From: Ideonella benzenivorans
Lineage (GTDB): Bacteria > Pseudomonadota > Gammaproteobacteria > Burkholderiales > Burkholderiaceae_C
NCBI RefSeq assembly: GCF_020387415.1
Contig: NZ_JAGWCB010000007.1
Location: 434,001-498,000 of the forward strand
Reading direction: 5' to 3'
Length of the DNA: 64,000 bases
This document shows, one piece after another, positions 1 to 64,000 of the stretch (the first letter of the stretch is position 1; each line of letters opens with the position of its first letter). The position numbers and the translations under genes were made by a program. The notes under the pieces were generated by a model. It had not been told where the DNA came from and did no database searches. It saw nothing but the letters and a program-made list of their open reading frames with translations.

Positions 1-2769
1 CAGGATCCCGTTCTTGAGCTGCCCCCTGCAGCGCCTGCACCCTCGCTGCCCAGCACACCCGACTCGCAGCGCTTGCCGTCCCCACCTGCCCAGTTGCAGC
101 TGCCCGTGGGCGTCGACACCAGCCAGCCGGGCGTGGCCGTGCGGCCACTGGCTGCGACCTCGTCGGCCACCGCCAACGCCACCAACACGGCGTCGAAGGC
201 GGTTGATGGTGACGGCGCGACCCGCTGGGAAAGTGCCTACACCGACGATGCCTGGATCCAATTCGACTTCGGTGCCAAGACACAGCTCGGCGCCATGAAG
301 CTGGTCTGGGAAAACGCATACGGCAAGGAGTATGTGATCGAGGTTTCCGACGACGGTGCGACCTGGTATCAGCTGCGCTATGTCATCGGCGGGCAGGGCG
401 GCACGCAGGAGTTTTTCAATCTCAATGCCAATGTCCGTTATGTGCGTCTGCAGGGCGTGGCCCGCGGCACCCAATATGGGTATTCGCTGTTCGAGGTGAG
501 CTTCGCCTCTCCGGGCAGCGACAACTCGATCGGCCGGGCGGTCACCTCGGCCGCGCCATTTCCACCCAACGGCGGCGCACTGGCGTCGCCCGCCCCTGCG
601 CCCGCGCTGGAAACCACCCAGTTCCAGTTGGCCGATGGCACGCTGGTGACCCGCTTCGGCTTCGTGGGCCGCTCGCGCCATGGGCGCGAACGCGGCGAAG
701 ACTGGAACGAGATCGGCTTCGGCCCCAACGACACCGTGGACAGCGCGGGCCGCCCCCAGGACAAGGGACCTGGCGCCTACCTCAACTTCGTCGCCAACTA
801 CTTCAAGAACCGCACCTGGGGCGTGGAGATCATCGACAACAGCCAGGTGGCTGGCGTCACGGCACCCCGCCTGATCGTCAACCAGTACTACCAGCAGGCG
901 CAAAGAGGGGGCGGGCAGTCCTTCGTCCGCCGCTTCGACGATCCGCACGTCACCGGCTACGGCTGGATGAGCCCGGGCACCTTGCTGGACAACAGCACCT
1001 ACACGGCGGGCTTCAACGACATCGCGGCCTGCCCCGTGGTGCCCAAGCCGCCCGACGGTGCCCTGCTCAAGCCCAGCAGCGGCTACAACGGCATCGTGGG
1101 GGCCAACGATGGCTGCAGCGTCGTGTTCGACACCTACCCGGGGCATGCGGACCTGTCGCCTAACGGCGATGGCGTGATGGTGCCCAACGGCAGCACCGTG
1201 CCGGCGCGTTCGCTGCGCCAGGGCGATGTCATCGAGTTCACCGGCTCCTTCTTCTCCACCCGCGCCGCCATGGACGCCATCGGCGACAGCGGCGCCTTCC
1301 GCTACTACACCAACGAGCTGACCTACGTCGTCGGCGCGGGCCTGCGGCCCTCGTATGGCGTGCAGCCTCGGCTGATGAACGCGCCCCTGCCGCCCGAGAC
1401 CCTGCAGGGCGGCCTGGGCTCGGTGTCCTACGACTACGCCGACAACGCCACCTTCATGTTCCAGCAGCCGTACAACAACATCGGCATGCAGAACATGCAG
1501 CGCTTCGTCGAAGGCCGCCGCTGGGTTCACACCAACATGTGGACAGGCGACCACAACGAACCTGGCAACGACCGCAACGAGGCCGCCGTCCGGCTGCAGG
1601 GGCCACGCTTCAACCAGTCCTCCTGCTTCGGCTGCCACATCAACAATGGGCGCAGCGCGGCCCCCAGCGTCGTCAACCAGCTGCTGGACACCATGGCCGT
1701 GCGCACTGCCATGGTCGGCACCGATGGCCAGCAGCGGCCCGACCCGGTCTACGGCCTGGCCGTGCAGATGCACGCCCGCTCGGCCACCACCGGCGCGCTG
1801 CAGGACTGGGGCACCGGCGTGCGCGTGGCCGGCTTCGACACCCGGACCGTCACGCTGGCCGATGGCACCGTGGTCGAGCTTTCCAAGCCACGGATCGCCT
1901 TCGACGGCGTGACGCCCGAGGTGTATTCGCTGCGCAGCGCGCAGCCGATGATCGGCATGGGCCTGCTCGAGGCCGTGCCCGATGCCGACATCCTGGCCCG
2001 GGTCCGCAGCACGCCGGATGCCGACGGCGTGATGGGCCGCGCCAACTTCGCCTACGACCCCGAAACCGGCGCGGTGCGCCTGGGCCGCTATGGCTGGAAG
2101 GCCGCCAAGGTGAGCCTGCGCCACCAGGCGGCCAACGCCCTGCTGCTGGACATGTCGGTCACCTCGCCCGTCTACCCCAGCCGGTCCTGCCTGACCGATG
2201 CCGCCAACTGCCACAGCGGCCCGGCCGCCAACGGCATCCCGGAGGACGCGCTGACCCTGGTCACCCGCTACCTGGGGCTGCTGGGCGTGCCGGCCCAGCG
2301 CAGCCTGAGCAGCGGCTTCCCCAAAGGGGTGACGCCGCTGCCCTATCTGCAGGTGGACCCGGCCCAGGTGACCCGGGGCGGCCAGCTGTTCGCCCAGGCG
2401 CGCTGCACGGCCTGTCACATCAGCGAGATGAAGACCGGCCTGGGCACCGAGCTGACCGAAGCCCGCAACCAGACCATCAAGCCCTACACCGACCTGCTGC
2501 TGCACGACATGGGCGGCGACCTGGCCGACGGCCTGGTGGAAGGGCAGGCCAGCGGCAACATGTGGCGCACCTCGGCCCTGTGGGGCATCGGCTACAGCCA
2601 GCGCGTGGCCGGCAGCACCCCCATCGGCTACCTGCACGACGGCCGTGCCCGCAACCTGACCGAGGCCATCGTCTGGCACGGGGGCGAAGCGGCCGCCAGC
2701 CGGCAGCGCTTCGTGGGCTTCTCCAAGGCGGACCGCGACGCTTTGCTGGCTTTCCTCAACTCCCTGTGA
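1..2769 (+). CDS. Di-heme oxidoreductase with N-terminal discoidin-like domain (5' partial)
   Basis: The frame is open from base 1 with no ATG, so the start lies left of the window; TTG at 73 is only the first possible in-frame start. The first third (about nt 160-510) looks like an F5/8 type C (discoidin) sugar/surface-binding domain: RWESAY, WIQFDFG, VEVSDDG-like strands. The rest resembles the DUF1111 di-heme oxidoreductase family, distant relatives of MauG and cytochrome c peroxidase. Two heme c motifs are visible, CFGCH at nt 1624-1638 and CTACH at nt 2404-2418, and the C-terminal YLHDGRARNLTEAI-WHGG block is typical of that family. The protein should be periplasmic or secreted. It lies 5 bp upstream of the GH128-type gene, suggesting one transcript. 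The substrate is unknown; fusion to a binding domain suggests action on a surface or polymer (inference). Confidence 0.85.
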   Translation, partial: QDPVLELPPAAPAPSLPSTPDSQRLPSPPAQLQLPVGVDTSQPGVAVRPLAATSSATANATNTASKAVDGDGATRWESAYTDDAWIQFDFGAKTQLGAMKLVWENAYGKEYVIEVSDDGATWYQLRYVIGGQGGTQEFFNLNANVRYVRLQGVARGTQYGYSLFEVSFASPGSDNSIGRAVTSAAPFPPNGGALASPAPAPALETTQFQLADGTLVTRFGFVGRSRHGRERGEDWNEIGFGPNDTVDSAGRPQDKGPGAYLNFVANYFKNRTWGVEIIDNSQVAGVTAPRLIVNQYYQQAQRGGGQSFVRRFDDPHVTGYGWMSPGTLLDNSTYTAGFNDIAACPVVPKPPDGALLKPSSGYNGIVGANDGCSVVFDTYPGHADLSPNGDGVMVPNGSTVPARSLRQGDVIEFTGSFFSTRAAMDAIGDSGAFRYYTNELTYVVGAGLRPSYGVQPRLMNAPLPPETLQGGLGSVSYDYADNATFMFQQPYNNIGMQNMQRFVEGRRWVHTNMWTGDHNEPGNDRNEAAVRLQGPRFNQSSCFGCHINNGRSAAPSVVNQLLDTMAVRTAMVGTDGQQRPDPVYGLAVQMHARSATTGALQDWGTGVRVAGFDTRTVTLADGTVVELSKPRIAFDGVTPEVYSLRSAQPMIGMGLLEAVPDADILARVRSTPDADGVMGRANFAYDPETGAVRLGRYGWKAAKVSLRHQAANALLLDMSVTSPVYPSRSCLTDAANCHSGPAANGIPEDALTLVTRYLGLLGVPAQRSLSSGFPKGVTPLPYLQVDPAQVTRGGQLFAQARCTACHISEMKTGLGTELTEARNQTIKPYTDLLLHDMGGDLADGLVEGQASGNMWRTSALWGIGYSQRVAGSTPIGYLHDGRARNLTEAIVWHGGEAAASRQRFVGFSKADRDALLAFLNSL

Positions 2770-2774
2770 AGCCG

Positions 2775-3752
2775 ATGACCCCCATCACCCGTCCCGCGCC
2801 GGCCCCTGGCCAGGCGCAGCGCCGCCAGTTCGTCACCCTGCTGGCCGCGGGGGCCGTCGGTGCCACCACGGCCGCCTTGACCGCCTGCGGTGGCGGCGGC
2901 TCAACACCGTCGCCATCGCCTTCACCCTCGCCGACTCCCACGCCGCCCGCGCCCCCGCCCGCCGGGCCCGCCCGCAGCGCCAAGCGTGGCATCGCCTATG
3001 ACCTGAGCGCCGGAGACGACTACGCGGCGCTGGCGCCCGGCGTGGGCTGGTGGTACGACTGGGGCCTGCAGCCCAGCGGGGGCGACAGCGCCACCCTGCG
3101 CGGCCGCTACGGCATGGATTTCGTGCCCATGCTGTGGAACGGGGCGTTCGACGATGCGCAGGTGCTGCAGGTCCTGCGCGACGACCCCGGCATCCGCCAG
3201 CTGCTGGTGCTCAACGAGCCCAACCTGACGGACCAGGCCAACCTCACGCCCGATCAGGCGGCCGCGCTGTGGCCGCGCTTCGAGGCCCTGGCCCAGGCGA
3301 CCGGCGTGCAACTCATCGGGCCGCAGATCACCTGGGGCACGCTGGCCGGTTATGCCGATCCGGTCGTCTGGCTGGATGCCTTCTACGCCGCCTACCGCGG
3401 CGCCAACGCCGGACGCGACCCCCACATCGACGCCCTGGGCTTCCACTGGTACGACCACGGCCTGGCCGACCAGCTGGACCGCCTGGCCAAGTACGGCAAG
3501 CCCTTCTGGGTGACCGAGATGGCCAACTGGCACAGCGGCGACGGCGACGCACAGATCGATTCCAGCGCCAAGCAGCAGGCGCAGATGAGCGACATGGTGG
3601 CCACCTGCGAGGCCCGCGCCGACGTGCTGCGCTACGCCTGGTTCACCGGCCGGTGGAGCCCGGACCCGCACTTCACCAGCCTGCTGGCCGGCGCAGGCGT
3701 GCCGACCGAGCTGGGCCAGCACTACCTGTCGCTGCCGTTCACGGCCGCCTGA
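2775..3752 (+). CDS. GH128-type (Asl1-like) glycoside hydrolase lipoprotein
   Basis: The protein has 325 residues. Its N-terminus combines a twin-arginine RRQFV, a hydrophobic stretch and a lipobox LTAC, so it is probably a lipoprotein, possibly exported by Tat. A Ser/Pro/Thr-rich linker follows, then a (beta/alpha)8-type catalytic domain with the GH128 features GWWYDWG, FVPMLW, LLVLNEPN (candidate acid/base Glu), GFHWYD and FWVTEMA (candidate nucleophile Glu). Family members hydrolyse beta-1,3-glucans. ATG 2775 lies 5 bp after the oxidoreductase stop, and the two are likely co-transcribed. The pair suggests export of enzymes acting on an extracellular polysaccharide (inference). Confidence 0.8.
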   Translation: MTPITRPAPAPGQAQRRQFVTLLAAGAVGATTAALTACGGGGSTPSPSPSPSPTPTPPAPPPAGPARSAKRGIAYDLSAGDDYAALAPGVGWWYDWGLQPSGGDSATLRGRYGMDFVPMLWNGAFDDAQVLQVLRDDPGIRQLLVLNEPNLTDQANLTPDQAAALWPRFEALAQATGVQLIGPQITWGTLAGYADPVVWLDAFYAAYRGANAGRDPHIDALGFHWYDHGLADQLDRLAKYGKPFWVTEMANWHSGDGDAQIDSSAKQQAQMSDMVATCEARADVLRYAWFTGRWSPDPHFTSLLAGAGVPTELGQHYLSLPFTAA

Positions 3753-3968
3753 GCGGCGGCCGGCGCGGGAGCTGTGCGCAGCGAAGCTTTTTCCTCGCGC
3801 CCGGCTCCAAAAATCATATTTCCCCTGCGGGGCGCTTCTCAACAGAATGGCTCTCACAGCAACCCCGGCGGCCAGCGCGGGGCATGGGTGAGAGTGACGG
3901 CAGACCGCCGGGGCCTGCCGAGGGCCACGCCATGTCCAACGACGCGCGAGCCGCCCCAGAGGAACGAC

Positions 3969-4196
3969 ATGTCCCTCGATTTGACGGAAACAGACACGCT
4001 GGTGGTCGGCGCCGGCCAGGCTGGCGTGGCCATGAGCGAGCACCTGGGCAAGCTTGGCATTCCCCACCTGGTGTTGGAGCGCCACCGCATTGCCGAGCGC
4101 TGGCGTTCCGAGCGCTGGGATTCCCTGGTGGCCAACGGCCCGGCCTGGCACGACCGCTTCCCCAGGCATGTAATTCCCCGGCTGCGGGCCGGATGA
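3969..4196 (+). pseudogene. Truncated FAD-dependent monooxygenase (N-terminal fragment)
   Basis: The fragment has 75 codons from ATG 3969. It begins with a Rossmann dinucleotide-binding motif VVGAGQAGVAMSEHL followed by LVLERHRIAERWRSERWDSLVANGPAWHDRFP split over two lines of similarity to flavin-containing monooxygenases, which are normally 400-450 residues long. Similarity stops abruptly after HDRFP and the frame ends ten residues later. The remainder of the gene is absent; the next bases belong to a different gene fragment. This is therefore the 5' stump of a deleted gene, probably not functional. Confidence 0.75.
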
Positions 4197-4200
4197 CTTC

Positions 4201-4387
4201 GTGATGTTGACGAGCCCTTCGGCGCGCTGGACAGCCAGACCCGCCGCCCGGCCGCATCCGCCAGGTCATCGACGTGCCGCTGGCCCGCCCGCGGCCCGAA
4301 GACGTGGAGCTGGCGCCGGAGTTCATCGCGCTCAAGCGGCAGATCGTGGACCTGCTGCACGACGACCTGCACCGCATCGACCCCTGA
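4201..4387 (+). pseudogene. Remnant of an ABC transporter ATPase (SsuB/TauB/NrtD type)
   Basis: Only the end of an ATP-binding subunit survives. GTG-ATG-TTG at 4201 followed by GAGCCCTTCGGCGCG reads VML(D)EPFGALDSQTR, the Walker B and D-loop of nitrate/taurine-type ABC ATPases, with one base missing before the Glu codon. The sequence then jumps at about 4250 into another frame that reads RIRQVIDVPLARPRPEDVEL and ends at TGA 4385-4387, a typical C-terminus of the same family. A frameshift and an internal deletion mean it cannot make a working ATPase. It directly abuts the monooxygenase stump, so the two fragments mark a deletion scar. Confidence 0.7.
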
Positions 4388-4421
4388 AGTGAGCGCCCCG
4401 CACCCGCTGGCGGCACAAGGC

Positions 4422-5291
4422 TCAGTGCGTGGCGCCGGTGGGCAGCAGTCGCTCCGACCAGACCCTGAACGACACACGCGGCACGACAAAGCACAGCGGT
4501 GGCCCCACGGGGTGCCAGGCGTCCACCAGCGGGCAGTCCACCTGGACCCCCTGTGCGCAGAGCACCTCGTCCATCGGGATGGGCAGATCGATCTCCGCAT
4601 GGGCCAGCCGTGGCGTGCCTGGCACACTCACCACGGCCGCATCCTGCAGCGCCAGAAATGCCACGGCCTCGCGCCAGCCGGCGAACAGGCGGGCGAACGC
4701 GGGCGGCAGATCGGTGGATCTGCTGCGGCGGACACAGGCGCTGAGCGCCGGGGCGCTGCCCACGCCCGGCGCGATGTCCGTCGTGTAGGTGCCGTCGTCT
4801 GTCTTCTGGTGAACGAACCTGGCCGGGAGGTCTGCCGGCAGGGCATCGCTCATCGACCGGGCCCCCAGGACGTAGAGCAGGTTGCTCAGCGCGTTGTGCG
4901 TGAACAGGACCGTTCGGCCCCCCGGCGCGCCGGCCGGTGCCTCGCGCAGGTAGAGGCGCCAGTTGCTTTGCAGGGGCGAGGCAAACAGTTTGCGAAGGGG
5001 GCCGAGCAGCGCCGGCCCGAAGTGCCGGTGTCGATAGGTGAGGATGGTGAACGGCGTCAGGCCATCGCGTTGCCACAGGTCAACGCCATCCGGCACGTGG
5101 CTTCGGACGTGCGCAACGGGCACCAGCCAGGTGAGGTAGACGATGTCGACCACATCGCTTCGCAATGGCAGGAACGGCAGACGCGAGAGAACCCGCCTTC
5201 TCCAGCGTGCGAATCGCGGGGCGTTGGCCACCCATTCGATGAGGGGCGCGGCCAAGCTTCGGCGGGGATGCCGGTACGGACTGGGCGGCAT
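4422..5291 (-). CDS. DUF2071-like protein (acetoacetate decarboxylase-like fold)
   Basis: ATG at 5291 (minus strand) gives 289 residues. The region around residues 45-75 (VVDIVYLTWLVP, DGVDLWQRDGLTPFTIL) resembles DUF2071/YqjF-type proteins, which share a fold with acetoacetate decarboxylase but have no agreed function. No signal peptide or membrane segment is obvious. The frame continues upstream of 5291, but that part is arginine- and proline-rich and antisense to the thioesterase region, so the internal ATG was preferred. It lies between decayed genes and the thioesterase, both of which face it or run the same way; no operon partner is clear. Family assignment is moderate, function unknown. 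Confidence 0.6.
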   Translation of the reverse strand: MPPSPYRHPRRSLAAPLIEWVANAPRFARWRRRVLSRLPFLPLRSDVVDIVYLTWLVPVAHVRSHVPDGVDLWQRDGLTPFTILTYRHRHFGPALLGPLRKLFASPLQSNWRLYLREAPAGAPGGRTVLFTHNALSNLLYVLGARSMSDALPADLPARFVHQKTDDGTYTTDIAPGVGSAPALSACVRRSRSTDLPPAFARLFAGWREAVAFLALQDAAVVSVPGTPRLAHAEIDLPIPMDEVLCAQGVQVDCPLVDAWHPVGPPLCFVVPRVSFRVWSERLLPTGATH

Positions 5292-5317
5292 GGGGCAGCG
5301 GCGTGTTGGCGGGCGCG

Positions 5318-6319
5318 TCAGCGCGCCGGCATGCCCGGCACCCGGAAGCCGCCCTGGCCGTCCTCGACCCAGCCGCGGAACAGGCATTCCTGCGTGGCGG
5401 TGGCCAGCAGCGTGCCGTCGCGCTGGTAGAAGTGGCCGGTGGTCAGGCCGCGGGCATTGCCGCTGAACGGGCTTTGCGCGTCCACCAGCAGCCAGTCGTC
5501 CACCTGCGGCGCGCGGTGCAGCCACAGCGTGTGGTTCAGGCTGGCCAGGTACAGGCCGGTGCCGATCTTGGCCTCCAGGTGGGCCATCAGCGGGGTCAGC
5601 GGCATCCAGTAGTCCGACAGGTAGCCGATGGCCGCGCGCTGCAGCACCGGGTCGGCCGGCAGGTCGCGCTGCAGCCGAACCCAGAAGCGCAGCCGGGCTT
5701 CGGGGTCGCGCCGGAACAGGAAGGCTTCGGGGTCGATCAGCCGCAACTCGGCGGCACGGGACAGGCCCAGGCGTTGCGCCGCGGCCGCCGGGATGCGGTC
5801 GGCGTAGGCGGCACCCACCTCGTGCAGCGAGCGCAGGCTTTCCGGCGGCGGCACCTCGGGCATCGGTCGCTGGTGGCCAGGGCTGGGCTCGTCGGTCTGG
5901 AAGGACACGGTGGCGCTGATGACGGTGCGCGTGCCCTGCGTGCCCAGCACCTGCTGGACCTGGAAGCTGCGGCCCTGCATCAGCGTGCGGACCTCGTAGT
6001 GCATGGTCTCGCCTGGCTTGCCCGGGGCCAGAAAGCTGACCTGCACGCTGTGCGCCCAGCGGTCGCTGATGCCGTGGCTGGCGGCGGCAATCGCCTGGCC
6101 GATCAACTGGCCGCCAAACAGCGCGCCGTTGATGTTCACATCCGCATGCGGGCTGTAGAGCGCGCCGCTGGTGTCAAAGCGCAGGCGCATCAACTCGACC
6201 AGCCCCTGGCGGTCCCAGCCCTCGGCACTGCCCAGGTCGGGCGCGACGGTGTTGAATTTCTCGGTGCCGGCCGCGCCGGCAAGGGCGGGGCGCGGGTCGG
6301 TCGGCGTGGGGGTGGACAT
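5318..6319 (-). CDS. tesB: Acyl-CoA thioesterase II (TesB-like)
   Basis: The protein has 333 residues from ATG 6319, the length expected of a double-hotdog acyl-CoA thioesterase II plus a short N-terminal extension. It would hydrolyse acyl-CoA to free fatty acid and CoA in the cytoplasm. Visible family blocks are ALFGGQLIGQAIAAA in the first hotdog, VSFLAPGKPG, FQVQQV, and in the second hotdog LNHTLWLHRAPQVDDWLL with the conserved Asp, then GLTTGHFYQRDGTLLA-Q. A longer in-frame start (near 6460) would run through the LexA box, so 6319 was chosen. Its upstream region is shared with the divergent small SOS-type gene, so LexA could also influence it (inference). Confidence 0.88.
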   Translation of the reverse strand: MSTPTPTDPRPALAGAAGTEKFNTVAPDLGSAEGWDRQGLVELMRLRFDTSGALYSPHADVNINGALFGGQLIGQAIAAASHGISDRWAHSVQVSFLAPGKPGETMHYEVRTLMQGRSFQVQQVLGTQGTRTVISATVSFQTDEPSPGHQRPMPEVPPPESLRSLHEVGAAYADRIPAAAAQRLGLSRAAELRLIDPEAFLFRRDPEARLRFWVRLQRDLPADPVLQRAAIGYLSDYWMPLTPLMAHLEAKIGTGLYLASLNHTLWLHRAPQVDDWLLVDAQSPFSGNARGLTTGHFYQRDGTLLATATQECLFRGWVEDGQGGFRVPGMPAR

Positions 6320-6394
6320 CCGGATCTGCGGCTCAAAAAAAGGACGGTCGTTCGTCAGATCATAGCGAGGAAGCGTCATCCGCCGGGGCGGTGC

Positions 6395-6423
6395 TTGCAC
6401 AGAACACTGTATTTCCATACAGT
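6395..6423 (+). promoter_or_regulatory. Candidate promoter overlapped by a perfect LexA (SOS) box
   Basis: Bases 6407-6422 read CTGT, eight bases, ACAG, exactly the beta/gammaproteobacterial LexA consensus, with an AT-rich centre (ATTTCCAT). The box lies inside a possible sigma-70 promoter: TTGCAC at 6395-6400, a 17-bp spacer, and TACAGT at 6418-6423. LexA would block it until DNA damage. It sits 36 bp before the 27-codon ORF at 6459 and 87 bp upstream of the divergent tesB start. Confidence 0.7.
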
Positions 6424-6458
6424 ACCACCAGACAACGCAACCCCTGTTGGGAGACACC

Positions 6459-6542
6459 ATGAAGTACCAGTACTGCGACTTCTACAGCGCCAAGCCCCAC
6501 CGCGCCGCCGAATGGCTGCGCCGCCTGATGCTCTGGTTCTGA
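6459..6542 (+). CDS. 27-residue small protein, probably SOS-regulated
   Basis: ATG 6459 to TGA 6540-6542 encodes 27 residues, starting MKYQYCDFY and ending RRLMLWF. A good Shine-Dalgarno (GGGAG, 6449-6453) stands 5 bp upstream, and a perfect LexA box lies 36 bp upstream. The peptide is aromatic at the N-terminus, carries a basic middle, and has a hydrophobic, tryptophan- and leucine-rich tail that could lie on a membrane. I do not recognise the family. SOS-induced small proteins in other bacteria act as membrane toxins or cell-division inhibitors, which is a possible role here, but it could also be the remnant of a longer gene. Confidence 0.5.
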   Translation: MKYQYCDFYSAKPHRAAEWLRRLMLWF

Positions 6543-6565
6543 AAGCCCCGGGGCCGCCCAGGTTT

Positions 6566-7123
6566 TCAGCCGGGCGCGCCACGGCGCTGGCGCATGGCCC
6601 GGCCGATGTCGGCCTGCACCGTATCGGCCAACAGGCGCTGGGCCAGCGGCAGCAATTCGCCTTCCTCGCGGGCGATGTGCTCGGCATAGAGCGTGCCGAA
6701 GGCTGCCACGGCGGGCGCATCCAGCGGGGCCGCCCGGCCCGCGGCGATCTCGGCCAGCGGGCCACGCAGGGCCGCCCAGCGCCACTCGAACTCGCGGTGC
6801 TGGGCCTTCAGGGCCTCGGTCAGTTCGCGCAGGCAGACCGCGTCCGAACCCGCCACTGATTCGAACAGGGCCGGGAACAGGTCCTCTTCCTCGTCGGCAT
6901 GGTGCTTGGGGCCGGCCAGGTCGAAGTAGCGCAGCACCGCGGCCGCGGCCTCGGCGGCGGCGCGGTCCACGCCATGGGCCGCCAGGTGCGGCACGAGGCG
7001 CTGCAGCGTGGCGCACTGGTCCTCCACCCGGCGGTGGCATTCGGCCAGCATGGCCAGCGGGGTTTCGAAACCCACCGCCGCCGGTTCCGTGCCCGGCAGG
7101 GCGATGTTCATCAGACGGGCCAT
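6566..7123 (-). CDS. Hemerythrin HHE-domain protein
   Basis: The protein has 185 residues from ATG 7123, preceded by AGGAG. It is a cytoplasmic four-helix HHE/hemerythrin-like protein: metal-ligand candidates are in the helices AECHRRVEDQ (His/Glu), YFDLAGPKHHADEEEDLFPAL (HHADEE), ALKAQHREFEWRW (His/Glu) and YAEHIAREEGELLPLAQ (HxxxEE). Such proteins bind a non-heme di-iron centre and have been linked to oxygen, nitric oxide or iron-sulfur repair. It converges with the small SOS-type gene. A second hemerythrin lies at 29192-29869. Confidence 0.85.
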   Translation of the reverse strand: MARLMNIALPGTEPAAVGFETPLAMLAECHRRVEDQCATLQRLVPHLAAHGVDRAAAEAAAAVLRYFDLAGPKHHADEEEDLFPALFESVAGSDAVCLRELTEALKAQHREFEWRWAALRGPLAEIAAGRAAPLDAPAVAAFGTLYAEHIAREEGELLPLAQRLLADTVQADIGRAMRQRRGAPG

Positions 7124-7397
7124 GGGAACTCCTGGTCGGGCGGGCGCTGGGTCCGCCGGGGCGGCCATCCACCCCGCGAGTCGGTCAGGATGCCAGCATA
7201 ACGGGCCAGGCAGACCCCGAAAACAAGCACCCACAGTGTGGCCGACAGATGCGCGGCCGCCATCAGCCCGGGCCGGGGCAGGCCTGGCTGGCCCACCCGC
7301 TGCTGCGTCCGTCCTATCAGGAGACTATGGACTTCCATCCAGTTCGCCCTGTGAGCCCTTGCGCCCCTAGGATGCATTGGAAGCAACAGGGTGTTTC
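7124..7397. other. Intergenic region upstream of cas1
   Basis: This 274-bp gap separates the divergent hemerythrin gene and cas1. It must hold the promoter for cas1-cas2-3. A weak -10-like TAGGAT lies at about 7369, but no convincing -35 is present. No CRISPR repeat remnant, tRNA or small gene was seen here, and the 12-nt seed of the mini-array guide found downstream has no match in it. Confidence 0.4.
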
Positions 7398-8411
7398 ATG
7401 GAACAGATCGCCTCCTCCGAACTCAAGACCATCCTGCATTCCAAGCGGGCCAATCTCTACTACCTCGAACACTGCCGGGTGCTGGTCAATGGCGGGCGTG
7501 TCGAGTACGTGACGGAGCAGGGATCACAGTCGCTCTACTGGAACATTCCCATCGCCAACACCACCACAGTGCTGCTGGGGACCGGCACCTCCATCACGCA
7601 GGCCGCGGTGCGCGAGCTGGCCAAGGCGGGTGTGATGCTGGGCTTCTGCGGTGGCGGCGGGACACCGCTGTTTGCCGGCACGGAGTCTTCGTTGGAGGTG
7701 GCCTGGATGTCGCCCCAAAGCGAGTACCGGCCCACGGACTACCTGCAGCATTGGGTGCGCTTCTGGTTTGACGACGCCCTGCGGCTCGGCGCCGCCAAGG
7801 CGTTTCAGAAGGCCCGGCTGATGCGCCTTCAGCAGCATTGGTCTGGCAGCCAGAGCTTGAAGGCGCAGCGATTCCAGCCCGACCTGGATGCCTTGGCATC
7901 GGCCATCCAGGCCACGCTGCCCGCCATCGCTGCAGCACCGGACACCATGACCTTGCTCACTGAGGAGGCCCGGATGAGCAAGCAGCTCTACCGTCTGGCC
8001 AGCCATGCCACCGGCTACGGCGAGTTCACCCGCGCCAAGCGCGGCGACAGTACCGACGCCGCCAACCGGTTTCTGGACCATGGCAATTACCTGGCCTACG
8101 GCCTGGGCGCGACGGCCACCTGGGTCCTGGGTCTGCCCCATGGTCTGGCCGTGCTGCACGGCAAGACCCGGCGCGGGGGGCTGGTTTTCGACGTGGCCGA
8201 CCTGGTCAAGGATGCGGTGATCCTGCCGCAGGCCTTTGTCTCCGCCATGCAAGGGCACAGCGAGCAGGAGTTCCGCCAGGCCTGCATCGAAGCCCTGACC
8301 CGCAGCGAGGCGCTGGATTTCATGATCGACACGGTCAAGGCCACGGCAGAGGCCTTTGGGCGGCTGGCGCAAGGCCCTGCGGCAGCCACCCACGAGGGGC
8401 CCGCGGCATGA
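7398..8411 (+). CDS. cas1: CRISPR-associated endonuclease Cas1, subtype I-F
   Basis: The protein has 337 residues and integrates new spacers as part of the Cas1-Cas2-3 complex. It closely resembles Pseudomonas I-F Cas1, for example SELKTILHSKRANLYYL at the N-terminus, YWNIPIANTT and NRFLDHGNYLAYG. The three expected metal ligands fall at the canonical positions Glu190, His254 and Asp265 (LLTEEA, VLHGKTRRGG, VFDVADL). ATG 7398 was preferred over TTG 7377 because I-F Cas1 proteins start just before SELKT. Its stop overlaps the cas2-3 start as ATGA, so both are translated together. Confidence 0.97.
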   Translation: MEQIASSELKTILHSKRANLYYLEHCRVLVNGGRVEYVTEQGSQSLYWNIPIANTTTVLLGTGTSITQAAVRELAKAGVMLGFCGGGGTPLFAGTESSLEVAWMSPQSEYRPTDYLQHWVRFWFDDALRLGAAKAFQKARLMRLQQHWSGSQSLKAQRFQPDLDALASAIQATLPAIAAAPDTMTLLTEEARMSKQLYRLASHATGYGEFTRAKRGDSTDAANRFLDHGNYLAYGLGATATWVLGLPHGLAVLHGKTRRGGLVFDVADLVKDAVILPQAFVSAMQGHSEQEFRQACIEALTRSEALDFMIDTVKATAEAFGRLAQGPAAATHEGPAA

Positions 8412-11400
8412 ACGTCCTGCTGATTTCCCAGTGTGACAAGCGCGCCCTGACCGAGACCCGCCGCATCCTGGATCAGTTTGCCGAGCGGCGCGGTGACCGC
8501 ACCTGGCAGACCCCCATCACCCAGGACGGCCTGGACACCCTGCGGCGCCTGCTGCGCAAGACCGCACGGAAGAACACCGCCGTCGCCTGCCACTGGATCC
8601 GCGGCATCGATCACTCGGAATTGCTGTGGGTGGTCGGCGACCGACGCCGTTTCAACGAGCAAGGTGCGGTCCCCACCAACAGCACCCGACGCAACGTGCT
8701 GCGCAGCGCCGACGAAGACCAGTGGCACAGCGGCGAGCTGATCCGCCTGCTGACCGACATGGCGGGCCTGCTGCACGACCTGGGCAAGGCCATCGACGCC
8801 TTCCAGGCCCGCCTGAAGGGCCAGCTGGAAGGCACCAACCTCATCCGCCACGAGTGGGTCTCACTGCGCCTGCTGGAGGCCTTCGTCGGCAGGGACGACG
8901 ATGCGACCTGGCTGGCCCGGCTGGCCACCCCCGGCCCCGAGGACGATGCCCGCTGGCTGCGGGAATTGCGCTGCGATGGCCTTCAGGGCGGCTTCGATTC
9001 GCCCTTCAAGACCCTGCAGAACGCGCCTCTGGCGATGGCCCTGGGCTGGTTGGTGGTCACCCACCACCGCCTGCCGGTGCTGCCCCAGGGCAAGGGCCAG
9101 GGCGACGGGTTTCAGATGTCGCGTCTGCGTGGCCTGCTCACGCAGGTGCAGCCGGCCTGGAATGAACAGGCCTTTGACCGCGCTGAACCTGCCGACTTCG
9201 CCCCCTACTGGCGCTTCCCACATGGCCTGCCGGTCCGCAGCGAGGCCTGGCGCCGCCGGGCCAGCCGCATCGCGCGCCGACTGCTGGAGTGGCGGGGCCG
9301 ACAGCCCACCGGCCCGACTGCGGAGGCACTGCTGAACAACCCCTTCGTGATGCATCTGAGCCGGCTCAGCCTGATGCTGGCCGATCACCACTACTCCCGC
9401 CTCCAGGGCGACAGCGCCGAGCGGGTGAGCGGGGACGCCCACCATCCCTTGTGGGCCAACACCTTGGCCGGCGGTGGCCCCAACCAACGGCTCGACGAGC
9501 ACCTGCTGGGCGTGGCCCAGCATGGCGCAGAGGTGGCGCGCTTTCTGCCTCGGCTGGCTCAGCACCTGCCCCGTCTGGGGGCCCACAAAACGCTCAGACA
9601 GCGCACACGCGATGAACGCTATCGCTGGCAGGACAAGTCGGCCGAGCTGGCGGCCGGCCTGCGCGAGCGTGCGGAGCAGCAGGGCGCCTTCCTCGTCAAC
9701 ATGGCCTCCACCGGTTGCGGCAAGACCCTGGCCAACGCCCGCATCATGTATGCACTGGCCGATCCCTCCCAGGGCCTGCGCTGTGCCTTTGCGCTGGGCC
9801 TGCGCACGCTGACACTGCAAACCGGCCAGTCCTTTCGCGCCCTGCTCGGTCTGGGGGACGACGACCTGGCCATCCGCGTCGGGGGCTCGGCCAGTCGGGC
9901 CCTGTTCGAGTTTCACGAGGCGCAAGCCGAGGCGCTGGGGTCGGCCTCGGGGCAGGCGCTGTTGGAGGAAGACGGCCACGTGCTGTACGAGGGCGCCACC
10001 GATCAGCACCCGCTGCTGCGTCGGGCTGTGGCCGACCCGGAGGTCAGCAAGCTGCTGTTGGCACCGCTGTTGGTCTGCACCATCGACCATCTCACCCCGG
10101 CCACCGAGAGCCAGCGGGGTGGGCGGCAGATCGCCCCCATGCTGCGCCTGATGAGCGGGGACCTGGTGCTGGACGAGCCCGACGACTTCGACCTGGACGA
10201 CTTGCCGGCCCTCACGCGCCTGGTTCATTGGGCGGGTCTGTTGGGGGCCCGGGTGCTGCTGTCTTCGGCCACGCTGCCGCCAGCGTTGATCCAGGGCCTG
10301 TTCGAGGCCTACCGCGCTGGCCGCCACCATTTCCAGCGCAATTGCAGCGCCCGCCCTGGAGGCGCCGATGCCCCACCGGTGGTTTGCTGCGCCTGGGTGG
10401 ACGAGTTCGACCAGCAAGCCCTGGACTGCCCAGACCCGGCCCAGTTTGCCCAGGCCCATGCCCAATTCGCCCTGCGCCGCCAGGCCGCGTTGGCCAAGCT
10501 GGCTGCCCAGCCCCGCCGCCGTGCCGCACTGCTGCCGGCCCCCGTTCCGTCCCCACCGGGCGCCAAAGACCTGCCCGCCTTGGCGGCCGCCTGGGCCCCG
10601 GCGCTGCTGGCCGCCGCGGTCAGCCTGCACCAGAAGCACCACAGCGTGGACCCCGTCAGTGGGCATCGGGTCAGCTTCGGCCTGATTCGGATGGCCAACA
10701 TCGAGCCCCTGTTCGAGGTGGCTCTGGCCCTGTTCCGCCAACCGGTACCGCCAGGCTGCCGGGTGCATTTGTGCGTCTACCACTCGCGCCACCCGCTGCT
10801 GGTGCGCTCGGCCATCGAACGGCAACTTGACCGCACCCTGGCTCGGCAGGACCCATCGGCCGTGTTCTCGCTGCCGGACATCCGCCAGCGGCTGGATGCG
10901 GCGCCCGAGCCCGACCAGCTCTTCATCGTGCTCGGCTCACCGGTGACCGAAGTGGGCCGGGACCACGACTACGACTGGGCGTTGGTGGAACCCTCGTCCA
11001 TGCGCTCGCTGATCCAGTTGGCCGGCCGCGTGCGTCGGCACCGCCCTGAGCCGGTGGACAGCGCCAACGTGCTCGTTTTTGACCACAACCTGCGCCACTT
11101 CCGCGAACCCGGCCGGGCGGCCTTCTGCAAGCCCGGGTTTGAGACCGACGAGCCGGCCTTCCACCTGACCACCCACGATCTGCACACCTTGCTCCGCCCC
11201 GAGGAACTGGCTGCCATCGATGCCCGTCCCCGCATCGTGCCGCCCGCAGAACTGCAGGTCCAGCAGCGCCTGGTGGATCTGGAGCATGCCCGGTTGCGCC
11301 AGCGCATGCTGCCCAGCACCGTGCCCACGTCTGCGCCTGCCCGAGGCTTGATGAGCCGTGCCCGCAGCCAGGCAGCGGCCACGCCCCCGATGCCCGAACT

Positions 11401-11824
11401 CAACGCCAGCACCTGGTGGCACGCTGCCCCGCAGGACGCCACGCTCACCGCTGTGCTGCAACGCGCGCAACCCTTTCGTCAGGAGCCATACCCGCCTGAC
11501 GTGACCTTGGCGCTGCTGCCGGACGAAGACGCAGACGATGTCTTGCTGCACCGGGTGATGGAGGGCGCCAAGCGCGGGCAGAGCCTCTATGTGCCCATCG
11601 ACCGCTCGCTGCACCATCGCGTGCCGAACGAAGCTGTGCGAGGCGACCGCATCGAGGCCTGGGGTACGACCGACTACCTCAGTGCACTGGCTGAGTTGGC
11701 CCGTGCGTTGGATCAGCCCCTCGATCGGTGCGCCAAACGGTTTGGCACGGTAGCCGTGCCTGACAGCACCGATGGGTGGCGCTACCACCCTGCACTTGGC
11801 TTTGCAAAGAAGCGCTCCGAGTGA
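8408..11824 (+). CDS. cas2-3: Cas2-Cas3 fusion nuclease-helicase, subtype I-F
   Basis: The protein has 1138 residues and is the fusion that defines subtype I-F. The first ~95 residues are a Cas2 domain (MNVLLISQCD, RNTAVACHWI). An HD nuclease follows, with HDLGKAIDAF at residues 123-132. The superfamily 2 helicase has Walker A TGCGKT at about 435-440, the motif II equivalent LDEPDDFD near 587, SSATLPP (motif III), and QLAGRVRRHR (motif VI) near 870. It is recruited to target-bound Csy complex to unwind and cut DNA, and with Cas1 it also performs adaptation. All main motifs are intact. It is translationally coupled to cas1 and followed by a GC-rich hairpin. Confidence 0.96.
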   Translation: MNVLLISQCDKRALTETRRILDQFAERRGDRTWQTPITQDGLDTLRRLLRKTARKNTAVACHWIRGIDHSELLWVVGDRRRFNEQGAVPTNSTRRNVLRSADEDQWHSGELIRLLTDMAGLLHDLGKAIDAFQARLKGQLEGTNLIRHEWVSLRLLEAFVGRDDDATWLARLATPGPEDDARWLRELRCDGLQGGFDSPFKTLQNAPLAMALGWLVVTHHRLPVLPQGKGQGDGFQMSRLRGLLTQVQPAWNEQAFDRAEPADFAPYWRFPHGLPVRSEAWRRRASRIARRLLEWRGRQPTGPTAEALLNNPFVMHLSRLSLMLADHHYSRLQGDSAERVSGDAHHPLWANTLAGGGPNQRLDEHLLGVAQHGAEVARFLPRLAQHLPRLGAHKTLRQRTRDERYRWQDKSAELAAGLRERAEQQGAFLVNMASTGCGKTLANARIMYALADPSQGLRCAFALGLRTLTLQTGQSFRALLGLGDDDLAIRVGGSASRALFEFHEAQAEALGSASGQALLEEDGHVLYEGATDQHPLLRRAVADPEVSKLLLAPLLVCTIDHLTPATESQRGGRQIAPMLRLMSGDLVLDEPDDFDLDDLPALTRLVHWAGLLGARVLLSSATLPPALIQGLFEAYRAGRHHFQRNCSARPGGADAPPVVCCAWVDEFDQQALDCPDPAQFAQAHAQFALRRQAALAKLAAQPRRRAALLPAPVPSPPGAKDLPALAAAWAPALLAAAVSLHQKHHSVDPVSGHRVSFGLIRMANIEPLFEVALALFRQPVPPGCRVHLCVYHSRHPLLVRSAIERQLDRTLARQDPSAVFSLPDIRQRLDAAPEPDQLFIVLGSPVTEVGRDHDYDWALVEPSSMRSLIQLAGRVRRHRPEPVDSANVLVFDHNLRHFREPGRAAFCKPGFETDEPAFHLTTHDLHTLLRPEELAAIDARPRIVPPAELQVQQRLVDLEHARLRQRMLPSTVPTSAPARGLMSRARSQAAATPPMPELNASTWWHAAPQDATLTAVLQRAQPFRQEPYPPDVTLALLPDEDADDVLLHRVMEGAKRGQSLYVPIDRSLHHRVPNEAVRGDRIEAWGTTDYLSALAELARALDQPLDRCAKRFGTVAVPDSTDGWRYHPALGFAKKRSE

Positions 11825-11827
11825 AGA

Positions 11828-11852
11828 GGGCCGACACCTAAGGTGCCGGCCC
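11828..11852. terminator. GC-rich hairpin after cas2-3
   Basis: GGGCCGACACC and GGTGCCGGCCC form an 11-bp stem with one mismatch around the loop TAA, starting 3 bp after the cas2-3 stop. No T-run follows on either strand, so termination would be weak or factor-dependent. It could end both the cas1-cas2-3 transcript and the minus-strand guide RNA that abuts it at 11853. Confidence 0.45.
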
Positions 11853-11927
11853 GCTGCCTGTACGGCAGTGAAGTGCGACTTCGGTAGACCAATGGTCGCT
11901 TTTCTGAGCTGCCTAGCGGCAGTGGGC
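11853..11927 (-). ncRNA. Degenerate CRISPR mini-array encoding a putative regulatory guide RNA (CreA/CreR-like)
   Basis: Read on the minus strand, 11927-11901 is a 27-nt degenerate copy of the array repeat: the hairpin arms CTGCC/GGCAG and the whole 5' handle CTCAGAAA are kept, the loop is shortened to GCTA and the first bases read GCCCA instead of GTTCA. A 27-nt spacer-like segment (11900-11874) follows. Then 11873-11853 is a second partial repeat, with intact CTGCC/GGCAG arms, loop GTACA, and the last seven bases lost. Cas6f could therefore process it and Csy proteins could load a guide shorter than the normal 32 nt. Spacer positions 2-13 match 12103-12092 (see that entry). Repeat-spacer-repeat remnants beside cas genes that regulate cas or toxin genes are known as CreA or CreR RNAs in several systems. 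Function here is inferred. Confidence 0.75.
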
Positions 11928-11939
11928 TGAGCTTACCGT

Positions 11940-11968
11940 ATGATCTGACGCAATGACTCCTGCTGCAA
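11940..11968 (-). promoter_or_regulatory. Candidate minus-strand promoter for the mini-array guide
   Basis: On the minus strand TTGCAG (11968-11963), a 17-bp spacer and GATCAT (11945-11940) form a weak sigma-70-like promoter (3/6 and 4/6 matches). Transcription would begin near 11933, six bases before the first degenerate repeat, giving a ~100-nt RNA that ends near the hairpin at 11828-11852. The spacing is suggestive; the hexamers alone are not decisive. Confidence 0.35.
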
Positions 11969-11994
11969 AACTTCTGAAGATCTATGTTCGCTGG

Positions 11995-12023
11995 TTGATA
12001 AATGAATCTATCGGCGATACATT
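11995..12023 (+). promoter_or_regulatory. Candidate plus-strand promoter upstream of the short ORF and csy1
   Basis: TTGATA at 11995-12000 (5/6 to TTGACA), a 17-bp spacer, and TACATT at 12018-12023 (4/6 to TATAAT) make the best sigma-70 match in the gap. The predicted start near 12030 coincides with the 5' edge of the 14-bp hairpin. The promoter would transcribe the 12-codon ORF and, if the terminator at 12192-12219 is passed, the csy operon. Confidence 0.5.
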
Positions 12024-12026
12024 GGT

Positions 12027-12060
12027 GAACGCGCAGGGTGTTCCACCACCCTGCGCGTTC
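12027..12060 (+). promoter_or_regulatory. Perfect 14-bp hairpin at the predicted 5' end of the leader RNA
   Basis: GAACGCGCAGGGTG (12027-12040) and its exact complement CACCCTGCGCGTTC (12047-12060) flank a 6-nt loop TTCCAC. No T-run follows, so this is not a standard terminator. At a predicted 5' end such a stem commonly protects RNA from decay, as in stable small RNAs. It could also be a protein-binding site. Confidence 0.55.
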
Positions 12061-12091
12061 GGAGCAACGCCATCGGTTTGAAGAGCCAGGC

Positions 12092-12103
12092 ACCAATGGT
12101 CGC
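12092..12103 (-). promoter_or_regulatory. Putative target site of the mini-array guide
   Basis: The minus strand here reads GCGACCATTGGT, identical to positions 2-13 of the spacer-like guide at 11900-11874, which is the seed side next to the CTCAGAAA handle. Guide position 1 mismatches. The minus-strand bases before the site are TCC then TT: the I-F PAM dinucleotide CC is present but shifted by one base from the ideal place, so binding strength is uncertain. A Csy complex here would sit between the 11995 promoter and the Shine-Dalgarno at 12117 and could act as a roadblock. Confidence 0.55.
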
Positions 12104-12125
12104 AAGGATGTCGACCAAGGAGGGT

Positions 12126-12164
12126 ATGAACGTGAGTAGCACTCACCAGACCATAAGAGTCTGA
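12126..12164 (+). CDS. 12-codon leader ORF or CreT-like toxin ORF
   Basis: ATG 12126 to TGA 12162-12164 encodes MNVSSTHQTIRV. A near-perfect Shine-Dalgarno AAGGAGG lies at 12117-12123. The in-frame GTG at 12132 has better (8-bp) spacing and would give ten residues. Codons 10-11 are ATA-AGA, two codons that are very rare in GC-rich genomes. An 8-bp hairpin (AGTGCAGC/GCTGCACT, 12164-12183) overlaps the stop and an intrinsic terminator follows at 12192. Strong initiation, tiny ORF and tandem rare codons match the tRNA-sequestering design of CreT toxins. The same anatomy also fits an attenuator leader peptide. It could be untranslated. Confidence 0.45.
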   Translation: MNVSSTHQTIRV

Positions 12165-12191
12165 GTGCAGCTTCCGCTGCACTTCCAAAGC

Positions 12192-12219
12192 ATCCCCGGG
12201 GCATTGCCCTGGGGATTTT
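12192..12219 (+). terminator. Intrinsic terminator between the short ORF and csy1
   Basis: ATCCCCGGGGC (12192-12202), loop ATT, and GCCCTGGGGAT (12206-12216) form an 11-bp stem with one G-U pair, followed by TTTT (12216-12219). This is a good rho-independent terminator 39 bp before csy1 ATG. The upstream hairpin 12164-12183 is close enough to form an alternating structure set, so read-through into csy1 could be controlled. Confidence 0.8.
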
Positions 12220-12258
12220 AGGCACGGTCTTGTGCCATCAATTAACTCAGGGAAATTC

Positions 12259-13539
12259 ATGTCTACGCACCTCAACGGGCGTCAGGCAGAGCTTCGTTCG
12301 CTGGTTCAGGGCTTCTTGTCCGAACGACTGAACTCCAAGCTGGAAAAGCTCGCTGAAGACGACCCCAAGCGCGCCGAGTTGCAGGCGCAGTACCAACCCG
12401 CCGTTTGGCTGGAAGACGCGGCCCGCCGCGTCGGGCAGATCCAGGCGGTCACCCACTCGCTCAAGCCCATCCACCCGGACGCCAAGGGCAGCAGCCTGTA
12501 CCGTGAGCCCAGCGCGCTGCCGCCGCTGGATGAAATGGGCAGTCACGCCTTGGGAGACGCGTTTGACGCTGACGTGGTGGGCAATGCCGCCGCGTTGGAT
12601 GTCTACAAGTTCCTGAAGCTGATGCACCAGGGCCAAAGCCTGTTGAGCCTGGCGACACAAGGCGACGCGGATCTGGGCGCGGCGCTCAGTGAGGACACCG
12701 CCCAAGCCGCGGGTTGGATGGCGGCGTTTGCAGGCCTGTCCGAAGCACGGGGCCGCCTCAGCTCGCACACGCTGGCCAAGCAGCTCTATTGGCCTGTGGG
12801 CGACGATCCGCATGACGATGCGGGCTACCACCTGCTGGCGCCGCTGTACCCCACCTCGCTGGTGCAACGGGTCTACCAGACGCTGCAAGACGACCGCTTC
12901 GGCGAGGAAGCCAAGGCCGCCCGCGAGGCCCGCAAAGCGGGGCATTGGCACGCGCGGCCTGTGCGCGAGTACCCCCACCTGGCCATTCAGAAGCTGGGCG
13001 GCACCAAACCCCAGAACATCAGCCAGCTCAACAGCGAGCGCCGAGGCGACAACCTGCTGCTGGCCTCGCTGCCGCCGGTGTGGCGTTCGGCAGAGGTCCG
13101 CCCCGTGTTGGGCACGGTCTCGCTGTTCAAGGTCTTTCGCCACCGGCCAGAAGCCCGCCGGCTGACCCAACTGCTGCGCCGCTTCCTGGAGGGCGATCCT
13201 GCGAGCAACCTGGCCACGCGCACCCAACGCGACGAGTGGGTGGAGGCGCTGCTGGAAGAGCTGATGCTGTTCACCGCCGAGCAGCAGACCTTGGAGCCTG
13301 GTTGGACGGCAGAGCCGCGGTGCGAGCTGCCCGCCTCTCACCGCGCCTGGTTGGACCCCGAGGGCGTGGCCACGGCCGATCCCGTGCCTGATCTGATGGA
13401 TGCCCTGGCACAGGACTTTGCCAACTGGCTCAACCACGAGCTGCGTGACCCGCTGCCCATGGGTGACCCCGAGTATCTGCATTGGCGCAAGCAGGCCCGC
13501 GAGCTGTTCACGGCCATGGAGCGGGAGGGCGTGCTGTGA
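12259..13539 (+). CDS. csy1: Csy1 (Cas8f), large subunit of the type I-F Csy complex
   Basis: The protein has 426 residues, close to the 434 of the Pseudomonas protein. With Csy2 it forms the crRNA 5'-handle-bound tail and recognises the CC PAM. Family features include an N-terminal helical segment with LSERLNSKLEKL, NLNSERRGDNLLLASLPPVW-like text (SQLNSERRGDNLLLASLPP) and a helical C-terminus. ATG 12259 follows AGGGAA at 12249; an upstream in-frame GTG at 12232 lacks such a site and lies by the terminator. Its stop overlaps the csy2 GTG start (GTGA). Transcription probably depends on a promoter or read-through in the unusual 434-bp leader region. Confidence 0.94.
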   Translation: MSTHLNGRQAELRSLVQGFLSERLNSKLEKLAEDDPKRAELQAQYQPAVWLEDAARRVGQIQAVTHSLKPIHPDAKGSSLYREPSALPPLDEMGSHALGDAFDADVVGNAAALDVYKFLKLMHQGQSLLSLATQGDADLGAALSEDTAQAAGWMAAFAGLSEARGRLSSHTLAKQLYWPVGDDPHDDAGYHLLAPLYPTSLVQRVYQTLQDDRFGEEAKAAREARKAGHWHARPVREYPHLAIQKLGGTKPQNISQLNSERRGDNLLLASLPPVWRSAEVRPVLGTVSLFKVFRHRPEARRLTQLLRRFLEGDPASNLATRTQRDEWVEALLEELMLFTAEQQTLEPGWTAEPRCELPASHRAWLDPEGVATADPVPDLMDALAQDFANWLNHELRDPLPMGDPEYLHWRKQARELFTAMEREGVL

Positions 13540-14561
13540 GCCAACCCCATCTGCCCCACCGCGGCATGCTGCTGCTGCCGCGCATCCGGGTGCAAAACGC
13601 CAATGCCATTTCCAGCCCGCTCACCTGGGGTTTCCCGGCCATCACCGCCTTCACCGGCCTGATGACCGCGCTGGAGCGCCGGCTGGGCCCGCAAGCGGGC
13701 ATCAACCTGCTGGGCGTCGGCGTGGTGTGCCATGGCTTCGAGGCCCAGGTGACGACGGACGGCTACACGCGGGCCTTCCGTCTCACCCGCAACCCCGTGC
13801 TTCAGGACGGCAGCACCGCGGCCATCGTGGAGGAAGGGCGCGTCCATCTGGACATCAGCCTCGTCTTCGAGGTGCGACTGGGGGATGCGCTGCTGGGCGA
13901 TGCCGAGCGCGAGGCCCTGGCCGGGCACATTGCGCAGACGTTGGGCAGCATGCGCCTGGCAGGTGGCAGCGTGATGCCGCCGCTGCCCTCCAGCCCGCGT
14001 CGCCCGCAGCGAGCCCTGCTGGCCCTGGTGCCCGACGACCCCCAGGAACAGCGCGAACAGTTCCGCCGCCTGGCACGGCGTCTGATGCCGGGCTTTGCAT
14101 TGATCTCGCGCGACGACCTGCTGCAGCAGAGGTTGGCCGAGCTGCGCACCCACGATGCCCGGGCCGGCACGCTGGACGCCTGGCTGGATCTGGCCCGCTG
14201 GACCAGCCGGGCCGTTGCGGCCCCCACCGCGGACGCCCAGGCAGGGGACACGCCGGACGACCACGCTGCCTGGGTGACCGACCCGCGCCCTGGTTGGATC
14301 GTGCCCATCCCCGTGGGCTTCACTGCGCTCTCGCCGCTGTTGCCGGCCGGCAGCGTGGCCAATGCGCGGGACATGGTCACGCCTTTTCGATTCGTCGAGA
14401 CCGTGTGGTCCATCGGCCAATGGATCAGCCCGCACAGGCTGCAGCGCCTCAGCGAACTGATCTGGCAAAGCGGACACGACCACGACCCGGCGCAGCCTAG
14501 TGACCAGGGCTTGTACCGCTGCTTTATTGACCCCCAGGCCACCGCGGCCACCCCCTACTGA
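13536..14561 (+). CDS. csy2: Csy2 (Cas5f), type I-F Csy complex subunit
   Basis: GTG 13536 gives 341 residues, similar to the usual ~330. The start overlaps the csy1 stop by GTGA, and the N-terminus ([20 protein letters not shown] then [16 protein letters not shown]) is characteristic of Csy2. It caps the 5' handle of the crRNA together with Csy1 and helps read the PAM. The C-terminal half keeps [19 protein letters not shown], another family block. It is followed by a 17-bp gap to csy3. Confidence 0.94.
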
Positions 14562-14578
14562 CTTTCAGGGAGAACACC

Positions 14579-15619
14579 ATGGCAACCAAGGAAACCACCC
14601 TCAAGACCGCTTCCGTGCTCGCCTTCGAGCGCAAGCTGGACCCCTCTGACGCACAGTTCTTCGCGGGCCCCTGGGACACCCGCCAGACCAGCGCGGACTG
14701 GGGCCCCGTCACGATCAACGAGAAGTCCGTGCGCGGCACCATCTCCAACCGGCTCAAGACCAAGGACCAGGACCCGGCCAAGCTGGATGCCGCCATCGAG
14801 AACCCCAACCTGCAAACGGTGGATGTGGCGGCTCTGCCCGCCAATGCCGACACGCTGAAGGTCAGCTTCACCTTGCGTGTGCTGGGCGGCACGGGCACAC
14901 CGTCTGCCTGCAACAACGCCGATTACCAGGCCAAGCTATTGAGCACGGTGAAGGGCTATGTCGATGCACAGGGTTTCACCGAGCTGGCCCGTCGCTACGC
15001 CTGCAACCTGGCCAACGCGCGCTTCCTGTGGCGCAACCGTGTGGGGGCGGAGCAGGTGGAGGTCCACATCGCCCATCTGGTGCAAGGCCAGGCGGCCCGC
15101 ACCTGGGTGTTCGATGCCCTGAGCCTGCCGCTGCGCGACTTCACGGCACCGGCAACAGCTGAATCGGAGCTGGGCGCCTTGGCCGCGCTGATCGCCCAGG
15201 GGCTGGCTGGCAGCAGCCATGTGCTGCTGCAGGTCACTGCCTTTGCCCGCCTGGGGGCCGCGCAGGAGGTCTACCCCTCGCAGGAACTCATTCTGGACAA
15301 GGGCAACAGCAAGAAGAGCAAGACGCTGTACCACGTGCTGGGCGTGGCCGGCATCCACTCCCAGAAGCTGGGCAATGCGCTGCGCACCATCGACACCTGG
15401 CACCCCGACGTGGCCGAACTGGGGCCGATTGCCGTCGAACCCTATGGTTCGGTGACCACGTTGGGCAAGGCCTGCCGCAAGCCGACCGACAAGCTGGACT
15501 TCTACAACCTGCTGGACGGCTGGCTGCTCAAGGACAAGGTGCCGCCAATGGAACAGCAGCACTTCGTGATGGCCACGCTGATCCGCGGCGGTGTGTTCGG
15601 CGACGCGGGCAAGGAGTGA
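14579..15619 (+). CDS. csy3: Csy3 (Cas7f), backbone subunit of the type I-F Csy complex
   Basis: The protein has 346 residues (Pseudomonas Csy3 has 342). Six copies normally coat the 32-nt spacer part of the crRNA. Family blocks include [16 protein letters not shown] near the N-terminus, [43 protein letters not shown], and the C-terminal [24 protein letters not shown] 14579 has AGGGAG nearby upstream. The gene sits in the fixed order csy1-2-3-cas6f. Confidence 0.96.
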
Positions 15620-15626
15620 GCCGGCC

Positions 15627-16190
15627 ATGCACCACTACATCGACATCCATCTGCGGCCAGACCCGGAGTTTGCGCCGCACCAGTTGATGGCCGCGCTCTT
15701 TGCCAAGCTGCACCGTTGGCTGGCGCTGACGCAGAGCCAACACATCGCGGTGAGCTTTCCCGGCTATGGGGAGTCGCCCGCCACCCTGGGCTCCACCCTG
15801 CGGATGATGGGCCCGACGACTGAGCTGACGCGGCTGATGGAACACGACTGGCTTCAAGGCATGCACGACCACGTGGATGTGCGGCCCCTGGCCCCCGTGC
15901 CTGCGCAAGCCCTCCAACGCACCCTGCGCCGTGTGCAGGCCAAGAGCAGCCCTGAGCGCCTGCGGCGGCGCCAGATGCGCCGACACCACCTGACGCCGGA
16001 ACAGGCCCAGGAACGGGTGCCTGACAGCTGCGCAGAGACCTTGAGGTTGCCCTTCCTGACCTTGGCCAGCGCCAGCACCGGCCAGCGCTTCAAGCTCTTC
16101 CTGCGGCTGGGGCCACCCTGCGACGCCACACAGGCCGGCAACTTCAACAGCTACGGCCTGAGCAGCACCGCAACCATTCCGTGGTTCTGA
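15627..16190 (+). CDS. cas6f: Cas6f (Csy4) crRNA-processing endoribonuclease
   Basis: The protein has 187 residues, exactly the length of the Pseudomonas enzyme. Key residues line up by number: catalytic His29, Arg102 and Gln104 (RRVQ) for recognition of the stem base, Ser148 and Tyr176 in the active site, and Phe155 stacking on the RNA. The arginine-rich helix spans about 101-122 (RRVQAKSSPERLRRRQMRRH). It cuts each repeat at the 3' base of the CTGCC/GGCAG hairpin to leave the CTCAGAAA handle. All parts are intact, so array and mini-array transcripts should both be processable. ATG 15627 begins 7 bp after the csy3 stop. Confidence 0.97.
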   Translation: MHHYIDIHLRPDPEFAPHQLMAALFAKLHRWLALTQSQHIAVSFPGYGESPATLGSTLRMMGPTTELTRLMEHDWLQGMHDHVDVRPLAPVPAQALQRTLRRVQAKSSPERLRRRQMRRHHLTPEQAQERVPDSCAETLRLPFLTLASASTGQRFKLFLRLGPPCDATQAGNFNSYGLSSTATIPWF

Positions 16191-16321
16191 CCCTTTTTTC
16201 TGAAGAGGAGTGCAAGTCATTGGAAATCAGTCACTTGCACGACGATCCACCACAAGGGTCAGGGAGCCTCTTGGGGTAGAAAGGCTTTGCACGATAGTCA
16301 CTTAGGCCCAGGGGCGGCCTA
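16191..16321 (+). promoter_or_regulatory. CRISPR leader with IHF consensus site
   Basis: This 131-bp region lies between cas6f and the first repeat, where I-F leaders lie. AATCAGTCACTTG at 16225-16237 fits the IHF consensus WATCARNNNNTTR; IHF bending of the leader is required for I-F spacer integration. An 8-bp inverted repeat GTGCAAGT/ACTTGCAC (16210-16240) surrounds it, and the motif AGTCACTT recurs at 16297-16304, 18 bp before repeat 1. The pre-crRNA promoter should also be here but no clear hexamers stand out. Confidence 0.7.
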
Positions 16322-19300
16322 GTTCACTGCCGCACAGGCAGCTCAGAAATAAAGATCAACCGGACTACCCTGCAATGGCCTGTTCACTGCCGCACAGGCA
16401 GCTCAGAAAGTGAGGCCGTGGTGGTGCAGGCTGTCGGCTGGGTTCACTGCCGCACAGGCAGCTCAGAAAGCCCAAGGTCCGGTGTTCCAAGGTCAGCTCA
16501 CGTTCACTGCCGCACAGGCAGCTCAGAAATGGTTGTTTGGCGCCGCAGGCAGGGAGACGTGGTTCACTGCCGCACAGGCAGCTCAGAAATCAGTGCTGAG
16601 CACGTAGACGGTGACGTAGCCGTTCACTGCCGCACAGGCAGCTCAGAAAAAATTCTCCATCTATGCCGGTGCCCCCATGGCGTTCACTGCCGCACAGGCA
16701 GCTCAGAAATGATTGATACGCCCCGACGGGGACATGCTGTCGTTCACTGCCGCACAGGCAGCTCAGAAACGAGACGCAGCGCACCAGGGGCCGGGCATGG
16801 AGTTCACTGCCGCACAGGCAGCTCAGAAATGTTGATTGAGGTTTGCCCTACATCGCAAACCGTTCACTGCCGCACAGGCAGCTCAGAAAACTGTGGGAAG
16901 GCGGTACGGACGACGATGACAGTTCACTGCCGCACAGGCAGCTCAGAAATCATTAGGACCTTGATCGGAATGGGACTCTCTGTTCACTGCCGCACAGGCA
17001 GCTCAGAAAAGCCCCCAGTGTGGCCGTCCAGGTGCTGCCGCGTTCACTGCCGCACAGGCAGCTCAGAAAGTGTTGAACCGGAGCACATTGCCCACCGACC
17101 AGTTCACTGCCGCACAGGCAGCTCAGAAATCAAGAGCGTCGACTCGCTGGTCATCTCTGGCGTTCACTGCCGCACAGGCAGCTCAGAAATGGACGGCAAG
17201 GCCTGGCTGGACGAAACGGTCGTTCACTGCCGCACAGGCAGCTCAGAAACGAGGCCCTCGTAGTTGGCCGTCTTCTCCGGCGTTCACTGCCGCACAGGCA
17301 GCTCAGAAATTCCAGAACTACTGGGACGGCCTGCTGGCCAGGTTCACTGCCGCACAGGCAGCTCAGAAATTCGCGGCATCCAGGCGCGGCCAGTCCGTGG
17401 CGTTCACTGCCGCACAGGCAGCTCAGAAATCCAGGGTCTGCGCAGCATGATCACGCCGGTCGGTTCACTGCCGCACAGGCAGCTCAGAAAAAGGTGCTCG
17501 CCCAGCAACTTCAGCGCGCCGAGTTCACTGCCGCACAGGCAGCTCAGAAACCTGGGTCCAAGCGCTGCGCAGCTCGTAGAGGGGTTCACTGCCGCACAGG
17601 CAGCTCAGAAAATGTCGAACCGCACGGGCACATGGAACTCGCCGTTCACTGCCGCACAGGCAGCTCAGAAATGCACGACCTGGCCGGCGAAAACCAGCTG
17701 GTGGTTCACTGCCGCACAGGCAGCTCAGAAATTCAGGTCGCTCAGGCGCTGGCCGTCCACCCGGTTCACTGCCGCACAGGCAGCTCAGAAATGTGGCGTC
17801 CGACACGTCGTTGAGCGCGTCGAGTTCACTGCCGCACAGGCAGCTCAGAAAAGGCCCTGGAGGCCATCGGCCTCAGTGCCAAAGTTCACTGCCGCACAGG
17901 CAGCTCAGAAAATCTCCAGCGCGCTGATGTTTTCGATGGTGCTGTTCACTGCCGCACAGGCAGCTCAGAAATACGTCATCGGCCACCCGCGCGTGGCGGG
18001 GGATGTTCACTGCCGCACAGGCAGCTCAGAAATGCTCACCGGCTGCGTGGCCGCCATCGCTGTGGTTCACTGCCGCACAGGCAGCTCAGAAACTGGTAGG
18101 CGGGATTCAGCGCCGCGACCACATCGTTCACTGCCGCACAGGCAGCTCAGAAAGCTGGATGTTCCTCCAGCGCAAGGGCTACACCGTTCACTGCCGCACA
18201 GGCAGCTCAGAAAACCAGCCAGTGGCTCAACACCGTGTTTCTGTTGTTCACTGCCGCACAGGCAGCTCAGAAATGCAGGCGCTCCTGCCCCCTCTTCTCC
18301 AGAGCGTTCACTGCCGCACAGGCAGCTCAGAAAGGCCGGGCCGCCGCAGGACGGCGATGCAGGGCAGTTCACTGCCGCACAGGCAGCTCAGAAAGGCGGG
18401 TACAACAAGTGGGATGGATGGTTGATGTTCACTGCCGCACAGGCAGCTCAGAAAAGGCGCGGGAGAAGTTGCCCCGATCGTCGGGCGTTCACTGCCGCAC
18501 AGGCAGCTCAGAAATTCCCCCCCAACAGATCAATCCCGAATGGATCGTTCACTGCCGCACAGGCAGCTCAGAAATTGAGGCCCAGGTGACCGCCCTTGAG
18601 GCCCAGGTTCACTGCCGCACAGGCAGCTCAGAAAGTACCGCAGCAGCGTTTTGCACATCAAGCAAAGTTCACTGCCGCACAGGCAGCTCAGAAAAGCGAC
18701 CACCGCGGCGCACATGGCCGGCCGGTGTTCACTGCCGCACAGGCAGCTCAGAAATTGTCCACGCTGAGATCGGAGGCCAGCTGCTTGTTCACTGCCGCAC
18801 AGGCAGCTCAGAAAAGCCCGTGAACGACCGCGGGGAAACGTGGGACGTTCACTGCCGCACAGGCAGCTCAGAAACAGGGCGAGCTGCTGGCCCTGGAACA
18901 GCAGTTGTTCACTGCCGCACAGGCAGCTCAGAAATCGTCGTAGCCGGTCCAGTAGTCGGTGGCGAAGTTCACTGCCGCACAGGCAGCTCAGAAACGCTGG
19001 AATACAACCAGTTCATGCCGGCCCTGGTTCACTGCCGCACAGGCAGCTCAGAAATCGGCCAGTGCGGGCGGCGTGGAATCGTCGTCGTTCACTGCCGCAC
19101 AGGCAGCTCAGAAATTCCACGCGGGTGAACTTGTCGGCCACCTTGTGTTCACTGCCGCACAGGCAGCTCAGAAAGCGTCGGCGGCGGCGTTCTGAACTTC
19201 GAAGCCGTTCACTGCCGCACAGGCAGCTCAGAAAAGCACGCTGTGGTTCGCCGCCCAACAGGAACAGGTTCACTGCCGCACAGGCAGCTCAGAAAAGAGC

Positions 19301-21097
19301 CAGGCCAATGCCGGCGGCCATGGCCGCGTTCACTGCCGCACAGGCAGCTCAGAAAGGATGAGTCCTTTCGCTTGAGGTACTGGACATGTTCACTGCCGCA
19401 CAGGCAGCTCAGAAAAAGCTCAGGAAGTTGGTACTTGTAGACCCGTTGTTCACTGCCGCACAGGCAGCTCAGAAAGTTCTTGCGGCTTACGACCTCGCGC
19501 TGGTGGGGTTCACTGCCGCACAGGCAGCTCAGAAATTGGTGATGACCTCGCGGCGCAGCTGCCAAGTGTTCACTGCCGCACAGGCAGCTCAGAAAAGTCG
19601 ATCGTCTATCACGTCACCGGCCTGGATGGTTCACTGCCGCACAGGCAGCTCAGAAATGATGACCTGACCACCGGGCGGCGCTGAAAGCGTTCACTGCCGC
19701 ACAGGCAGCTCAGAAAGGCGAGGCCGATGCCGGCTGGGTGGGTGAAACGTTCACTGCCGCACAGGCAGCTCAGAAAGGACCTGCAACTGGCCCCGCGCGA
19801 GCCGAACTGTTCACTGCCGCACAGGCAGCTCAGAAAGCTCGCGGCATCACCGTCGAAATGCTGCCGGCGTTCACTGCCGCACAGGCAGCTCAGAAATCGA
19901 AGTTTTCGAGCTTGATCTTCTCTGCGCCGTTCACTGCCGCACAGGCAGCTCAGAAATTGCGTCCAGCAGCCTGCCAGCTCAGGCACATGTTCACTGCCGC
20001 ACAGGCAGCTCAGAAAAGGCACACGAGAAAACATCTCCGGGCCTTCGGGTTCACTGCCGCACAGGCAGCTCAGAAAACGCCCAGCACGCCGGCGGGCGTG
20101 CTCCAGGCGTTCACTGCCGCACAGGCAGCTCAGAAATTGCGGGGTCGGCCACGGCGCTTGGGCGCATCGTTCACTGCCGCACAGGCAGCTCAGAAAATCG
20201 CCGCCGACTTGGCCAAGCTGCGCGGGGCGTTCACTGCCGCACAGGCAGCTCAGAAAGACCAGTACCGCGCCCAGGTCGACCAGCTGAAGTTCACTGCCGC
20301 ACAGGCAGCTCAGAAAATGTTGACCATGTCGATCTCGACCAGGTCGACGTTCACTGCCGCACAGGCAGCTCAGAAAGATGGAGATGGCGTGGTTGTGGCC
20401 GCCGGCGGGGTTCACTGCCGCACAGGCAGCTCAGAAAAGGCGAGGACGCACCAGGCGCAGAGGCACCAGGTTCACTGCCGCACAGGCAGCTCAGAAAACC
20501 TGCTGGCCGCCGGGCAGCTCAACCGCGGAGTTCACTGCCGCACAGGCAGCTCAGAAATGGGCATGGGCAACAGCCACGCCGGACATCGAGTTCACTGCCG
20601 CACAGGCAGCTCAGAAATCCGAGGACCGGCTGCTGGTGCTGCCGCGCTAGTTCACTGCCGCACAGGCAGCTCAGAAAAGCGGCTGGACACCGCGCCGTGC
20701 CGGCGCACCGTTCACTGCCGCACAGGCAGCTCAGAAAGCGCTGGTGTTCTGGGACACGACGCACGGACCGTTCACTGCCGCACAGGCAGCTCAGAAAACC
20801 ATGAAACCCGCTGGGCATGCAGCCGGCGAGTTCACTGCCGCACAGGCAGCTCAGAAATTTCGGGGTGGGGGTCGTGGTGGGGGGATAGGGTTCACTGCCG
20901 CACAGGCAGCTCAGAAATTTGATGGAGCTATGCCGGTGCGGATTCCATCGTTCACTGCCGCACAGGCAGCTCAGAAATACCTGGACCTGGGCCAGGTGAT
21001 GCGCAAAGCGTTCACTGCCGCACAGGCAGCTCAGAAAAGCAGGCTATAGACCAAGTCCATCGGGTTGGAGTTCACTGCCGCACAGGCAGCTCAGAAA

Positions 21098-21129
21098 ATG
21101 AACGACACCGCCACCGTCACCCTCGACAC
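21098..21129 (+). repeat. Duplicated spacer A (second copy 23501-23532)
   Basis: The 32-nt spacer beginning ATGAACGACACC and ending CCTCGACAC is identical at 21098-21129 and 23501-23532, 40 repeat units apart. Confidence 0.95.
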
Positions 21130-21637
21130 GTTCACTGCCGCACAGGCAGCTCAGAAAAATTGGCGCCGTCCCACACGGGCACCAGCCGCGTTCACTGCCG
21201 CACAGGCAGCTCAGAAATTCGCTGCCTCCTCCTGGGCCTTCCTCGCCTCGTTCACTGCCGCACAGGCAGCTCAGAAAACCAAGACCACCGATGAGGCCGC
21301 GCAGACCGTGTTCACTGCCGCACAGGCAGCTCAGAAATGGAATCTCTCTATGCCTGCGCCCAGACCTGGGTTCACTGCCGCACAGGCAGCTCAGAAAAGC
21401 ACACGCCGGTCAAAGTCGATGCGGATGTTGTTCACTGCCGCACAGGCAGCTCAGAAAACATGCAGCAGCGCGGGCACCTCGCGGGCCCAGTTCACTGCCG
21501 CACAGGCAGCTCAGAAAACCACCTGGATGTTCTCCAACGTGGAGGTGGCGTTCACTGCCGCACAGGCAGCTCAGAAATGCCAGCAGCCGGCGATCTGGTC
21601 CGGCCAGGTGTTCACTGCCGCACAGGCAGCTCAGAAA

Positions 21638-21669
21638 GCTGGACCTCAAGCAGCCCACCGGCCGGTGGC
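21638..21669 (+). repeat. Duplicated spacer B (second copy 23200-23231)
   Basis: The 32-nt spacer beginning GCTGGACCTC and ending GGCCGGTGGC is identical at 21638-21669 and 23200-23231, 26 units apart. Its two copies lie between the two copies of spacer A. Confidence 0.95.
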
Positions 21670-24600
21670 GTTCACTGCCGCACAGGCAGCTCAGAAAACG
21701 CAGATGACCAGGCCAGCGCAATCCACCGCGTTCACTGCCGCACAGGCAGCTCAGAAAAGTTCCCAGGCGTGTAACTCGTGACTGACCTGAGTTCACTGCC
21801 GCACAGGCAGCTCAGAAAAGGCACGCCAGGCGAAGCAGGCGCAGGGGCTGAGTTCACTGCCGCACAGGCAGCTCAGAAACACACCCTGGCCACGACCCGC
21901 ACAGCGCTGCAGTTCACTGCCGCACAGGCAGCTCAGAAAGTCGACCGCGCAGCGCGGCCGCAGCATCTCCTGTTCACTGCCGCACAGGCAGCTCAGAAAA
22001 GGGCGACCCCTTCGATCAGCTCTGCCAGGTCGTTCACTGCCGCACAGGCAGCTCAGAAAATGTGCGCTGCGGTTGTTGCCGGCGACCTTGAGTTCACTGC
22101 CGCACAGGCAGCTCAGAAAAGCGGGGGAAGCGGCGTGTAGTCGTAGTCGATGTTCACTGCCGCACAGGCAGCTCAGAAAACCTATGACTGCATTGCGTCC
22201 CACGCCTACAAGTTCACTGCCGCACAGGCAGCTCAGAAAGCTCAGGTTGGCGTCGCGCAGGTTGGCGCCGCGTTCACTGCCGCACAGGCAGCTCAGAAAC
22301 AACCAGGGCATCGAAACGGACGTGGCGTTGGGTTCACTGCCGCACAGGCAGCTCAGAAAGACATGGGCGTGGAGACCGGCACGGTGCTGCGGTTCACTGC
22401 CGCACAGGCAGCTCAGAAAGGCGCGCTCCAGGGCTACATCGACCCGAATGGGTTCACTGCCGCACAGGCAGCTCAGAAAAGGTACATCTTGGCGCCGACT
22501 GCCGCTCGGTAGTTCACTGCCGCACAGGCAGCTCAGAAAACCATGACAAGGTGACCCCAGGCAGCGGCAACGTTCACTGCCGCACAGGCAGCTCAGAAAT
22601 GCGCGCTGGCACTGTCCGCGTGTCAGTCCCCGTTCACTGCCGCACAGGCAGCTCAGAAAAGTGCGGTCAGGCCAGCATCGGCCGTCAGCACGTTCACTGC
22701 CGCACAGGCAGCTCAGAAAACCGGCTGGCGGGCTCGGACGCTGCCGGTACTGTTCACTGCCGCACAGGCAGCTCAGAAAATACCCAGAATGCGGGCCTCC
22801 CGCGGCTGGTCGTTCACTGCCGCACAGGCAGCTCAGAAAAGAATGACGATTCGACAACCAGCGCACTGAGCGTTCACTGCCGCACAGGCAGCTCAGAAAA
22901 GCTGTGCGGCCATCATGGCGACCTGTTCAGGGTTCACTGCCGCACAGGCAGCTCAGAAAAAGTAAAAGTCGTTCAAGCCGTTTCCTGTTTTGTTCACTGC
23001 CGCACAGGCAGCTCAGAAAATCGACGCCCGGTAGAGCTTCTGCCCGTCGCAGTTCACTGCCGCACAGGCAGCTCAGAAATCCAGCGCCAGGGTGCCGCCG
23101 GAGATCGTGACGTTCACTGCCGCACAGGCAGCTCAGAAATTGTAGCGAACGGCGGCGAGGTCTTGGAACAGGTTCACTGCCGCACAGGCAGCTCAGAAAG
23201 CTGGACCTCAAGCAGCCCACCGGCCGGTGGCGTTCACTGCCGCACAGGCAGCTCAGAAAACGTGATCGTCAGGTCCTGCACCGTGCCGTCGGTTCACTGC
23301 CGCACAGGCAGCTCAGAAAGTCTTGCCGTCGCGCTGGTTCTGCAGCAGCACGTTCACTGCCGCACAGGCAGCTCAGAAAGTTTTTCCATTCCGAGATGCG
23401 CGATTTCGGAACGTTCACTGCCGCACAGGCAGCTCAGAAATCTTTCAAAGACCCAATACAACTTCTAGCCTTGTTCACTGCCGCACAGGCAGCTCAGAAA
23501 ATGAACGACACCGCCACCGTCACCCTCGACACGTTCACTGCCGCACAGGCAGCTCAGAAATTCCAGACCGACAGCCGCAGCACCTCCCAGTCGTTCACTG
23601 CCGCACAGGCAGCTCAGAAATTGTTGATGTCGCCGCGAGGCAGCAGGGTGAAGTTCACTGCCGCACAGGCAGCTCAGAAATGAGTGCCGGACCAATTCGC
23701 CAAAGAACGGGCGTTCACTGCCGCACAGGCAGCTCAGAAAGCTGACGCCGGCAGACCAAGCAGGCCGAATTCGTTCACTGCCGCACAGGCAGCTCAGAAA
23801 GAAGAAGAACATCAAGAGCACCCACATAGCGAGTTCACTGCCGCACAGGCAGCTCAGAAATTTCTGGGCGCGGCTGTGGCGTTCAGGCTCGCGTTCACTG
23901 CCGCACAGGCAGCTCAGAAAACGAGAGGCCAAGGCGCCGTAGGTTCGCTGAAGTTCACTGCCGCACAGGCAGCTCAGAAAACCGAGTGAAGGCGCAGGGC
24001 CTCGGACCGATGGTTCACTGCCGCACAGGCAGCTCAGAAAACAGGCGAGGTGCGCGAGGCCGACCGCTGGCTGTTCACTGCCGCACAGGCAGCTCAGAAA
24101 GCGTCTCAATCTCAGACCGGGACTCTTTACAAGTTCACTGCCGCACAGGCAGCTCAGAAAACGTCGATGTCGGCCGTGGGCTGGGCCATTTCGTTCACTG
24201 CCGCACAGGCAGCTCAGAAAAGCCCAGCAGGTCGGGGGACTTGAAAACCTTATGTTCACTGCCGCACAGGCAGCTCAGAAATGTACGACTGGCTGAAGCA
24301 TCTCGACGGCTTCGTTCACTGCCGCACAGGCAGCTCAGAAAATGTTCATGTGTCCTCAGTGCTCTGCATCGGTGTTCACTGCCGCACAGGCAGCTCAGAA
24401 ATCACGGTTCACGAGCTCGGGAACGGCCACCGTGTTCACTGCCGCACAGGCAGCTCAGAAAGGTGACGTAGTCGAGCTGGCGCCCGGCCACGCCGTTCAC
24501 TGCCGCACAGGCAGCTCAGAAATCCCACAGGTTGGTGGGCATGGCCACCACGGCGTTCACTGCCGCACAGGCAGCTCAGAAAACCACGGCACTCGCGTCC

Positions 24601-24702
24601 AAGAGATCAACACCGTTCACTGCCGCACAGGCAGCTCAGAAAAAGTGTGGGCGCATCGTGAAGCCGTCGTTGCCGTTCACTGCCGCACAGGCAGCTCAGA
24701 AA

Positions 24703-24794
24703 TAACGCGAGCCGCCCATGATCCAGCCCAAAGAGTTCACTGCCGCACAGGCAGCTCAGAAATAACGCGAGCCGCCCATGATCCAGCCCAAAGA
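24703..24794 (+). repeat. Tandem duplicated spacer unit
   Basis: The spacer beginning TAACGCGAGCC is present at 24703-24734 and again, unchanged, at 24763-24794, separated by a single repeat. This is the product expected from slippage or recombination of one repeat-spacer unit. Confidence 0.95.
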
Positions 24795-25481
24795 GTTCAC
24801 TGCCGCACAGGCAGCTCAGAAAGCAGCGCGTAGCCAGGCAGCAGGCTTACCCACGTTCACTGCCGCACAGGCAGCTCAGAAACGCCTGGTGATCCTGCAA
24901 CCTCTGCAGGTCAGGTTCACTGCCGCACAGGCAGCTCAGAAATACAACGTGCAGCACATCGCCATCGACGCGACGTTCACTGCCGCACAGGCAGCTCAGA
25001 AAAGCGATTGCAACGCGCGGGCCCTCAGTTCGGGGTTCACTGCCGCACAGGCAGCTCAGAAAAGTCAAAGCTCGCGCGTGAAAAATGGGAACGTGTTCAC
25101 TGCCGCACAGGCAGCTCAGAAATTTCGCGCTCAGGGCGTTACCGAAGGCCGCAAGTTCACTGCCGCACAGGCAGCTCAGAAATCGCTCCCGTGGAGGCCG
25201 ACGCGCGCCGATGGGTTCACTGCCGCACAGGCAGCTCAGAAAAAGTCCTTCGACATTGCAACTGCGAGGGCCAGGTTCACTGCCGCACAGGCAGCTCAGA
25301 AAGTCCATTCCAGACGGGTTCGCATCTCGTTCATGTTCACTGCCGCACAGGCAGCTCAGAAAATCGAGATCACCGGGCGCAAGTCGACGGGCAGGTTCAC
25401 TGCCGCACAGGCAGCTCAGAAAATGCCGATGAGCTTGAGCATGCCCAACACGATGAATCGCCCCGGGGTCAGACACGTTCC

Positions 25482-25762
25482 ATGCCCCGCAACATCGAAA
25501 TCAAGGCCCGGGTCGATGATCTGAAGACCCTGGCCGCGCGAACGGCCGCCATCGCTACCAGCGGTTCCACCGCCATTGCGCAGGACGACACCTTTCCCCG
25601 CTGCGAAGCCGGGCGGCTCAAGCTGCGCGAGTTCGCCGATGGGACGGGCCCAAGATGTCCTTCTACCTGTTGTCGCCCACCAATGCGTCGGCGTCCCTGC
25701 GTGCGGTGATGACCCAGGCCCACGCGCTGATGGCGCAGCCCGCTCAGCGCCGATGCCAATAG
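25482..25762 (+). pseudogene. Decayed CYTH-domain gene (class IV adenylate cyclase-like)
   Basis: ATG 25482 starts MPRNIEIKARVDDL, the typical N-terminus of CyaB-like CYTH proteins with the signature Glu-x-Lys. It continues through AIAQDDTFPRCEAGRLKLREFADGTG split over residues 33-58. At about 25645-25652 a short internal deletion shifts the frame: the plus-two frame resumes family-like text GPKMSFYLLSPTNASASLR, then ends at TAG 25760-25762. The C-terminal third is missing. The unshifted frame ends at 25709 after 75 codons. CYTH enzymes act on triphosphates such as ATP or thiamine triphosphate. The stump begins 60 bp after the last CRISPR repeat and overlaps the end of the opposing regulator gene. 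Confidence 0.7.
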
Positions 25763-28389
25763 GCCGCCGCCTGGGTTCGGCTGTCCAGGGCCAGCTTGGT
25801 CAGGATGTTGGCCACATGGCGTTTGACGGTGTGCAGGCTGAGGCCCAGCGCGCGGGCGATGAGCTTGTTGCTCTGGCCCTCGGCCAGCAGGGCCAGCACC
25901 TCGCGTTCGCGGCTGGAGAGCGGGTCGTCCGGCGGCGCGGCCTGGGCCGGCAGGTCGCCGTTCTGCCAGGCGGCCAGGCGGCGGCGCAGTTGTATCTGTG
26001 CCGCTGGGGGGCAGCGCAGGCGGGGCTCCAGCGTCTGCCACAGCGCCTGCAGCCGGCCGGGGGGCTCCAACAGCAGGCCCAGGCCCTGGTCCTGGATGCT
26101 CTCGGCCAGCACTTCGTCCAGCGCGGCGGCGGCGGCGTCCAGCTCGCCTTGTCCGGCACGGCAGGTGGCCAGGGCAAAGCGCGCGTCGCCCATGAAGGCC
26201 GGCAGGCGTCCGCTGCGCTGCAACAGGGCCGCGCGCTCCAGCAGCACCCGCGCCGTTGTCAGATCGCCGCGCAGTAGCGCGTGTTGCCCCTGCACCAGGG
26301 CCGCTCCGGTGTCCAGCAGCGGCCATTCGCGGGCGGAGCGCGGCTGGGCCAGTTCGGGCAGCAGCGCCGCCAGCCCTTCGGCATCCTCGGCCCGCCAGTG
26401 GATGCGGGCCTGGGCGTGGGCATAGGTGCGCCGCCAGCCACGGCTGTAGCCGGGGGTCATGAGACCGGGCACCTGGGCGATGACCGCCAGCGCCTCGGCG
26501 CAGTGGTCCTGCGCGGCCAGGTGCAGGCTGTGCAGGTGCAGCGCGCTGATGCCCAGCATCACGTCGCCGGGCAGGTGGCGTTGCCGCTGCAGCAGGGCCT
26601 GCAAGGCCTCGCGGGCAGGTTCGGGCTCACCGTGCCAGAAGGCCAGCCAGGCGTCCAGGGCCGGCACCTGCACCTCGCCGAACTGCGGGTTGTGGCACAG
26701 CTGGCGCAGCCGCTCCATCAGCGGCCGCGTGCCGGGCAGGCCGGTGAAGTGGCCATAGCTCATGTCCACGATGTTGGGATAGCGGGTCCCCGGCGCCTGC
26801 GCGGCGTTGTCCGCCATCGCGGCCAGGCCGGCCAGCACGGCGGTGGGGTCGCCCCGGGCCATGCCGTTCCAGGCGCGCAGCGAGTCGAAGGCCACCTGCA
26901 GCGCCGGTGGCAAGTCCGCATCGGCGGCGGCGCAGAGCACGGCCTCGGCCCGCTCCAGCTCGCCCAGGGCGTTGTGGCAAGCGCCCAGCAGGCCCAGCGC
27001 GACCAGGCGGTCGCGTTCCTGGCCCCGCTGTGCAAAGACGTCGTGGCTGCGCTGGAATTCGTCGCGGGCGTGCACCCAGTCCCAGCGCGACCAGGCGCAC
27101 AGGGCGCGCAGAAAGGCCGCGTCGGCCTGCGATTCGCGCCAGTCCGGCGGCAGCTGTTCCAGCCAGCGTTCCAGGCGGTGGGTGCCGCCGACGGCCAGCA
27201 GCCCGTCGGCCATCTGGCGCAGCGCGGTCAGCGCGTCGGCCCAGCGCCCGGCGGCCAGCCAGTGGGGCACGGCCCGCTCGGCGCGTGTCTCGGCCGCGGC
27301 GGCGCGGGCATGCAATGACGCCGCCAGCCCGGGTTCGCGGCGTTCCAGCTCGCCGCGCAGAAAGTCCCGGAACAGGTCGTGGAAGCGCAGCACCGGCACG
27401 GCCTCGTCCAGCGCGCTCAGAAAGAGCTGACGGCCAAAGAGGTCGTCCAGCACGGTCGTGGCATCGGTCCGCCCGGTGATGGCCTGGCACAGCGCCGGGC
27501 TGAGCTCGGGCAGCACGCTGCTGTGCAGCACGAACTGCTGCAGCGGCGCTGGCAGCTCGGCCAGTACCTCCTGGGCAAAATAGTCGAACAGATGGCGGTG
27601 GGCGGCCGGCCCGAGCTGGGCGGGCAGTCCGGCGCGGCGCTGCGCGCTGCCCAGCATCAGGTGCAGGCCGGCCACCCAGCCGTGGGTGCGTGCGAGCGCG
27701 GCTTGCAGCGCGTCGTCGGGGGGGGCTTCCAGCCCGCGCAGCCGGCACAGCGCCTGGGCCGCGTCCAGGTCGAACTGCAGGTCCTCGAAGCCCAGCTCCA
27801 CCAGCTCGCCGCCGGCCCGCCAGCGGGCCAGGGACAGCGGCGGCGTGACGCGGCTGCCGATGTAGAGGCACAGCTCCGGCGGCGCGCGGGCGATCAGGGT
27901 GTCCAGCAGCTGCAGCGCGGCCGCATCGGTGATGTGGTGGAGATCGTCCAGCACCAGGGTGATGCGGGCCTCGGGCCGCGCCCCCAGGGCGTCGATCAGC
28001 GGGCCCAGCGCGGTGCGCGAGGCCGGGCTGGCGTCCTGCAGCTGGGCCAGCACCGTGGCGGGCGGCACCGCCCAGGGCAGGTCCAGCGCCGCCAGGGCGC
28101 CCAGCAGCGCGGCGAACAGGCGGTTGGCGTCGTTGTCCTCGGCGTCGAGGGACACCCAGACCACCTCAGCCCCGGGGGCGGCGGCCAGGGCGGCGCTGAG
28201 CTGCACCAGCAGCGTCGTCTTGCCAAAGCCGGCCGGCGCCTGTACCAGCACCAAGCGGGCGTCGTCGGCCTGCGTCAGCACACGGGCCAACAGGGCGGGG
28301 CGGGACACCGCGTCCCGCCGTGCGCGCGGGATGCGGTATTTGCCGGAGTGCGCTGACGGGCTGCGGATGTCCATGGGCAGGGTTGGCAA
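25744..28389 (-). CDS. MalT/AlkS-like ATP-binding LuxR-family transcriptional regulator
   Basis: The protein has 881 residues, the size of MalT-class STAND activators. The N-terminal NTPase has Walker A APAGFGKTTL at residues 51-60 and Walker B ITLVLDDLHH near 140. A long helical repeat (TPR-like sensor) region fills residues ~340-800. The C-terminal LuxR helix-turn-helix is complete (LSSREREVLALLAEGQSNKL, then LSLHTVKRHVANILTKL). Such proteins bind an inducer and ATP, oligomerise and activate promoters. ATG 28374 (MDIRSPS) is an alternative start. The neighbouring target is unclear; the cytochrome c gene 28457-28999 lies just upstream on the same strand. Confidence 0.88.
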   Translation of the reverse strand: MPTLPMDIRSPSAHSGKYRIPRARRDAVSRPALLARVLTQADDARLVLVQAPAGFGKTTLLVQLSAALAAAPGAEVVWVSLDAEDNDANRLFAALLGALAALDLPWAVPPATVLAQLQDASPASRTALGPLIDALGARPEARITLVLDDLHHITDAAALQLLDTLIARAPPELCLYIGSRVTPPLSLARWRAGGELVELGFEDLQFDLDAAQALCRLRGLEAPPDDALQAALARTHGWVAGLHLMLGSAQRRAGLPAQLGPAAHRHLFDYFAQEVLAELPAPLQQFVLHSSVLPELSPALCQAITGRTDATTVLDDLFGRQLFLSALDEAVPVLRFHDLFRDFLRGELERREPGLAASLHARAAAAETRAERAVPHWLAAGRWADALTALRQMADGLLAVGGTHRLERWLEQLPPDWRESQADAAFLRALCAWSRWDWVHARDEFQRSHDVFAQRGQERDRLVALGLLGACHNALGELERAEAVLCAAADADLPPALQVAFDSLRAWNGMARGDPTAVLAGLAAMADNAAQAPGTRYPNIVDMSYGHFTGLPGTRPLMERLRQLCHNPQFGEVQVPALDAWLAFWHGEPEPAREALQALLQRQRHLPGDVMLGISALHLHSLHLAAQDHCAEALAVIAQVPGLMTPGYSRGWRRTYAHAQARIHWRAEDAEGLAALLPELAQPRSAREWPLLDTGAALVQGQHALLRGDLTTARVLLERAALLQRSGRLPAFMGDARFALATCRAGQGELDAAAAALDEVLAESIQDQGLGLLLEPPGRLQALWQTLEPRLRCPPAAQIQLRRRLAAWQNGDLPAQAAPPDDPLSSREREVLALLAEGQSNKLIARALGLSLHTVKRHVANILTKLALDSRTQAAAYWHRR

Positions 28390-28456
28390 TCTGCCCGATT
28401 CTAGGAATGGCAGCGCGCCCAGGTCCAGGCCCGGGCCCGCACCCGCGCCGCCGGCC

Positions 28457-28999
28457 TCAGGGGGTGGCGGACGTGGGGGGCAGCGGCGTGGGCACGCGGT
28501 TGCGGATGGGCGCCAGCGTCTTCAGGTAGGCGAACACCGCTTTGAGATCCGCATCGGTCATTTGGCTGTAGGCGGTGGGCATGGGGGGCAGCAGCGGCCG
28601 GCCCAGGCCCAGGTGGCGGCTGGTGCGTAGCGTGCGCACGAAGTCCTGCTCGGACCAATGGCCCAGGCCCGTCTCGGGGTCGGGGGTCAGGTTGGCGGTG
28701 AAGCTGACCCCCCAGGGGCCGGCCCAGGCCGTGTTCGTCGCCGACGACACGACCCGCCAGGGCCCTGGCGGCAGGGCCGGCACCGGCGGCATCACCAGGC
28801 TTTCCGGGTGGCCGGAGAAGCTGCGGGCGAGGTCCGGCACGGGACCCTGCGGCCCCATCTTCAGCGGGGTGTGGCAATCCGCGCAGCCGTTGGTGCTGAC
28901 CAGGTAGCGGCCACGGTCGATGCGATCGCGTGGCGCCGGCTCGGTGGCCTGGGCGGCCAGGGCAGCCCACAGGGGCCACAGGAGGGTGAGGTGTTTCAT
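28457..28999 (-). CDS. Periplasmic mono-heme cytochrome c
   Basis: The protein has 180 residues from ATG 28999. A signal peptide (about residues 1-18, ending AAQA) precedes one heme c motif, CADCH at residues 39-43, within GRYLVSTNGCADCHTP. A distal methionine ligand probably comes from the PPMPTAYSQMTDADLKAVFAYLKTL block split around residue 150. It resembles the cytochrome subunits that accept electrons from periplasmic dehydrogenases, but no dehydrogenase gene is adjacent. It is 67 bp upstream of the MalT-like regulator. Confidence 0.85.
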   Translation of the reverse strand: MKHLTLLWPLWAALAAQATEPAPRDRIDRGRYLVSTNGCADCHTPLKMGPQGPVPDLARSFSGHPESLVMPPVPALPPGPWRVVSSATNTAWAGPWGVSFTANLTPDPETGLGHWSEQDFVRTLRTSRHLGLGRPLLPPMPTAYSQMTDADLKAVFAYLKTLAPIRNRVPTPLPPTSATP

Positions 29000-29191
29000 G
29001 GACGGGGTTCCAGTGGACAGGTGACGGCACTGTGCCGGTCCGTCCGGCGGCCGACATCCGCCCGACAGGCCAGGGTCCCGGCCGGCGAGGAGCCATGCCA
29101 GGACGGGCGCCGATGGCCCATCGGAGCGATGCCGGCGCGGTGTGGGCTCGGAACACTGGCGTCTCCTGTTTCCACTTCCGAGACCGCACCC

Positions 29192-29869
29192 ATGAACACC
29201 TCGTCCCGCTACAACATCTATGCCCCCGTCCACAAGGCCCTGCGCCTGTTCATGACCGACACGCTGGCGGGCCTGAGCCGGCTCGACCTGGACGACCCGC
29301 AGGACCTGGCCGCTGGGCTGGACCAGCTCGAAGCGCTGCTGGATGCCGCCAGCCGCCATCTGCAGCATGAAAACCACTTCATCCACCCGGCCATCGAGGA
29401 GCGCTGTCCGGGCCTGAGCGGCCGGATCGCGACGGAACACCAGGAACACCTGGACGCCATCGCCACGCTGCGTGCCGCCGCGGCCGCCCTGCGCGCCGAG
29501 CCCGAGGCGGCCGCGGCGCATCGGCTGTACCGGCAGCTGGCGACCTTCATGGCCGAGAACTTCGAGCACATGGATGTGGAGGAGACGCGCCACAACCAGG
29601 CGCTGTGGGCGGCCTACGACGACGCTTCGCTGCAGGCCATCGAGGACCACATCCTGGCCAGCCTTGGCCCGCAGGAGATGAGCCAGTGGCTGCGCTGGAT
29701 GTTGCCGGCCTTCAACCCGACCGAGCGCGCGCGGCTGATCGCCGGCCTGCCTGCCCAGGCCCAGTCGTCGGTGCTGGCCTCGGCCCGCGCCCTGCTCAAC
29801 GACGTGGCCTGGGCCAAGCTGTGCCGGGCGCTGGGCCACGCGCCGGTGCCCGGGCTGATCCACATCTGA
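29192..29869 (+). CDS. Hemerythrin HHE-domain protein, long form
   Basis: The protein has 225 residues from ATG 29192. Helices with likely iron ligands are APVHKALRLFM, LQHENHFIHPAIEER, IATEHQEHLDAI and FMAENFEHMDVEETRHNQAL, matching the four-helix HHE fold, and a C-terminal helical extension (WLRWMLPAFNPTERARLIAG) follows. A di-iron oxygen or NO sensor or scavenger role is typical of the family. It is a second, different hemerythrin from that at 6566-7123, and diverges from the cytochrome c gene across a 192-bp gap with no other recognisable feature. Confidence 0.85.
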   Translation: MNTSSRYNIYAPVHKALRLFMTDTLAGLSRLDLDDPQDLAAGLDQLEALLDAASRHLQHENHFIHPAIEERCPGLSGRIATEHQEHLDAIATLRAAAAALRAEPEAAAAHRLYRQLATFMAENFEHMDVEETRHNQALWAAYDDASLQAIEDHILASLGPQEMSQWLRWMLPAFNPTERARLIAGLPAQAQSSVLASARALLNDVAWAKLCRALGHAPVPGLIHI

Positions 29870-29916
29870 TTGCGTCGTATGCTGGCGGGCCCTGCCACTT
29901 CCGTCTCGCCCGCGCC

Positions 29917-30978
29917 GTGCTCACCCTCGCCAAGCTGACCGCCCGGGACGCACCGGCCTACCGCGCGCTGCTGCTGGAGGCCTATGCCCAGCCGGGCGAT
30001 GCCTTCACCTCCACGGCCGAGGAGCGCGCGGCGCTGCCGCTGTCCTGGTGGGCGCAGCGGGCCGCGGCGGCCGATGGGTCGGGGCTGGCCCTGGGGGCGT
30101 TTGTGGACAACGCCCTGGTGGGCAGTGTGACGCTGGAGTTCTCGTCGCGCCTCAAGACCCGCCACAAGGCCCATCTGGTGGGCCTGTACGTGCAGCCTGC
30201 GCACCAGCACCAGGGCATTGGCCGGGCCTTGCTGCAGGCCGCCTTGGCCGAAGCCGTGGCCCAGCCGGGGGTGCGTTGGGTGACGCTGACCGTGACCGAG
30301 GGCAACACCTCGGCCCAGCGTCTGTACGAGAGCCTGGGCTTCCGGGTCTGGGGGTTGGAACCCGAGGCCATCCGCACGCCCACAGGGTACCGCGGCAAGG
30401 TGCAGATGGGCTACCCGCTGGACCTGCCACCGCCCGCGCCGCGTCCGCCACAGCCGCCCGTGACGCTGCGCGAGGCCACCCCGGCCGACGCCGAAGCGCT
30501 GTCGGCCCTGGCGGCCCGCTGTTTCCACGACACCTATGCGGCCGACAACCAGCCCGAGGATCTGTGGGCCTACATCACCCATCACTTTCACCCGGCGCAG
30601 CAGCAGGCCGAGCTGGCCGACCCGGCCCTGCGGACCTGGGTGGCGGTGGAGGGCACCCGCCTGGTCGGCTTTGCCCAGTTGGCCCGAGGCGACAGCCTGC
30701 CCGCGTCGGTGACCCAGGCGGCGCCGGTGGCCCTGCGGCGCTTCTACGTCGTGCGCGACCAGCAGGGCCGCGGGCTGGCGGTGCGGCTGATGGCCCGCAT
30801 CCGCGCGGTGGCCGCGCAGGACGGGGCGCAGCACCTGTGGCTGAGCGTGTGGGAACGCAACCCGCGGGCGCTGGCCTTCTACCGCAAGTGCGGCTTCGAG
30901 GCGGTGGGCCACACCACCTTTGACGTGGGGGCCGACCGCCAGCGCGACTGGGTGATGGTGGGCGCCACTACGGCCTGA
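29917..30978 (+). CDS. Tandem GNAT N-acetyltransferase
   Basis: GTG 29917 is the only plausible in-frame start after the hemerythrin stop and gives 353 residues. Two GNAT domains are joined by a proline-rich linker (PPPAPRPPQPP, about 173-183). Domain one has the acetyl-CoA loop VQPAHQHQGIGRALLQAAL and LYESLGFRVWG; domain two has VVRDQQGRGLAVRLM and ALAFYRKCGFEAVG. Substrates are unknown; GNATs acetylate amines, protein N-termini or antibiotics. Its last 11 bp overlap the convergent MFS gene. Confidence 0.85.
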   Translation: MLTLAKLTARDAPAYRALLLEAYAQPGDAFTSTAEERAALPLSWWAQRAAAADGSGLALGAFVDNALVGSVTLEFSSRLKTRHKAHLVGLYVQPAHQHQGIGRALLQAALAEAVAQPGVRWVTLTVTEGNTSAQRLYESLGFRVWGLEPEAIRTPTGYRGKVQMGYPLDLPPPAPRPPQPPVTLREATPADAEALSALAARCFHDTYAADNQPEDLWAYITHHFHPAQQQAELADPALRTWVAVEGTRLVGFAQLARGDSLPASVTQAAPVALRRFYVVRDQQGRGLAVRLMARIRAVAAQDGAQHLWLSVWERNPRALAFYRKCGFEAVGHTTFDVGADRQRDWVMVGATTA

Positions 30979-32410
30979 CCGGCGTGGCGGGCTGGGCCGG
31001 CGGGCGGCCCTGCATCAGCAGTGCAGCCAGCACGGCGGCCAGCACCACCGCCCCCAGCAGGAAGAAGCCCTGACCGTAGGCCGTGAAGACGCCCTCGGCC
31101 AGCCCGTGGTAGGTGCCTTCGCGCCATTCCACGAACACCGCCGTCATGGCGATGCCGAACACCCCACCCAGCTGCCGCGCATAGGTGACGATCACCGAAG
31201 ACTGCGCCAACTGGTGCGGCGCCAGGTGGCGCAGCGTGGCCAGGTTCAGCGCCGGCAGGATCATGCCCAGGCCGATGCGGCCGACGATGGTGGCGGCCAG
31301 CAGTTCGGCATAGCCGATGTGCTGGCCCAGCACGTAGAACGCGAAGAACGAACCACCGAACAGCAGCAGGCCGGCGATGGTCACCGCCTTGGGCGGAAAG
31401 TGGTCGGCCATGCGGCCGGCCAGCGGGGTGGCCAGCACCAGCGCGATGCCCCCGGGGATCAGCGCGCTGCCCGCGGCGGTGGCCGAGTAGCCCAGCGCAC
31501 TCTGCAGGAACACCGGGATCAGGTAGGTGGAGCCGTACAGCCCGAAGCCGTAGGTGAAGGACACCACCGAGCCCATGCTGAAGGTGCGGCTGCCGAACAG
31601 GGCCAGCTGGATCAGCGGGGTCGGACTGCGCCGGGCATGGCGCAGGAAGGCGGCCAGGGTCAGCAGGGTGAGCGCCACGTGCGCGGCCGTCCAGGCCGAC
31701 AGGGCACCGTCGCGTCGCAGGCTGCTGACGCCATCCACGATCGCCAGCGTGGCCAGGGACAGCATCAGCGCGCCGGTCCAGTCGAACGGGTGCTGGGCGT
31801 GCGCGCCCGGGGCGGGCAGCAGCCACACCCCCAGGGCCAGGGCCAGCAGGCAGAAGGGCGTGTTGAGCAGGAAGATGGCGGCCCAGCCGAGATGGTCCAC
31901 CAGCACGCCGCCGAAGGCCGGCGCCACCGCCGGGGTCAGCACCAGCCCGAGCGTCAGCAGCCCCGAGGCGCGGCCCTGCATGGGCGGCGGGAAGCGGCGC
32001 AGCACCACCAGCGTGCCCAGTGGCTGCAGGATGCCGGCGGCCGCGCCCTGCAGCACCCGCGCCAGCACCACCTGGCCAAAGCTCTGGGCCAGGCTGCCGG
32101 CCACGCTGGCGGCGGTCAGCACCAGCACGGCGCCCAGGAACAGCCGCCGAAAGCCGATGCGGTCCAGCAGCCAGGAGGTGGGCAGCATCGACAGCGTCAT
32201 TGCCGCCATGAAGCCGGTGACGGCCCACTGCACCTGCTCATGGCCCAGGCCGAACTGCTGGCTGAGCACCGCCACCGCGACGTTGAAGGCCGAGGTGGCC
32301 AGCACCCCGGCGATGGTGCCGGTGGCCACGGTGATCAGCAGCAGCCACTTGTAGCGGGGGCCGTGGCGCTCGGTCAGCGCCTCGAAGGACAGGGCCTGGG
32401 GCAGGATCAT
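30968..32410 (-). CDS. MFS drug efflux transporter (DHA2, EmrB/QacA-like)
   Basis: The protein has 480 residues and about 14 predicted membrane segments, as in DHA2 proton antiporters of the inner membrane. Family motifs include WAVTGFMAAMTLSMLPTSWL near the N-terminus, LDRIGFRRLFL (motif A) and VLQGAAAGILQPLGTLVVL (motif B/C region). Its start overlaps the end of the merR-type gene by ATGA, so the two form one regulated operon. The transported compound is unknown. Confidence 0.9.
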   Translation of the reverse strand: MILPQALSFEALTERHGPRYKWLLLITVATGTIAGVLATSAFNVAVAVLSQQFGLGHEQVQWAVTGFMAAMTLSMLPTSWLLDRIGFRRLFLGAVLVLTAASVAGSLAQSFGQVVLARVLQGAAAGILQPLGTLVVLRRFPPPMQGRASGLLTLGLVLTPAVAPAFGGVLVDHLGWAAIFLLNTPFCLLALALGVWLLPAPGAHAQHPFDWTGALMLSLATLAIVDGVSSLRRDGALSAWTAAHVALTLLTLAAFLRHARRSPTPLIQLALFGSRTFSMGSVVSFTYGFGLYGSTYLIPVFLQSALGYSATAAGSALIPGGIALVLATPLAGRMADHFPPKAVTIAGLLLFGGSFFAFYVLGQHIGYAELLAATIVGRIGLGMILPALNLATLRHLAPHQLAQSSVIVTYARQLGGVFGIAMTAVFVEWREGTYHGLAEGVFTAYGQGFFLLGAVVLAAVLAALLMQGRPPAQPATPVRP

Positions 32411-32895
32411 GACTGGGCGGGGCGGCGCTGGCGGGCGGCCAGGCGCTGCGGCAACACGGTGTCGACGGTTTCGCCGGCGATGCGGCGCTGCAGGTAGGCC
32501 AGGTCATCGCCCAGCTCGGCGCGCAGCCGGCGGGCTTCGCGCAGCTCGCGGCTGACGGCGTCGATGCGGGCGTCCAGTGTCTCGACCTGGCGGGTCAGGG
32601 CATCGTGGATCTCCACCAGCGCGGTCTGCGAATGCACTTTGCGGCCATCGGCCAGGGCCTCCACCGGCCGCTTGAGCATCTCGGCGATCGCTTGCAGCGA
32701 GAAACCCAGCGAGCGCAAGCGCAGCACCCGTGCGAAGCGCTCCAGGTCCTGCGGGCTGTAGAGCCGGTAGCGGCCCTCGCTGCGGCTGGGGGAGACCAGC
32801 CCGCGCTCCTCGTAGTACTTGAGGGTGCGGGGCGTGACCGCGAGCCGTTCGGCGGCCTGCCGGATGGTCAGCAAATCGGTGGCAGGGGTGGACAT
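32407..32895 (-). CDS. MerR-family transcriptional regulator
   Basis: The protein has 162 residues. Its N-terminal winged helix is typical (LTIRQAAERLAVTPRTLKYYEERGL then GRYRLYSPQDLERFARVLRLRSLGFSL), followed by a coiled-coil dimerisation helix (residues ~95-140). The C-terminus lacks conserved cysteines, so it probably senses a drug or other organic ligand rather than a metal. It overlaps the downstream MFS gene by 4 bp and has a perfect palindrome just upstream (32927-32950), consistent with autoregulated control of the exporter. Confidence 0.9.
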   Translation of the reverse strand: MSTPATDLLTIRQAAERLAVTPRTLKYYEERGLVSPSRSEGRYRLYSPQDLERFARVLRLRSLGFSLQAIAEMLKRPVEALADGRKVHSQTALVEIHDALTRQVETLDARIDAVSRELREARRLRAELGDDLAYLQRRIAGETVDTVLPQRLAARQRRPAQS

Positions 32896-32926
32896 GGGCG
32901 CGGTGGTGGAGACGGGCCGTGACTAT

Positions 32927-32950
32927 AACCTGTACGTTCACGTACAGGTT
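32927..32950 (-). promoter_or_regulatory. MerR-type operator palindrome
   Basis: AACCTGTACG and its exact complement CGTACAGGTT flank a 4-bp centre, 31 bp before the merR-type start. On the minus strand a -10-like TATAGT (32927-32922) abuts the palindrome, so the regulator would bind within its own promoter. Confidence 0.75.
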
Positions 32951-32984
32951 GGGTGGGCCGGCAAACCGCCTGGCCGGGGTCCGG

Positions 32985-33683
32985 TCAGCCCTGCAGCCAG
33001 GTGCGCAGCAGGGCGGTGGTGGTGTCGGGTTGCTCCAGCGTGGGCAGGTGGCCGCAGTCCGGCAGGCGGTGCAGCCGGGCGTGGGGGAGGCCTTCGGCCA
33101 TGGCCTGCACCACGGCCGGCGGGGTCACCGCATCATCCTCGCCGACGATGAGCAGCGTGGGTTGCTGCACCGTGGGCAGCAGGGGCCGCGAGTCCGGCCG
33201 GTTCAGGATGGCGGTCTGCTGGCGCCGGTAGGCTTCGGCCCCGACCCGCTGGGCCATGGCCTGCACCGTGTGGCCCACCGGGCCGTGCACATGGCGGGCG
33301 TGCACCAGGGTGGGCAGCAGCTGGCGGGTGACGCCCAGGAAGCGGCCCCGCCCCAGCAGGGCCAGGCTGCGCCGGCGCAGCGCCGCCCGGGCTGGGGCAT
33401 CCGGGGCGGCGCTGGTGTCCAGCAGGGCCAGCCGGCTGACCCGCTGCGGCTGCTGGCGCAGGATCTCGAAGGCCACATAGCCGCCCATTGACAGCCCGGC
33501 CAGCGCAAAGCGCGCCGGCGCCTGGGCCAGCACGCGCGCAGCCATGGCCTGCACGCTGTCGTCCTGGGTCAGATCCGCCACCTCGGGCTGCGCCACATCG
33601 GCCAGGCCCGCGACCTGCGCCGCCCACAGGTCGGCGTCGCACAGCAGGCCGGGCAGCAGGATCAGCGGGGTGCGCTCAGCCAC
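32985..33683 (-). CDS. Alpha/beta-hydrolase
   Basis: The protein has 232 residues. The catalytic triad is visible: nucleophile Ser in GLSMGG, Asp in VGEDDAVTP and His in CGHLPTLE. LLPGLLCDADLW near the N-terminus supplies the oxyanion-hole region. It is a soluble esterase/hydrolase of unknown substrate, close to proteins annotated as alpha/beta fold hydrolases next to MFS genes. Its start overlaps the MFS stop by 8 bp, so they are co-transcribed. Confidence 0.88.
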   Translation of the reverse strand: MAERTPLILLPGLLCDADLWAAQVAGLADVAQPEVADLTQDDSVQAMAARVLAQAPARFALAGLSMGGYVAFEILRQQPQRVSRLALLDTSAAPDAPARAALRRRSLALLGRGRFLGVTRQLLPTLVHARHVHGPVGHTVQAMAQRVGAEAYRRQQTAILNRPDSRPLLPTVQQPTLLIVGEDDAVTPPAVVQAMAEGLPHARLHRLPDCGHLPTLEQPDTTTALLRTWLQG

Positions 33684-34920
33684 GGTCGGCCTCCCGCATC
33701 CGTGCGGCCAGCACCAGGCCGACCACGGCCAGCAGCGCGGTCAGGGCCACCTCACCGGGCCAGCCGCCATGCAGCCAGAACCAGCCGCCGGCCACGCCGA
33801 TGCTGCTGGAGCCCAGGTAATAGAACAGCAGGTACAGCGAGGCGGCATGGCTCTTGTGCGGGCCGGCCAGCCGGCCCACCCAGGCGCTGGCCACCGCGTG
33901 GGCGATGAAGAAGCCGATCGTGACCAGGGCCACCCCCACGGCGATCACCGCCAGCGATGCGGCCAGCGTGAACAGCACCCCCAGGCCCATGGCCGTCAGC
34001 CCGATCAGCAGGGCGCGGCGCCGGCCCAGGCGCTGGCTCAGCGCGCCGGAGCTGCCCGAGGCGAAGATGCCCAGGGTGTAGCTGAGGAACACCAGGCTGA
34101 TTTCGGTCGGGCTGAAGCCATAGGGCGCCGCCGCCAGCCGAAAGCCCAGGTAGTTGAACAGCGCGACGAACACGCTGGTCAACACAAAGCCGATGCCGAA
34201 CAGACGTTGCAGGTCCGGGCGCGTCAGCTGGTGGCGCCAGGCCGCCACATGCTGCTGCCAGTGCACGCCGTGCTTGGGCACGAAGCGGCGTGAGGCTGGC
34301 AGCAGCCAGAAGAAGCCGATCGCGGCGACCAGGTCGATCACCGCCAGGGTGGCCATGGCGCCCCGCCAGGAGGCCCATTCCACCAGCATGCCCATGCCCA
34401 CCCGGCCCATCATGCCGCCGAAGGCGGTGCCGCCCACGTACAGGCCCATCGCGCTGCCCAGGCGGCGCGGTTCCATCTCCTCGGCCAGGTAGGCCATGGC
34501 CACCGCCGGCACGCCGCCCAGCAGCAGGCCTTCCAGCAGGCGGCAGGCCAGCAGCACCGGCCAGCTGGGGGCCACGGCGGCCGCCAGGTTCAAGACGGCC
34601 GCCAGCACCATCGAGGTGGCCATCAGCCCGCGCCGGGGCAGGGACTGGGACACCGCTCCCATCGTGAAGATGGCCAGGGCCAGGGCGCCGGTGGTCAGCG
34701 ACAGCGCCCAGGAGCTTTGCGCCGGGCTGAGCCCGAAATGCGCGGCGAACTCGGGCAGCAGGGGCTGCACGCAGTACAGCAGCGAGAAGGTGGAGAAGCC
34801 GGCGAGGAACAGCGCGAAGCTGATGCGGGCGAAGGGCACCGGGGTTTCCGCGGTGGCCACCGGCGACGCGGGGGCCGGTGCGGGGGCGGAGACCGGCTCC
34901 GCCAAGGGCACAGAACTCAT
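33676..34920 (-). CDS. MFS transporter (YnfM-like)
   Basis: The protein has 414 residues with 12 predicted membrane segments after a proline/alanine-rich N-terminal tail of about 30 residues. FSTFSLLYCVQPLLPEFAAHFG followed by AQSSWALSLTTGALAL split near residues 38-80 is characteristic of the YnfM/YgaY arabinose-efflux-like branch. It should export small molecules using the proton gradient. The hydrolase at 32985-33683 follows with an 8-bp overlap, suggesting that the two handle the same compound (inference). Confidence 0.88.
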   Translation of the reverse strand: MSSVPLAEPVSAPAPAPASPVATAETPVPFARISFALFLAGFSTFSLLYCVQPLLPEFAAHFGLSPAQSSWALSLTTGALALAIFTMGAVSQSLPRRGLMATSMVLAAVLNLAAAVAPSWPVLLACRLLEGLLLGGVPAVAMAYLAEEMEPRRLGSAMGLYVGGTAFGGMMGRVGMGMLVEWASWRGAMATLAVIDLVAAIGFFWLLPASRRFVPKHGVHWQQHVAAWRHQLTRPDLQRLFGIGFVLTSVFVALFNYLGFRLAAAPYGFSPTEISLVFLSYTLGIFASGSSGALSQRLGRRRALLIGLTAMGLGVLFTLAASLAVIAVGVALVTIGFFIAHAVASAWVGRLAGPHKSHAASLYLLFYYLGSSSIGVAGGWFWLHGGWPGEVALTALLAVVGLVLAARMREADRG

Positions 34921-35005
34921 GGCTGCAAGGATGACGGTTTTGCGACCATTCGTCCAATAGATGGCAAGCGTGGTGGCTATCTGTGGAACAGATAACGGCC
35001 GGTGC

Positions 35006-35653
35006 TCAAGGCGTGAGCAGGTCGGTCAGCAGCTGCACATGGATGCTGTAAGCCTGTTCCGCGTCGACCCATTCCTCAGGCCCCGCCGAGATGTGCTGGA
35101 CCATCCAGTGGACCAGGGGGCTGAGGACCAGCCCGGGCACGGCCGTGAGCACGGTGGGGCGCAGCAGCCCTTGCGCCACGCCGCGCTGCAGCACCAGGGT
35201 CAGCTGGGCGCAGAGGGTGGCATGGACGCGGTGCCGCCAGTCCTGCACCTGCGGGGGCAGGCGATGTCCCTCGGTCAGCAGGACGCGGGCCAGGGCCACC
35301 AGGGAGGGCTCCTGCGCGGCCTCGTACATCGGCCGCAGCAGGCGCTGGGCCAGTGCCTGTGCTGTGTCCGCCCCCGCCAGCACCGCGTCCACGTCCAGCG
35401 CGGGCAGCTGCATGGAGCGCTGGAGCAGGGCATGGAAGATCGCCTCCTTGCTGTCGAAATGGGCGTACAACCCGCCCTTGGACAGGCCGGCCCGCTGGGC
35501 GATGTCGTCGATGCGGGTGTCGGCGTAGCCCTGGGCGGAGAAGGCCGCCAGCGCCGCATCAAGGATCAGCGGGATGCGGGTTTCCGGGGGGAGGCGCAAC
35601 CGGGGGCGGCGCGCGCGCGCTGGCGTGGCGAGAGAAGGAGCGTGGACTGTCAT
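35006..35653 (-). CDS. TetR/AcrR-family repressor of the adjacent efflux operon
   Basis: The protein has 215 residues from ATG 35653. The N-terminal helix-turn-helix (RIPLILDAALAAFSAQGYAD, then IDDIAQRAGLSKGGLYAHFDSKEAIF) is canonical TetR and the C-terminal ligand domain resembles regulators of RND/ABC efflux genes. A longer frame reaching 35884 would overlap the efflux gene antisense and the operator, so it was rejected. It is divergent from the exporter operon at 35790 and a perfect palindrome lies between them. Confidence 0.9.
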   Translation of the reverse strand: MTVHAPSLATPARARRPRLRLPPETRIPLILDAALAAFSAQGYADTRIDDIAQRAGLSKGGLYAHFDSKEAIFHALLQRSMQLPALDVDAVLAGADTAQALAQRLLRPMYEAAQEPSLVALARVLLTEGHRLPPQVQDWRHRVHATLCAQLTLVLQRGVAQGLLRPTVLTAVPGLVLSPLVHWMVQHISAGPEEWVDAEQAYSIHVQLLTDLLTP

Positions 35654-35733
35654 GACTCGGAAAACAGGACTCTGCCACAGTTGGGCACCGGCCCATTGCA
35701 CGGCAAGAAACACAGGATCTGCGCTAGGATAAC

Positions 35734-35749
35734 TACCGACTGGTCGGTA
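35734..35749. promoter_or_regulatory. TetR-type operator between regulator and exporter operon
   Basis: TACCGAC and GTCGGTA flank TG, a perfect 16-bp palindrome of the AcrR type. It lies 81 bp from the TetR start and 41 bp before the outer-membrane factor start, so it can control both. Confidence 0.75.
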
Positions 35750-35789
35750 TGTAACGGCAACCTCCTTTTGTGGGCAAAAGTTCGATCGC

Positions 35790-37253
35790 ATGACTTCAGC
35801 ACCTCGTTCCTGGACTGCCTGCCGCCGATGGTCGGGAGGGCTGGCCTTGCTGACGCTGGCGGGCTGCCAGTTGGCGCCGGTCACGCCGCCTTCGGCGTCA
35901 CTGCCGGACCACTACCCCGCCGATGCGGCCGACCCGGCGGTTCAGGCGGCCGGGCCACGGGCGGCGGTGCTGGGCTGGGCGCAGTACTTTCAGGATGAGA
36001 CCCTGCGCGGCCTGATCCGCCAGGCCCTGGCCAACAACCATGACCTGCGCCTGGCGGTGCTGAAGGTGGCCGAGGCCCGGGCCGGCTACGACATCCAGCG
36101 GGCCGACCAATGGCCCTCGCTGGCCGGCACTGCGCAGGCCGCGCGCGGCCGCACGCCGGCCGACCTCAGCCCGATCGGGCGGGCCGTCACCGGCAACCAG
36201 TTCTCCGTCGGCCTGGCGGCCAGCAGCTGGGAGCTGGACTTCTGGGGCCGGGTGCGCAACCTCAGCGATGCGGCCCTGGAGAACTACCTCAGCACCGAGG
36301 AGGCCCGCCGGGCCGCCACGCTGGGCCTGATCGCCCAGGTGGCCAACAGCTACCTGGCCCTGGGTGAGCTGGACGAGCGGCTGGACCTGGCCCGCCGCAC
36401 GGCCAGCAGCCGGGCCGAGTCGCTGCGCATCTTTCGCCGTCGCACCGAGGTGGGCGCCACCTCGCGGCTGGAGCTGACCCAGGTGGAGCTGCTGTCGCAG
36501 CAGGCCGAGGTGCTGGTGGCACAGTTGATGCAAGCCCGGGCCCAGCAGGCCCATGCGCTGGCCTTGCTGGAGGGCGCCAGCGGCAGCGTGCCGACCACCG
36601 CCGGGCGGCTGGACGACGGGGCGGTGATGGCCGGCCTGGCGCCGGGTCTGCCCTCGGACCTGCTGCTGGCTCGCCCGGACATCCTGGCCGCCGAACACGG
36701 CCTGCGGGCGGCCAACGCCAACATTGGCGCCGCCCGCGCCGCCTACTTCCCGCGCATTGCGCTGACCGGGTCCTACGCCACGGCCAGCAGCCAACTCGAC
36801 GGGCTGTTCAAGTCCGGCAGTGGCGACTGGTCCTTCGGCCCCGGGCTGAGCCTGCCGCTGTTCGACGGCGGTCGGCGCGCCAGTGCGCTGGCCCTGGCCG
36901 AGGTGCGGCAGCAGCAGGCACTGGTGGCCTATGACCAGGCGGTGCAGGGTGCCTTCCGCGACGTGGCCGACGCCCTGGCGGCCCAGCGTGGCCTGAGCAA
37001 CCAGGTGCAGACGCTGACCCGCATGCTGGCCGTGCAGAACGAACGCGCGCGGCTGGCCCAGTTGCGCTACGACGCCGGGGCGGTGCGCTACCTGGAGGTG
37101 CTGGACGCCGAGCGCGACCGCCTCAGCGCCGAACAAAGCCTGGTGCAGGCGCGCCGGGCCCTGCTGAGCGCGCGGGTGGCGCTCTACACCGCCCTGGGCG
37201 GCGGCACCCAGCTCGCCGCTTCCTCCGAATCCTCTCCCTCGCCGCAGCCATGA
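35790..37253 (+). CDS. Outer-membrane efflux lipoprotein (NodT/OprM family)
   Basis: The protein has 487 residues. A signal peptide with lipobox LAGC (about residues 23-26) anchors it to the outer membrane. Two repeated OEP domains form the trimeric TolC-like channel; NIGAARAAYFPRIALTGSYA and WSFGPGLSLPLFDGGRR are typical. It forms a tripartite exporter with the following HlyD-type adaptor (ATGA overlap) and the ABC subunits. It is preceded by the TetR operator. Confidence 0.92.
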   Translation: MTSAPRSWTACRRWSGGLALLTLAGCQLAPVTPPSASLPDHYPADAADPAVQAAGPRAAVLGWAQYFQDETLRGLIRQALANNHDLRLAVLKVAEARAGYDIQRADQWPSLAGTAQAARGRTPADLSPIGRAVTGNQFSVGLAASSWELDFWGRVRNLSDAALENYLSTEEARRAATLGLIAQVANSYLALGELDERLDLARRTASSRAESLRIFRRRTEVGATSRLELTQVELLSQQAEVLVAQLMQARAQQAHALALLEGASGSVPTTAGRLDDGAVMAGLAPGLPSDLLLARPDILAAEHGLRAANANIGAARAAYFPRIALTGSYATASSQLDGLFKSGSGDWSFGPGLSLPLFDGGRRASALALAEVRQQQALVAYDQAVQGAFRDVADALAAQRGLSNQVQTLTRMLAVQNERARLAQLRYDAGAVRYLEVLDAERDRLSAEQSLVQARRALLSARVALYTALGGGTQLAASSESSPSPQP

Positions 37254-38332
37254 ACCCCAAGCTCGCCAAGTTCCTTCCCCTGCTCGCCGTGGCCGCCCTG
37301 GCGGGGGCGGGCTACTTTGCCTGGTCCCGGCTGCACGACACCGGCCCAGGCCCCGGCTTTGTCAGCGGCAACGGCCGGTTGGAGGGCACCGAGATCGACG
37401 TGGCCGCCAAGCTGGGCGGCCGGGTCGAGGACATCCTGGTCAACGAAGGCGACTTCGTGAAGGCCGGCCAGCCGCTGGCCAGCATGCAGATCCAGAGCCT
37501 GCAGGCCCAGCGCGACGAGGCCGAGGCCCGGGTGCAGCAGGCCGTGCAGTCGGTGGCCTCGGCCCAGGCCCAGGTGGCGCTGCGCGACAGCGACGTGCAG
37601 GCCGTGGTGGCCCAGGTCGCCCAGCGTGAGGCCGAGCTGGACGCGGCGCGCCGCAAGCTGGCGCGCTCGGAGGAGCTGTCGCACGACGGGGCCTCCTCCG
37701 GCCAGGAACTGGACGACGACCGGGCCCGCATGCGCGGCGCCCAGGCGGCGCTGGTGGCCACCCAGGCCCAGGTGCGCTCGGCCCAGGCGGGCGTCGTGGC
37801 GGCCAAGGCCCAGGTCACCGCGGCCCAGGCCAGCGCCTCGGCGGCCCAGGCCAGCGTGGACCGCATCGACGTCGACCTGGCCGACAGCATCCTGAAGTCG
37901 CCCCGCGACGGCCGGGTGCAGTACCGCATCGCCCAGCCCGGCGAGGTGGTGGGCGCGGGTGGCAAGGTGCTGAACCTGGTCGACCTGACCGATGTGACGA
38001 TGACCTTCTTCCTGCCGGAGGCGGTGGCCGGCCGGGTGGCCCTGGGCAGCGAGGTGCGGCTGGTGCTGGACGCCGCCTCGCAGTACGTGATCCCGGCCAA
38101 GGTGTCCTTCGTGGCCAGCATCGCCCAGTTCACGCCCAAGACGGTGGAGACCGCCACCGAGCGGCAGAAGCTGATGTTCAAGGTCAAGGCCCGCATCGAC
38201 CCCGAGCTGCTGCGCCGCCACCTGCAGCAGGTCAAGACCGGCCTGCCAGGCGTGGCCTGGGTGCGGCTGGATCCCCAGCAGCCCTGGCCGGCGGCGCTGA
38301 ACAAGAACGTGGTCGAGGCCAGCCACCCATGA
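37250..38332 (+). CDS. HlyD-family membrane-fusion adaptor (YhiI-like)
   Basis: The protein has 360 residues. One N-terminal membrane anchor ([18 protein letters not shown]) is followed by a biotinyl-lipoyl half ([20 protein letters not shown]), a long alanine/glutamine-rich coiled coil (about 85-205) and a beta-barrel domain. It links the ABC exporter to the outer-membrane channel. It overlaps both neighbours by 4 bp, in the order known from E. coli yhiI-rbbA-yhhJ. Confidence 0.92.
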
Positions 38333-41085
38333 GCCTGGCCCAGGGCACCCCGGTGGCCCGGCTGCAGGGCGTGCGGCAGGTGTACGGCCGCAGCGTGGCG
38401 CTGGACGGCGTGACGCTGGACCTGCCGGCGGGTGTCATGGTCGGTCTGATCGGCCCCGACGGCGTGGGCAAGTCCAGCCTGCTGGCGCTGGTGGCCGGGG
38501 CGCGGGCGATCCAGCAGGGCCAGGTGCAGGCCCTGGGCGGCGACATGGCCAGCGTGGCCCACCGCGACGCCGTCTGCCCGCGCATTGCCTACATGCCCCA
38601 GGGCCTGGGGCGCAACCTCTACCCCACACTGTCGGTGGAGGAGAACCTGCAGTTCTTCGCCAAGCTGTTCGGCCATGACGCGGCCGAGCGGCGCCGGCGC
38701 ATCGACGCGCTGACCCGCAGCACGGGCCTCCACCCCTTCCTGGACCGCCCGGCCGGCAAGCTCTCCGGCGGCATGAAGCAGAAGCTGGGCCTGTGCTGCG
38801 CGCTGATCCACGACCCCGACCTGCTGATCCTGGACGAGCCCACCACCGGCGTGGACCCGCTGGCCCGGGCCCAGTTCTGGGAGCTGATCGGGCGCATCCG
38901 CCAGCAGCGCCCGGGCATGAGCGTGCTGGTGGCCACCGCCTACATGGACGAGGCCCAGCGCTTCGACTGGCTGGTGGCGCTGGACGATGGCCGGGTGCTG
39001 GCCACCGGCACACCCGCCGAGCTGTTGGCCCAGACCGGCTCCCATTCCCTGGAGCAGGCCTTCATCCGCCTGCTGCCCGAGGACAAGCGGCGCGATTACC
39101 GGCCGGTGGAGATTCCGCCACTGGACGATGGCCACGAGGACATCGCCATCGAGGCGCGCGACCTGACGATGCGCTTTGGCGACTTCGTCGCGGTGGACCA
39201 TGTGAGCTTTCGCATCCGGCGCGGGGAGATCTTCGGCTTCCTGGGCTCCAACGGCTGCGGCAAGTCCACCACAATGAAGATGCTGACCGGCCTGCTGCCG
39301 GCCAGCGAGGGCGAGGCCTTGCTGTTCGGCCAGCCGGTGGACGCCAGCCGCATGGACACCCGCCGCCGGGTGGGCTACATGTCGCAGGCCTTCTCGCTCT
39401 ATGGCGAGCTGACGGTGGTGCAGAACCTGGTGCTGCACGCCCAGCTGTTCCATGTGCCGCAGGCCGAGGTGGCGGCGCGGGTGGAGGAGATGATTGCCCG
39501 CTTCGACCTGGCCGAGGTGCGCGACACCCTGCCGGAGAAGCTGCCGCTGGGGCTGCGCCAGCGCTTGTCGCTGGCGGTGGCCGTGGTGCACAAGCCGGAC
39601 CTGCTGATCCTCGATGAGCCCACCTCCGGCGTGGACCCGGTGGCGCGCGATGCCTTCTGGCGGCTGATGGTGGAGCTGTCGCGGCGCGACAAGGTCACGA
39701 TCTTCATCTCGACCCACTTCATGAACGAGGCCGAGCGCTGTGACCGCATGTCCATGATGGATGCGGGCCGGGTGCTGGACAGCGACACGCCGGCCGCGCT
39801 GATCGCCAAGCGCGGCGCTGCGACGCTGGAGGAGGCCTTCATCGGCTACCTGCGCGACAGCGCGGCAGGCGACGCTCAGGCGGCGCAGGACGAGGCGGCC
39901 GAGACCGTTTGGTCGGCGCCGGCCGCCGCGGCCGCTCAACCCTCGCGCTGGCGGAGGCTGCGGGCCAGTCTGGTCCGCATGGCCAGCTACATGTGGCGCG
40001 AATCGCTGGAGCTGCGGCGCGACCCGGTGCGCGCGGCCATGGCCCTGGGCGGCTCGGTGCTGCTGATGTTCGTGATCGGCTTCGGCATCAGCCTGGATGT
40101 GGAGGACCTGCGCTACGCGGTGCTGGACCGTGACGACAGCCCGCTCAGCCAGAGCTACGCGCTGGAGCTCAGCGGCTCGCGCTACTTCACCGAGCATGCG
40201 CCGGTGCAGGACTACCGCGAGCTGGACCGGCGCATGCGCAGCGGTGAGCTGTCGCTGGTGATCGAGATCCCGCCCGGCTTCGAGCGCAGCGTGCTGCGCG
40301 GGCAGGTGGTGCAGGTGGGCGCCTGGGTCGATGGCGCGATGCCGCAGCGGGCCGAGACCATCCAGGGCTATGTGCAGGCCATGCACCAGCTCTGGGTGGT
40401 GGACCGCATCCGGGCCCGCACCGGCCAGACGCTGGCGGGCGCGGCCTCGGTCGAGACCCGCTACCGCTACAACCCCGATGTGCGCAGCCTGCCGGCCATG
40501 GTGCCGGCGGTGATGCCGCTGCTGCTGCTGATGCTGCCGGCCATGCTGACCGCGCTGGCGGTGGTGCGCGAGAAGGAGCTGGGCTCCATCCTGAACCTCT
40601 ACGTCACGCCGGTCACCCGCACCGAGTTCCTGCTGGGCAAGCAGATGCCCTATGTGGGCCTGGCGCTGCTGAACTTCGCGTTGATGAGCCTGTTGGCCGT
40701 CACCGTCTTCGGCGTGCCCGTCACCGGCAGCTTCGCCACGCTGGCGCTGGCCTCGGCGCTGTTTTGCCTCAGTTCCACGGCGCTGGGCCTGCTGGCCTCC
40801 ACCGTCACCCGCAGCCAGATCGCCGCCATGTTCTTCACGATGATCGGCACCATGCTGCCGGCGGTGCAGTTCTCCGGCCTGCTCAACCCGGTCAGCTCGC
40901 TGGAAGGGGCCGGCCACCTGATCGGCACGCTGTACCCGGCCACCTACATGTTCACCATCAGCCGCGGCGTGTTCAGCAAGGGCCTGTCGCTGGCCGATCT
41001 GCAGGGGGCGATCTGGCCGCTGCTGCTGAGCTACCCGGTGATCCTCGGCGGCGCCATCGTGCTGCTGAAGAAGCAGGAGCGCTGA
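38329..41085 (+). CDS. Fused ABC exporter subunit, two ATPase domains plus permease (RbbA-like)
   Basis: The protein has 918 residues. ATPase domain one has Walker [10 protein letters not shown] at 42-50, signature LSGGMKQ near 145 and Walker [11 protein letters not shown] near 165. ATPase domain two has Walker [11 protein letters not shown] near 305 and Walker [11 protein letters not shown] near 424, but its signature reads LPLGLRQR in place of LSGGQ, a pattern also known in RbbA relatives. An ABC-2 membrane domain with about six segments spans roughly 550-918. It is the energy-coupling core of the exporter. GAG-rich linkers join the parts and no truncation is seen. Confidence 0.92.
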
Positions 41086-41086
41086 G

Positions 41087-42238
41087 ATGGTCACCCCGCA
41101 CCGGCCCGCCTGGCGGCGCCACCTGGCCAATGTCTACCGCCTGGGCGTCAAGGAGCTGTGGAGCCTGTGGCGCGACCCGACGATGCTGGTGCTGATCGTC
41201 TACACCTTCACGGTGTCGGTCTACATCGCCGCCACGGCCGTGCCGGAGACCCTGCACCAGGCGCCCATCGCCATCCTGGACGAGGACCGGTCCGCGCTGT
41301 CCGGGCAGATCGTCGCGGCCTTCTACCCGCCGCACTTCCGCCCCCCGGCCATGATCACCCGTGACCAGGTGGACCCGGGCATGGACGCCGGCATCTACAC
41401 CTTCGTGCTGGACATCCCGCCCAACTTCCAGCGTGACGTGCTGGCCGGCCGCGCGCCGGCTGTGCAGCTCAACATCGACGCCACCCGCATGAGCCAGGCC
41501 TTCACCGGCAATGGCGCGGTGCAGCAGATCGTGCAGGACGAGGTCAACGAGTTCGTGCAGCGCGCCCGCGGCGGTGGCACGCTGCCGGTGGAGCTGGCGC
41601 TGCGCATGCGCTTCAACCCCGCGCTGGAGGGCAGCTGGTTCGGTGCGTTGATGGAGGTGGTGAACAACGTCACCATGCTGTCCATCATCCTGACCGGCGC
41701 AGCGCTGATCCGCGAGCGCGAGCACGGCACCGTGGAGCATCTGCTGGTGATGCCGGTGACACCTGCCGAGATCATGCTGTCCAAGGTGTGGTCGATGGCG
41801 CTGGTGGTGGTCGTGGCGTCCACGCTGTCGCTCAACCTGGTGATCCAGGGGGCGCTGAAGGTGCCGATCGAGGGCTCGCTGGTGCTGTTCTTCTTCGGCA
41901 CCCTGCTGCACCTGTTCGCCACCACCTCCATGGGCATCTTCCTGGCCACCGTGGCGCGCAGCATGCCGCAGTTCGGCCTGCTGCTGATCCTGACGCTGAT
42001 CCCGCTGCAGATGCTCTCGGGCGGCACCACCCCGCGCGAGAGCATGCCCGTCTTCGTGCAGGACCTGATGCTGGCCGCGCCCACCACCCACTTCACCGAG
42101 CTGAGCCAGGCCATCCTCTACCGCGGCGCCGGGCTGGAGGTGGTGTGGGTGCAGTTCCTGGCACTGGCGGTGATCGGCAGCGTGCTGTTCGGCCTGTCGC
42201 TGGCGCGCTTTCGGCGCACCATCAGCCAGATGGCCTGA
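41087..42238 (+). CDS. ABC-2 type permease (YhhJ-like)
   Basis: The protein has 383 residues and starts 1 bp after the previous stop. One N-terminal membrane segment, a large extracytoplasmic domain (about 45-180) and a C-terminal ABC-2 membrane bundle (TMLSIILTGAALIREREHGT) are visible, then PLQMLSGGTTPRESMP typical of the YhhJ branch. It pairs with the membrane half of the RbbA-like protein. This is the last gene of the exporter operon and converges on the MarR gene. Confidence 0.92.
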   Translation: MVTPHRPAWRRHLANVYRLGVKELWSLWRDPTMLVLIVYTFTVSVYIAATAVPETLHQAPIAILDEDRSALSGQIVAAFYPPHFRPPAMITRDQVDPGMDAGIYTFVLDIPPNFQRDVLAGRAPAVQLNIDATRMSQAFTGNGAVQQIVQDEVNEFVQRARGGGTLPVELALRMRFNPALEGSWFGALMEVVNNVTMLSIILTGAALIREREHGTVEHLLVMPVTPAEIMLSKVWSMALVVVVASTLSLNLVIQGALKVPIEGSLVLFFFGTLLHLFATTSMGIFLATVARSMPQFGLLLILTLIPLQMLSGGTTPRESMPVFVQDLMLAAPTTHFTELSQAILYRGAGLEVVWVQFLALAVIGSVLFGLSLARFRRTISQMA

Positions 42239-42242
42239 GCGC

Positions 42243-42758
42243 TCAGGCGCCCCCGTCGTCCGGCTCGTCCTCGCCACTGCCCTGATCGAGCTGCTGCATG
42301 TTCTCCAGCAGCTTCATCAGGTAGTGGGTGGTGTGGATCAGGTCGCCGAACGAGAAGTCCGTCGTGGCCGCCTCGTAGAAGGCGTGGATCTTGGGCTGGG
42401 CCTGCTGGTGCCAGACCGCCTGGCCCGCCTCGGTGAGGCGGATCAGCCGCGCGCGGCGGTCGTTCGGGTCCGGGTCGATGCGGATGCGGCCATCGCGTTC
42501 CAGCCGCCCGATCACGCCGGCCAGGTTCTGCCGGCTCACCAGCAGGTAGCGCGCCAGGTCACCCACGCTGCGGCCCTGGGCCGACTCCGGCAGCGACAGC
42601 GCGCCCAGCACCGCCCACTGCTGCGTGGTCAGCCCTTCGCTTTCCACCGCGCGGGTGCCGGTCTTGTGCAGCAGGTTGGCGCATTGGTAGAGCTTGAAGA
42701 ACAGCCGGTTGGCGAGTTCGTCGCGCGCCTCATCTCTCTTGCTTTCAGCGGTTGGCAT
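42243..42758 (-). CDS. MarR-family regulator, possibly BadR-like
   Basis: The protein has 171 residues from ATG 42758. The MarR winged helix is clear (GLTTQQWAVLGALSLP, RSVGDLARYLLVSRQNLAGV, RLERDGRIRIDPDPNDRRA). An ATG 57 bp upstream would overlap the presumed operator and was rejected. MarR proteins of this type (BadR) repress cyclohexanecarboxylate genes in Rhodopseudomonas. A similar AT-rich motif ending TATTGAC occurs before this gene and before badH, so it may control that cluster instead of the neighbouring exporter (inference). Confidence 0.85.
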   Translation of the reverse strand: MPTAESKRDEARDELANRLFFKLYQCANLLHKTGTRAVESEGLTTQQWAVLGALSLPESAQGRSVGDLARYLLVSRQNLAGVIGRLERDGRIRIDPDPNDRRARLIRLTEAGQAVWHQQAQPKIHAFYEAATTDFSFGDLIHTTHYLMKLLENMQQLDQGSGEDEPDDGGA

Positions 42759-42795
42759 GGTGTCGGGGCTGGCCGGGGAAGTCGGGTAAATATAA

Positions 42796-42807
42796 CAATG
42801 TATTGAC
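42796..42807. promoter_or_regulatory. Candidate MarR/BadR operator
   Basis: CAATGTATTGAC lies 38 bp upstream of the MarR start in an AT-rich stretch. CAAT and ATTG form a short palindrome. The related sequence CAAATATATTGAC lies before badH at 47771-47783. Confidence 0.4.
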
Positions 42808-42838
42808 TGAAACAAGCCGCCACGCGGAGGAGACGCGC

Positions 42839-43183
42839 ATGCAGGCAGCCTACATCATCGGGCACGGGGGCAACGAGGTGGTGCGGGTGGGCGAGCGCCC
42901 CCGGCCCGGGCGGCGGCCGGGCGAGGCGGTCTGGGGCGGTGCCCTCCAGTCGCTGGTGCGCGGCGGCCGGCCTGTGTCGCCTGTTCGTGCGCCAGTTGCA
43001 GGTCATCGGCTCGACCTACGGCACGGTGCAGGAATTCGATGAGCTGCTGCGCTTTGTCGCCCGCACCGGCCTGCGCCGGTGATCGACAGCCAGTACCCGC
43101 TGGAGGCCATCCACGCGGCGCTGGACCGCCTGGCCTCGGGTCAGCAGTTCGGCAAGGTGGCGCTGGCGCTGCCGCCCGCCTGA
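42839..43183 (+). pseudogene. Internally deleted zinc-type alcohol dehydrogenase/quinone reductase
   Basis: ATG 42839, preceded by GGAGGAG, starts MQAAYIIGHGGNEVVRVGER, a normal medium-chain dehydrogenase N-terminus. After about 40 codons (near 42960) the sequence jumps to the C-terminal part: LFVRQLQVIGSTYGTVQEF, then a one-base frameshift near 43077 before PVIDSQYPLEAIHAALDRL and the TGA at 43181-43183. Some 200 residues, including the zinc and NAD(P) sites, are gone, so the gene is dead. Its tail overlaps the end of the convergent LysR gene. Confidence 0.8.
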
Positions 43184-44085
43184 GGCGTAGCTTCGGCCCA
43201 GGCCTTGGCCTGGGCCAGCACGAAGTCGATCAGCGTGCGGGTGGCCAGGGTCTCGTAGCGGTCGGGCATGCGCAGCAGGAACAGGCGCGAGCCGAAGATG
43301 CTCAGGCGCCAGTCGTCCAGACCGGTGACCACCGTGCCTGCCGCCAGCTCGCGGGCCACCACATAGTCCGGCACCAGCCCCACGCCCAGCCCGGCCAGGA
43401 TGGCCTCGTGCAGGAACTGGAAGTTCTCGGAGGCCAGCGTGGGCTGCAGCGCGATCTCGTGCCGCTCCTCGCCCCGGTAGGCCGACACGCGCAGCGCGCG
43501 CCCCACCACGTTGGAGGTGATCAGCGGCACCTGGGCCAGGTCCTCCAGCCGGGTGGGCAGCGGGTGCGCCTGCGCGTACTGGCGGGAGGCGCAAACGATG
43601 TGACGCATGCGGCTCAGCTCGCGGGCGATCAGCTGTGGGGGCGGCTCGGACAGCACGCGGATCGCCAGGTCCACCTCGTCGCGCAGCAGGTCGTCCACCC
43701 GGTTGTCGAACAGCAGCTCCAGCCGGATGCTGGGGTGCAGGCGCTTGAATTCGATCAGCCAGTGCGACATCACCAGCTGCCCGAAGCCGGTGGGCACGGC
43801 CAGGCGCACGCTGCCGTGCAGGCCTTCACGCAGGCTGGCCACCGACTCTTGCGCGGCCTGTAGCTCATCGCGGATCACGCAGCCATGCCGGTACAGGCGC
43901 AGCCCGGCCTCGGTCGGGTCGATGCGGCGGGTGGTGCGGCGCACCAGCTGCTGGCCCAGCGACTTCTCCAGCTGGGTCAGGTGGTAGCTGATGTTGGCCC
44001 GGCTCATCTTGCGCTTGCGGGCCGCCTGGCTCAGGTTGCCGGCCTCGACGATGTCCACCAGCAGCAGCAGGGCGTTGACGTCCAT
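43141..44085 (-). CDS. LysR-family transcriptional regulator
   Basis: The protein has 314 residues. An N-terminal helix-turn-helix (DIVEAGNLSQAARKRKMSRA then NISYHLTQLEKSLGQQLVRR) and a LysR substrate-binding domain (VRLAVPTGFGQLVMSHWLIEF, VDLAIRVLSEPP) are clear. It is divergent from the fadB-type gene at 44191 across a 105-bp region that contains a perfect inverted repeat, so it probably controls that gene in response to an acyl intermediate (inference). Confidence 0.9.
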   Translation of the reverse strand: MDVNALLLLVDIVEAGNLSQAARKRKMSRANISYHLTQLEKSLGQQLVRRTTRRIDPTEAGLRLYRHGCVIRDELQAAQESVASLREGLHGSVRLAVPTGFGQLVMSHWLIEFKRLHPSIRLELLFDNRVDDLLRDEVDLAIRVLSEPPPQLIARELSRMRHIVCASRQYAQAHPLPTRLEDLAQVPLITSNVVGRALRVSAYRGEERHEIALQPTLASENFQFLHEAILAGLGVGLVPDYVVARELAAGTVVTGLDDWRLSIFGSRLFLLRMPDRYETLATRTLIDFVLAQAKAWAEATPQAGGSASATLPNC

Positions 44086-44095
44086 GGCGCTTGAA

Positions 44096-44143
44096 TGTCA
44101 AAGAGGATTTGACAGTTTGTCTATTGGCTTTCCAATTGTCAAA
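44096..44143. promoter_or_regulatory. LysR operator region
   Basis: TGTCAAA and TTTGACA flank GAGGA at 44096-44114, a perfect inverted repeat 10 bp upstream of the LysR start. A third half-site TGTCAAA lies at 44137-44143, and ATTGG/CCAAT at 44123-44136 between them. The layout fits a recognition site plus activation site for a LysR regulator. Confidence 0.6.
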
Positions 44144-44190
44144 GGAGATTCGCTCCCGAAGAATGGCGCATCGTCTTCGGAGGCCTGTCC

Positions 44191-46242
44191 GTGTCCCTCT
44201 ACACCCTGCAAGGCGCAGTCGCCGTCATCACACTGGACCACCCGCCAGTCCAGGCCCTGGGCCATGCCCTGCGGGCCTTTTTGCTGCAGGCGCTGACGGC
44301 GGCCCAGGCCGATGCCGCGGTGCGGGCCATTGTGCTGACCGGCGATGCGCGGGCCTTCTCGGCCGGCGCCGATGTGAGCGAGATGGGCACCCCGCTGCAA
44401 ACGGCCGAGCCCCGGCTGGACCAGCTGCTGGCGGCCCTGGAGGGGGCATCCAAACCGGTGGTGGCTGCCCTGGCCGGTGTGGCCCTGGGCGGCGGCCTGG
44501 AGCTGGCGCTGGCCTGTCACGCCCGGGTGGCGCTGGAAGGCGCCCGCGTGGGCCTGCCCGAGATCCTGATCGGCCTGATCCCCGGCGGTGGCGGCACCCA
44601 GCGCCTGCCCCGGCTGGTGGGGCTGCCGACCGCGCTGGAGATGATGCAGTCCGGCCAGGCCCGCACCGCGCGGCAGCTGGCCGACACGGGGCTGTTCGAC
44701 CGCGTGGTGGCCGACGACCTGGTGCCGGCCGCCGCCGCGGTGGCGCTGCGCCTGGCCGAGGCCGGCGCGCCCTGGCCGCTGGCGCGGGACCGGCAGCCCG
44801 AGGCGGCCGCCGTGCAGGCCCAGGTGGCCGCGGCCCGCGCCCGGCTGCAGCCCCGCCAACGCCTGCAGCCGGCCCACACCGCGTTGCTCGACGCCCTGGC
44901 CGCGGTGGCCGAACCCTTCGAGGCGGGTCTGGCGCGGGAGCGGGCGCTGTTCCTGGGCCTGGTGGCCAGCCCGCAGGCGCGGGCCTTGCGCCATCAGTTC
45001 AAGGCCGAACGCGAGGCGGTGAAACTGCCCGCCGCCCTGCAGATGCCGCCGCGGCCGGTGGACCGGGTGGCGGTGATCGGCGCCGGCACCATGGGCACCG
45101 GCATCGCGATCAGCGCGCTGGACGCCGGCCTGGGCGTGCTGTTGCTGGAGCAGGCGCAGGAGGCGCTGCAAGCCGGCGTGCAGCGCATCCACGCGCACTA
45201 CAACGGGCGGGTGGCGGCGGGCAAGCTCACGGCGGCCCGGGCCGGCGAGGCCCTGGCACGGCTGACCGCCACGCTGGACTGGGCTGCGCTGGCCCAGGCC
45301 GATCTGGTGGTGGAAGCCGTGTTCGAGGATCTCGCGGTCAAGCAGGCGGTGTTCCGGCGCATCGATGCCCATGCCCGCCCGGGCGCGGTGCTGGCCACCA
45401 ACACCTCCTACCTGGACATCGACGGGATGGCCGCCGCCACCGGCCGGCCGGCGGATGTGCTGGGCCTGCACTTCTTCAGCCCGGCCCAGGTGATGAAGCT
45501 GCTGGAGGTGGTGCAGGGCCGGGCCACCGCCCCGGAGGTGCTGGCCACCGGCATGGCCCTGGGTCAGCGCCTGGGCAAGCTGCCGGTGCGCTGCGGCAAT
45601 GCCTTCGGCTTCATCGGCAACCGCATCTACAACGCCTACCGGCGCCAATGCGAGTTCATGCTGGAAGACGGCGCCTGGCCCGAAGAGGTGGACCAAGCCC
45701 TGACCGGCATGGGCTTCGCCATGGGCCCGTTCGCGGTGGCGGACCTGTCCGGCCTGGACATCGCCTGGCGCATGCGCCAGGCCCAGGCCGCCAGCCGCGA
45801 CCCGCGCGAGCGCTACGTGCCCATCCTGGACGGCCTGTGCGAACGCGGCCGGCTGGGCCGCAAGACCGGGGCCGGCTACTACGTCTACACCGAGGGCCAG
45901 GCCGCGCCCGGCACCGATGCGACCGTGCGCGACCTGATCGAGCAGGCCCGCGCTGCCCGCGGCGGCACGCCGCAGACCTTGACGGCCGAGACGATCCGGC
46001 GCCGCGCGCTGCTGGCCATGGTCAACGAAGCGGCGCTGCTGCTGGCCGAAGGCGTGGCCGCCCGCGCCAGCGACATCGACGTGGTGCTGGTCCAGGGCTA
46101 TGGCTTCCCGCGCTGGGAAGGTGGCCCCGTGTTCTGGGCACGCCAGCAGGACCCGGCGGCGTTGGCGGACGAGCTGGCGACGCTGGTCGCGGCCGCCGGC
46201 TTGGGCGTCCGCCAGGGGGACCTGCGCGTGCTGCTGGACTGA
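44191..46242 (+). CDS. Bifunctional enoyl-CoA hydratase/3-hydroxyacyl-CoA dehydrogenase (FadB/FadJ-like)
   Basis: GTG 44191 gives 683 residues, near the 700-residue norm. An N-terminal crotonase domain (residues ~1-180, with AGVALGGGLELALAC and PEILIGLIPGGGGTQRLPR) is followed by the NAD-binding motif VIGAGTMGTGIA near 293 and the C-terminal 3-hydroxyacyl-CoA dehydrogenase domain with GNAFGFIGNRI and LHFFSPAQVMKLLE. It hydrates and oxidises straight-chain acyl-CoA, fitting shortening of pimelyl-CoA made by the following cluster. The LysR operator lies directly upstream. Confidence 0.92.
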   Translation: MSLYTLQGAVAVITLDHPPVQALGHALRAFLLQALTAAQADAAVRAIVLTGDARAFSAGADVSEMGTPLQTAEPRLDQLLAALEGASKPVVAALAGVALGGGLELALACHARVALEGARVGLPEILIGLIPGGGGTQRLPRLVGLPTALEMMQSGQARTARQLADTGLFDRVVADDLVPAAAAVALRLAEAGAPWPLARDRQPEAAAVQAQVAAARARLQPRQRLQPAHTALLDALAAVAEPFEAGLARERALFLGLVASPQARALRHQFKAEREAVKLPAALQMPPRPVDRVAVIGAGTMGTGIAISALDAGLGVLLLEQAQEALQAGVQRIHAHYNGRVAAGKLTAARAGEALARLTATLDWAALAQADLVVEAVFEDLAVKQAVFRRIDAHARPGAVLATNTSYLDIDGMAAATGRPADVLGLHFFSPAQVMKLLEVVQGRATAPEVLATGMALGQRLGKLPVRCGNAFGFIGNRIYNAYRRQCEFMLEDGAWPEEVDQALTGMGFAMGPFAVADLSGLDIAWRMRQAQAASRDPRERYVPILDGLCERGRLGRKTGAGYYVYTEGQAAPGTDATVRDLIEQARAARGGTPQTLTAETIRRRALLAMVNEAALLLAEGVAARASDIDVVLVQGYGFPRWEGGPVFWARQQDPAALADELATLVAAAGLGVRQGDLRVLLD

Positions 46243-46352
46243 GCCGGCGCCCCCAGCCCCTCGCTTTCCGCTGATTCCTTCGCTCCCCGGCGTGCTGCGG
46301 CAGGCCGGTGGGACCTCTGTTGCCGGCAACGGCGCTGCACCTGCGCACCACC

Positions 46353-47555
<1,203 letters not shown>

Positions 47556-47723
47556 GCCAGGGTCACCTGCGGCGCAGGGCCGGCGGCGGCGAGCACTGCG
47601 CGGGCCCGTGAGTGCGCGGCCATCGGTCTGTCAATAAGCAATCAGTTGCATGAATTCGTTCCTGCGGGACGACAGATGACTGCCCTTGCCACGCCGGAAT
47701 CTTGGGAAAACACCTAGAAAAAA

Positions 47724-47783
47724 GATATCGACAACAGGTTGTCGTATCTCACTTCGATTCCTAATATAGGCAAATATATTGAC
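47724..47783. promoter_or_regulatory. Operator region upstream of badH
   Basis: The 283-bp gap before badH is far richer in A+T than its surroundings. CGACAAC and GTTGTCG flank AG at 47729-47744, extended by GATA and TATC on the outside, a strong candidate operator. CAAATATATTGAC at 47771-47783 resembles the motif before the MarR gene. Both lie within 115 bp of the badH start. Confidence 0.55.
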
Positions 47784-47838
47784 GTAAATGACCGCCGGAG
47801 CCGGCTGTGCGCCGGGCGGTTCCAACCCAGGAGAAACC

Positions 47839-48606
47839 ATGAGCCAGTTGAAGGACAAGACCGCCATCGTGACCGGTGGTGCGGGGGGCATCGGCAGCGC
47901 CACCTGCCGGCGTTTGGCTGCTGACGGGGCCAAGGTGGCCGTGTTCGACATGAACCTGGACGCGGCGGAAAAAGTGGCCGCCGACATCCGCGCCGCAGGG
48001 GGTCAGGCCGCGGCCTTCCGCTGCGACATCACCGACCGCGCCGCGGTGGATGCGGCGGTGGCCGCGACCGAGGCCCAGCTGGGCCCCGTCAATGTGCTGG
48101 TGAACAACGCCGGCTGGGATGTCTTCAAGCCCTTCGTGAAGACGGCGCCGGCCGAGTGGGACAAGCTCATCGCCATCAACCTGGTGGGCGCGCTGCACAT
48201 GCTGCATGCGGTGCTGCCGGGCATGGCAGAGCGTCAGTCGGGCCACATCGTCAACGTGGCCTCCGACGCCGCGCGCGGTGGCTCATCCGGTGAGGCGGTC
48301 TATTCCGCCTGCAAGGGCGGCCTGGTCGCCTTGTCCAAGACCCTGGCCCGCGAGCACGCCCGCCACCACATCAATGTGAACGTGGTCTGCCCCGGGCCGA
48401 CCGACACCGCCCTGCTGGCCGGTGTGGCCGAGGGCGCGCGGGACCCGGCCAAGCTGATCGAGGCCTTCAAGAGCGCCATTCCGATGGGGCGGCTGGGCCA
48501 GCCCGAGGACCTGGCTCAGGCCATCGCCTTCTTCGCCAGCGACGACGCGGCCTTCATCACCGGCCAGGTCCTCAGCGTGTCGGGCGGCCTGACCATGCAC
48601 GGCTGA
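47839..48606 (+). CDS. badH: 2-hydroxycyclohexanecarboxyl-CoA dehydrogenase
   Basis: The protein has 255 residues, an NAD-dependent short-chain dehydrogenase with TGGAGGIG at 12-19 and catalytic Tyr155/Lys159 (YSACK). Near-identical blocks to Rhodopseudomonas BadH include VNNAGWDVFKPF, HIVNVASDAARGGSSGEAV and GPTDTALLA. It oxidises 2-hydroxy- to 2-ketocyclohexane-1-carboxyl-CoA. ATG 47839 follows AGGAG. It is the first gene of the bad/ali cluster. Confidence 0.92.
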   Translation: MSQLKDKTAIVTGGAGGIGSATCRRLAADGAKVAVFDMNLDAAEKVAADIRAAGGQAAAFRCDITDRAAVDAAVAATEAQLGPVNVLVNNAGWDVFKPFVKTAPAEWDKLIAINLVGALHMLHAVLPGMAERQSGHIVNVASDAARGGSSGEAVYSACKGGLVALSKTLAREHARHHINVNVVCPGPTDTALLAGVAEGARDPAKLIEAFKSAIPMGRLGQPEDLAQAIAFFASDDAAFITGQVLSVSGGLTMHG

Positions 48607-48647
48607 GCGCCGTGATCCCGACGAACCGAACCCCTCTGGAGACGAGC

Positions 48648-49430
48648 ATGCAATTCGAAGACATCCTGTACGAAGTCCGCAACGGCGTGGCCTGGATCAC
48701 CATCAACCGGCCCGACAAGATGAACGCATTTCGCGGGACCACCTGCGACGAGATCATCAAGGCCATGAACAAGGCCGGCTACGACCGCAGCGTCGGCGCC
48801 ATCGTGCTGACGGGGGCCGGTGACCGGGCCTTTTGCACCGGCGGCGACCAGTCGGCCCACGACGGCAATTACGACGGCCGCGGCACCATCGGCCTGCCGA
48901 TGGAGGAACTGCACGCCGCGATCCGCGACGTGCCCAAGCCGGTGATCGCCCGCGTGCAGGGCTTCGCGATCGGTGGCGGCAATGTGCTGGCCACCATCTG
49001 CGACCTGACCATCTGTTCGGACAAGGCCATCTTCGGCCAGGTGGGCCCGAAGATGGGTTCGGTGGACCCCGGGTACGGCACCGCCTTCCTGGCCCGTGTG
49101 GTGGGCGAGAAGAAGGCGCGCGAGATCTGGTACCTGTGCCGCCGTTATTCCGGCGCCGAGGCGGTGGCCATGGGCCTGGCCAATGTCTGCGTGCCGCACG
49201 AGCAGCTCGACGCCGAGGTGCAGAAGTGGGGCGAGGAACTGTGCGAGCGCAGCCCGACCGCGCTGGCCATCGCCAAGCGCAGCTTCAACATGGACACCGC
49301 CCACCAGGCGGGCATCGCCGGCCTGGGCATGTACGCGCTCAAGCTCTATTACGACACCGACGAATCCCGCGAGGGCGTGGCGGCGCTGAAGGACAAGCGC
49401 AAGCCCGACTTCCGCAAGTTCGCCAAGTGA
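48648..49430 (+). CDS. badI: 2-ketocyclohexanecarboxyl-CoA hydrolase (ring-cleaving)
   Basis: The protein has 260 residues, the length of BadI, and matches it closely throughout (WITINRPDKMNAFRGTTCDE, FCTGGDQSAHDGNYDGRG, GQVGPKMGSVDPGYGTAFLA). This crotonase-superfamily enzyme opens the alicyclic ring hydrolytically to pimelyl-CoA. Because BadI is a very specific marker, it fixes the function of the whole cluster. ATG 48648 has GGAG upstream; the longer frame from 48612 lacks one. Confidence 0.95.
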   Translation: MQFEDILYEVRNGVAWITINRPDKMNAFRGTTCDEIIKAMNKAGYDRSVGAIVLTGAGDRAFCTGGDQSAHDGNYDGRGTIGLPMEELHAAIRDVPKPVIARVQGFAIGGGNVLATICDLTICSDKAIFGQVGPKMGSVDPGYGTAFLARVVGEKKAREIWYLCRRYSGAEAVAMGLANVCVPHEQLDAEVQKWGEELCERSPTALAIAKRSFNMDTAHQAGIAGLGMYALKLYYDTDESREGVAALKDKRKPDFRKFAK

Positions 49431-49452
49431 GCACGGGCGCGAGGAGGCTGTC

Positions 49453-50610
49453 ATGACCCCCAACCCCTACCTCGACGAGGACCTGGTGGCCCTGGCCGAC
49501 TCGGCGCGGCGCTTCGCTGAGGCGCGCGTCAAGCCGGACTTCCAGGCCCGCGACACCACTCGGGTGCTGGACCGCGCGCTGCTGCGCGAGATGGGCGAAC
49601 TGGGCTTCATCTGCCCGGAGCTGCCCGAGGCCTTTGGTGGCCTGGGCCTGGGCACGCTGGCCGCCGGTGTGATCCACGAGGAGATCGCCCGCGCCGACCT
49701 GAGCTTCTCCTACCTCAACCTGCTGGCCTCGCTGAACGCGCAGATCCTTTCGCGCTATGGCCAGCCCGAGGTGGTGGCGCCCTGGTTGAAGAAGATGGTG
49801 CGCGGTGAGGCCATCTGCTGCATCGCGCTAACCGAGCCGCGCGGGGGCTCGGACGCCGGCAACCTGCGCCTGCGTGTGGAGCGCGACGGTGACCACTATG
49901 TGCTCAACGGCGAGAAGACCTCGATCTCGGCCGCCGATCAGGCGGACATCGCGGTGGTCTTCGGCCGCACCGGCACGGCGGAATCCAAGGCCCACGGCGT
50001 GACGGCGATGCTGGTGCCGATGGACGCGCCCGGCGTCAGCACCAGCCGCTTCGACTGCCATGGCCAGCGCGCCATCGGCCGTGGCTCGATCTTCTTCGAG
50101 AACGTGCGGGTGCCGGTGAGCCACCGCCTGGGCGAGGAGAACAAGGGCTTCGTGCAGGTGATGCACGGCTTCGACTTCTCGCGCGCCCTGATCGGCCTGC
50201 AGGTGCTGGCGGTGGCACGGGTGGCCTTGGAGGAGACCTGGGCCTACATCACCCAGCGCGAGGCCTTCGGCCAACCGCTGTCGGCCTTCCAGGGTGTGAC
50301 GCATCCGCTCGCGCAGTTCGACACCGAGGTCGAGGGCGCGCGCCTGCTGTGTCTGCAGGCCCTGTGGCTCAAGGACCAGGGCCAGCCGCACAGCGCCGAG
50401 GCGGCGATGGCCAAGTGGTGGGGCCCCAAGCTGGCCTACGACGCCATCCACCAGTGCCTGCTGTGCTTCGGCCACGGCGGCTACGACCGCGGCCCGATGG
50501 AGCAGCGGCTGCGCGACGTGCTGGGCTTCCAGATCGGCGACGGCACGGCCCAGATCATGAAAACCATCATCGCCCGCACCCGGGCCGGGCGGCAGTTCGT
50601 CCCGGCCTGA
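49453..50610 (+). CDS. aliB: Cyclohexanecarboxyl-CoA dehydrogenase (AliB-like acyl-CoA dehydrogenase)
   Basis: The protein has 385 residues with acyl-CoA dehydrogenase domains: helical N-terminus, FAD-binding middle (CCIALTEPRGGSDAGN, YVLNGEKTSISAA) and helical C-terminus. At the position where many family members have the catalytic Glu (EGT) it reads GDGTAQIM, so Asp363 may be the base or the base may lie elsewhere. It should convert cyclohexanecarboxyl-CoA to cyclohex-1-ene-1-carboxyl-CoA. Start ATG 49453 follows GAGGAGG. Confidence 0.85.
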   Translation: MTPNPYLDEDLVALADSARRFAEARVKPDFQARDTTRVLDRALLREMGELGFICPELPEAFGGLGLGTLAAGVIHEEIARADLSFSYLNLLASLNAQILSRYGQPEVVAPWLKKMVRGEAICCIALTEPRGGSDAGNLRLRVERDGDHYVLNGEKTSISAADQADIAVVFGRTGTAESKAHGVTAMLVPMDAPGVSTSRFDCHGQRAIGRGSIFFENVRVPVSHRLGEENKGFVQVMHGFDFSRALIGLQVLAVARVALEETWAYITQREAFGQPLSAFQGVTHPLAQFDTEVEGARLLCLQALWLKDQGQPHSAEAAMAKWWGPKLAYDAIHQCLLCFGHGGYDRGPMEQRLRDVLGFQIGDGTAQIMKTIIARTRAGRQFVPA

Positions 50611-50687
50611 GGACGACGCCCCCGCCAACAGAAAACGGAGGTCGCCGGCACAGGCGGCCCCATTTCCACCCCACGAGGAGACACCGC

Positions 50688-52337
50688 ATGGAGTTCGATG
50701 CCGTACTGCTGCCGCCGCGCCGTGCGCGGATGATGGCGCAGGGCTGGTGGCTGGACCGCACCATCAACGACGAGCTGGATGCCTGCGCCGCGGCCTGCCC
50801 GGACAAGGTCGCCCTGACCGCCTGCCGGATGGAGACCGGCGAAGTGACCCGCTTCACCTACGGCGAGCTGGCCCGCATGGCCGACCGCATCGCCGTGGGC
50901 CTGCACCGCCTGGGCGTGCGCCGCCAGGACGTGGTGGCCTGCCAGCTGCCCAACTGGTGGCAGTTCACGCTGGTGTACCTGGCCTGCTCGCGCATCGGGG
51001 CGGTGATGAACCCGCTGATGCACATCTTCCGCGAGCACGAGCTGGGTTTCATGCTGCGCCATGGCGAAGCCAAGGTGATGATCGCGCCGCGGGTCTTCCG
51101 CGGTTTCGACCACGAGGCCATGGTGCGCGGCCTGCAGCCGCAGTTGCCGGCCCTGCAGCAGCTGGTCATTGTCGACGGCCAGGGGGCCGACAGCTTTGAG
51201 GCGCTGCTGAGTGGCCCGGCCTGGGAGGAGGCGAGCGATGCGCGCGACATCCTGCACGCCAGCCGGCCCGGGCCGGACGACATCACCCAGCTGATCTACA
51301 CCTCGGGCACCACTGGCGAGCCCAAGGGGGTGATGCACTCGGCCAACACGACCTTCTCCAACATCGTGCCCTATGCCCAGCGGCTGGACCTGGATGCGCA
51401 GGATGTCGTGCTGATGGCCTCGCCGATGGCCCACCAGACCGGCTTCATGTACGGGCTGATGATGCCCATCCTGCTGAAGGCCAGCGTGGTGCTGCAGGAC
51501 ATCTGGGAGGCGCGCCAGGGCATTGCGCTGATCCAGCGCGAGCAGGTCAGCTTCACGATGGCTTCCACGCCCTTCCTGACCGACCTGACCAACACGGTGG
51601 CGGCCCAGGGCACGCCGGTGCCGTCGCTGAAGACCTTTCTGTGCGCCGGCGCGCCCATCCCCAGCGCGCTGGTGGAGCAGGCCCGCGCGGTGCTGGGCAG
51701 CAAGATCGTGTCCGCCTGGGGCATGAGCGAGAACGGCGCGGTGACGCTGATCCGGCTGGACGACCCGGACGAGCGGGCCTTCAACACCGACGGCCTGCCG
51801 CTGCCGGGGGTGGAGATCCGGGTGATGGGCACCGATGGTCAGCCGGCACCGGCCGGGGTGGCGGGGGAGCTGCATGTGCGCTCCTGCTCCAACTTCGGTG
51901 GCTACCTGAAGCGGCCGCAGTGGAACCACACCGATGCCGAGGGCTGGTTCGACACCGGCGACCTGGCCCGCATCGACGCCCAGGGCTATCTGCGCATCAC
52001 CGGCCGCAGCAAGGACGTGATCATCCGCGGCGGCGAGAACATCCCGGTGGTGGAGATCGAGAACCTGCTCTACCGCCACCCGGCGGTGCAGCAGGTGGCG
52101 CTGGTGGCCTACCCCGACGAGCGCCTGGGGGAGCGGGCCTGCGCGGTGGTGGTCTGCAAGCCGGGCCAGAGCCTGGACCTGCCGGGCCTGGTGGCCTACC
52201 TCAAGGGCCACAAGGTGGCGATGCAGTACCTGCCCGAGCGGCTGGAGCTGCTGGACGCCATGCCAGCCACCCCCACCGGCAAGTTCCAAAAATTCAAGCT
52301 GCGCGACCTGCTCAAGGCCAGGCTGGCGGCGTCCTGA
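50688..52337 (+). CDS. aliA: Cyclohexanecarboxylate-CoA ligase (AliA-like)
   Basis: The protein has 549 residues of the ANL acyl-CoA synthetase family. The ATP/AMP motif LIYTSGTTGEPKGVM is near 202-216; SAWGMSENGAVT, DTGDLARIDAQGYLRITGRSKD and the C-terminal catalytic Lys in PTGKFQKFKL follow. It activates the free acid for the pathway. ATG 50688 is preceded by GAGGAG. It lies between aliB and badK, as expected of a pathway operon. Confidence 0.88.
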   Translation: MEFDAVLLPPRRARMMAQGWWLDRTINDELDACAAACPDKVALTACRMETGEVTRFTYGELARMADRIAVGLHRLGVRRQDVVACQLPNWWQFTLVYLACSRIGAVMNPLMHIFREHELGFMLRHGEAKVMIAPRVFRGFDHEAMVRGLQPQLPALQQLVIVDGQGADSFEALLSGPAWEEASDARDILHASRPGPDDITQLIYTSGTTGEPKGVMHSANTTFSNIVPYAQRLDLDAQDVVLMASPMAHQTGFMYGLMMPILLKASVVLQDIWEARQGIALIQREQVSFTMASTPFLTDLTNTVAAQGTPVPSLKTFLCAGAPIPSALVEQARAVLGSKIVSAWGMSENGAVTLIRLDDPDERAFNTDGLPLPGVEIRVMGTDGQPAPAGVAGELHVRSCSNFGGYLKRPQWNHTDAEGWFDTGDLARIDAQGYLRITGRSKDVIIRGGENIPVVEIENLLYRHPAVQQVALVAYPDERLGERACAVVVCKPGQSLDLPGLVAYLKGHKVAMQYLPERLELLDAMPATPTGKFQKFKLRDLLKARLAAS

Positions 52338-52356
52338 GCCGCGTCCGGGAGACCCC

Positions 52357-53136
52357 ATGACAGACACCTCTTTGGTGCGGGTGGAGACCCGCGCGCGCGT
52401 CGGTTGGCTGACCCTGAACCGGCCCGCCCAGCGCAATGCCTTGAACGATGCGCTGATGGATGCGCTGGGCGCGGCGCTGCTGGCCCTGGACGAGGACCCG
52501 GCCATCGGTGCCATCGTCATCACCGGCAGCGACCAGGCCTTTGCCGCCGGGGCCGACATCGCCGCGATGGCCGACTGGAGCCAGCACGAGGCCAGCGAGC
52601 GCAACTTCATCACCCGCAACTGGGAGACGCTGCGCAGCGTGCGCAAGCCGGTGCTGGCTGCGGTGGCGGGCTTTGCGCTGGGCGGCGGCTGTGAGCTGGC
52701 GCTGGCCTGCGACATCATCGTTGCCGCCGAGTCGGCCCGCTTCGGCCTGCCGGAGGTGAAGCTGGCGATGATTCCCGGCGCAGGCGGCACCCAGCGCCTG
52801 CCGCGCGCCATCGGCAAGGCCAAGGCCATGGACCTGTGCCTGTCGGCCCGCCTGCTGAATGCCCAGGAGGCCGACCGCTGCGGTCTGGTGTCACGGGTGG
52901 TGCCCGATGCCGAACTGCAGAGCCAGACCGAGGTGCTGGCCCGGCAGATCGCCGGCTTCTCGGTGCCGGCGCTGCGGGCCATCAAGGCCTCGATCAACCG
53001 CAGCTGGGAGAGCTCGCTGGCCGAGGGCCTGCTGTTCGAGCGCCAGCAGCTCTACGCCCGCTTCGCCAGCGAGGACGCCCACGAGGGCATGCATGCCTTC
53101 CTGGACAAGCGCCCGCCGGATTTCCGGCACCGCTGA
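52357..53136 (+). CDS. badK: Cyclohex-1-ene-1-carboxyl-CoA hydratase (BadK-like)
   Basis: The protein has 259 residues, a crotonase. The oxyanion-hole segments AGADIAAMADW and AGFALGGGCELALACD and the catalytic Glu region PEVKLAMIPGAGGTQRLPR are complete. In this cluster it should add water to cyclohex-1-ene-1-carboxyl-CoA, producing the substrate of BadH. On sequence alone it could be a general enoyl-CoA hydratase. Confidence 0.85.
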   Translation: MTDTSLVRVETRARVGWLTLNRPAQRNALNDALMDALGAALLALDEDPAIGAIVITGSDQAFAAGADIAAMADWSQHEASERNFITRNWETLRSVRKPVLAAVAGFALGGGCELALACDIIVAAESARFGLPEVKLAMIPGAGGTQRLPRAIGKAKAMDLCLSARLLNAQEADRCGLVSRVVPDAELQSQTEVLARQIAGFSVPALRAIKASINRSWESSLAEGLLFERQQLYARFASEDAHEGMHAFLDKRPPDFRHR

Positions 53137-53175
53137 CCTCTCGACCCCCGCTGACCTTTCCGGGAGCACCCGACC

Positions 53176-54336
53176 ATGGCCCTTGACGCCGAAAGCTTTG
53201 ACCTCCTGCTGTCCACCGTTCAGCGCTTCGTGCGCGAGCGCCTGATGCCCATGGAGAACCACCTGGAGGAGCACGACGAGGTTCCGGCCGACCTCATCGA
53301 GGACATGAAGGAGATGGGCCTGTTCGGGCTGACGATCCCCGAGGCCTACGGCGGCATCGGTCTGTCGGTCAGCCAGGAGGTGCAGGTCAACTACGAGCTG
53401 GGCCGCACCGCGCCGGCCTTCCGCTCGGTGTTCGGCACCAACATCGGCATCGGCTCGCAGGGCATCCTGATGGACGGCACGCCCGAGCAGAAGGCCAATT
53501 ACCTGCCGCGCGTGGCCAGTGGCGAGCTGGTCATGTCCTTCGCGTTGACCGAGCCCGACGCCGGCACCGACGCCGCCTCGCTCAAGACCCGGGCCGAGCG
53601 CGACGGCGACCACTATGTGCTCAACGGCACCAAGCGCTTCATCACCAACGCGCCGCGGGCGGGGGCCTTCACGCTGATGGCGCGCACCGGCGGGCCGGGG
53701 GCGGGCGGGGTCTCCGCCTTCATCGTGCCGGCCGACACACCGGGCCTGAAGCTGGGCAAGACCGACAAGAAGATGGGCCAGCGCGGCACCAAGACCTGTG
53801 ACGTGATCCTGGAGAACGCGCGCGTGCCGGCCAGCCACATCATCGGTGGCGAACCCGGCCAGGGCTTCAAGACGGCGATGAAGGTGCTGGACCGCGGGCG
53901 GCTGAACATCTCGGCCGTGGCCTGCGGCATGGCCGCGCGGGTGCTGGAGGAGTCCGCACGCTATGCGCACGACCGCAAGCAGTTCGGCAAGCCCATCGGC
54001 GAGTTCCAGCTGGTGGCGGCGATGCTGGCCGACAGCCAGGCCGAGCTGCTGGCTGGCTGGTCCCTGGTGCAGGCGGTGGCCCAGCGCTTCGATGGCAAGC
54101 CGGCCGAGGTCTCGGACCCGGACATCTCGATGCGGGTGTCCTGCGCCAAGCTGTTCGCCACCGAGATGCTGGGCCGCGTGGCCGACCGCGGCGTGCAGGT
54201 GCATGGCGGGGCGGGCTACATCAACGAGTACCCGGTCGAGCGCTTCTACCGCGATGCCCGGCTGCTGCGCCTGTACGAAGGCACCTCGCAGGTACAGCAA
54301 CTGATCATCGGCCGCGAGCTGCTGCGCACGGCCTGA
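53176..54336 (+). CDS. badJ: Acyl-CoA dehydrogenase (BadJ-like)
   Basis: The protein has 386 residues with a standard acyl-CoA dehydrogenase layout (FALTEPDAGTDAASL, YVLNGTKRFITNA, KMGQRGTKTCDVILENARV, QVHGGAGYINEYPVERFYRDAR). The usual catalytic Glu is present in LYEGTSQ. It may share ring dehydrogenation with AliB or oxidise the pimelyl-CoA product. It starts 39 bp after badK with GGGAG upstream. Confidence 0.82.
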   Translation: MALDAESFDLLLSTVQRFVRERLMPMENHLEEHDEVPADLIEDMKEMGLFGLTIPEAYGGIGLSVSQEVQVNYELGRTAPAFRSVFGTNIGIGSQGILMDGTPEQKANYLPRVASGELVMSFALTEPDAGTDAASLKTRAERDGDHYVLNGTKRFITNAPRAGAFTLMARTGGPGAGGVSAFIVPADTPGLKLGKTDKKMGQRGTKTCDVILENARVPASHIIGGEPGQGFKTAMKVLDRGRLNISAVACGMAARVLEESARYAHDRKQFGKPIGEFQLVAAMLADSQAELLAGWSLVQAVAQRFDGKPAEVSDPDISMRVSCAKLFATEMLGRVADRGVQVHGGAGYINEYPVERFYRDARLLRLYEGTSQVQQLIIGRELLRTA

Positions 54337-54424
54337 GATCCCCGTCCCGCCAGGAGGTGCCCATGCCCTGAACGCACCCGATGACCGCACACAAGACCCA
54401 CAGAGAACCAGGAGACACCTTCCC

Positions 54425-55768
54425 ATGACCCCCTCGATTCGCCGCGTCCGCCGGCTGTCTTTTCATTGCATCATGGTGGCCGTGCTGGTCAGTCTCTACA
54501 CCGTTCCCGCCTTGGCCGATGCCGAGGTGGAGGCCCTCAAGAAAGAGCTGGCCGAACAGCGCAAGCTGATCGAGCAGCTGCTGGCGGCGCAGGGCCAGGC
54601 GCCCGCGCCGGCCGCCGCGGCCAGCGCCGCCCCGGTGGCAGGCACGCCGCCGGTGGCCGGGGTCAGCCAACCGTCGATCAGCGCCTACGGCGTGGCCGAT
54701 GTGGGCTTCAACTCGACCAGCGCCGGCCAGGGGCGAAAGACCCAGTTCAGCTCGGGCGGCTTCTCCTCCTCGCGCCTGGGCGTGCGGGTGGACCATCCGC
54801 TGGCCGCGGCCCTGCAGGCCGTCGCCCTGGCCGAGGCCGGCGTGCTCTATGACAACGGCGTGGTGGGCAACGCCAGCATGTCGCCGGGCATCAACACCAC
54901 CCCCTCGTCGGGCGGTCAGCTGGGCACGGGCACGCAGCTGTTCTCGCGCCAGATCTTCGCGGGCCTGAAGGGCGACTTCGGCAGCTTGACCCTGGGCCGG
55001 CAATACACGGGGTCTTACATCGAAGCCACCGGGATCGGCAGCGTCAAAGGGGATGGCCTGCTGGGGTACTCGGGCGGCGTGATCCCGCTGGTGGGCGGCA
55101 TGCCCACACGTCTGGACAACTCCCTGGCCTACGTCACCCCGAGCTGGCAGGGCCTGTCGGCCCAGCTGATCTACACCACCGGCAGCGAGAACAATGTCAG
55201 CGAGCCCACGACCTCGGGCAGCAACCTGACCACCGACCGTGCCGGCCGGGGCCACGACATCGCGGTGTTCTACCGCCAGGGGCCGCTGACCGCCGCCGCC
55301 TCCACCTGGGGCGTGAATGCCACGAGCTACAAGACCACTGAGACCGGCCTGGCCCGCAAGCGCGGCTTCCAGTTGGCGGCCAACTACGACTTCGGGCTGC
55401 TGAAGCTGGCGGGCAACGTGGCCTCCGGCAAGATCAAGGGGGGCGGCTACGAGAACGTCACCCAGACCCTGTCGGATGCGAATGCCTATGGTCTGAGCGT
55501 GCTGGTGCCCTACGGCCCGCATCGCTTCGTGGTGGCCTACAGCCACCTCAACGACAAGTCGGCCCTGAACAAGGATGCGAGCATCTACGGCCTGGGCTAC
55601 TGGTACGAGCTGAGCACCAGCACCAAGTTCTACGCCGCCTGGGGCCGCATCCAGAACAATGCCCAGGCCAGCTACAGCCTGGTCGACGGCGGCAGCCTGG
55701 TGGATGCCACCAAGGAAGCCGGGGTGAGCCCCTCGGGCTTTGCCGGGGGCATCAACTTCACGTTCTGA
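54425..55768 (+). CDS. Outer-membrane porin with N-terminal coiled coil
   Basis: The protein has 447 residues. A signal peptide ends at about residue 35 (VPALA-DA). A short coiled coil (VEALKKELAEQRKLIEQLL) follows, then a 16-strand type beta-barrel as in Burkholderiales porins, ending in the outer-membrane signature INFTF with terminal Phe. It lies at the end of the bad/ali cluster and probably admits the acid substrate (inference). It ends 11 bp inside the opposing AraC gene. Confidence 0.88.
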   Translation: MTPSIRRVRRLSFHCIMVAVLVSLYTVPALADAEVEALKKELAEQRKLIEQLLAAQGQAPAPAAAASAAPVAGTPPVAGVSQPSISAYGVADVGFNSTSAGQGRKTQFSSGGFSSSRLGVRVDHPLAAALQAVALAEAGVLYDNGVVGNASMSPGINTTPSSGGQLGTGTQLFSRQIFAGLKGDFGSLTLGRQYTGSYIEATGIGSVKGDGLLGYSGGVIPLVGGMPTRLDNSLAYVTPSWQGLSAQLIYTTGSENNVSEPTTSGSNLTTDRAGRGHDIAVFYRQGPLTAAASTWGVNATSYKTTETGLARKRGFQLAANYDFGLLKLAGNVASGKIKGGGYENVTQTLSDANAYGLSVLVPYGPHRFVVAYSHLNDKSALNKDASIYGLGYWYELSTSTKFYAAWGRIQNNAQASYSLVDGGSLVDATKEAGVSPSGFAGGINFTF

Positions 55769-56711
55769 CCGGGCCGTCTCGCGTGGCGCCGCCGGTGGCC
55801 GGGTCCCGGGCGTAGCGCCCCGGGGGCAGGCCCACATGGCGGGTGAAAGCCACGCCGAAGGCACTGACCGAGCGGTAGCCCACCTGTTCGGCAACCTCGG
55901 CCATCGGCAGCGTCTGCTGCCGCAGCAGCTGTTTGGCCCGGGCCATGCGCCAGCCCAGCAGATAGGCCATGGGCGGCTGGCCCACGGCCCGGCTGAAGCG
56001 CTCGAAGAAGGCCGAGCGCGACAGGGCGGCCTCCCGCGCCAGCCGGGCCACCGTCCAGGAGGCCTGCGGTGCCTCGTGCAGGCGGCGCAGGGCCTGGGCC
56101 AGCTGCGGGTCTGTCAGGGCACGCACCAGCCCGGGGGAGGCGGCCTCGCGCTGGCCTGCGGCGCGCAAGGCCTCGATCAGCAGCACCTCCAGCAGCCGGG
56201 CCAGCACGATCTCGCGGGCCGGGCGCTCGGCGCGGGATTCATCACCCACCAGCTGCATCAGCGTGGCCAGGCGGGGCTCGCCCCGCACATGGATCCACCG
56301 CGGCAGCAACGACACCAGCAGGGCCGCGTCGGGTGAACTGAAGACGCAGTGCCCGACCAGCAGACAGGTGTCCACCGGACGGGATGGGTCGCCCACCCGG
56401 GCGCCGCCCGGCATGGCCTGGATGGGGGTGTCGACGGGCTCGTCCCCGCGCGGGGGTGGGCGGTCCAGGCTGGCGGTGGCAAAGCTGTGCGCCGCGGGGA
56501 TCAGCACGAAGTCCCCGGCCTGCAGGACCAAGGTGTTTCCTCCGGATGGGCTGTCGATGTGCAGCTGGCAGCCCCCCTCCAGCACGGCGAGATAGAAGGG
56601 CTGGCCGAGCTCGGTCCGGCGCACCGCCCAGGGGGCCGAGGCCAGGACCCGCTTGGCAAACGGCGCCTGCGGCTGGAGCAAAGCCACGACTTCGGCCAGG
56701 GGATCGGTCAT
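55758..56711 (-). CDS. AraC-family regulator with cupin-type N-terminus
   Basis: ATG 56711 gives 317 residues. The N-terminal domain resembles the cupin_6/AraC-binding type (FYLAVLEGGCQLHIDSPSGG, LVLQAGDFVLIPAAHSF). The C-terminal double helix-turn-helix is typical (WTVARLAREAALSRSAFFER, PMAEVAEQVGYRSVSAFGVAF). It is divergent from the SDR gene and very likely regulates it; regulators of this class often control an adjacent oxidoreductase. Confidence 0.9.
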   Translation of the reverse strand: MTDPLAEVVALLQPQAPFAKRVLASAPWAVRRTELGQPFYLAVLEGGCQLHIDSPSGGNTLVLQAGDFVLIPAAHSFATASLDRPPPRGDEPVDTPIQAMPGGARVGDPSRPVDTCLLVGHCVFSSPDAALLVSLLPRWIHVRGEPRLATLMQLVGDESRAERPAREIVLARLLEVLLIEALRAAGQREAASPGLVRALTDPQLAQALRRLHEAPQASWTVARLAREAALSRSAFFERFSRAVGQPPMAYLLGWRMARAKQLLRQQTLPMAEVAEQVGYRSVSAFGVAFTRHVGLPPGRYARDPATGGATRDGPVRT

Positions 56712-56735
56712 TCCGGACGATGGCGACAAAACAAT

Positions 56736-56754
56736 GGACTATCAAGTCTAGTCC
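56736..56754. promoter_or_regulatory. Inverted repeat between AraC and SDR genes
   Basis: GGACTA and TAGTCC flank a 7-bp centre, 25 bp upstream of the AraC start and 61 bp before the SDR start. It may be the AraC-type operator. Confidence 0.4.
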
Positions 56755-56815
56755 GTCCGGTCTGGTCTGCCTATCGTGCGGCTCTTCCTCTTCTTCCCCT
56801 TCACCGGAACTGACC

Positions 56816-57601
56816 ATGACCGCCTCCCTGAACGCCCCTGCGACCACTCCTTCGACCGTCCTCATCACCGGCTGCTCTTCCGGCTTCGGCCTGGAGACGG
56901 CGCGCCTCTTCCTCGCCCGCGGCTGGCAGGTGGTCGCCACCCTGCGCCAGCCGCGCGAGGGGCTGTTGCCGGCGTCCGAACGCCTGCGCCTGCTGCCCCT
57001 GGATGTGACCGATCCCGACAGCATCCGGGCCTGTGTGGCCGAGGCCGGGCCGATCGACGCGCTGGTCAACAACGCCGGCATCGGCCTGCTGGCGCCCCTG
57101 GAGGGCATGACGATGGCCCAGGCGCGAGAGCTCTTCGAGACCAACACCCTGGGCACGCTGGCGATGACGCAGGCGGTGCTGCCCCAGTTCCGGAAGCAGG
57201 GCCGGGGCGTGGTGGTGAACGTGAGCTCGAGCGTCACGCTCCAGCCCTTGCCCCTGCTCTCGGTCTACACCGCCAGCAAGGCGGCGGTGAATGCGTTCAC
57301 CGAATCGGTGGCGCTGGAACTGGCCCCGTTTGGCGTGCGCATGCACCTGGTGCTGCCGGGCCGTGCGCCGGCCACTTCCTTTGGCGACAACGCGCGTGGG
57401 CGCATGGGGGCCGAGCCCCACCCGGCCTACGCTGCCTTCCAGGCGGAGGTCTTCGCCAGCCTGCGCGACACCCAGACGCCCGTGACGGAGGTGGCCGATG
57501 TGACCGAGGCCGTGTGGCGCGCCGTGACCGACCCGGGCGCGCCCATGCGGCTGCCGGCGGGGGCCGATGCCTTGGCGCTGGCCGCGGCGCCGTCCGCCTG
57601 A
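56816..57601 (+). CDS. Short-chain dehydrogenase/reductase
   Basis: The protein has 261 residues. The cofactor motif TGCSSGFG lies near residue 19; VNNAGIG and catalytic YTASK follow. It belongs to the classical SDR oxidoreductases commonly paired with AraC regulators. Its substrate is unknown. ATG 56816 was chosen because the upstream extension is antisense to the regulator. Confidence 0.88.
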   Translation: MTASLNAPATTPSTVLITGCSSGFGLETARLFLARGWQVVATLRQPREGLLPASERLRLLPLDVTDPDSIRACVAEAGPIDALVNNAGIGLLAPLEGMTMAQARELFETNTLGTLAMTQAVLPQFRKQGRGVVVNVSSSVTLQPLPLLSVYTASKAAVNAFTESVALELAPFGVRMHLVLPGRAPATSFGDNARGRMGAEPHPAYAAFQAEVFASLRDTQTPVTEVADVTEAVWRAVTDPGAPMRLPAGADALALAAAPSA

Positions 57602-57691
57602 GCCGGGCCAGCGGCCCCCGTCCACGGGTCTGCAAGGGGATGTGGAAGGGGCTATCCTGCGACGCCTCAGCGACTTCCTGAACGATTTGCC

Positions 57692-58297
57692 ATGAAGCTC
57701 TACTACAAGCCCGGTGCCTGCTCGCTCGCCTCCCACATCGCCTTGGAAGAGGCGGGTCTGCCCTATCAGACCGAGGCTGTGGACCTGAAGACCAAGGTGA
57801 CCGCCAGCGGCCAGGACTACTGGCAGATCAACCCCAAGGGCTATGTGCCGGCCCTGCGGCTGGACAGCGGCGAGCTGTTGACCGAAGGCCCGGCCATCCT
57901 GCAGTACGTGGCCGATCAGGCGCCCGCCGCGGCCCTGGCGCCTGCCGCCGGCACGGTGGCGCGTTACCAGCTGCAGGCCTGGCTGACCTTCATCGGCACC
58001 GAGCTGCACCGCTCCTGCACGGCCTTCTTCCACCCGCAGGCCGGGGACGACTGGAAGGCCATCGCCCGCGCCACCTTGGAGCGCCGCCTGTCCTACGTGG
58101 ACGGGCAACTGCAGGGCCGCTCCTTCCTGATGGGAGAAGACTTCACCGTGGCCGATGCCTACCTGTTCACCGTGCTGAGCTGGATGAAGCCGATCGGCAT
58201 GGACCTCTCCGGCTGGCCGCAGATCGTGGCCTTCCAGACCCGTGTGGCGGCCCGCCCGGCCGTGCAGGCGGCGTTGAAGGCCGAGGGCCTGGCCTGA
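57692..58297 (+). CDS. gst: Beta-class glutathione S-transferase
   Basis: The protein has 201 residues. The thioredoxin-like N-domain begins MKLYYKPGACSLASHIALEE with the beta-class active-site Cys10, and NPKGYVPAL and TEGPAILQYVADQ supply the glutathione-binding loop. The helical C-domain has DFTVADAYLF. It conjugates or reduces electrophiles with glutathione in the cytoplasm. It is a single gene, 90 bp after the SDR. Confidence 0.92.
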   Translation: MKLYYKPGACSLASHIALEEAGLPYQTEAVDLKTKVTASGQDYWQINPKGYVPALRLDSGELLTEGPAILQYVADQAPAAALAPAAGTVARYQLQAWLTFIGTELHRSCTAFFHPQAGDDWKAIARATLERRLSYVDGQLQGRSFLMGEDFTVADAYLFTVLSWMKPIGMDLSGWPQIVAFQTRVAARPAVQAALKAEGLA

Positions 58298-58315
58298 GTC
58301 GGGGCCGCGCGGCGT

Positions 58316-59755
58316 TCAGCGCCGCGTGATCAGCTGCGACACCGGGTAGCCGCCCATGCTGCCCACGCTGCCGTGGGCCACCACCGTGGTGCCGGTCATG
58401 CAGATGGCGCCCATCATGCCCAGCGCGGTGCAGTCGGCATAGGCCGTCTGCTGTAGCTGGGCGGCGGTGGGGGTGGCCGTGGGGTCGTTGGGGTTCACGA
58501 AGATCAGCGCGTAGGCATTGCCGGTGCCGCCAGAGGCCGGGTTGGTGGCGCTGGGGTAGCCCGCGTAGAGCGCATCGCTGGCCGGCCCGGGCTTCCAGCC
58601 GGCGTTGCCGTTGGCCACCACGAAGGTGTCGGTGGTGGCCAGCGCGAAGATGCCCACCAGCAGGCCGGTGCCGGTGCTGTCGCTCAGCGAGGCCAGTGGG
58701 TGGCTCAAGGCCACGGTGCGCATCGGCGTGTCGGTCATCGACTCGGTCAGGCTGCCGCTCAGGCTCGAGACGCTGCGGGTGGTCGAATCCAGCGTGAAGC
58801 TGCCGGTGAAGATGCTGTTGTTGGGCTGGGTCTGCGGCTCGTAGAAGGTCAGCACCACGCTGTAGGCGCTGATGACGTGGACGGCACTGGCGCTGGCGCC
58901 CGTGCCCTGGGCGTTGCTGGCGCTGACGGTGAAGGCATGGCCCGCGCAGCTGCCGCCGCAGGCCACCGTGGCCGGCAGACTGCTGACCGTGGCCGTGATG
59001 CCGGCGGGCACCGAGGTGATGGTGTAGCCGGTGATGGCGCTGCCGCCGTCGTCCACACTGCCCACCGACACCACCACGCTCTGTGCGGTGCTGCCCAGCG
59101 TGGCGCTGACCCCGCTGGGCTGGCCGGGCACCGTCAGGGCATCGGCCGCCAGCACGGTGATGGCCCAGCTGGCTTCGGTGGCCGCAGCGTAGCGGTCATC
59201 GCCGGCCTGGTCGGCGGCGATCACGCAGTCGCCCACCGCCAGGGCCTGCACCGTGCCATCGCTGGCGCCCACGCTGCACAGGCTGGGGGTGAGGCTGCGG
59301 TAGGCCACCGCCAGGCCCGAGCTGGCCGTGGCCACCACGCTGGCGCTGCGGCCCACCCGCAGCGTCTGGGCCGAGCTGCCTTCGTCAAAGGCCAAGGTCT
59401 GGGCCAGTGGCGTGTTCACCTGCACCGCCAGGGTCTGGGTGACCTGGGCGGCCGAGCGGTGGGTGGCGTCCCCCGCCTGATCGGCGGCCACCACGCAGTC
59501 GCCCAGGGCCAGGGCCGTCACCAGCCCGGTGCTGCTGACGCTGCAGACCGTGCTGCTGAGGCTGCTGAAGCTGACCGCCAGGCCCGAGCTGGCGCTGGCA
59601 CTGACCTGAGCCGTGCCGCCCAGGGTGAGGGTGGGTGCGGTGTCGAAGGTGATGGCCTGTGTCTGCGCCAGATCGGCGCCGGACAGGCCGCCGCCGCAGG
59701 CGGTCAGGCCTGCGGCCAGCAGCAGGGCCGGGACGGTGCGGGGAATGCGGAGCAT
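58316..59755 (-). CDS. Ig-like-repeat surface lipoprotein
   Basis: ATG 59755 gives 479 residues. A signal peptide with lipobox LTAC begins the protein. Two related beta-domains with the pattern QTLAFD...ASSGLAV..CSV...GLVTALALGDCVVAADQAGD (about residues 30-115 and 115-205) precede a fibronectin-like domain and a unique C-terminal beta-rich domain of about 170 residues. It is probably displayed on the cell surface. It is 28 bp downstream of the TonB receptor gene, on the same strand, so it may belong to the copper operon. Function is unknown. Confidence 0.75.
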   Translation of the reverse strand: MLRIPRTVPALLLAAGLTACGGGLSGADLAQTQAITFDTAPTLTLGGTAQVSASASSGLAVSFSSLSSTVCSVSSTGLVTALALGDCVVAADQAGDATHRSAAQVTQTLAVQVNTPLAQTLAFDEGSSAQTLRVGRSASVVATASSGLAVAYRSLTPSLCSVGASDGTVQALAVGDCVIAADQAGDDRYAAATEASWAITVLAADALTVPGQPSGVSATLGSTAQSVVVSVGSVDDGGSAITGYTITSVPAGITATVSSLPATVACGGSCAGHAFTVSASNAQGTGASASAVHVISAYSVVLTFYEPQTQPNNSIFTGSFTLDSTTRSVSSLSGSLTESMTDTPMRTVALSHPLASLSDSTGTGLLVGIFALATTDTFVVANGNAGWKPGPASDALYAGYPSATNPASGGTGNAYALIFVNPNDPTATPTAAQLQQTAYADCTALGMMGAICMTGTTVVAHGSVGSMGGYPVSQLITRR

Positions 59756-59783
59756 GAGCGGTCCTTGTGCGAAGGGGCGTCGT

Positions 59784-62033
59784 TCAGAAGGCGACGCGGG
59801 CGCCGACCAGCCAGGAGCGGGCCTTGCCCGGCACGGCCACGCCCCAGGGGATGCCGGTGATGGCCATGGACGAGCCCTGGCCCAGGTAGGCGCCGCCGGT
59901 GGGCTGGCGGTAGCGGCGGTCAAGCAGGTTGTCCACGCCCAGGTCCAGCCGCACGCGGTCGTTCAGCTGCCAGCTGGCGCGCCAGTTCAGCAGGGCATAG
60001 GCGGGGGTGCGCATCTCGTTGCGCACGGCCGAGACATTCGTCTTGGCCCGCACCACCTGCCACTCCAGCGTCTGCTGCCAGCCGCCCAGGGTGTGGCTCA
60101 GGCCCAGGCGCAGGTTCAGCGGCATCTGGTTGTACAGGCCGTCGTGCGTCTGCAGGTTGCGGCCGTGCACCCAGTTCAGCACGCCGTTCAGGCCCCAGCG
60201 GCCCCAGGCGCCGTCGTCCCACAGCCGGGCCTGGCCGGACAGGTCCAGCCCCTGTAGCTGCGCGCGCTGGTTGGCGTATTGCAGCAGCACGAAGCTGTCG
60301 GTGGCGCTCAGGTTGTCGCTGCCGCACTGGCCGAAGCCGCAGCGCTGGGCGTCGATGTAGTGCGCGATGCGGGTGAGGTAGATATTGGCGCGCAGCGACC
60401 AGACGGGGTCGGCGGGCACGCTGTCGGTGGCGGTGGCCGCCTGCCACTGGCCGCTCAGGCTCAGGGTGTGCGCCACCTCGGGTTTCAGATCGGGCTGGCC
60501 GATGTAGCCGTTGCCGTCGCCCACGAAGTTGTTCATCAGCGCGGCCATGCCCTGGGTGGACCAGGCGTAGCGCTGGTACAGATTGGGCGCACGCGACTTG
60601 CGGGCGTAGCCGAACTCATAGAGCGTCTGGCCGTCGGGCCGGTAGCGGGCCAGGGCGGTCAGGTCGGCGTTCAGGTCGCTGCGCTCGCGGTCGGCGGCAT
60701 TGAAGGCGGCGGCGTCCACACCCCACAGCGAGGACAAAGCGTCGTTGTAGCCCTGCACCTCGCCGGCGGCGGTGTGCACCCGGCTCAGGCGCAGGCCGAT
60801 CTGGTGGCTCCACTGCGGGCTCCAGCGCTGCTCCTGCTCGGCGTAGACGTCCACCTTGTCGCGCTGGCCCAGGTTCAGGTTCCAGAAGGTGTTGGGGCCC
60901 ATGGTGCCGCCCACCGGCGGCCACCAGTCGTTCAGGCGGTAGCGCTGATATTCGGCGCCCAGGCGGATCAGTTCGTCCGGCGTGCTCATCAGGCTGGCCT
61001 GCACCGAGGCCCCCAGCGTGCGGCCGGCCGTGTCCATGGGCATGCCGGTGCCGTAGGTGTCGCGGTCGGGGCCCATGTCCATGCGGTGGTCGGTGCGCTG
61101 GCTGTAGGCCTGGGCCTGCAGCTCGCCCCAGTCGTACTGGCCGCGGTAGCGGGCATTGAGCTGGGTGCTGCGGTTGGACGTCATGTCCATGCGCTGGTTG
61201 GGGTAGCCTTCGAAGGGGATGTCCTGATAGGCGGCGCTCAACTGCAGCAGATGGCTGTCCTGCCGCAGCGCCAGGCTCAGGGCCTGGTTGTGCGCCCGGT
61301 AGGCCGAGGAGCCCACCTCGTCGGCCGGCAGGGTGCTGCCGGCGCCGGTGTGGCTGGCCGGGTCCTTGAAGGCCCAGGCCGCCCGGACGTTGTCCGAACG
61401 GGTGCTGGCGCCGCTGTAGCGCAGGCTCAGCGCGTCGGTCGCCAGGGTGAGGTTGGTGTCGGCGCTCCAGGCCTGGCCGTTGCTGCGGTAGGCGCCGCCC
61501 AGCTCGCCCTGGTGCACCCAGGTGCCGGGCTGGGCCGCGAACAGCGGCGCCGCCGATTCGACCTGCACCGTGCCGCCCAGGCTGTCGCCGCCCACGCTGA
61601 CCGGCGTGATGCCGGCGTAGACCTTCACCTGCCCCACCGCCGAGGCGTCGATGTAGGACAGCGGCGAGTTCATGTGGTTGGGGCAGGCGGCCATCAGGTC
61701 CATGCCGTCCACCTGCACCCGCAGCCGGTCGTCGGCCAGGCCGTGCACCGCAGGCAGGGCCGACACCCCGCCTGCGCCGTTCAGGCTCACGCCGGGCTGG
61801 CCATCCAGCAGGGCGGCGGCGTCGCTGCTGCCCAGCCTGCGGCGGGCCAGGGTGGCGGCGTCCACCGCCTGGGCCTGGGGCAGGTGGTCCTGCTCGCCCA
61901 GCGGCGCCGGGGCGGTGATGGTGACCGTCTGCACCGGGGGCCGCGGTGCCTCCGGCGCGGTCTGCGCCCTCAAGGGGCCGTGGGCCAGGGCGCAGGCGGC
62001 CGCCAGGGCCAGGGGATGGGGACGCAGGGTCAT
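59784..62033 (-). CDS. TonB-dependent receptor, OprC/NosA-like (copper)
   Basis: ATG 62033 gives 749 residues with a signal peptide ending PLRA. A plug domain (residues ~45-165) precedes the 22-strand barrel that ends GARVAF. The plug holds ACPNHMNSPLSYIDASAVGQ; the Cys-x3-Met there and HRMDM in a later loop resemble the copper ligands of OprC-type receptors. It overlaps the MbnH-type gene by 4 bp, consistent with copper import across the outer membrane. A frame continuing upstream to 63227 is antisense-like text and was rejected. Confidence 0.85.
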   Translation of the reverse strand: MTLRPHPLALAAACALAHGPLRAQTAPEAPRPPVQTVTITAPAPLGEQDHLPQAQAVDAATLARRRLGSSDAAALLDGQPGVSLNGAGGVSALPAVHGLADDRLRVQVDGMDLMAACPNHMNSPLSYIDASAVGQVKVYAGITPVSVGGDSLGGTVQVESAAPLFAAQPGTWVHQGELGGAYRSNGQAWSADTNLTLATDALSLRYSGASTRSDNVRAAWAFKDPASHTGAGSTLPADEVGSSAYRAHNQALSLALRQDSHLLQLSAAYQDIPFEGYPNQRMDMTSNRSTQLNARYRGQYDWGELQAQAYSQRTDHRMDMGPDRDTYGTGMPMDTAGRTLGASVQASLMSTPDELIRLGAEYQRYRLNDWWPPVGGTMGPNTFWNLNLGQRDKVDVYAEQEQRWSPQWSHQIGLRLSRVHTAAGEVQGYNDALSSLWGVDAAAFNAADRERSDLNADLTALARYRPDGQTLYEFGYARKSRAPNLYQRYAWSTQGMAALMNNFVGDGNGYIGQPDLKPEVAHTLSLSGQWQAATATDSVPADPVWSLRANIYLTRIAHYIDAQRCGFGQCGSDNLSATDSFVLLQYANQRAQLQGLDLSGQARLWDDGAWGRWGLNGVLNWVHGRNLQTHDGLYNQMPLNLRLGLSHTLGGWQQTLEWQVVRAKTNVSAVRNEMRTPAYALLNWRASWQLNDRVRLDLGVDNLLDRRYRQPTGGAYLGQGSSMAITGIPWGVAVPGKARSWLVGARVAF

Positions 62034-63256
62034 GACTTCTTGGGCGCGGCGGGGAAGGGGTCGCTGTAGCGGGGGTCGCGGATGAACTGGGGGTCCGTCA
62101 GCGTCTTCAGGAAGGCGATCAGGTCGGCGCGGTCCTGGGCGCTGAAGTGACGCGGGCGCAGCAGCGGGCTCTTGAGCGGGTTGTCCTTGCCGGCGCCCCG
62201 GCCGCCAGCGGCGTACAGGTCGATCACCTCGCCCAGCGTGGCCACCGAGCCGTCGTGCATGTAGGGCGCGGTCAGTTCGATGTTGCGCAAGGTGGGTGCC
62301 CGGTACATGCCCATGTCGCTGGCCTTGCCGGTGATCTCGATCACGCCGGGGCTGGCGGCGGGGTAGGCGCCCTGGCCGTCCAGGTTGTAGAGCCCCTTGT
62401 TGTGGAAGGAGACATCGGGTTTGACCGTGGCCACGCTCAGGAACTGCCCGCCGAAGTTGGGCTCCTGGTGGCACTGGATGCAGTCGGCCGACTTGAACAG
62501 GGCGTAGCCTCGGGCCTCCGCGGCCGTGTAGCGGGCCCGGCCCTGGCGCACCTGGTCGTACTTGCTGTTCGTCGTGATCAGCGCGCGCTCGAAAGAAGAC
62601 ACTGCCTTGACGATGTGGTCCCAGGTCGGCCGGCCGGTCGGGTCCTGCGGGAAGGCGGCGGCAAAGCGTGGTGCATAGGCCGGGTCGTCGGCCAGGCGCT
62701 GCAGCACCTGCTGGACGTTGCTGTCGTTGACACCCATCTCCACCGGCGTCTCGCCGAAGATGGGGTTGGTCATCTGTCGCTCCAGCGTGATCAGCGCCGG
62801 GTTGGCCCAGGTGTAGGTGGCGTTCCAGCTCACATTGCCCAGGGCCATGGGGCTGCGCGGGTGGGCCTGGCCGGTGGAGCCCAGGCCGTGGGCGCGGCCA
62901 TCGGTGAAGGCCAGCTTCTGCAGATGGCAGGTGGCGCAGGCCTGGGTGCCGTTGCCCGACAGGCGCTTGTCGTAGAACAGGTAGCGGCCCAAGGCCACCT
63001 TGGCCTGGGTCATCGGGTTGTCGGCCGGCACGCGCGGCGGCGGCAGGTAGTCGGGCAGGTCCCAGGTCCAATCGCTGGCGGCCTGCACGGCCGAGGAGGG
63101 CAAAGAAGGCGAGGCGGGGGCGGCGGTGGGGGCTGTGGAGGTGGCGGGTGCCACCTCCGACGTGGCAGCGGGCTGCCGCTGGCAGCCCGTCACCACGATC
63201 GCCGCGACCGCCAGGACCAGCAGCCACACAGGCTGCAGACGGGGCAGAGCGGTCAT
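62030..63256 (-). CDS. MbnH-like di-heme enzyme (MauG/CcpA family)
   Basis: The protein has 408 residues. It is a lipoprotein by sequence (lipobox VTGC near residue 24) with a proline/alanine-rich linker. Two heme c sites are visible, CATCH (about residue 107) and CIQCH (about residue 237). GNVSWNATYTWANP, MTNPIFGETPVEMG and APTLRNIELTAPYMHDGSV are characteristic of the MbnH branch. MbnH oxidises a tryptophan of its partner MbnP to kynurenine, creating a copper site. The partner gene is directly upstream with a 7-bp gap. Confidence 0.88.
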   Translation of the reverse strand: MTALPRLQPVWLLVLAVAAIVVTGCQRQPAATSEVAPATSTAPTAAPASPSLPSSAVQAASDWTWDLPDYLPPPRVPADNPMTQAKVALGRYLFYDKRLSGNGTQACATCHLQKLAFTDGRAHGLGSTGQAHPRSPMALGNVSWNATYTWANPALITLERQMTNPIFGETPVEMGVNDSNVQQVLQRLADDPAYAPRFAAAFPQDPTGRPTWDHIVKAVSSFERALITTNSKYDQVRQGRARYTAAEARGYALFKSADCIQCHQEPNFGGQFLSVATVKPDVSFHNKGLYNLDGQGAYPAASPGVIEITGKASDMGMYRAPTLRNIELTAPYMHDGSVATLGEVIDLYAAGGRGAGKDNPLKSPLLRPRHFSAQDRADLIAFLKTLTDPQFIRDPRYSDPFPAAPKKS

Positions 63257-63263
63257 GTCGGCC

Positions 63264-64000
63264 TCACCGGCTCATGGCCTTGAAGACCGTCTGGGTCTGG
63301 CCCGCGATGGCGGTGCCCGTGCCGGTGCCGTCCGGGTTGAAGTTCAGGGCCAGTGCGGCGAAGTCGCTGACGCAGCCAGCGTCCGTCGGGCTGGACATGC
63401 AGCTGTTGGTCACGCTGAAGTTCTGCTGGGCGAACAGGCTTTGCACGTCCAGGGCGATCTGCTGCTTGGCCGGGTCGAAGTTGGCGAAGGTCAGCGTCAG
63501 GCGGTTGGGGGCGGTGCAACCGGTGATGGCCACGCCGTTGGCGGGGTCGCCCACGCAGCCGGTCGAGCCCAGGTGCAGCAGCGTGACCGGGTTGCCGGTC
63601 TCGGTGCTCTGCAGCTCGATCTTGGTGAACTTGCGGCCGCCGCGCCAGTTCCAGGACATGCTGGGATTGACGTCCGAGCGCAGCACGGCGGGCGTGGCGG
63701 CATCGGTGGAGCTCAGGTGGTTCAGGCTCATCGGCACCCCCAGCGTCATCGTCACGCCCACATAGCGGCCCGCGGGCGCGGTGCCCTGGATGGTGCTGTT
63801 GAGCGTGCCGGTGGTGCAGGCGCCGGTGCCGGCCTGGGACAGGGTGATCAGGCTGACGTTGTGGGTGCCGTCCGTGTAGTTGTTGTTGTCGTTGGTCGCG
63901 AGCGTCAGCGGGGTCGTGCTGCCGTCTTCCTTGAGCAGCTGCACATCGGAGATGTAGAAGCGCAGGTCCTGCACCTGGGCGCTCTGGCTGCCGGTGCCGA
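63264..64000 (-). CDS. MbnP-like copper-binding protein (5' partial)
   Basis: The frame is open to the right edge, so the N-terminus with its signal is missing; GTG at 63974 is an internal codon rather than the start. LRFYISDVQLL, the block MSWNWRGGRKFTKIEL and several cysteines (GACTTG, TGCVGD, NSCMSS, AGCVSDF) are typical of the MbnP family, once called the four-Cys partner of the di-heme protein. One of the two Trp in SWNW is the probable target of MbnH oxidation. It is the first visible gene of the copper operon. Confidence 0.85.
   Translation of the reverse strand, partial: GTGSQSAQVQDLRFYISDVQLLKEDGSTTPLTLATNDNNNYTDGTHNVSLITLSQAGTGACTTGTLNSTIQGTAPAGRYVGVTMTLGVPMSLNHLSSTDAATPAVLRSDVNPSMSWNWRGGRKFTKIELQSTETGNPVTLLHLGSTGCVGDPANGVAITGCTAPNRLTLTFANFDPAKQQIALDVQSLFAQQNFSVTNSCMSSPTDAGCVSDFAALALNFNPDGTGTGTAIAGQTQTVFKAMSR

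Follow-up and report, generated by a model that had tools for sequence, protein, structure and literature searches.

The 434-bp gap between cas3 (stop codon at 11824) and csy1 (start at 12259) in a type I-F CRISPR-Cas locus of Ideonella benzenivorans contains two degenerate minus-strand CRISPR repeats, which run against the direction of the plus-strand main array, and raises the question of whether these are the remains of a decaying array or frame a working guide RNA and, if the latter, what that guide would regulate. The window, by which is meant the whole 64-kb stretch of DNA analysed, encodes cas1f, cas3f, csy1, csy2, csy3, and csy4, all of which score above the NCBIfam cut-offs in a profile search, and its type I-F locus looks intact. 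The csy1 gene (cas8f; 12259–13539, plus strand; TIGR02564, E = 3e-104) is the first of csy1–4, whose products form the complex that the CreA proposed below would require. The main I-F array begins at 16322 and is very long, extending to about 25420 with 152 exact matches to the repeat stem.

Degenerate repeats, guide and target

The first repeat, psiR1 (11927–11901, minus strand), is made up of CTGCC (11922–11918), the loop GCTA, GGCAG (11913–11909) and an 8-nt 5′ handle, CTCAGAAA (11908–11901), identical to the handle of the main array; across relatives the changes in its stem are compensatory (see below). The second, psiR2 (11873–11854, minus strand), retains the stem CTGCC-GTACA-GGCAG, the expected Csy4/Cas6f site and 3′ handle of CreA, and has no 5′ handle after the stem. 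Between them lies psiS (11900–11874, minus strand), the putative guide of CreA, which is 27 nt long against about 32 nt for the spacers of the main array. A first-pass annotation of this DNA had described two inverted degenerate repeats flanking 27 nt, with the stem in both copies and the full handle in the upstream one, and direct reading bears out both descriptions. The degenerate repeats, the 27-nt guide and the minus-strand position set the element apart from a canonical I-F array, in which repeats are identical and spacers measure ∼32 nt, whereas degenerate copies of the cognate repeat flanking a spacer-like guide beside cas genes are the arrangement expected of creA in a CreTA module.

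The pattern CTGCCN5GGCAG, for which 0.67 chance occurrences are expected in 64 kb, has 153 matches in the window, 152 in the main array and one in the gap; it recognizes psiR2 and the main-array repeats and misses psiR1 because the psiR1 loop is 4 nt rather than 5. In an Rfam scan the element gave no match above the gathering threshold, CRISPR-DR4 reaching 20.6 bits (E = 0.93) on psiR1 against a gathering score of 35. Taken alone, the two repeat copies are weak evidence for a real element, and it is judged real because of the comparison across relatives, in which 37 of the 94 regions lying upstream of csy1 have a minus-strand stem and handle and every guide matches its own gap.

Directly past the cas3 stop codon is an inverted repeat (11828–11852, minus strand) with 11-bp arms around TAA, whose sole non-Watson–Crick position is G-U on the minus strand and A-C on the plus strand. 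Similar hairpins can be seen by eye past cas3 in L004, L011, L017, L018, L019, and L023, and that of the window may be the terminator of a creA transcript. A promoter scan of 11500–17500 found no creA promoter on the minus strand, and in the predicted free fold of creA psiR1 pairs with psiR2, hiding both Csy4 stems.

A scan of the 64-kb window with the guide yielded a single outstanding PAM-flanked site, at 11992–11966 on the minus strand, with a CC PAM at 11994–11993. This candidate CreA target, also the best CC-PAM match in the gap, is identical to the guide at 18 of 27 positions, the mismatches falling only at positions 6, 10, 12, 16, 18, and 24–27, and it scores 13/15 when guide nt 1–17 without 6 and 12 are counted. 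One other place in the window, a minus-strand site at 32807, also matches 18 of 27 positions; it has no CC PAM and 8/13 matches in the first 13 nt. Adjoining the PAM is the putative creT promoter (11995–12023, plus strand; −35 TTGATA, −10 TACATT, 17-nt spacer), which has 9 of 12 consensus bases and is the only promoter-like site on either strand of 11500–17500, where shuffled sequences average 0.5. As in CreTA, the guide has partial complementarity with a PAM-bearing site beside the promoter of creT, which it would very probably repress. CreR, by comparison, targets a cas promoter; here the target does adjoin a promoter-like site, but a creT RNA and its terminator precede csy1.

Guide–target agreement among relatives

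Relatives of csy1 were gathered from four loci of a named-genome scan and from overlapping searches at the level of genus (7/16 genomes), family (42/399), order (20/399), and class (32/369), with further stretches added; duplicate removal gave the 94 upstream regions. Left out were L001 and L002 (not csy1 hits), L008–L010, L052, and L053 (duplicates) and L073 and L074 (second pieces), and the class-search hit G1122 has no locus. Sampled evenly from larger groups, the 94 regions are not independent of one another (e.g., L027/L031, L028/L029, and L023/L024); some csy1 matches are distant or partial, and distances run to the start of the csy1 match rather than to a verified start codon. The 37 loci were picked by their minus-strand stem and handle, guide–target matching having played no part in the choice.

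Within its own gap every one of the 37 guides has a CC-PAM site that it matches at 11/15 or better, and for 35 the match is 12/15 or better; the scores are 11 in two loci, 12 in two, 13 in two (one being the window), 14 in 22, and 15 in nine. When guides are swapped between loci, 1,216 of the 1,332 pairs score 7–9 and only 10 reach 12/15 or more, six of which belong to three close pairs. When CC is exchanged for each of the other 15 dinucleotides, only AA (three loci) and TG (one locus) give 12/15. The targets lie on the creA strand in 37/37 loci. Matching over the 37 loci is 100% at positions 1–5, 22% at position 6, 92–95% at 7–11, 24% at 12, 73–92% at 13–17, and 22% at 18, falling to about half at 19–21 and to chance by 24, so that positions 6, 12, and 18 match at chance. 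A guide held in the Csy complex is expected to leave every sixth base free, and the freedom of these three positions therefore agrees with a Csy-held guide; it agrees as well with the mutation test of an Acinetobacter CreA. In that CreA positions 6, 11, and 18 are unpaired, nt 2–5, 7–9, and 13–17 are required, and 10, 12, 19, and 20 are not (PMC10097628).

The nearest relative with the element is L004 (Ideonella azotifigens, csy1 87% identical), in which the guide differs and the target has changed correspondingly, giving 14/15. Its target adjoins TTGACA/TACATT in the same place as the promoter of the window, and it has the same mini-ORF frame and hairpins, with the codons ATA-AGC. Across the 37 loci a promoter with at least 8/12 consensus bases starts no more than 9 nt from the PAM in 17 and not in the other 20, and the mean promoter score beside the PAM is 7.5, against 6.1 in shuffled sequence. 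Two array spacers of L005 that had been flagged were rejected, their matches being overlapping or repeated sequence within the array.

The repeat stem was assessed in a set of 35 loci chosen blind to it, the requirements being AGA as the core of the handle, a CC PAM, a match at each of nt 1–5 and a score of at least 13/15. The psiR1 stem is fully paired in 34 of them, 27 with five Watson–Crick pairs and seven with four and a G-U; the sole exception, L051, has four of five pairs, and at random positions five pairs with at least four Watson–Crick occur in 2.9%. Seven Watson–Crick stems are represented (CTGCC/GGCAG, CTGCT/AGCAG, CTGTC/GACAG, CTGTT/AACAG, CTACC/GGTAG, CTACT/AGTAG, and CTGTG/CACAG), as are three versions with one G-U pair, a pattern which indicates that the stem is maintained via compensatory changes. 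The handle is CTNAGAAA in 32 of the 35, the loop and the guide being variable, and a CTGCC-type second repeat is found in 35 of the 37 psiR1 loci, L015 and L032 lacking it. The expectation that stem and handle would be conserved across relatives and loop and spacer free is borne out by these counts, and the suggestion of a working guide RNA rather than a dying array gains support from the paired stems and from the CC-PAM match of every guide in its own gap.

The first-pass annotation had also named loss of the element from close relatives with an intact I-F system as an argument against function, and such loss is seen in part: in I. oryzae (csy1 87–88% identical) and I. aquatica (68–70%) the element is absent from the gap although csy1 and an I-F array are kept. 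In I. oryzae, which has no element, the start of csy1 is 53 nt past cas3. Since guides agree with their targets at every locus that has the element, its absence here is taken for the patchy distribution that accessory modules usually show.

The putative creT RNA and its possible roles

The predicted RNA downstream of the promoter (12026–12222) folds at −98.5 kcal/mol against −64.2 for shuffled sequence (z = −8.38). It opens with a 5′ hairpin of 14 perfect pairs (12027–12060, plus strand), equalled in 0 of 60 shuffles, followed by a strong Shine–Dalgarno sequence, AAGGAGG (12117–12123), conserved in L004, and by a mini-ORF of 12 codons (12126–12164; MNVSSTHQTIRV, then a stop) that contains a 6-bp hairpin (12132–12146) and the adjacent rare codons ATA (12153–12155) and AGA (12156–12158). 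Right behind the mini-ORF is a 3′ hairpin (12164–12183), whose L004 counterpart has changed arms, and then an intrinsic-terminator-like hairpin with a T run (12192–12219) that ends 39 nt before csy1. By its sequence and predicted fold this is a small RNA of the kind expected of creT, with a Shine–Dalgarno-led mini-ORF and a stable stem-loop. Between the terminator and csy1 there is a further small hairpin (12221–12258), counterparts of which can be seen by eye in several relatives.

Among the genes of the window (15,706 codons in all, taken from 6 cas genes and from 28 ORFs that were chosen automatically), ATA and AGA are two of the three rarest sense codons, at 0.51 and 0.38 per thousand, with TTA at 0.06. 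Of the 57 tRNA places in the draft genome, 56 were examined and contained one gene for tRNA-Arg(UCU) and three of the Met(CAT) type, among which an AUA-reading tRNA-Ile may be hidden.

In 23 of the 37 loci the target lies at least 230 nt from the csy1 match (long-gap loci), and 19 of these 23 have a mini-ORF by a codon-blind rule (strong Shine–Dalgarno sequence, 4–20 codons, longest candidate). Tandem rare codons are found in 15 of the 19, compared with a mean of 1.66 and a maximum of 6 in 200 base shuffles, for a codon set (AGA, AGG, ATA, TTA, and CTA) that was fixed after the sequences had been inspected. The pairs are AGA-AGA in seven, TTA-TTA in four, and mixed in four others, including the ATA-AGA of the window. 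In L079 the rule settles on a different ORF, and in L036 and L080 it selects nothing; by eye, these three loci have AGA-AGA, AGA-AGA, and TTA-TTA, respectively. The TTA-TTA mini-ORFs, in L027, L031, L055, and L056, would point to tRNA-Leu(UAA), which does not figure among the CreT targets in the portion of the CreTA literature covered. In 11 long-gap loci none of the 60 shuffles equals the longest perfect 5′ hairpin, whereas in 12 at least one does, and a terminator is identified by rule in 16 (that of L079 perhaps belonging to another gene) and in none of the other seven. One further candidate was considered within the creT leader, at 12103–12092, where 12 nt match guide nt 2–13 exactly. The word has two occurrences in the genome, at these two sites, and its length exceeds that of all 506 swapped pairs (maximum 10); it was rejected as a second target, there being no CC PAM, no such match in L004 and exact matches longer than 10 in only two of the 23 long-gap loci.

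Judged on sequence, the element is a real I-F CreTA-like module. We consider it probable that the whole constitutes a CreTA (type VIII toxin–antitoxin) module inside an intact I-F locus, with creT as a tRNA-trapping toxin; the bases for this are the anatomy, the PAM-flanked target, the agreement of guide and target across species, the covariation of the stem and the RNA structure. From these we infer the transcription, processing, repression, toxicity, and tRNA trapping that follow. creA would be transcribed leftwards from the cas3–csy1 gap, and Csy4 would cleave at each degenerate repeat and so release a crRNA-like RNA of 55 nt, made up of an 8-nt handle, the 27-nt guide and a 20-nt 3′ handle. 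The Csy complex carrying CreA would bind the CC-PAM site and cover the −35 region of the divergent promoter, and it is proposed that the DNA is held and not destroyed because the pairing is only partial. The product of that promoter would be creT, a structured RNA in which a strong ribosome-binding site precedes an ORF of 12 codons; it is likely to act as a tRNA-trapping toxin, the adjacent ATA and AGA codons trapping scarce tRNAs for AUA and AGA. Were the Csy complex lost, or blocked by an anti-CRISPR, creT would be freed and growth would stop; most likely, then, the guide keeps the toxic RNA off, with the effect that cells which lose CRISPR would be punished.

Several observations count against the CreTA reading. 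Position 16, needed in the Acinetobacter test, is unpaired in the window, whose score also lies below the 14–15 usual among the loci (31/37); no minus-strand promoter was found in the scan, and the creA fold hides the Csy4 stems. The 12 undistinguished 5′ hairpins, the seven long-gap loci without a terminator and the 20 loci without a promoter beside the PAM weigh in the same direction, as do the start-codon hairpin of the WCHA45 toxin (see below) and the two congeners without the element. The mixed ATA-AGA pair, the ATA-AGC of L004 and the choice of the codon set after inspection count against the rare-codon toxin in particular.

CreA may act on the csy genes as well. Transcription that reaches csy1–4 out of cas3 or off the 11995 promoter has to cross the creT terminator, and the promoter scan found no promoter between that terminator and csy1; CreA may therefore also tune csy expression. 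It is conceivable, if short of probable, that a single promoter, repressed by CreA–Csy, drives the toxin RNA and also, by way of a leaky terminator, csy1–4; just as tentatively, the module would be antitoxin and autorepressor at once, and CreTA and CreR forms would turn into one another as the creT leader is gained or lost. This reading is supported by the sole promoter-like site in the scanned region, the short distance from terminator to csy1, the 53-nt gap of I. oryzae, and the mixed csy1 tree. In this quick tree, with support below 80 on 20 of 75 inner branches, loci with creT, with a guide only, and with neither are mixed, requiring 24 changes where the least possible is 2; label shuffles require 30.9 on average and as few as 24 in 1 of 200, and since so low a number is rare the labels are partly clustered as well. 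The 78 rows exclude 12 regions (L040–L051) that have the csy1 start only and 4 of the other 82 that are shorter than 300 residues (including L095), and the labels were assigned partly by eye (L036, L079, and L080 as with creT), the guide-only class including long-gap and intermediate loci. The existence of guide-only relatives points to an interchange between CreTA and CreR forms at the csy1 gap.

Ten of the 37 loci (L023, L024, L025, L026, L028, L029, L039, L041, L057, and L095) have the target 32–104 nt before the csy1 match, a gap so short that creT cannot fit, and four are intermediate (122–197 nt). The ten are candidate I-F CreR autorepressors, and they give some weight to a reading of the window as an autorepressor only, in which the guide would turn down the csy operon and the RNA ahead of csy1 would be a leader without toxicity, in keeping with reviews that present CreR as a repressor of cas promoters (PMC12737573; PMC13131331). 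We think this unlikely: it leaves over the Shine–Dalgarno mini-ORFs and tandem rare codons of the long-gap loci and the hairpins and terminator of the window, and even among the ten a good promoter adjoins the PAM by rule in only two, L023 and L024.

Slightly less likely again is a CreTA module whose toxin does not use rare codons and acts, for example, through a hairpin at the mini-ORF start, as in the Acinetobacter WCHA45 I-F toxin (PMC10097628). In L004 the AGA codon is not conserved and the 6-bp hairpin of the mini-ORF is, with G-U pairs in it, but the tandem rare codons, which 15 of 19 loci have and which shuffles give in 6 at most, speak for the rare-codon toxin. The order of mini-ORF, hairpin, and terminator, with csy1 39 nt beyond, is also that of a leader-peptide attenuator, in which stalling at the rare codons would set read-through of the 12192–12219 terminator into csy1–4; we regard this as improbable, as no antiterminator pairing of the 3′ hairpin with the terminator stem could be seen by eye, and the guide and 5′ hairpin would be superfluous. 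That the element is a functionless relic of two decaying repeats, as its degenerate repeats and its absence from two congeners might suggest, is very hard to credit, being contradicted by stems that stay paired while their sequence changes and by guides that all agree with their targets.

Comparison with known CreTA and CreR systems

The first-pass annotation had likened the element to CreA and CreR, a likeness that is supported here; it did not choose between the two and did not contain the target, the promoter, or the toxin-like RNA. If the CreTA reading holds, RNA alone may be enough for a type I-F system outside Acinetobacter to render its host dependent on the system. The 37 guide–target pairs form a natural record of which guide positions matter for repression by Csy as opposed to destruction, the pattern being five fixed bases beside the PAM and two blocks of five, with 6, 12, and 18 free. 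Such pairs also offer a sequence-only route to CreTA-like modules, whose poorly conserved RNAs have been called hard to find from sequence (PMC8501985). If the dual role is true, a switch between addiction and autoregulation could be tested by comparing close species.

Type I-F CreTA has been tested in Acinetobacter sp. WCHA45 and two relatives, where it occupies the cas3–csy1 gap (PMC10097628). No I-F CreTA outside Acinetobacter was found among the matches listed, as judged by titles and the openings of abstracts, most subscription journals lying outside the coverage, and the module of the window is a CreTA-like variant absent from the literature searched. It resembles the Acinetobacter modules in its position, in the two degenerate repeats divergent from a Shine–Dalgarno mini-ORF, in the CC-PAM target and in partial pairing with position 6 free, and an 8-nt handle and a 20-nt 3′ handle are expected of both. 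It differs in that the Acinetobacter target lies downstream of the mapped start site while that of the window adjoins the −35 box, and in the guide, which is 20 nt there and 27 nt here. The WCHA45 toxin depends on a start-codon hairpin, likely acts on rRNA, and does not use rare codons (PMC10097628), in contrast to the adjacent rare codons of window-type mini-ORFs.

With the haloarchaeal I-B CreTA the module shares a two-repeat creA, repression by partial pairing (proposed for the window), and a stem-loop with a mini-ORF, which in the haloarchaeal toxins contains two consecutive rare AGA or AUA codons (PMC8501985; PMC9458426). Those systems are archaeal, of type I-B and with a TTC PAM, whereas that of the window is bacterial, of type I-F and with a CC PAM, and mixes ATA with AGA. 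CreR is listed for types I-B, I-E, and V-A in one review and for type I and V-A generally in another (PMC12737573; PMC13131331). The module is like CreR in aiming a crRNA-like guide at a cas-side promoter, and its short-gap relatives resemble CreR; it is unlike CreR in belonging to type I-F and in the toxin-like RNA placed between the promoter and csy1.
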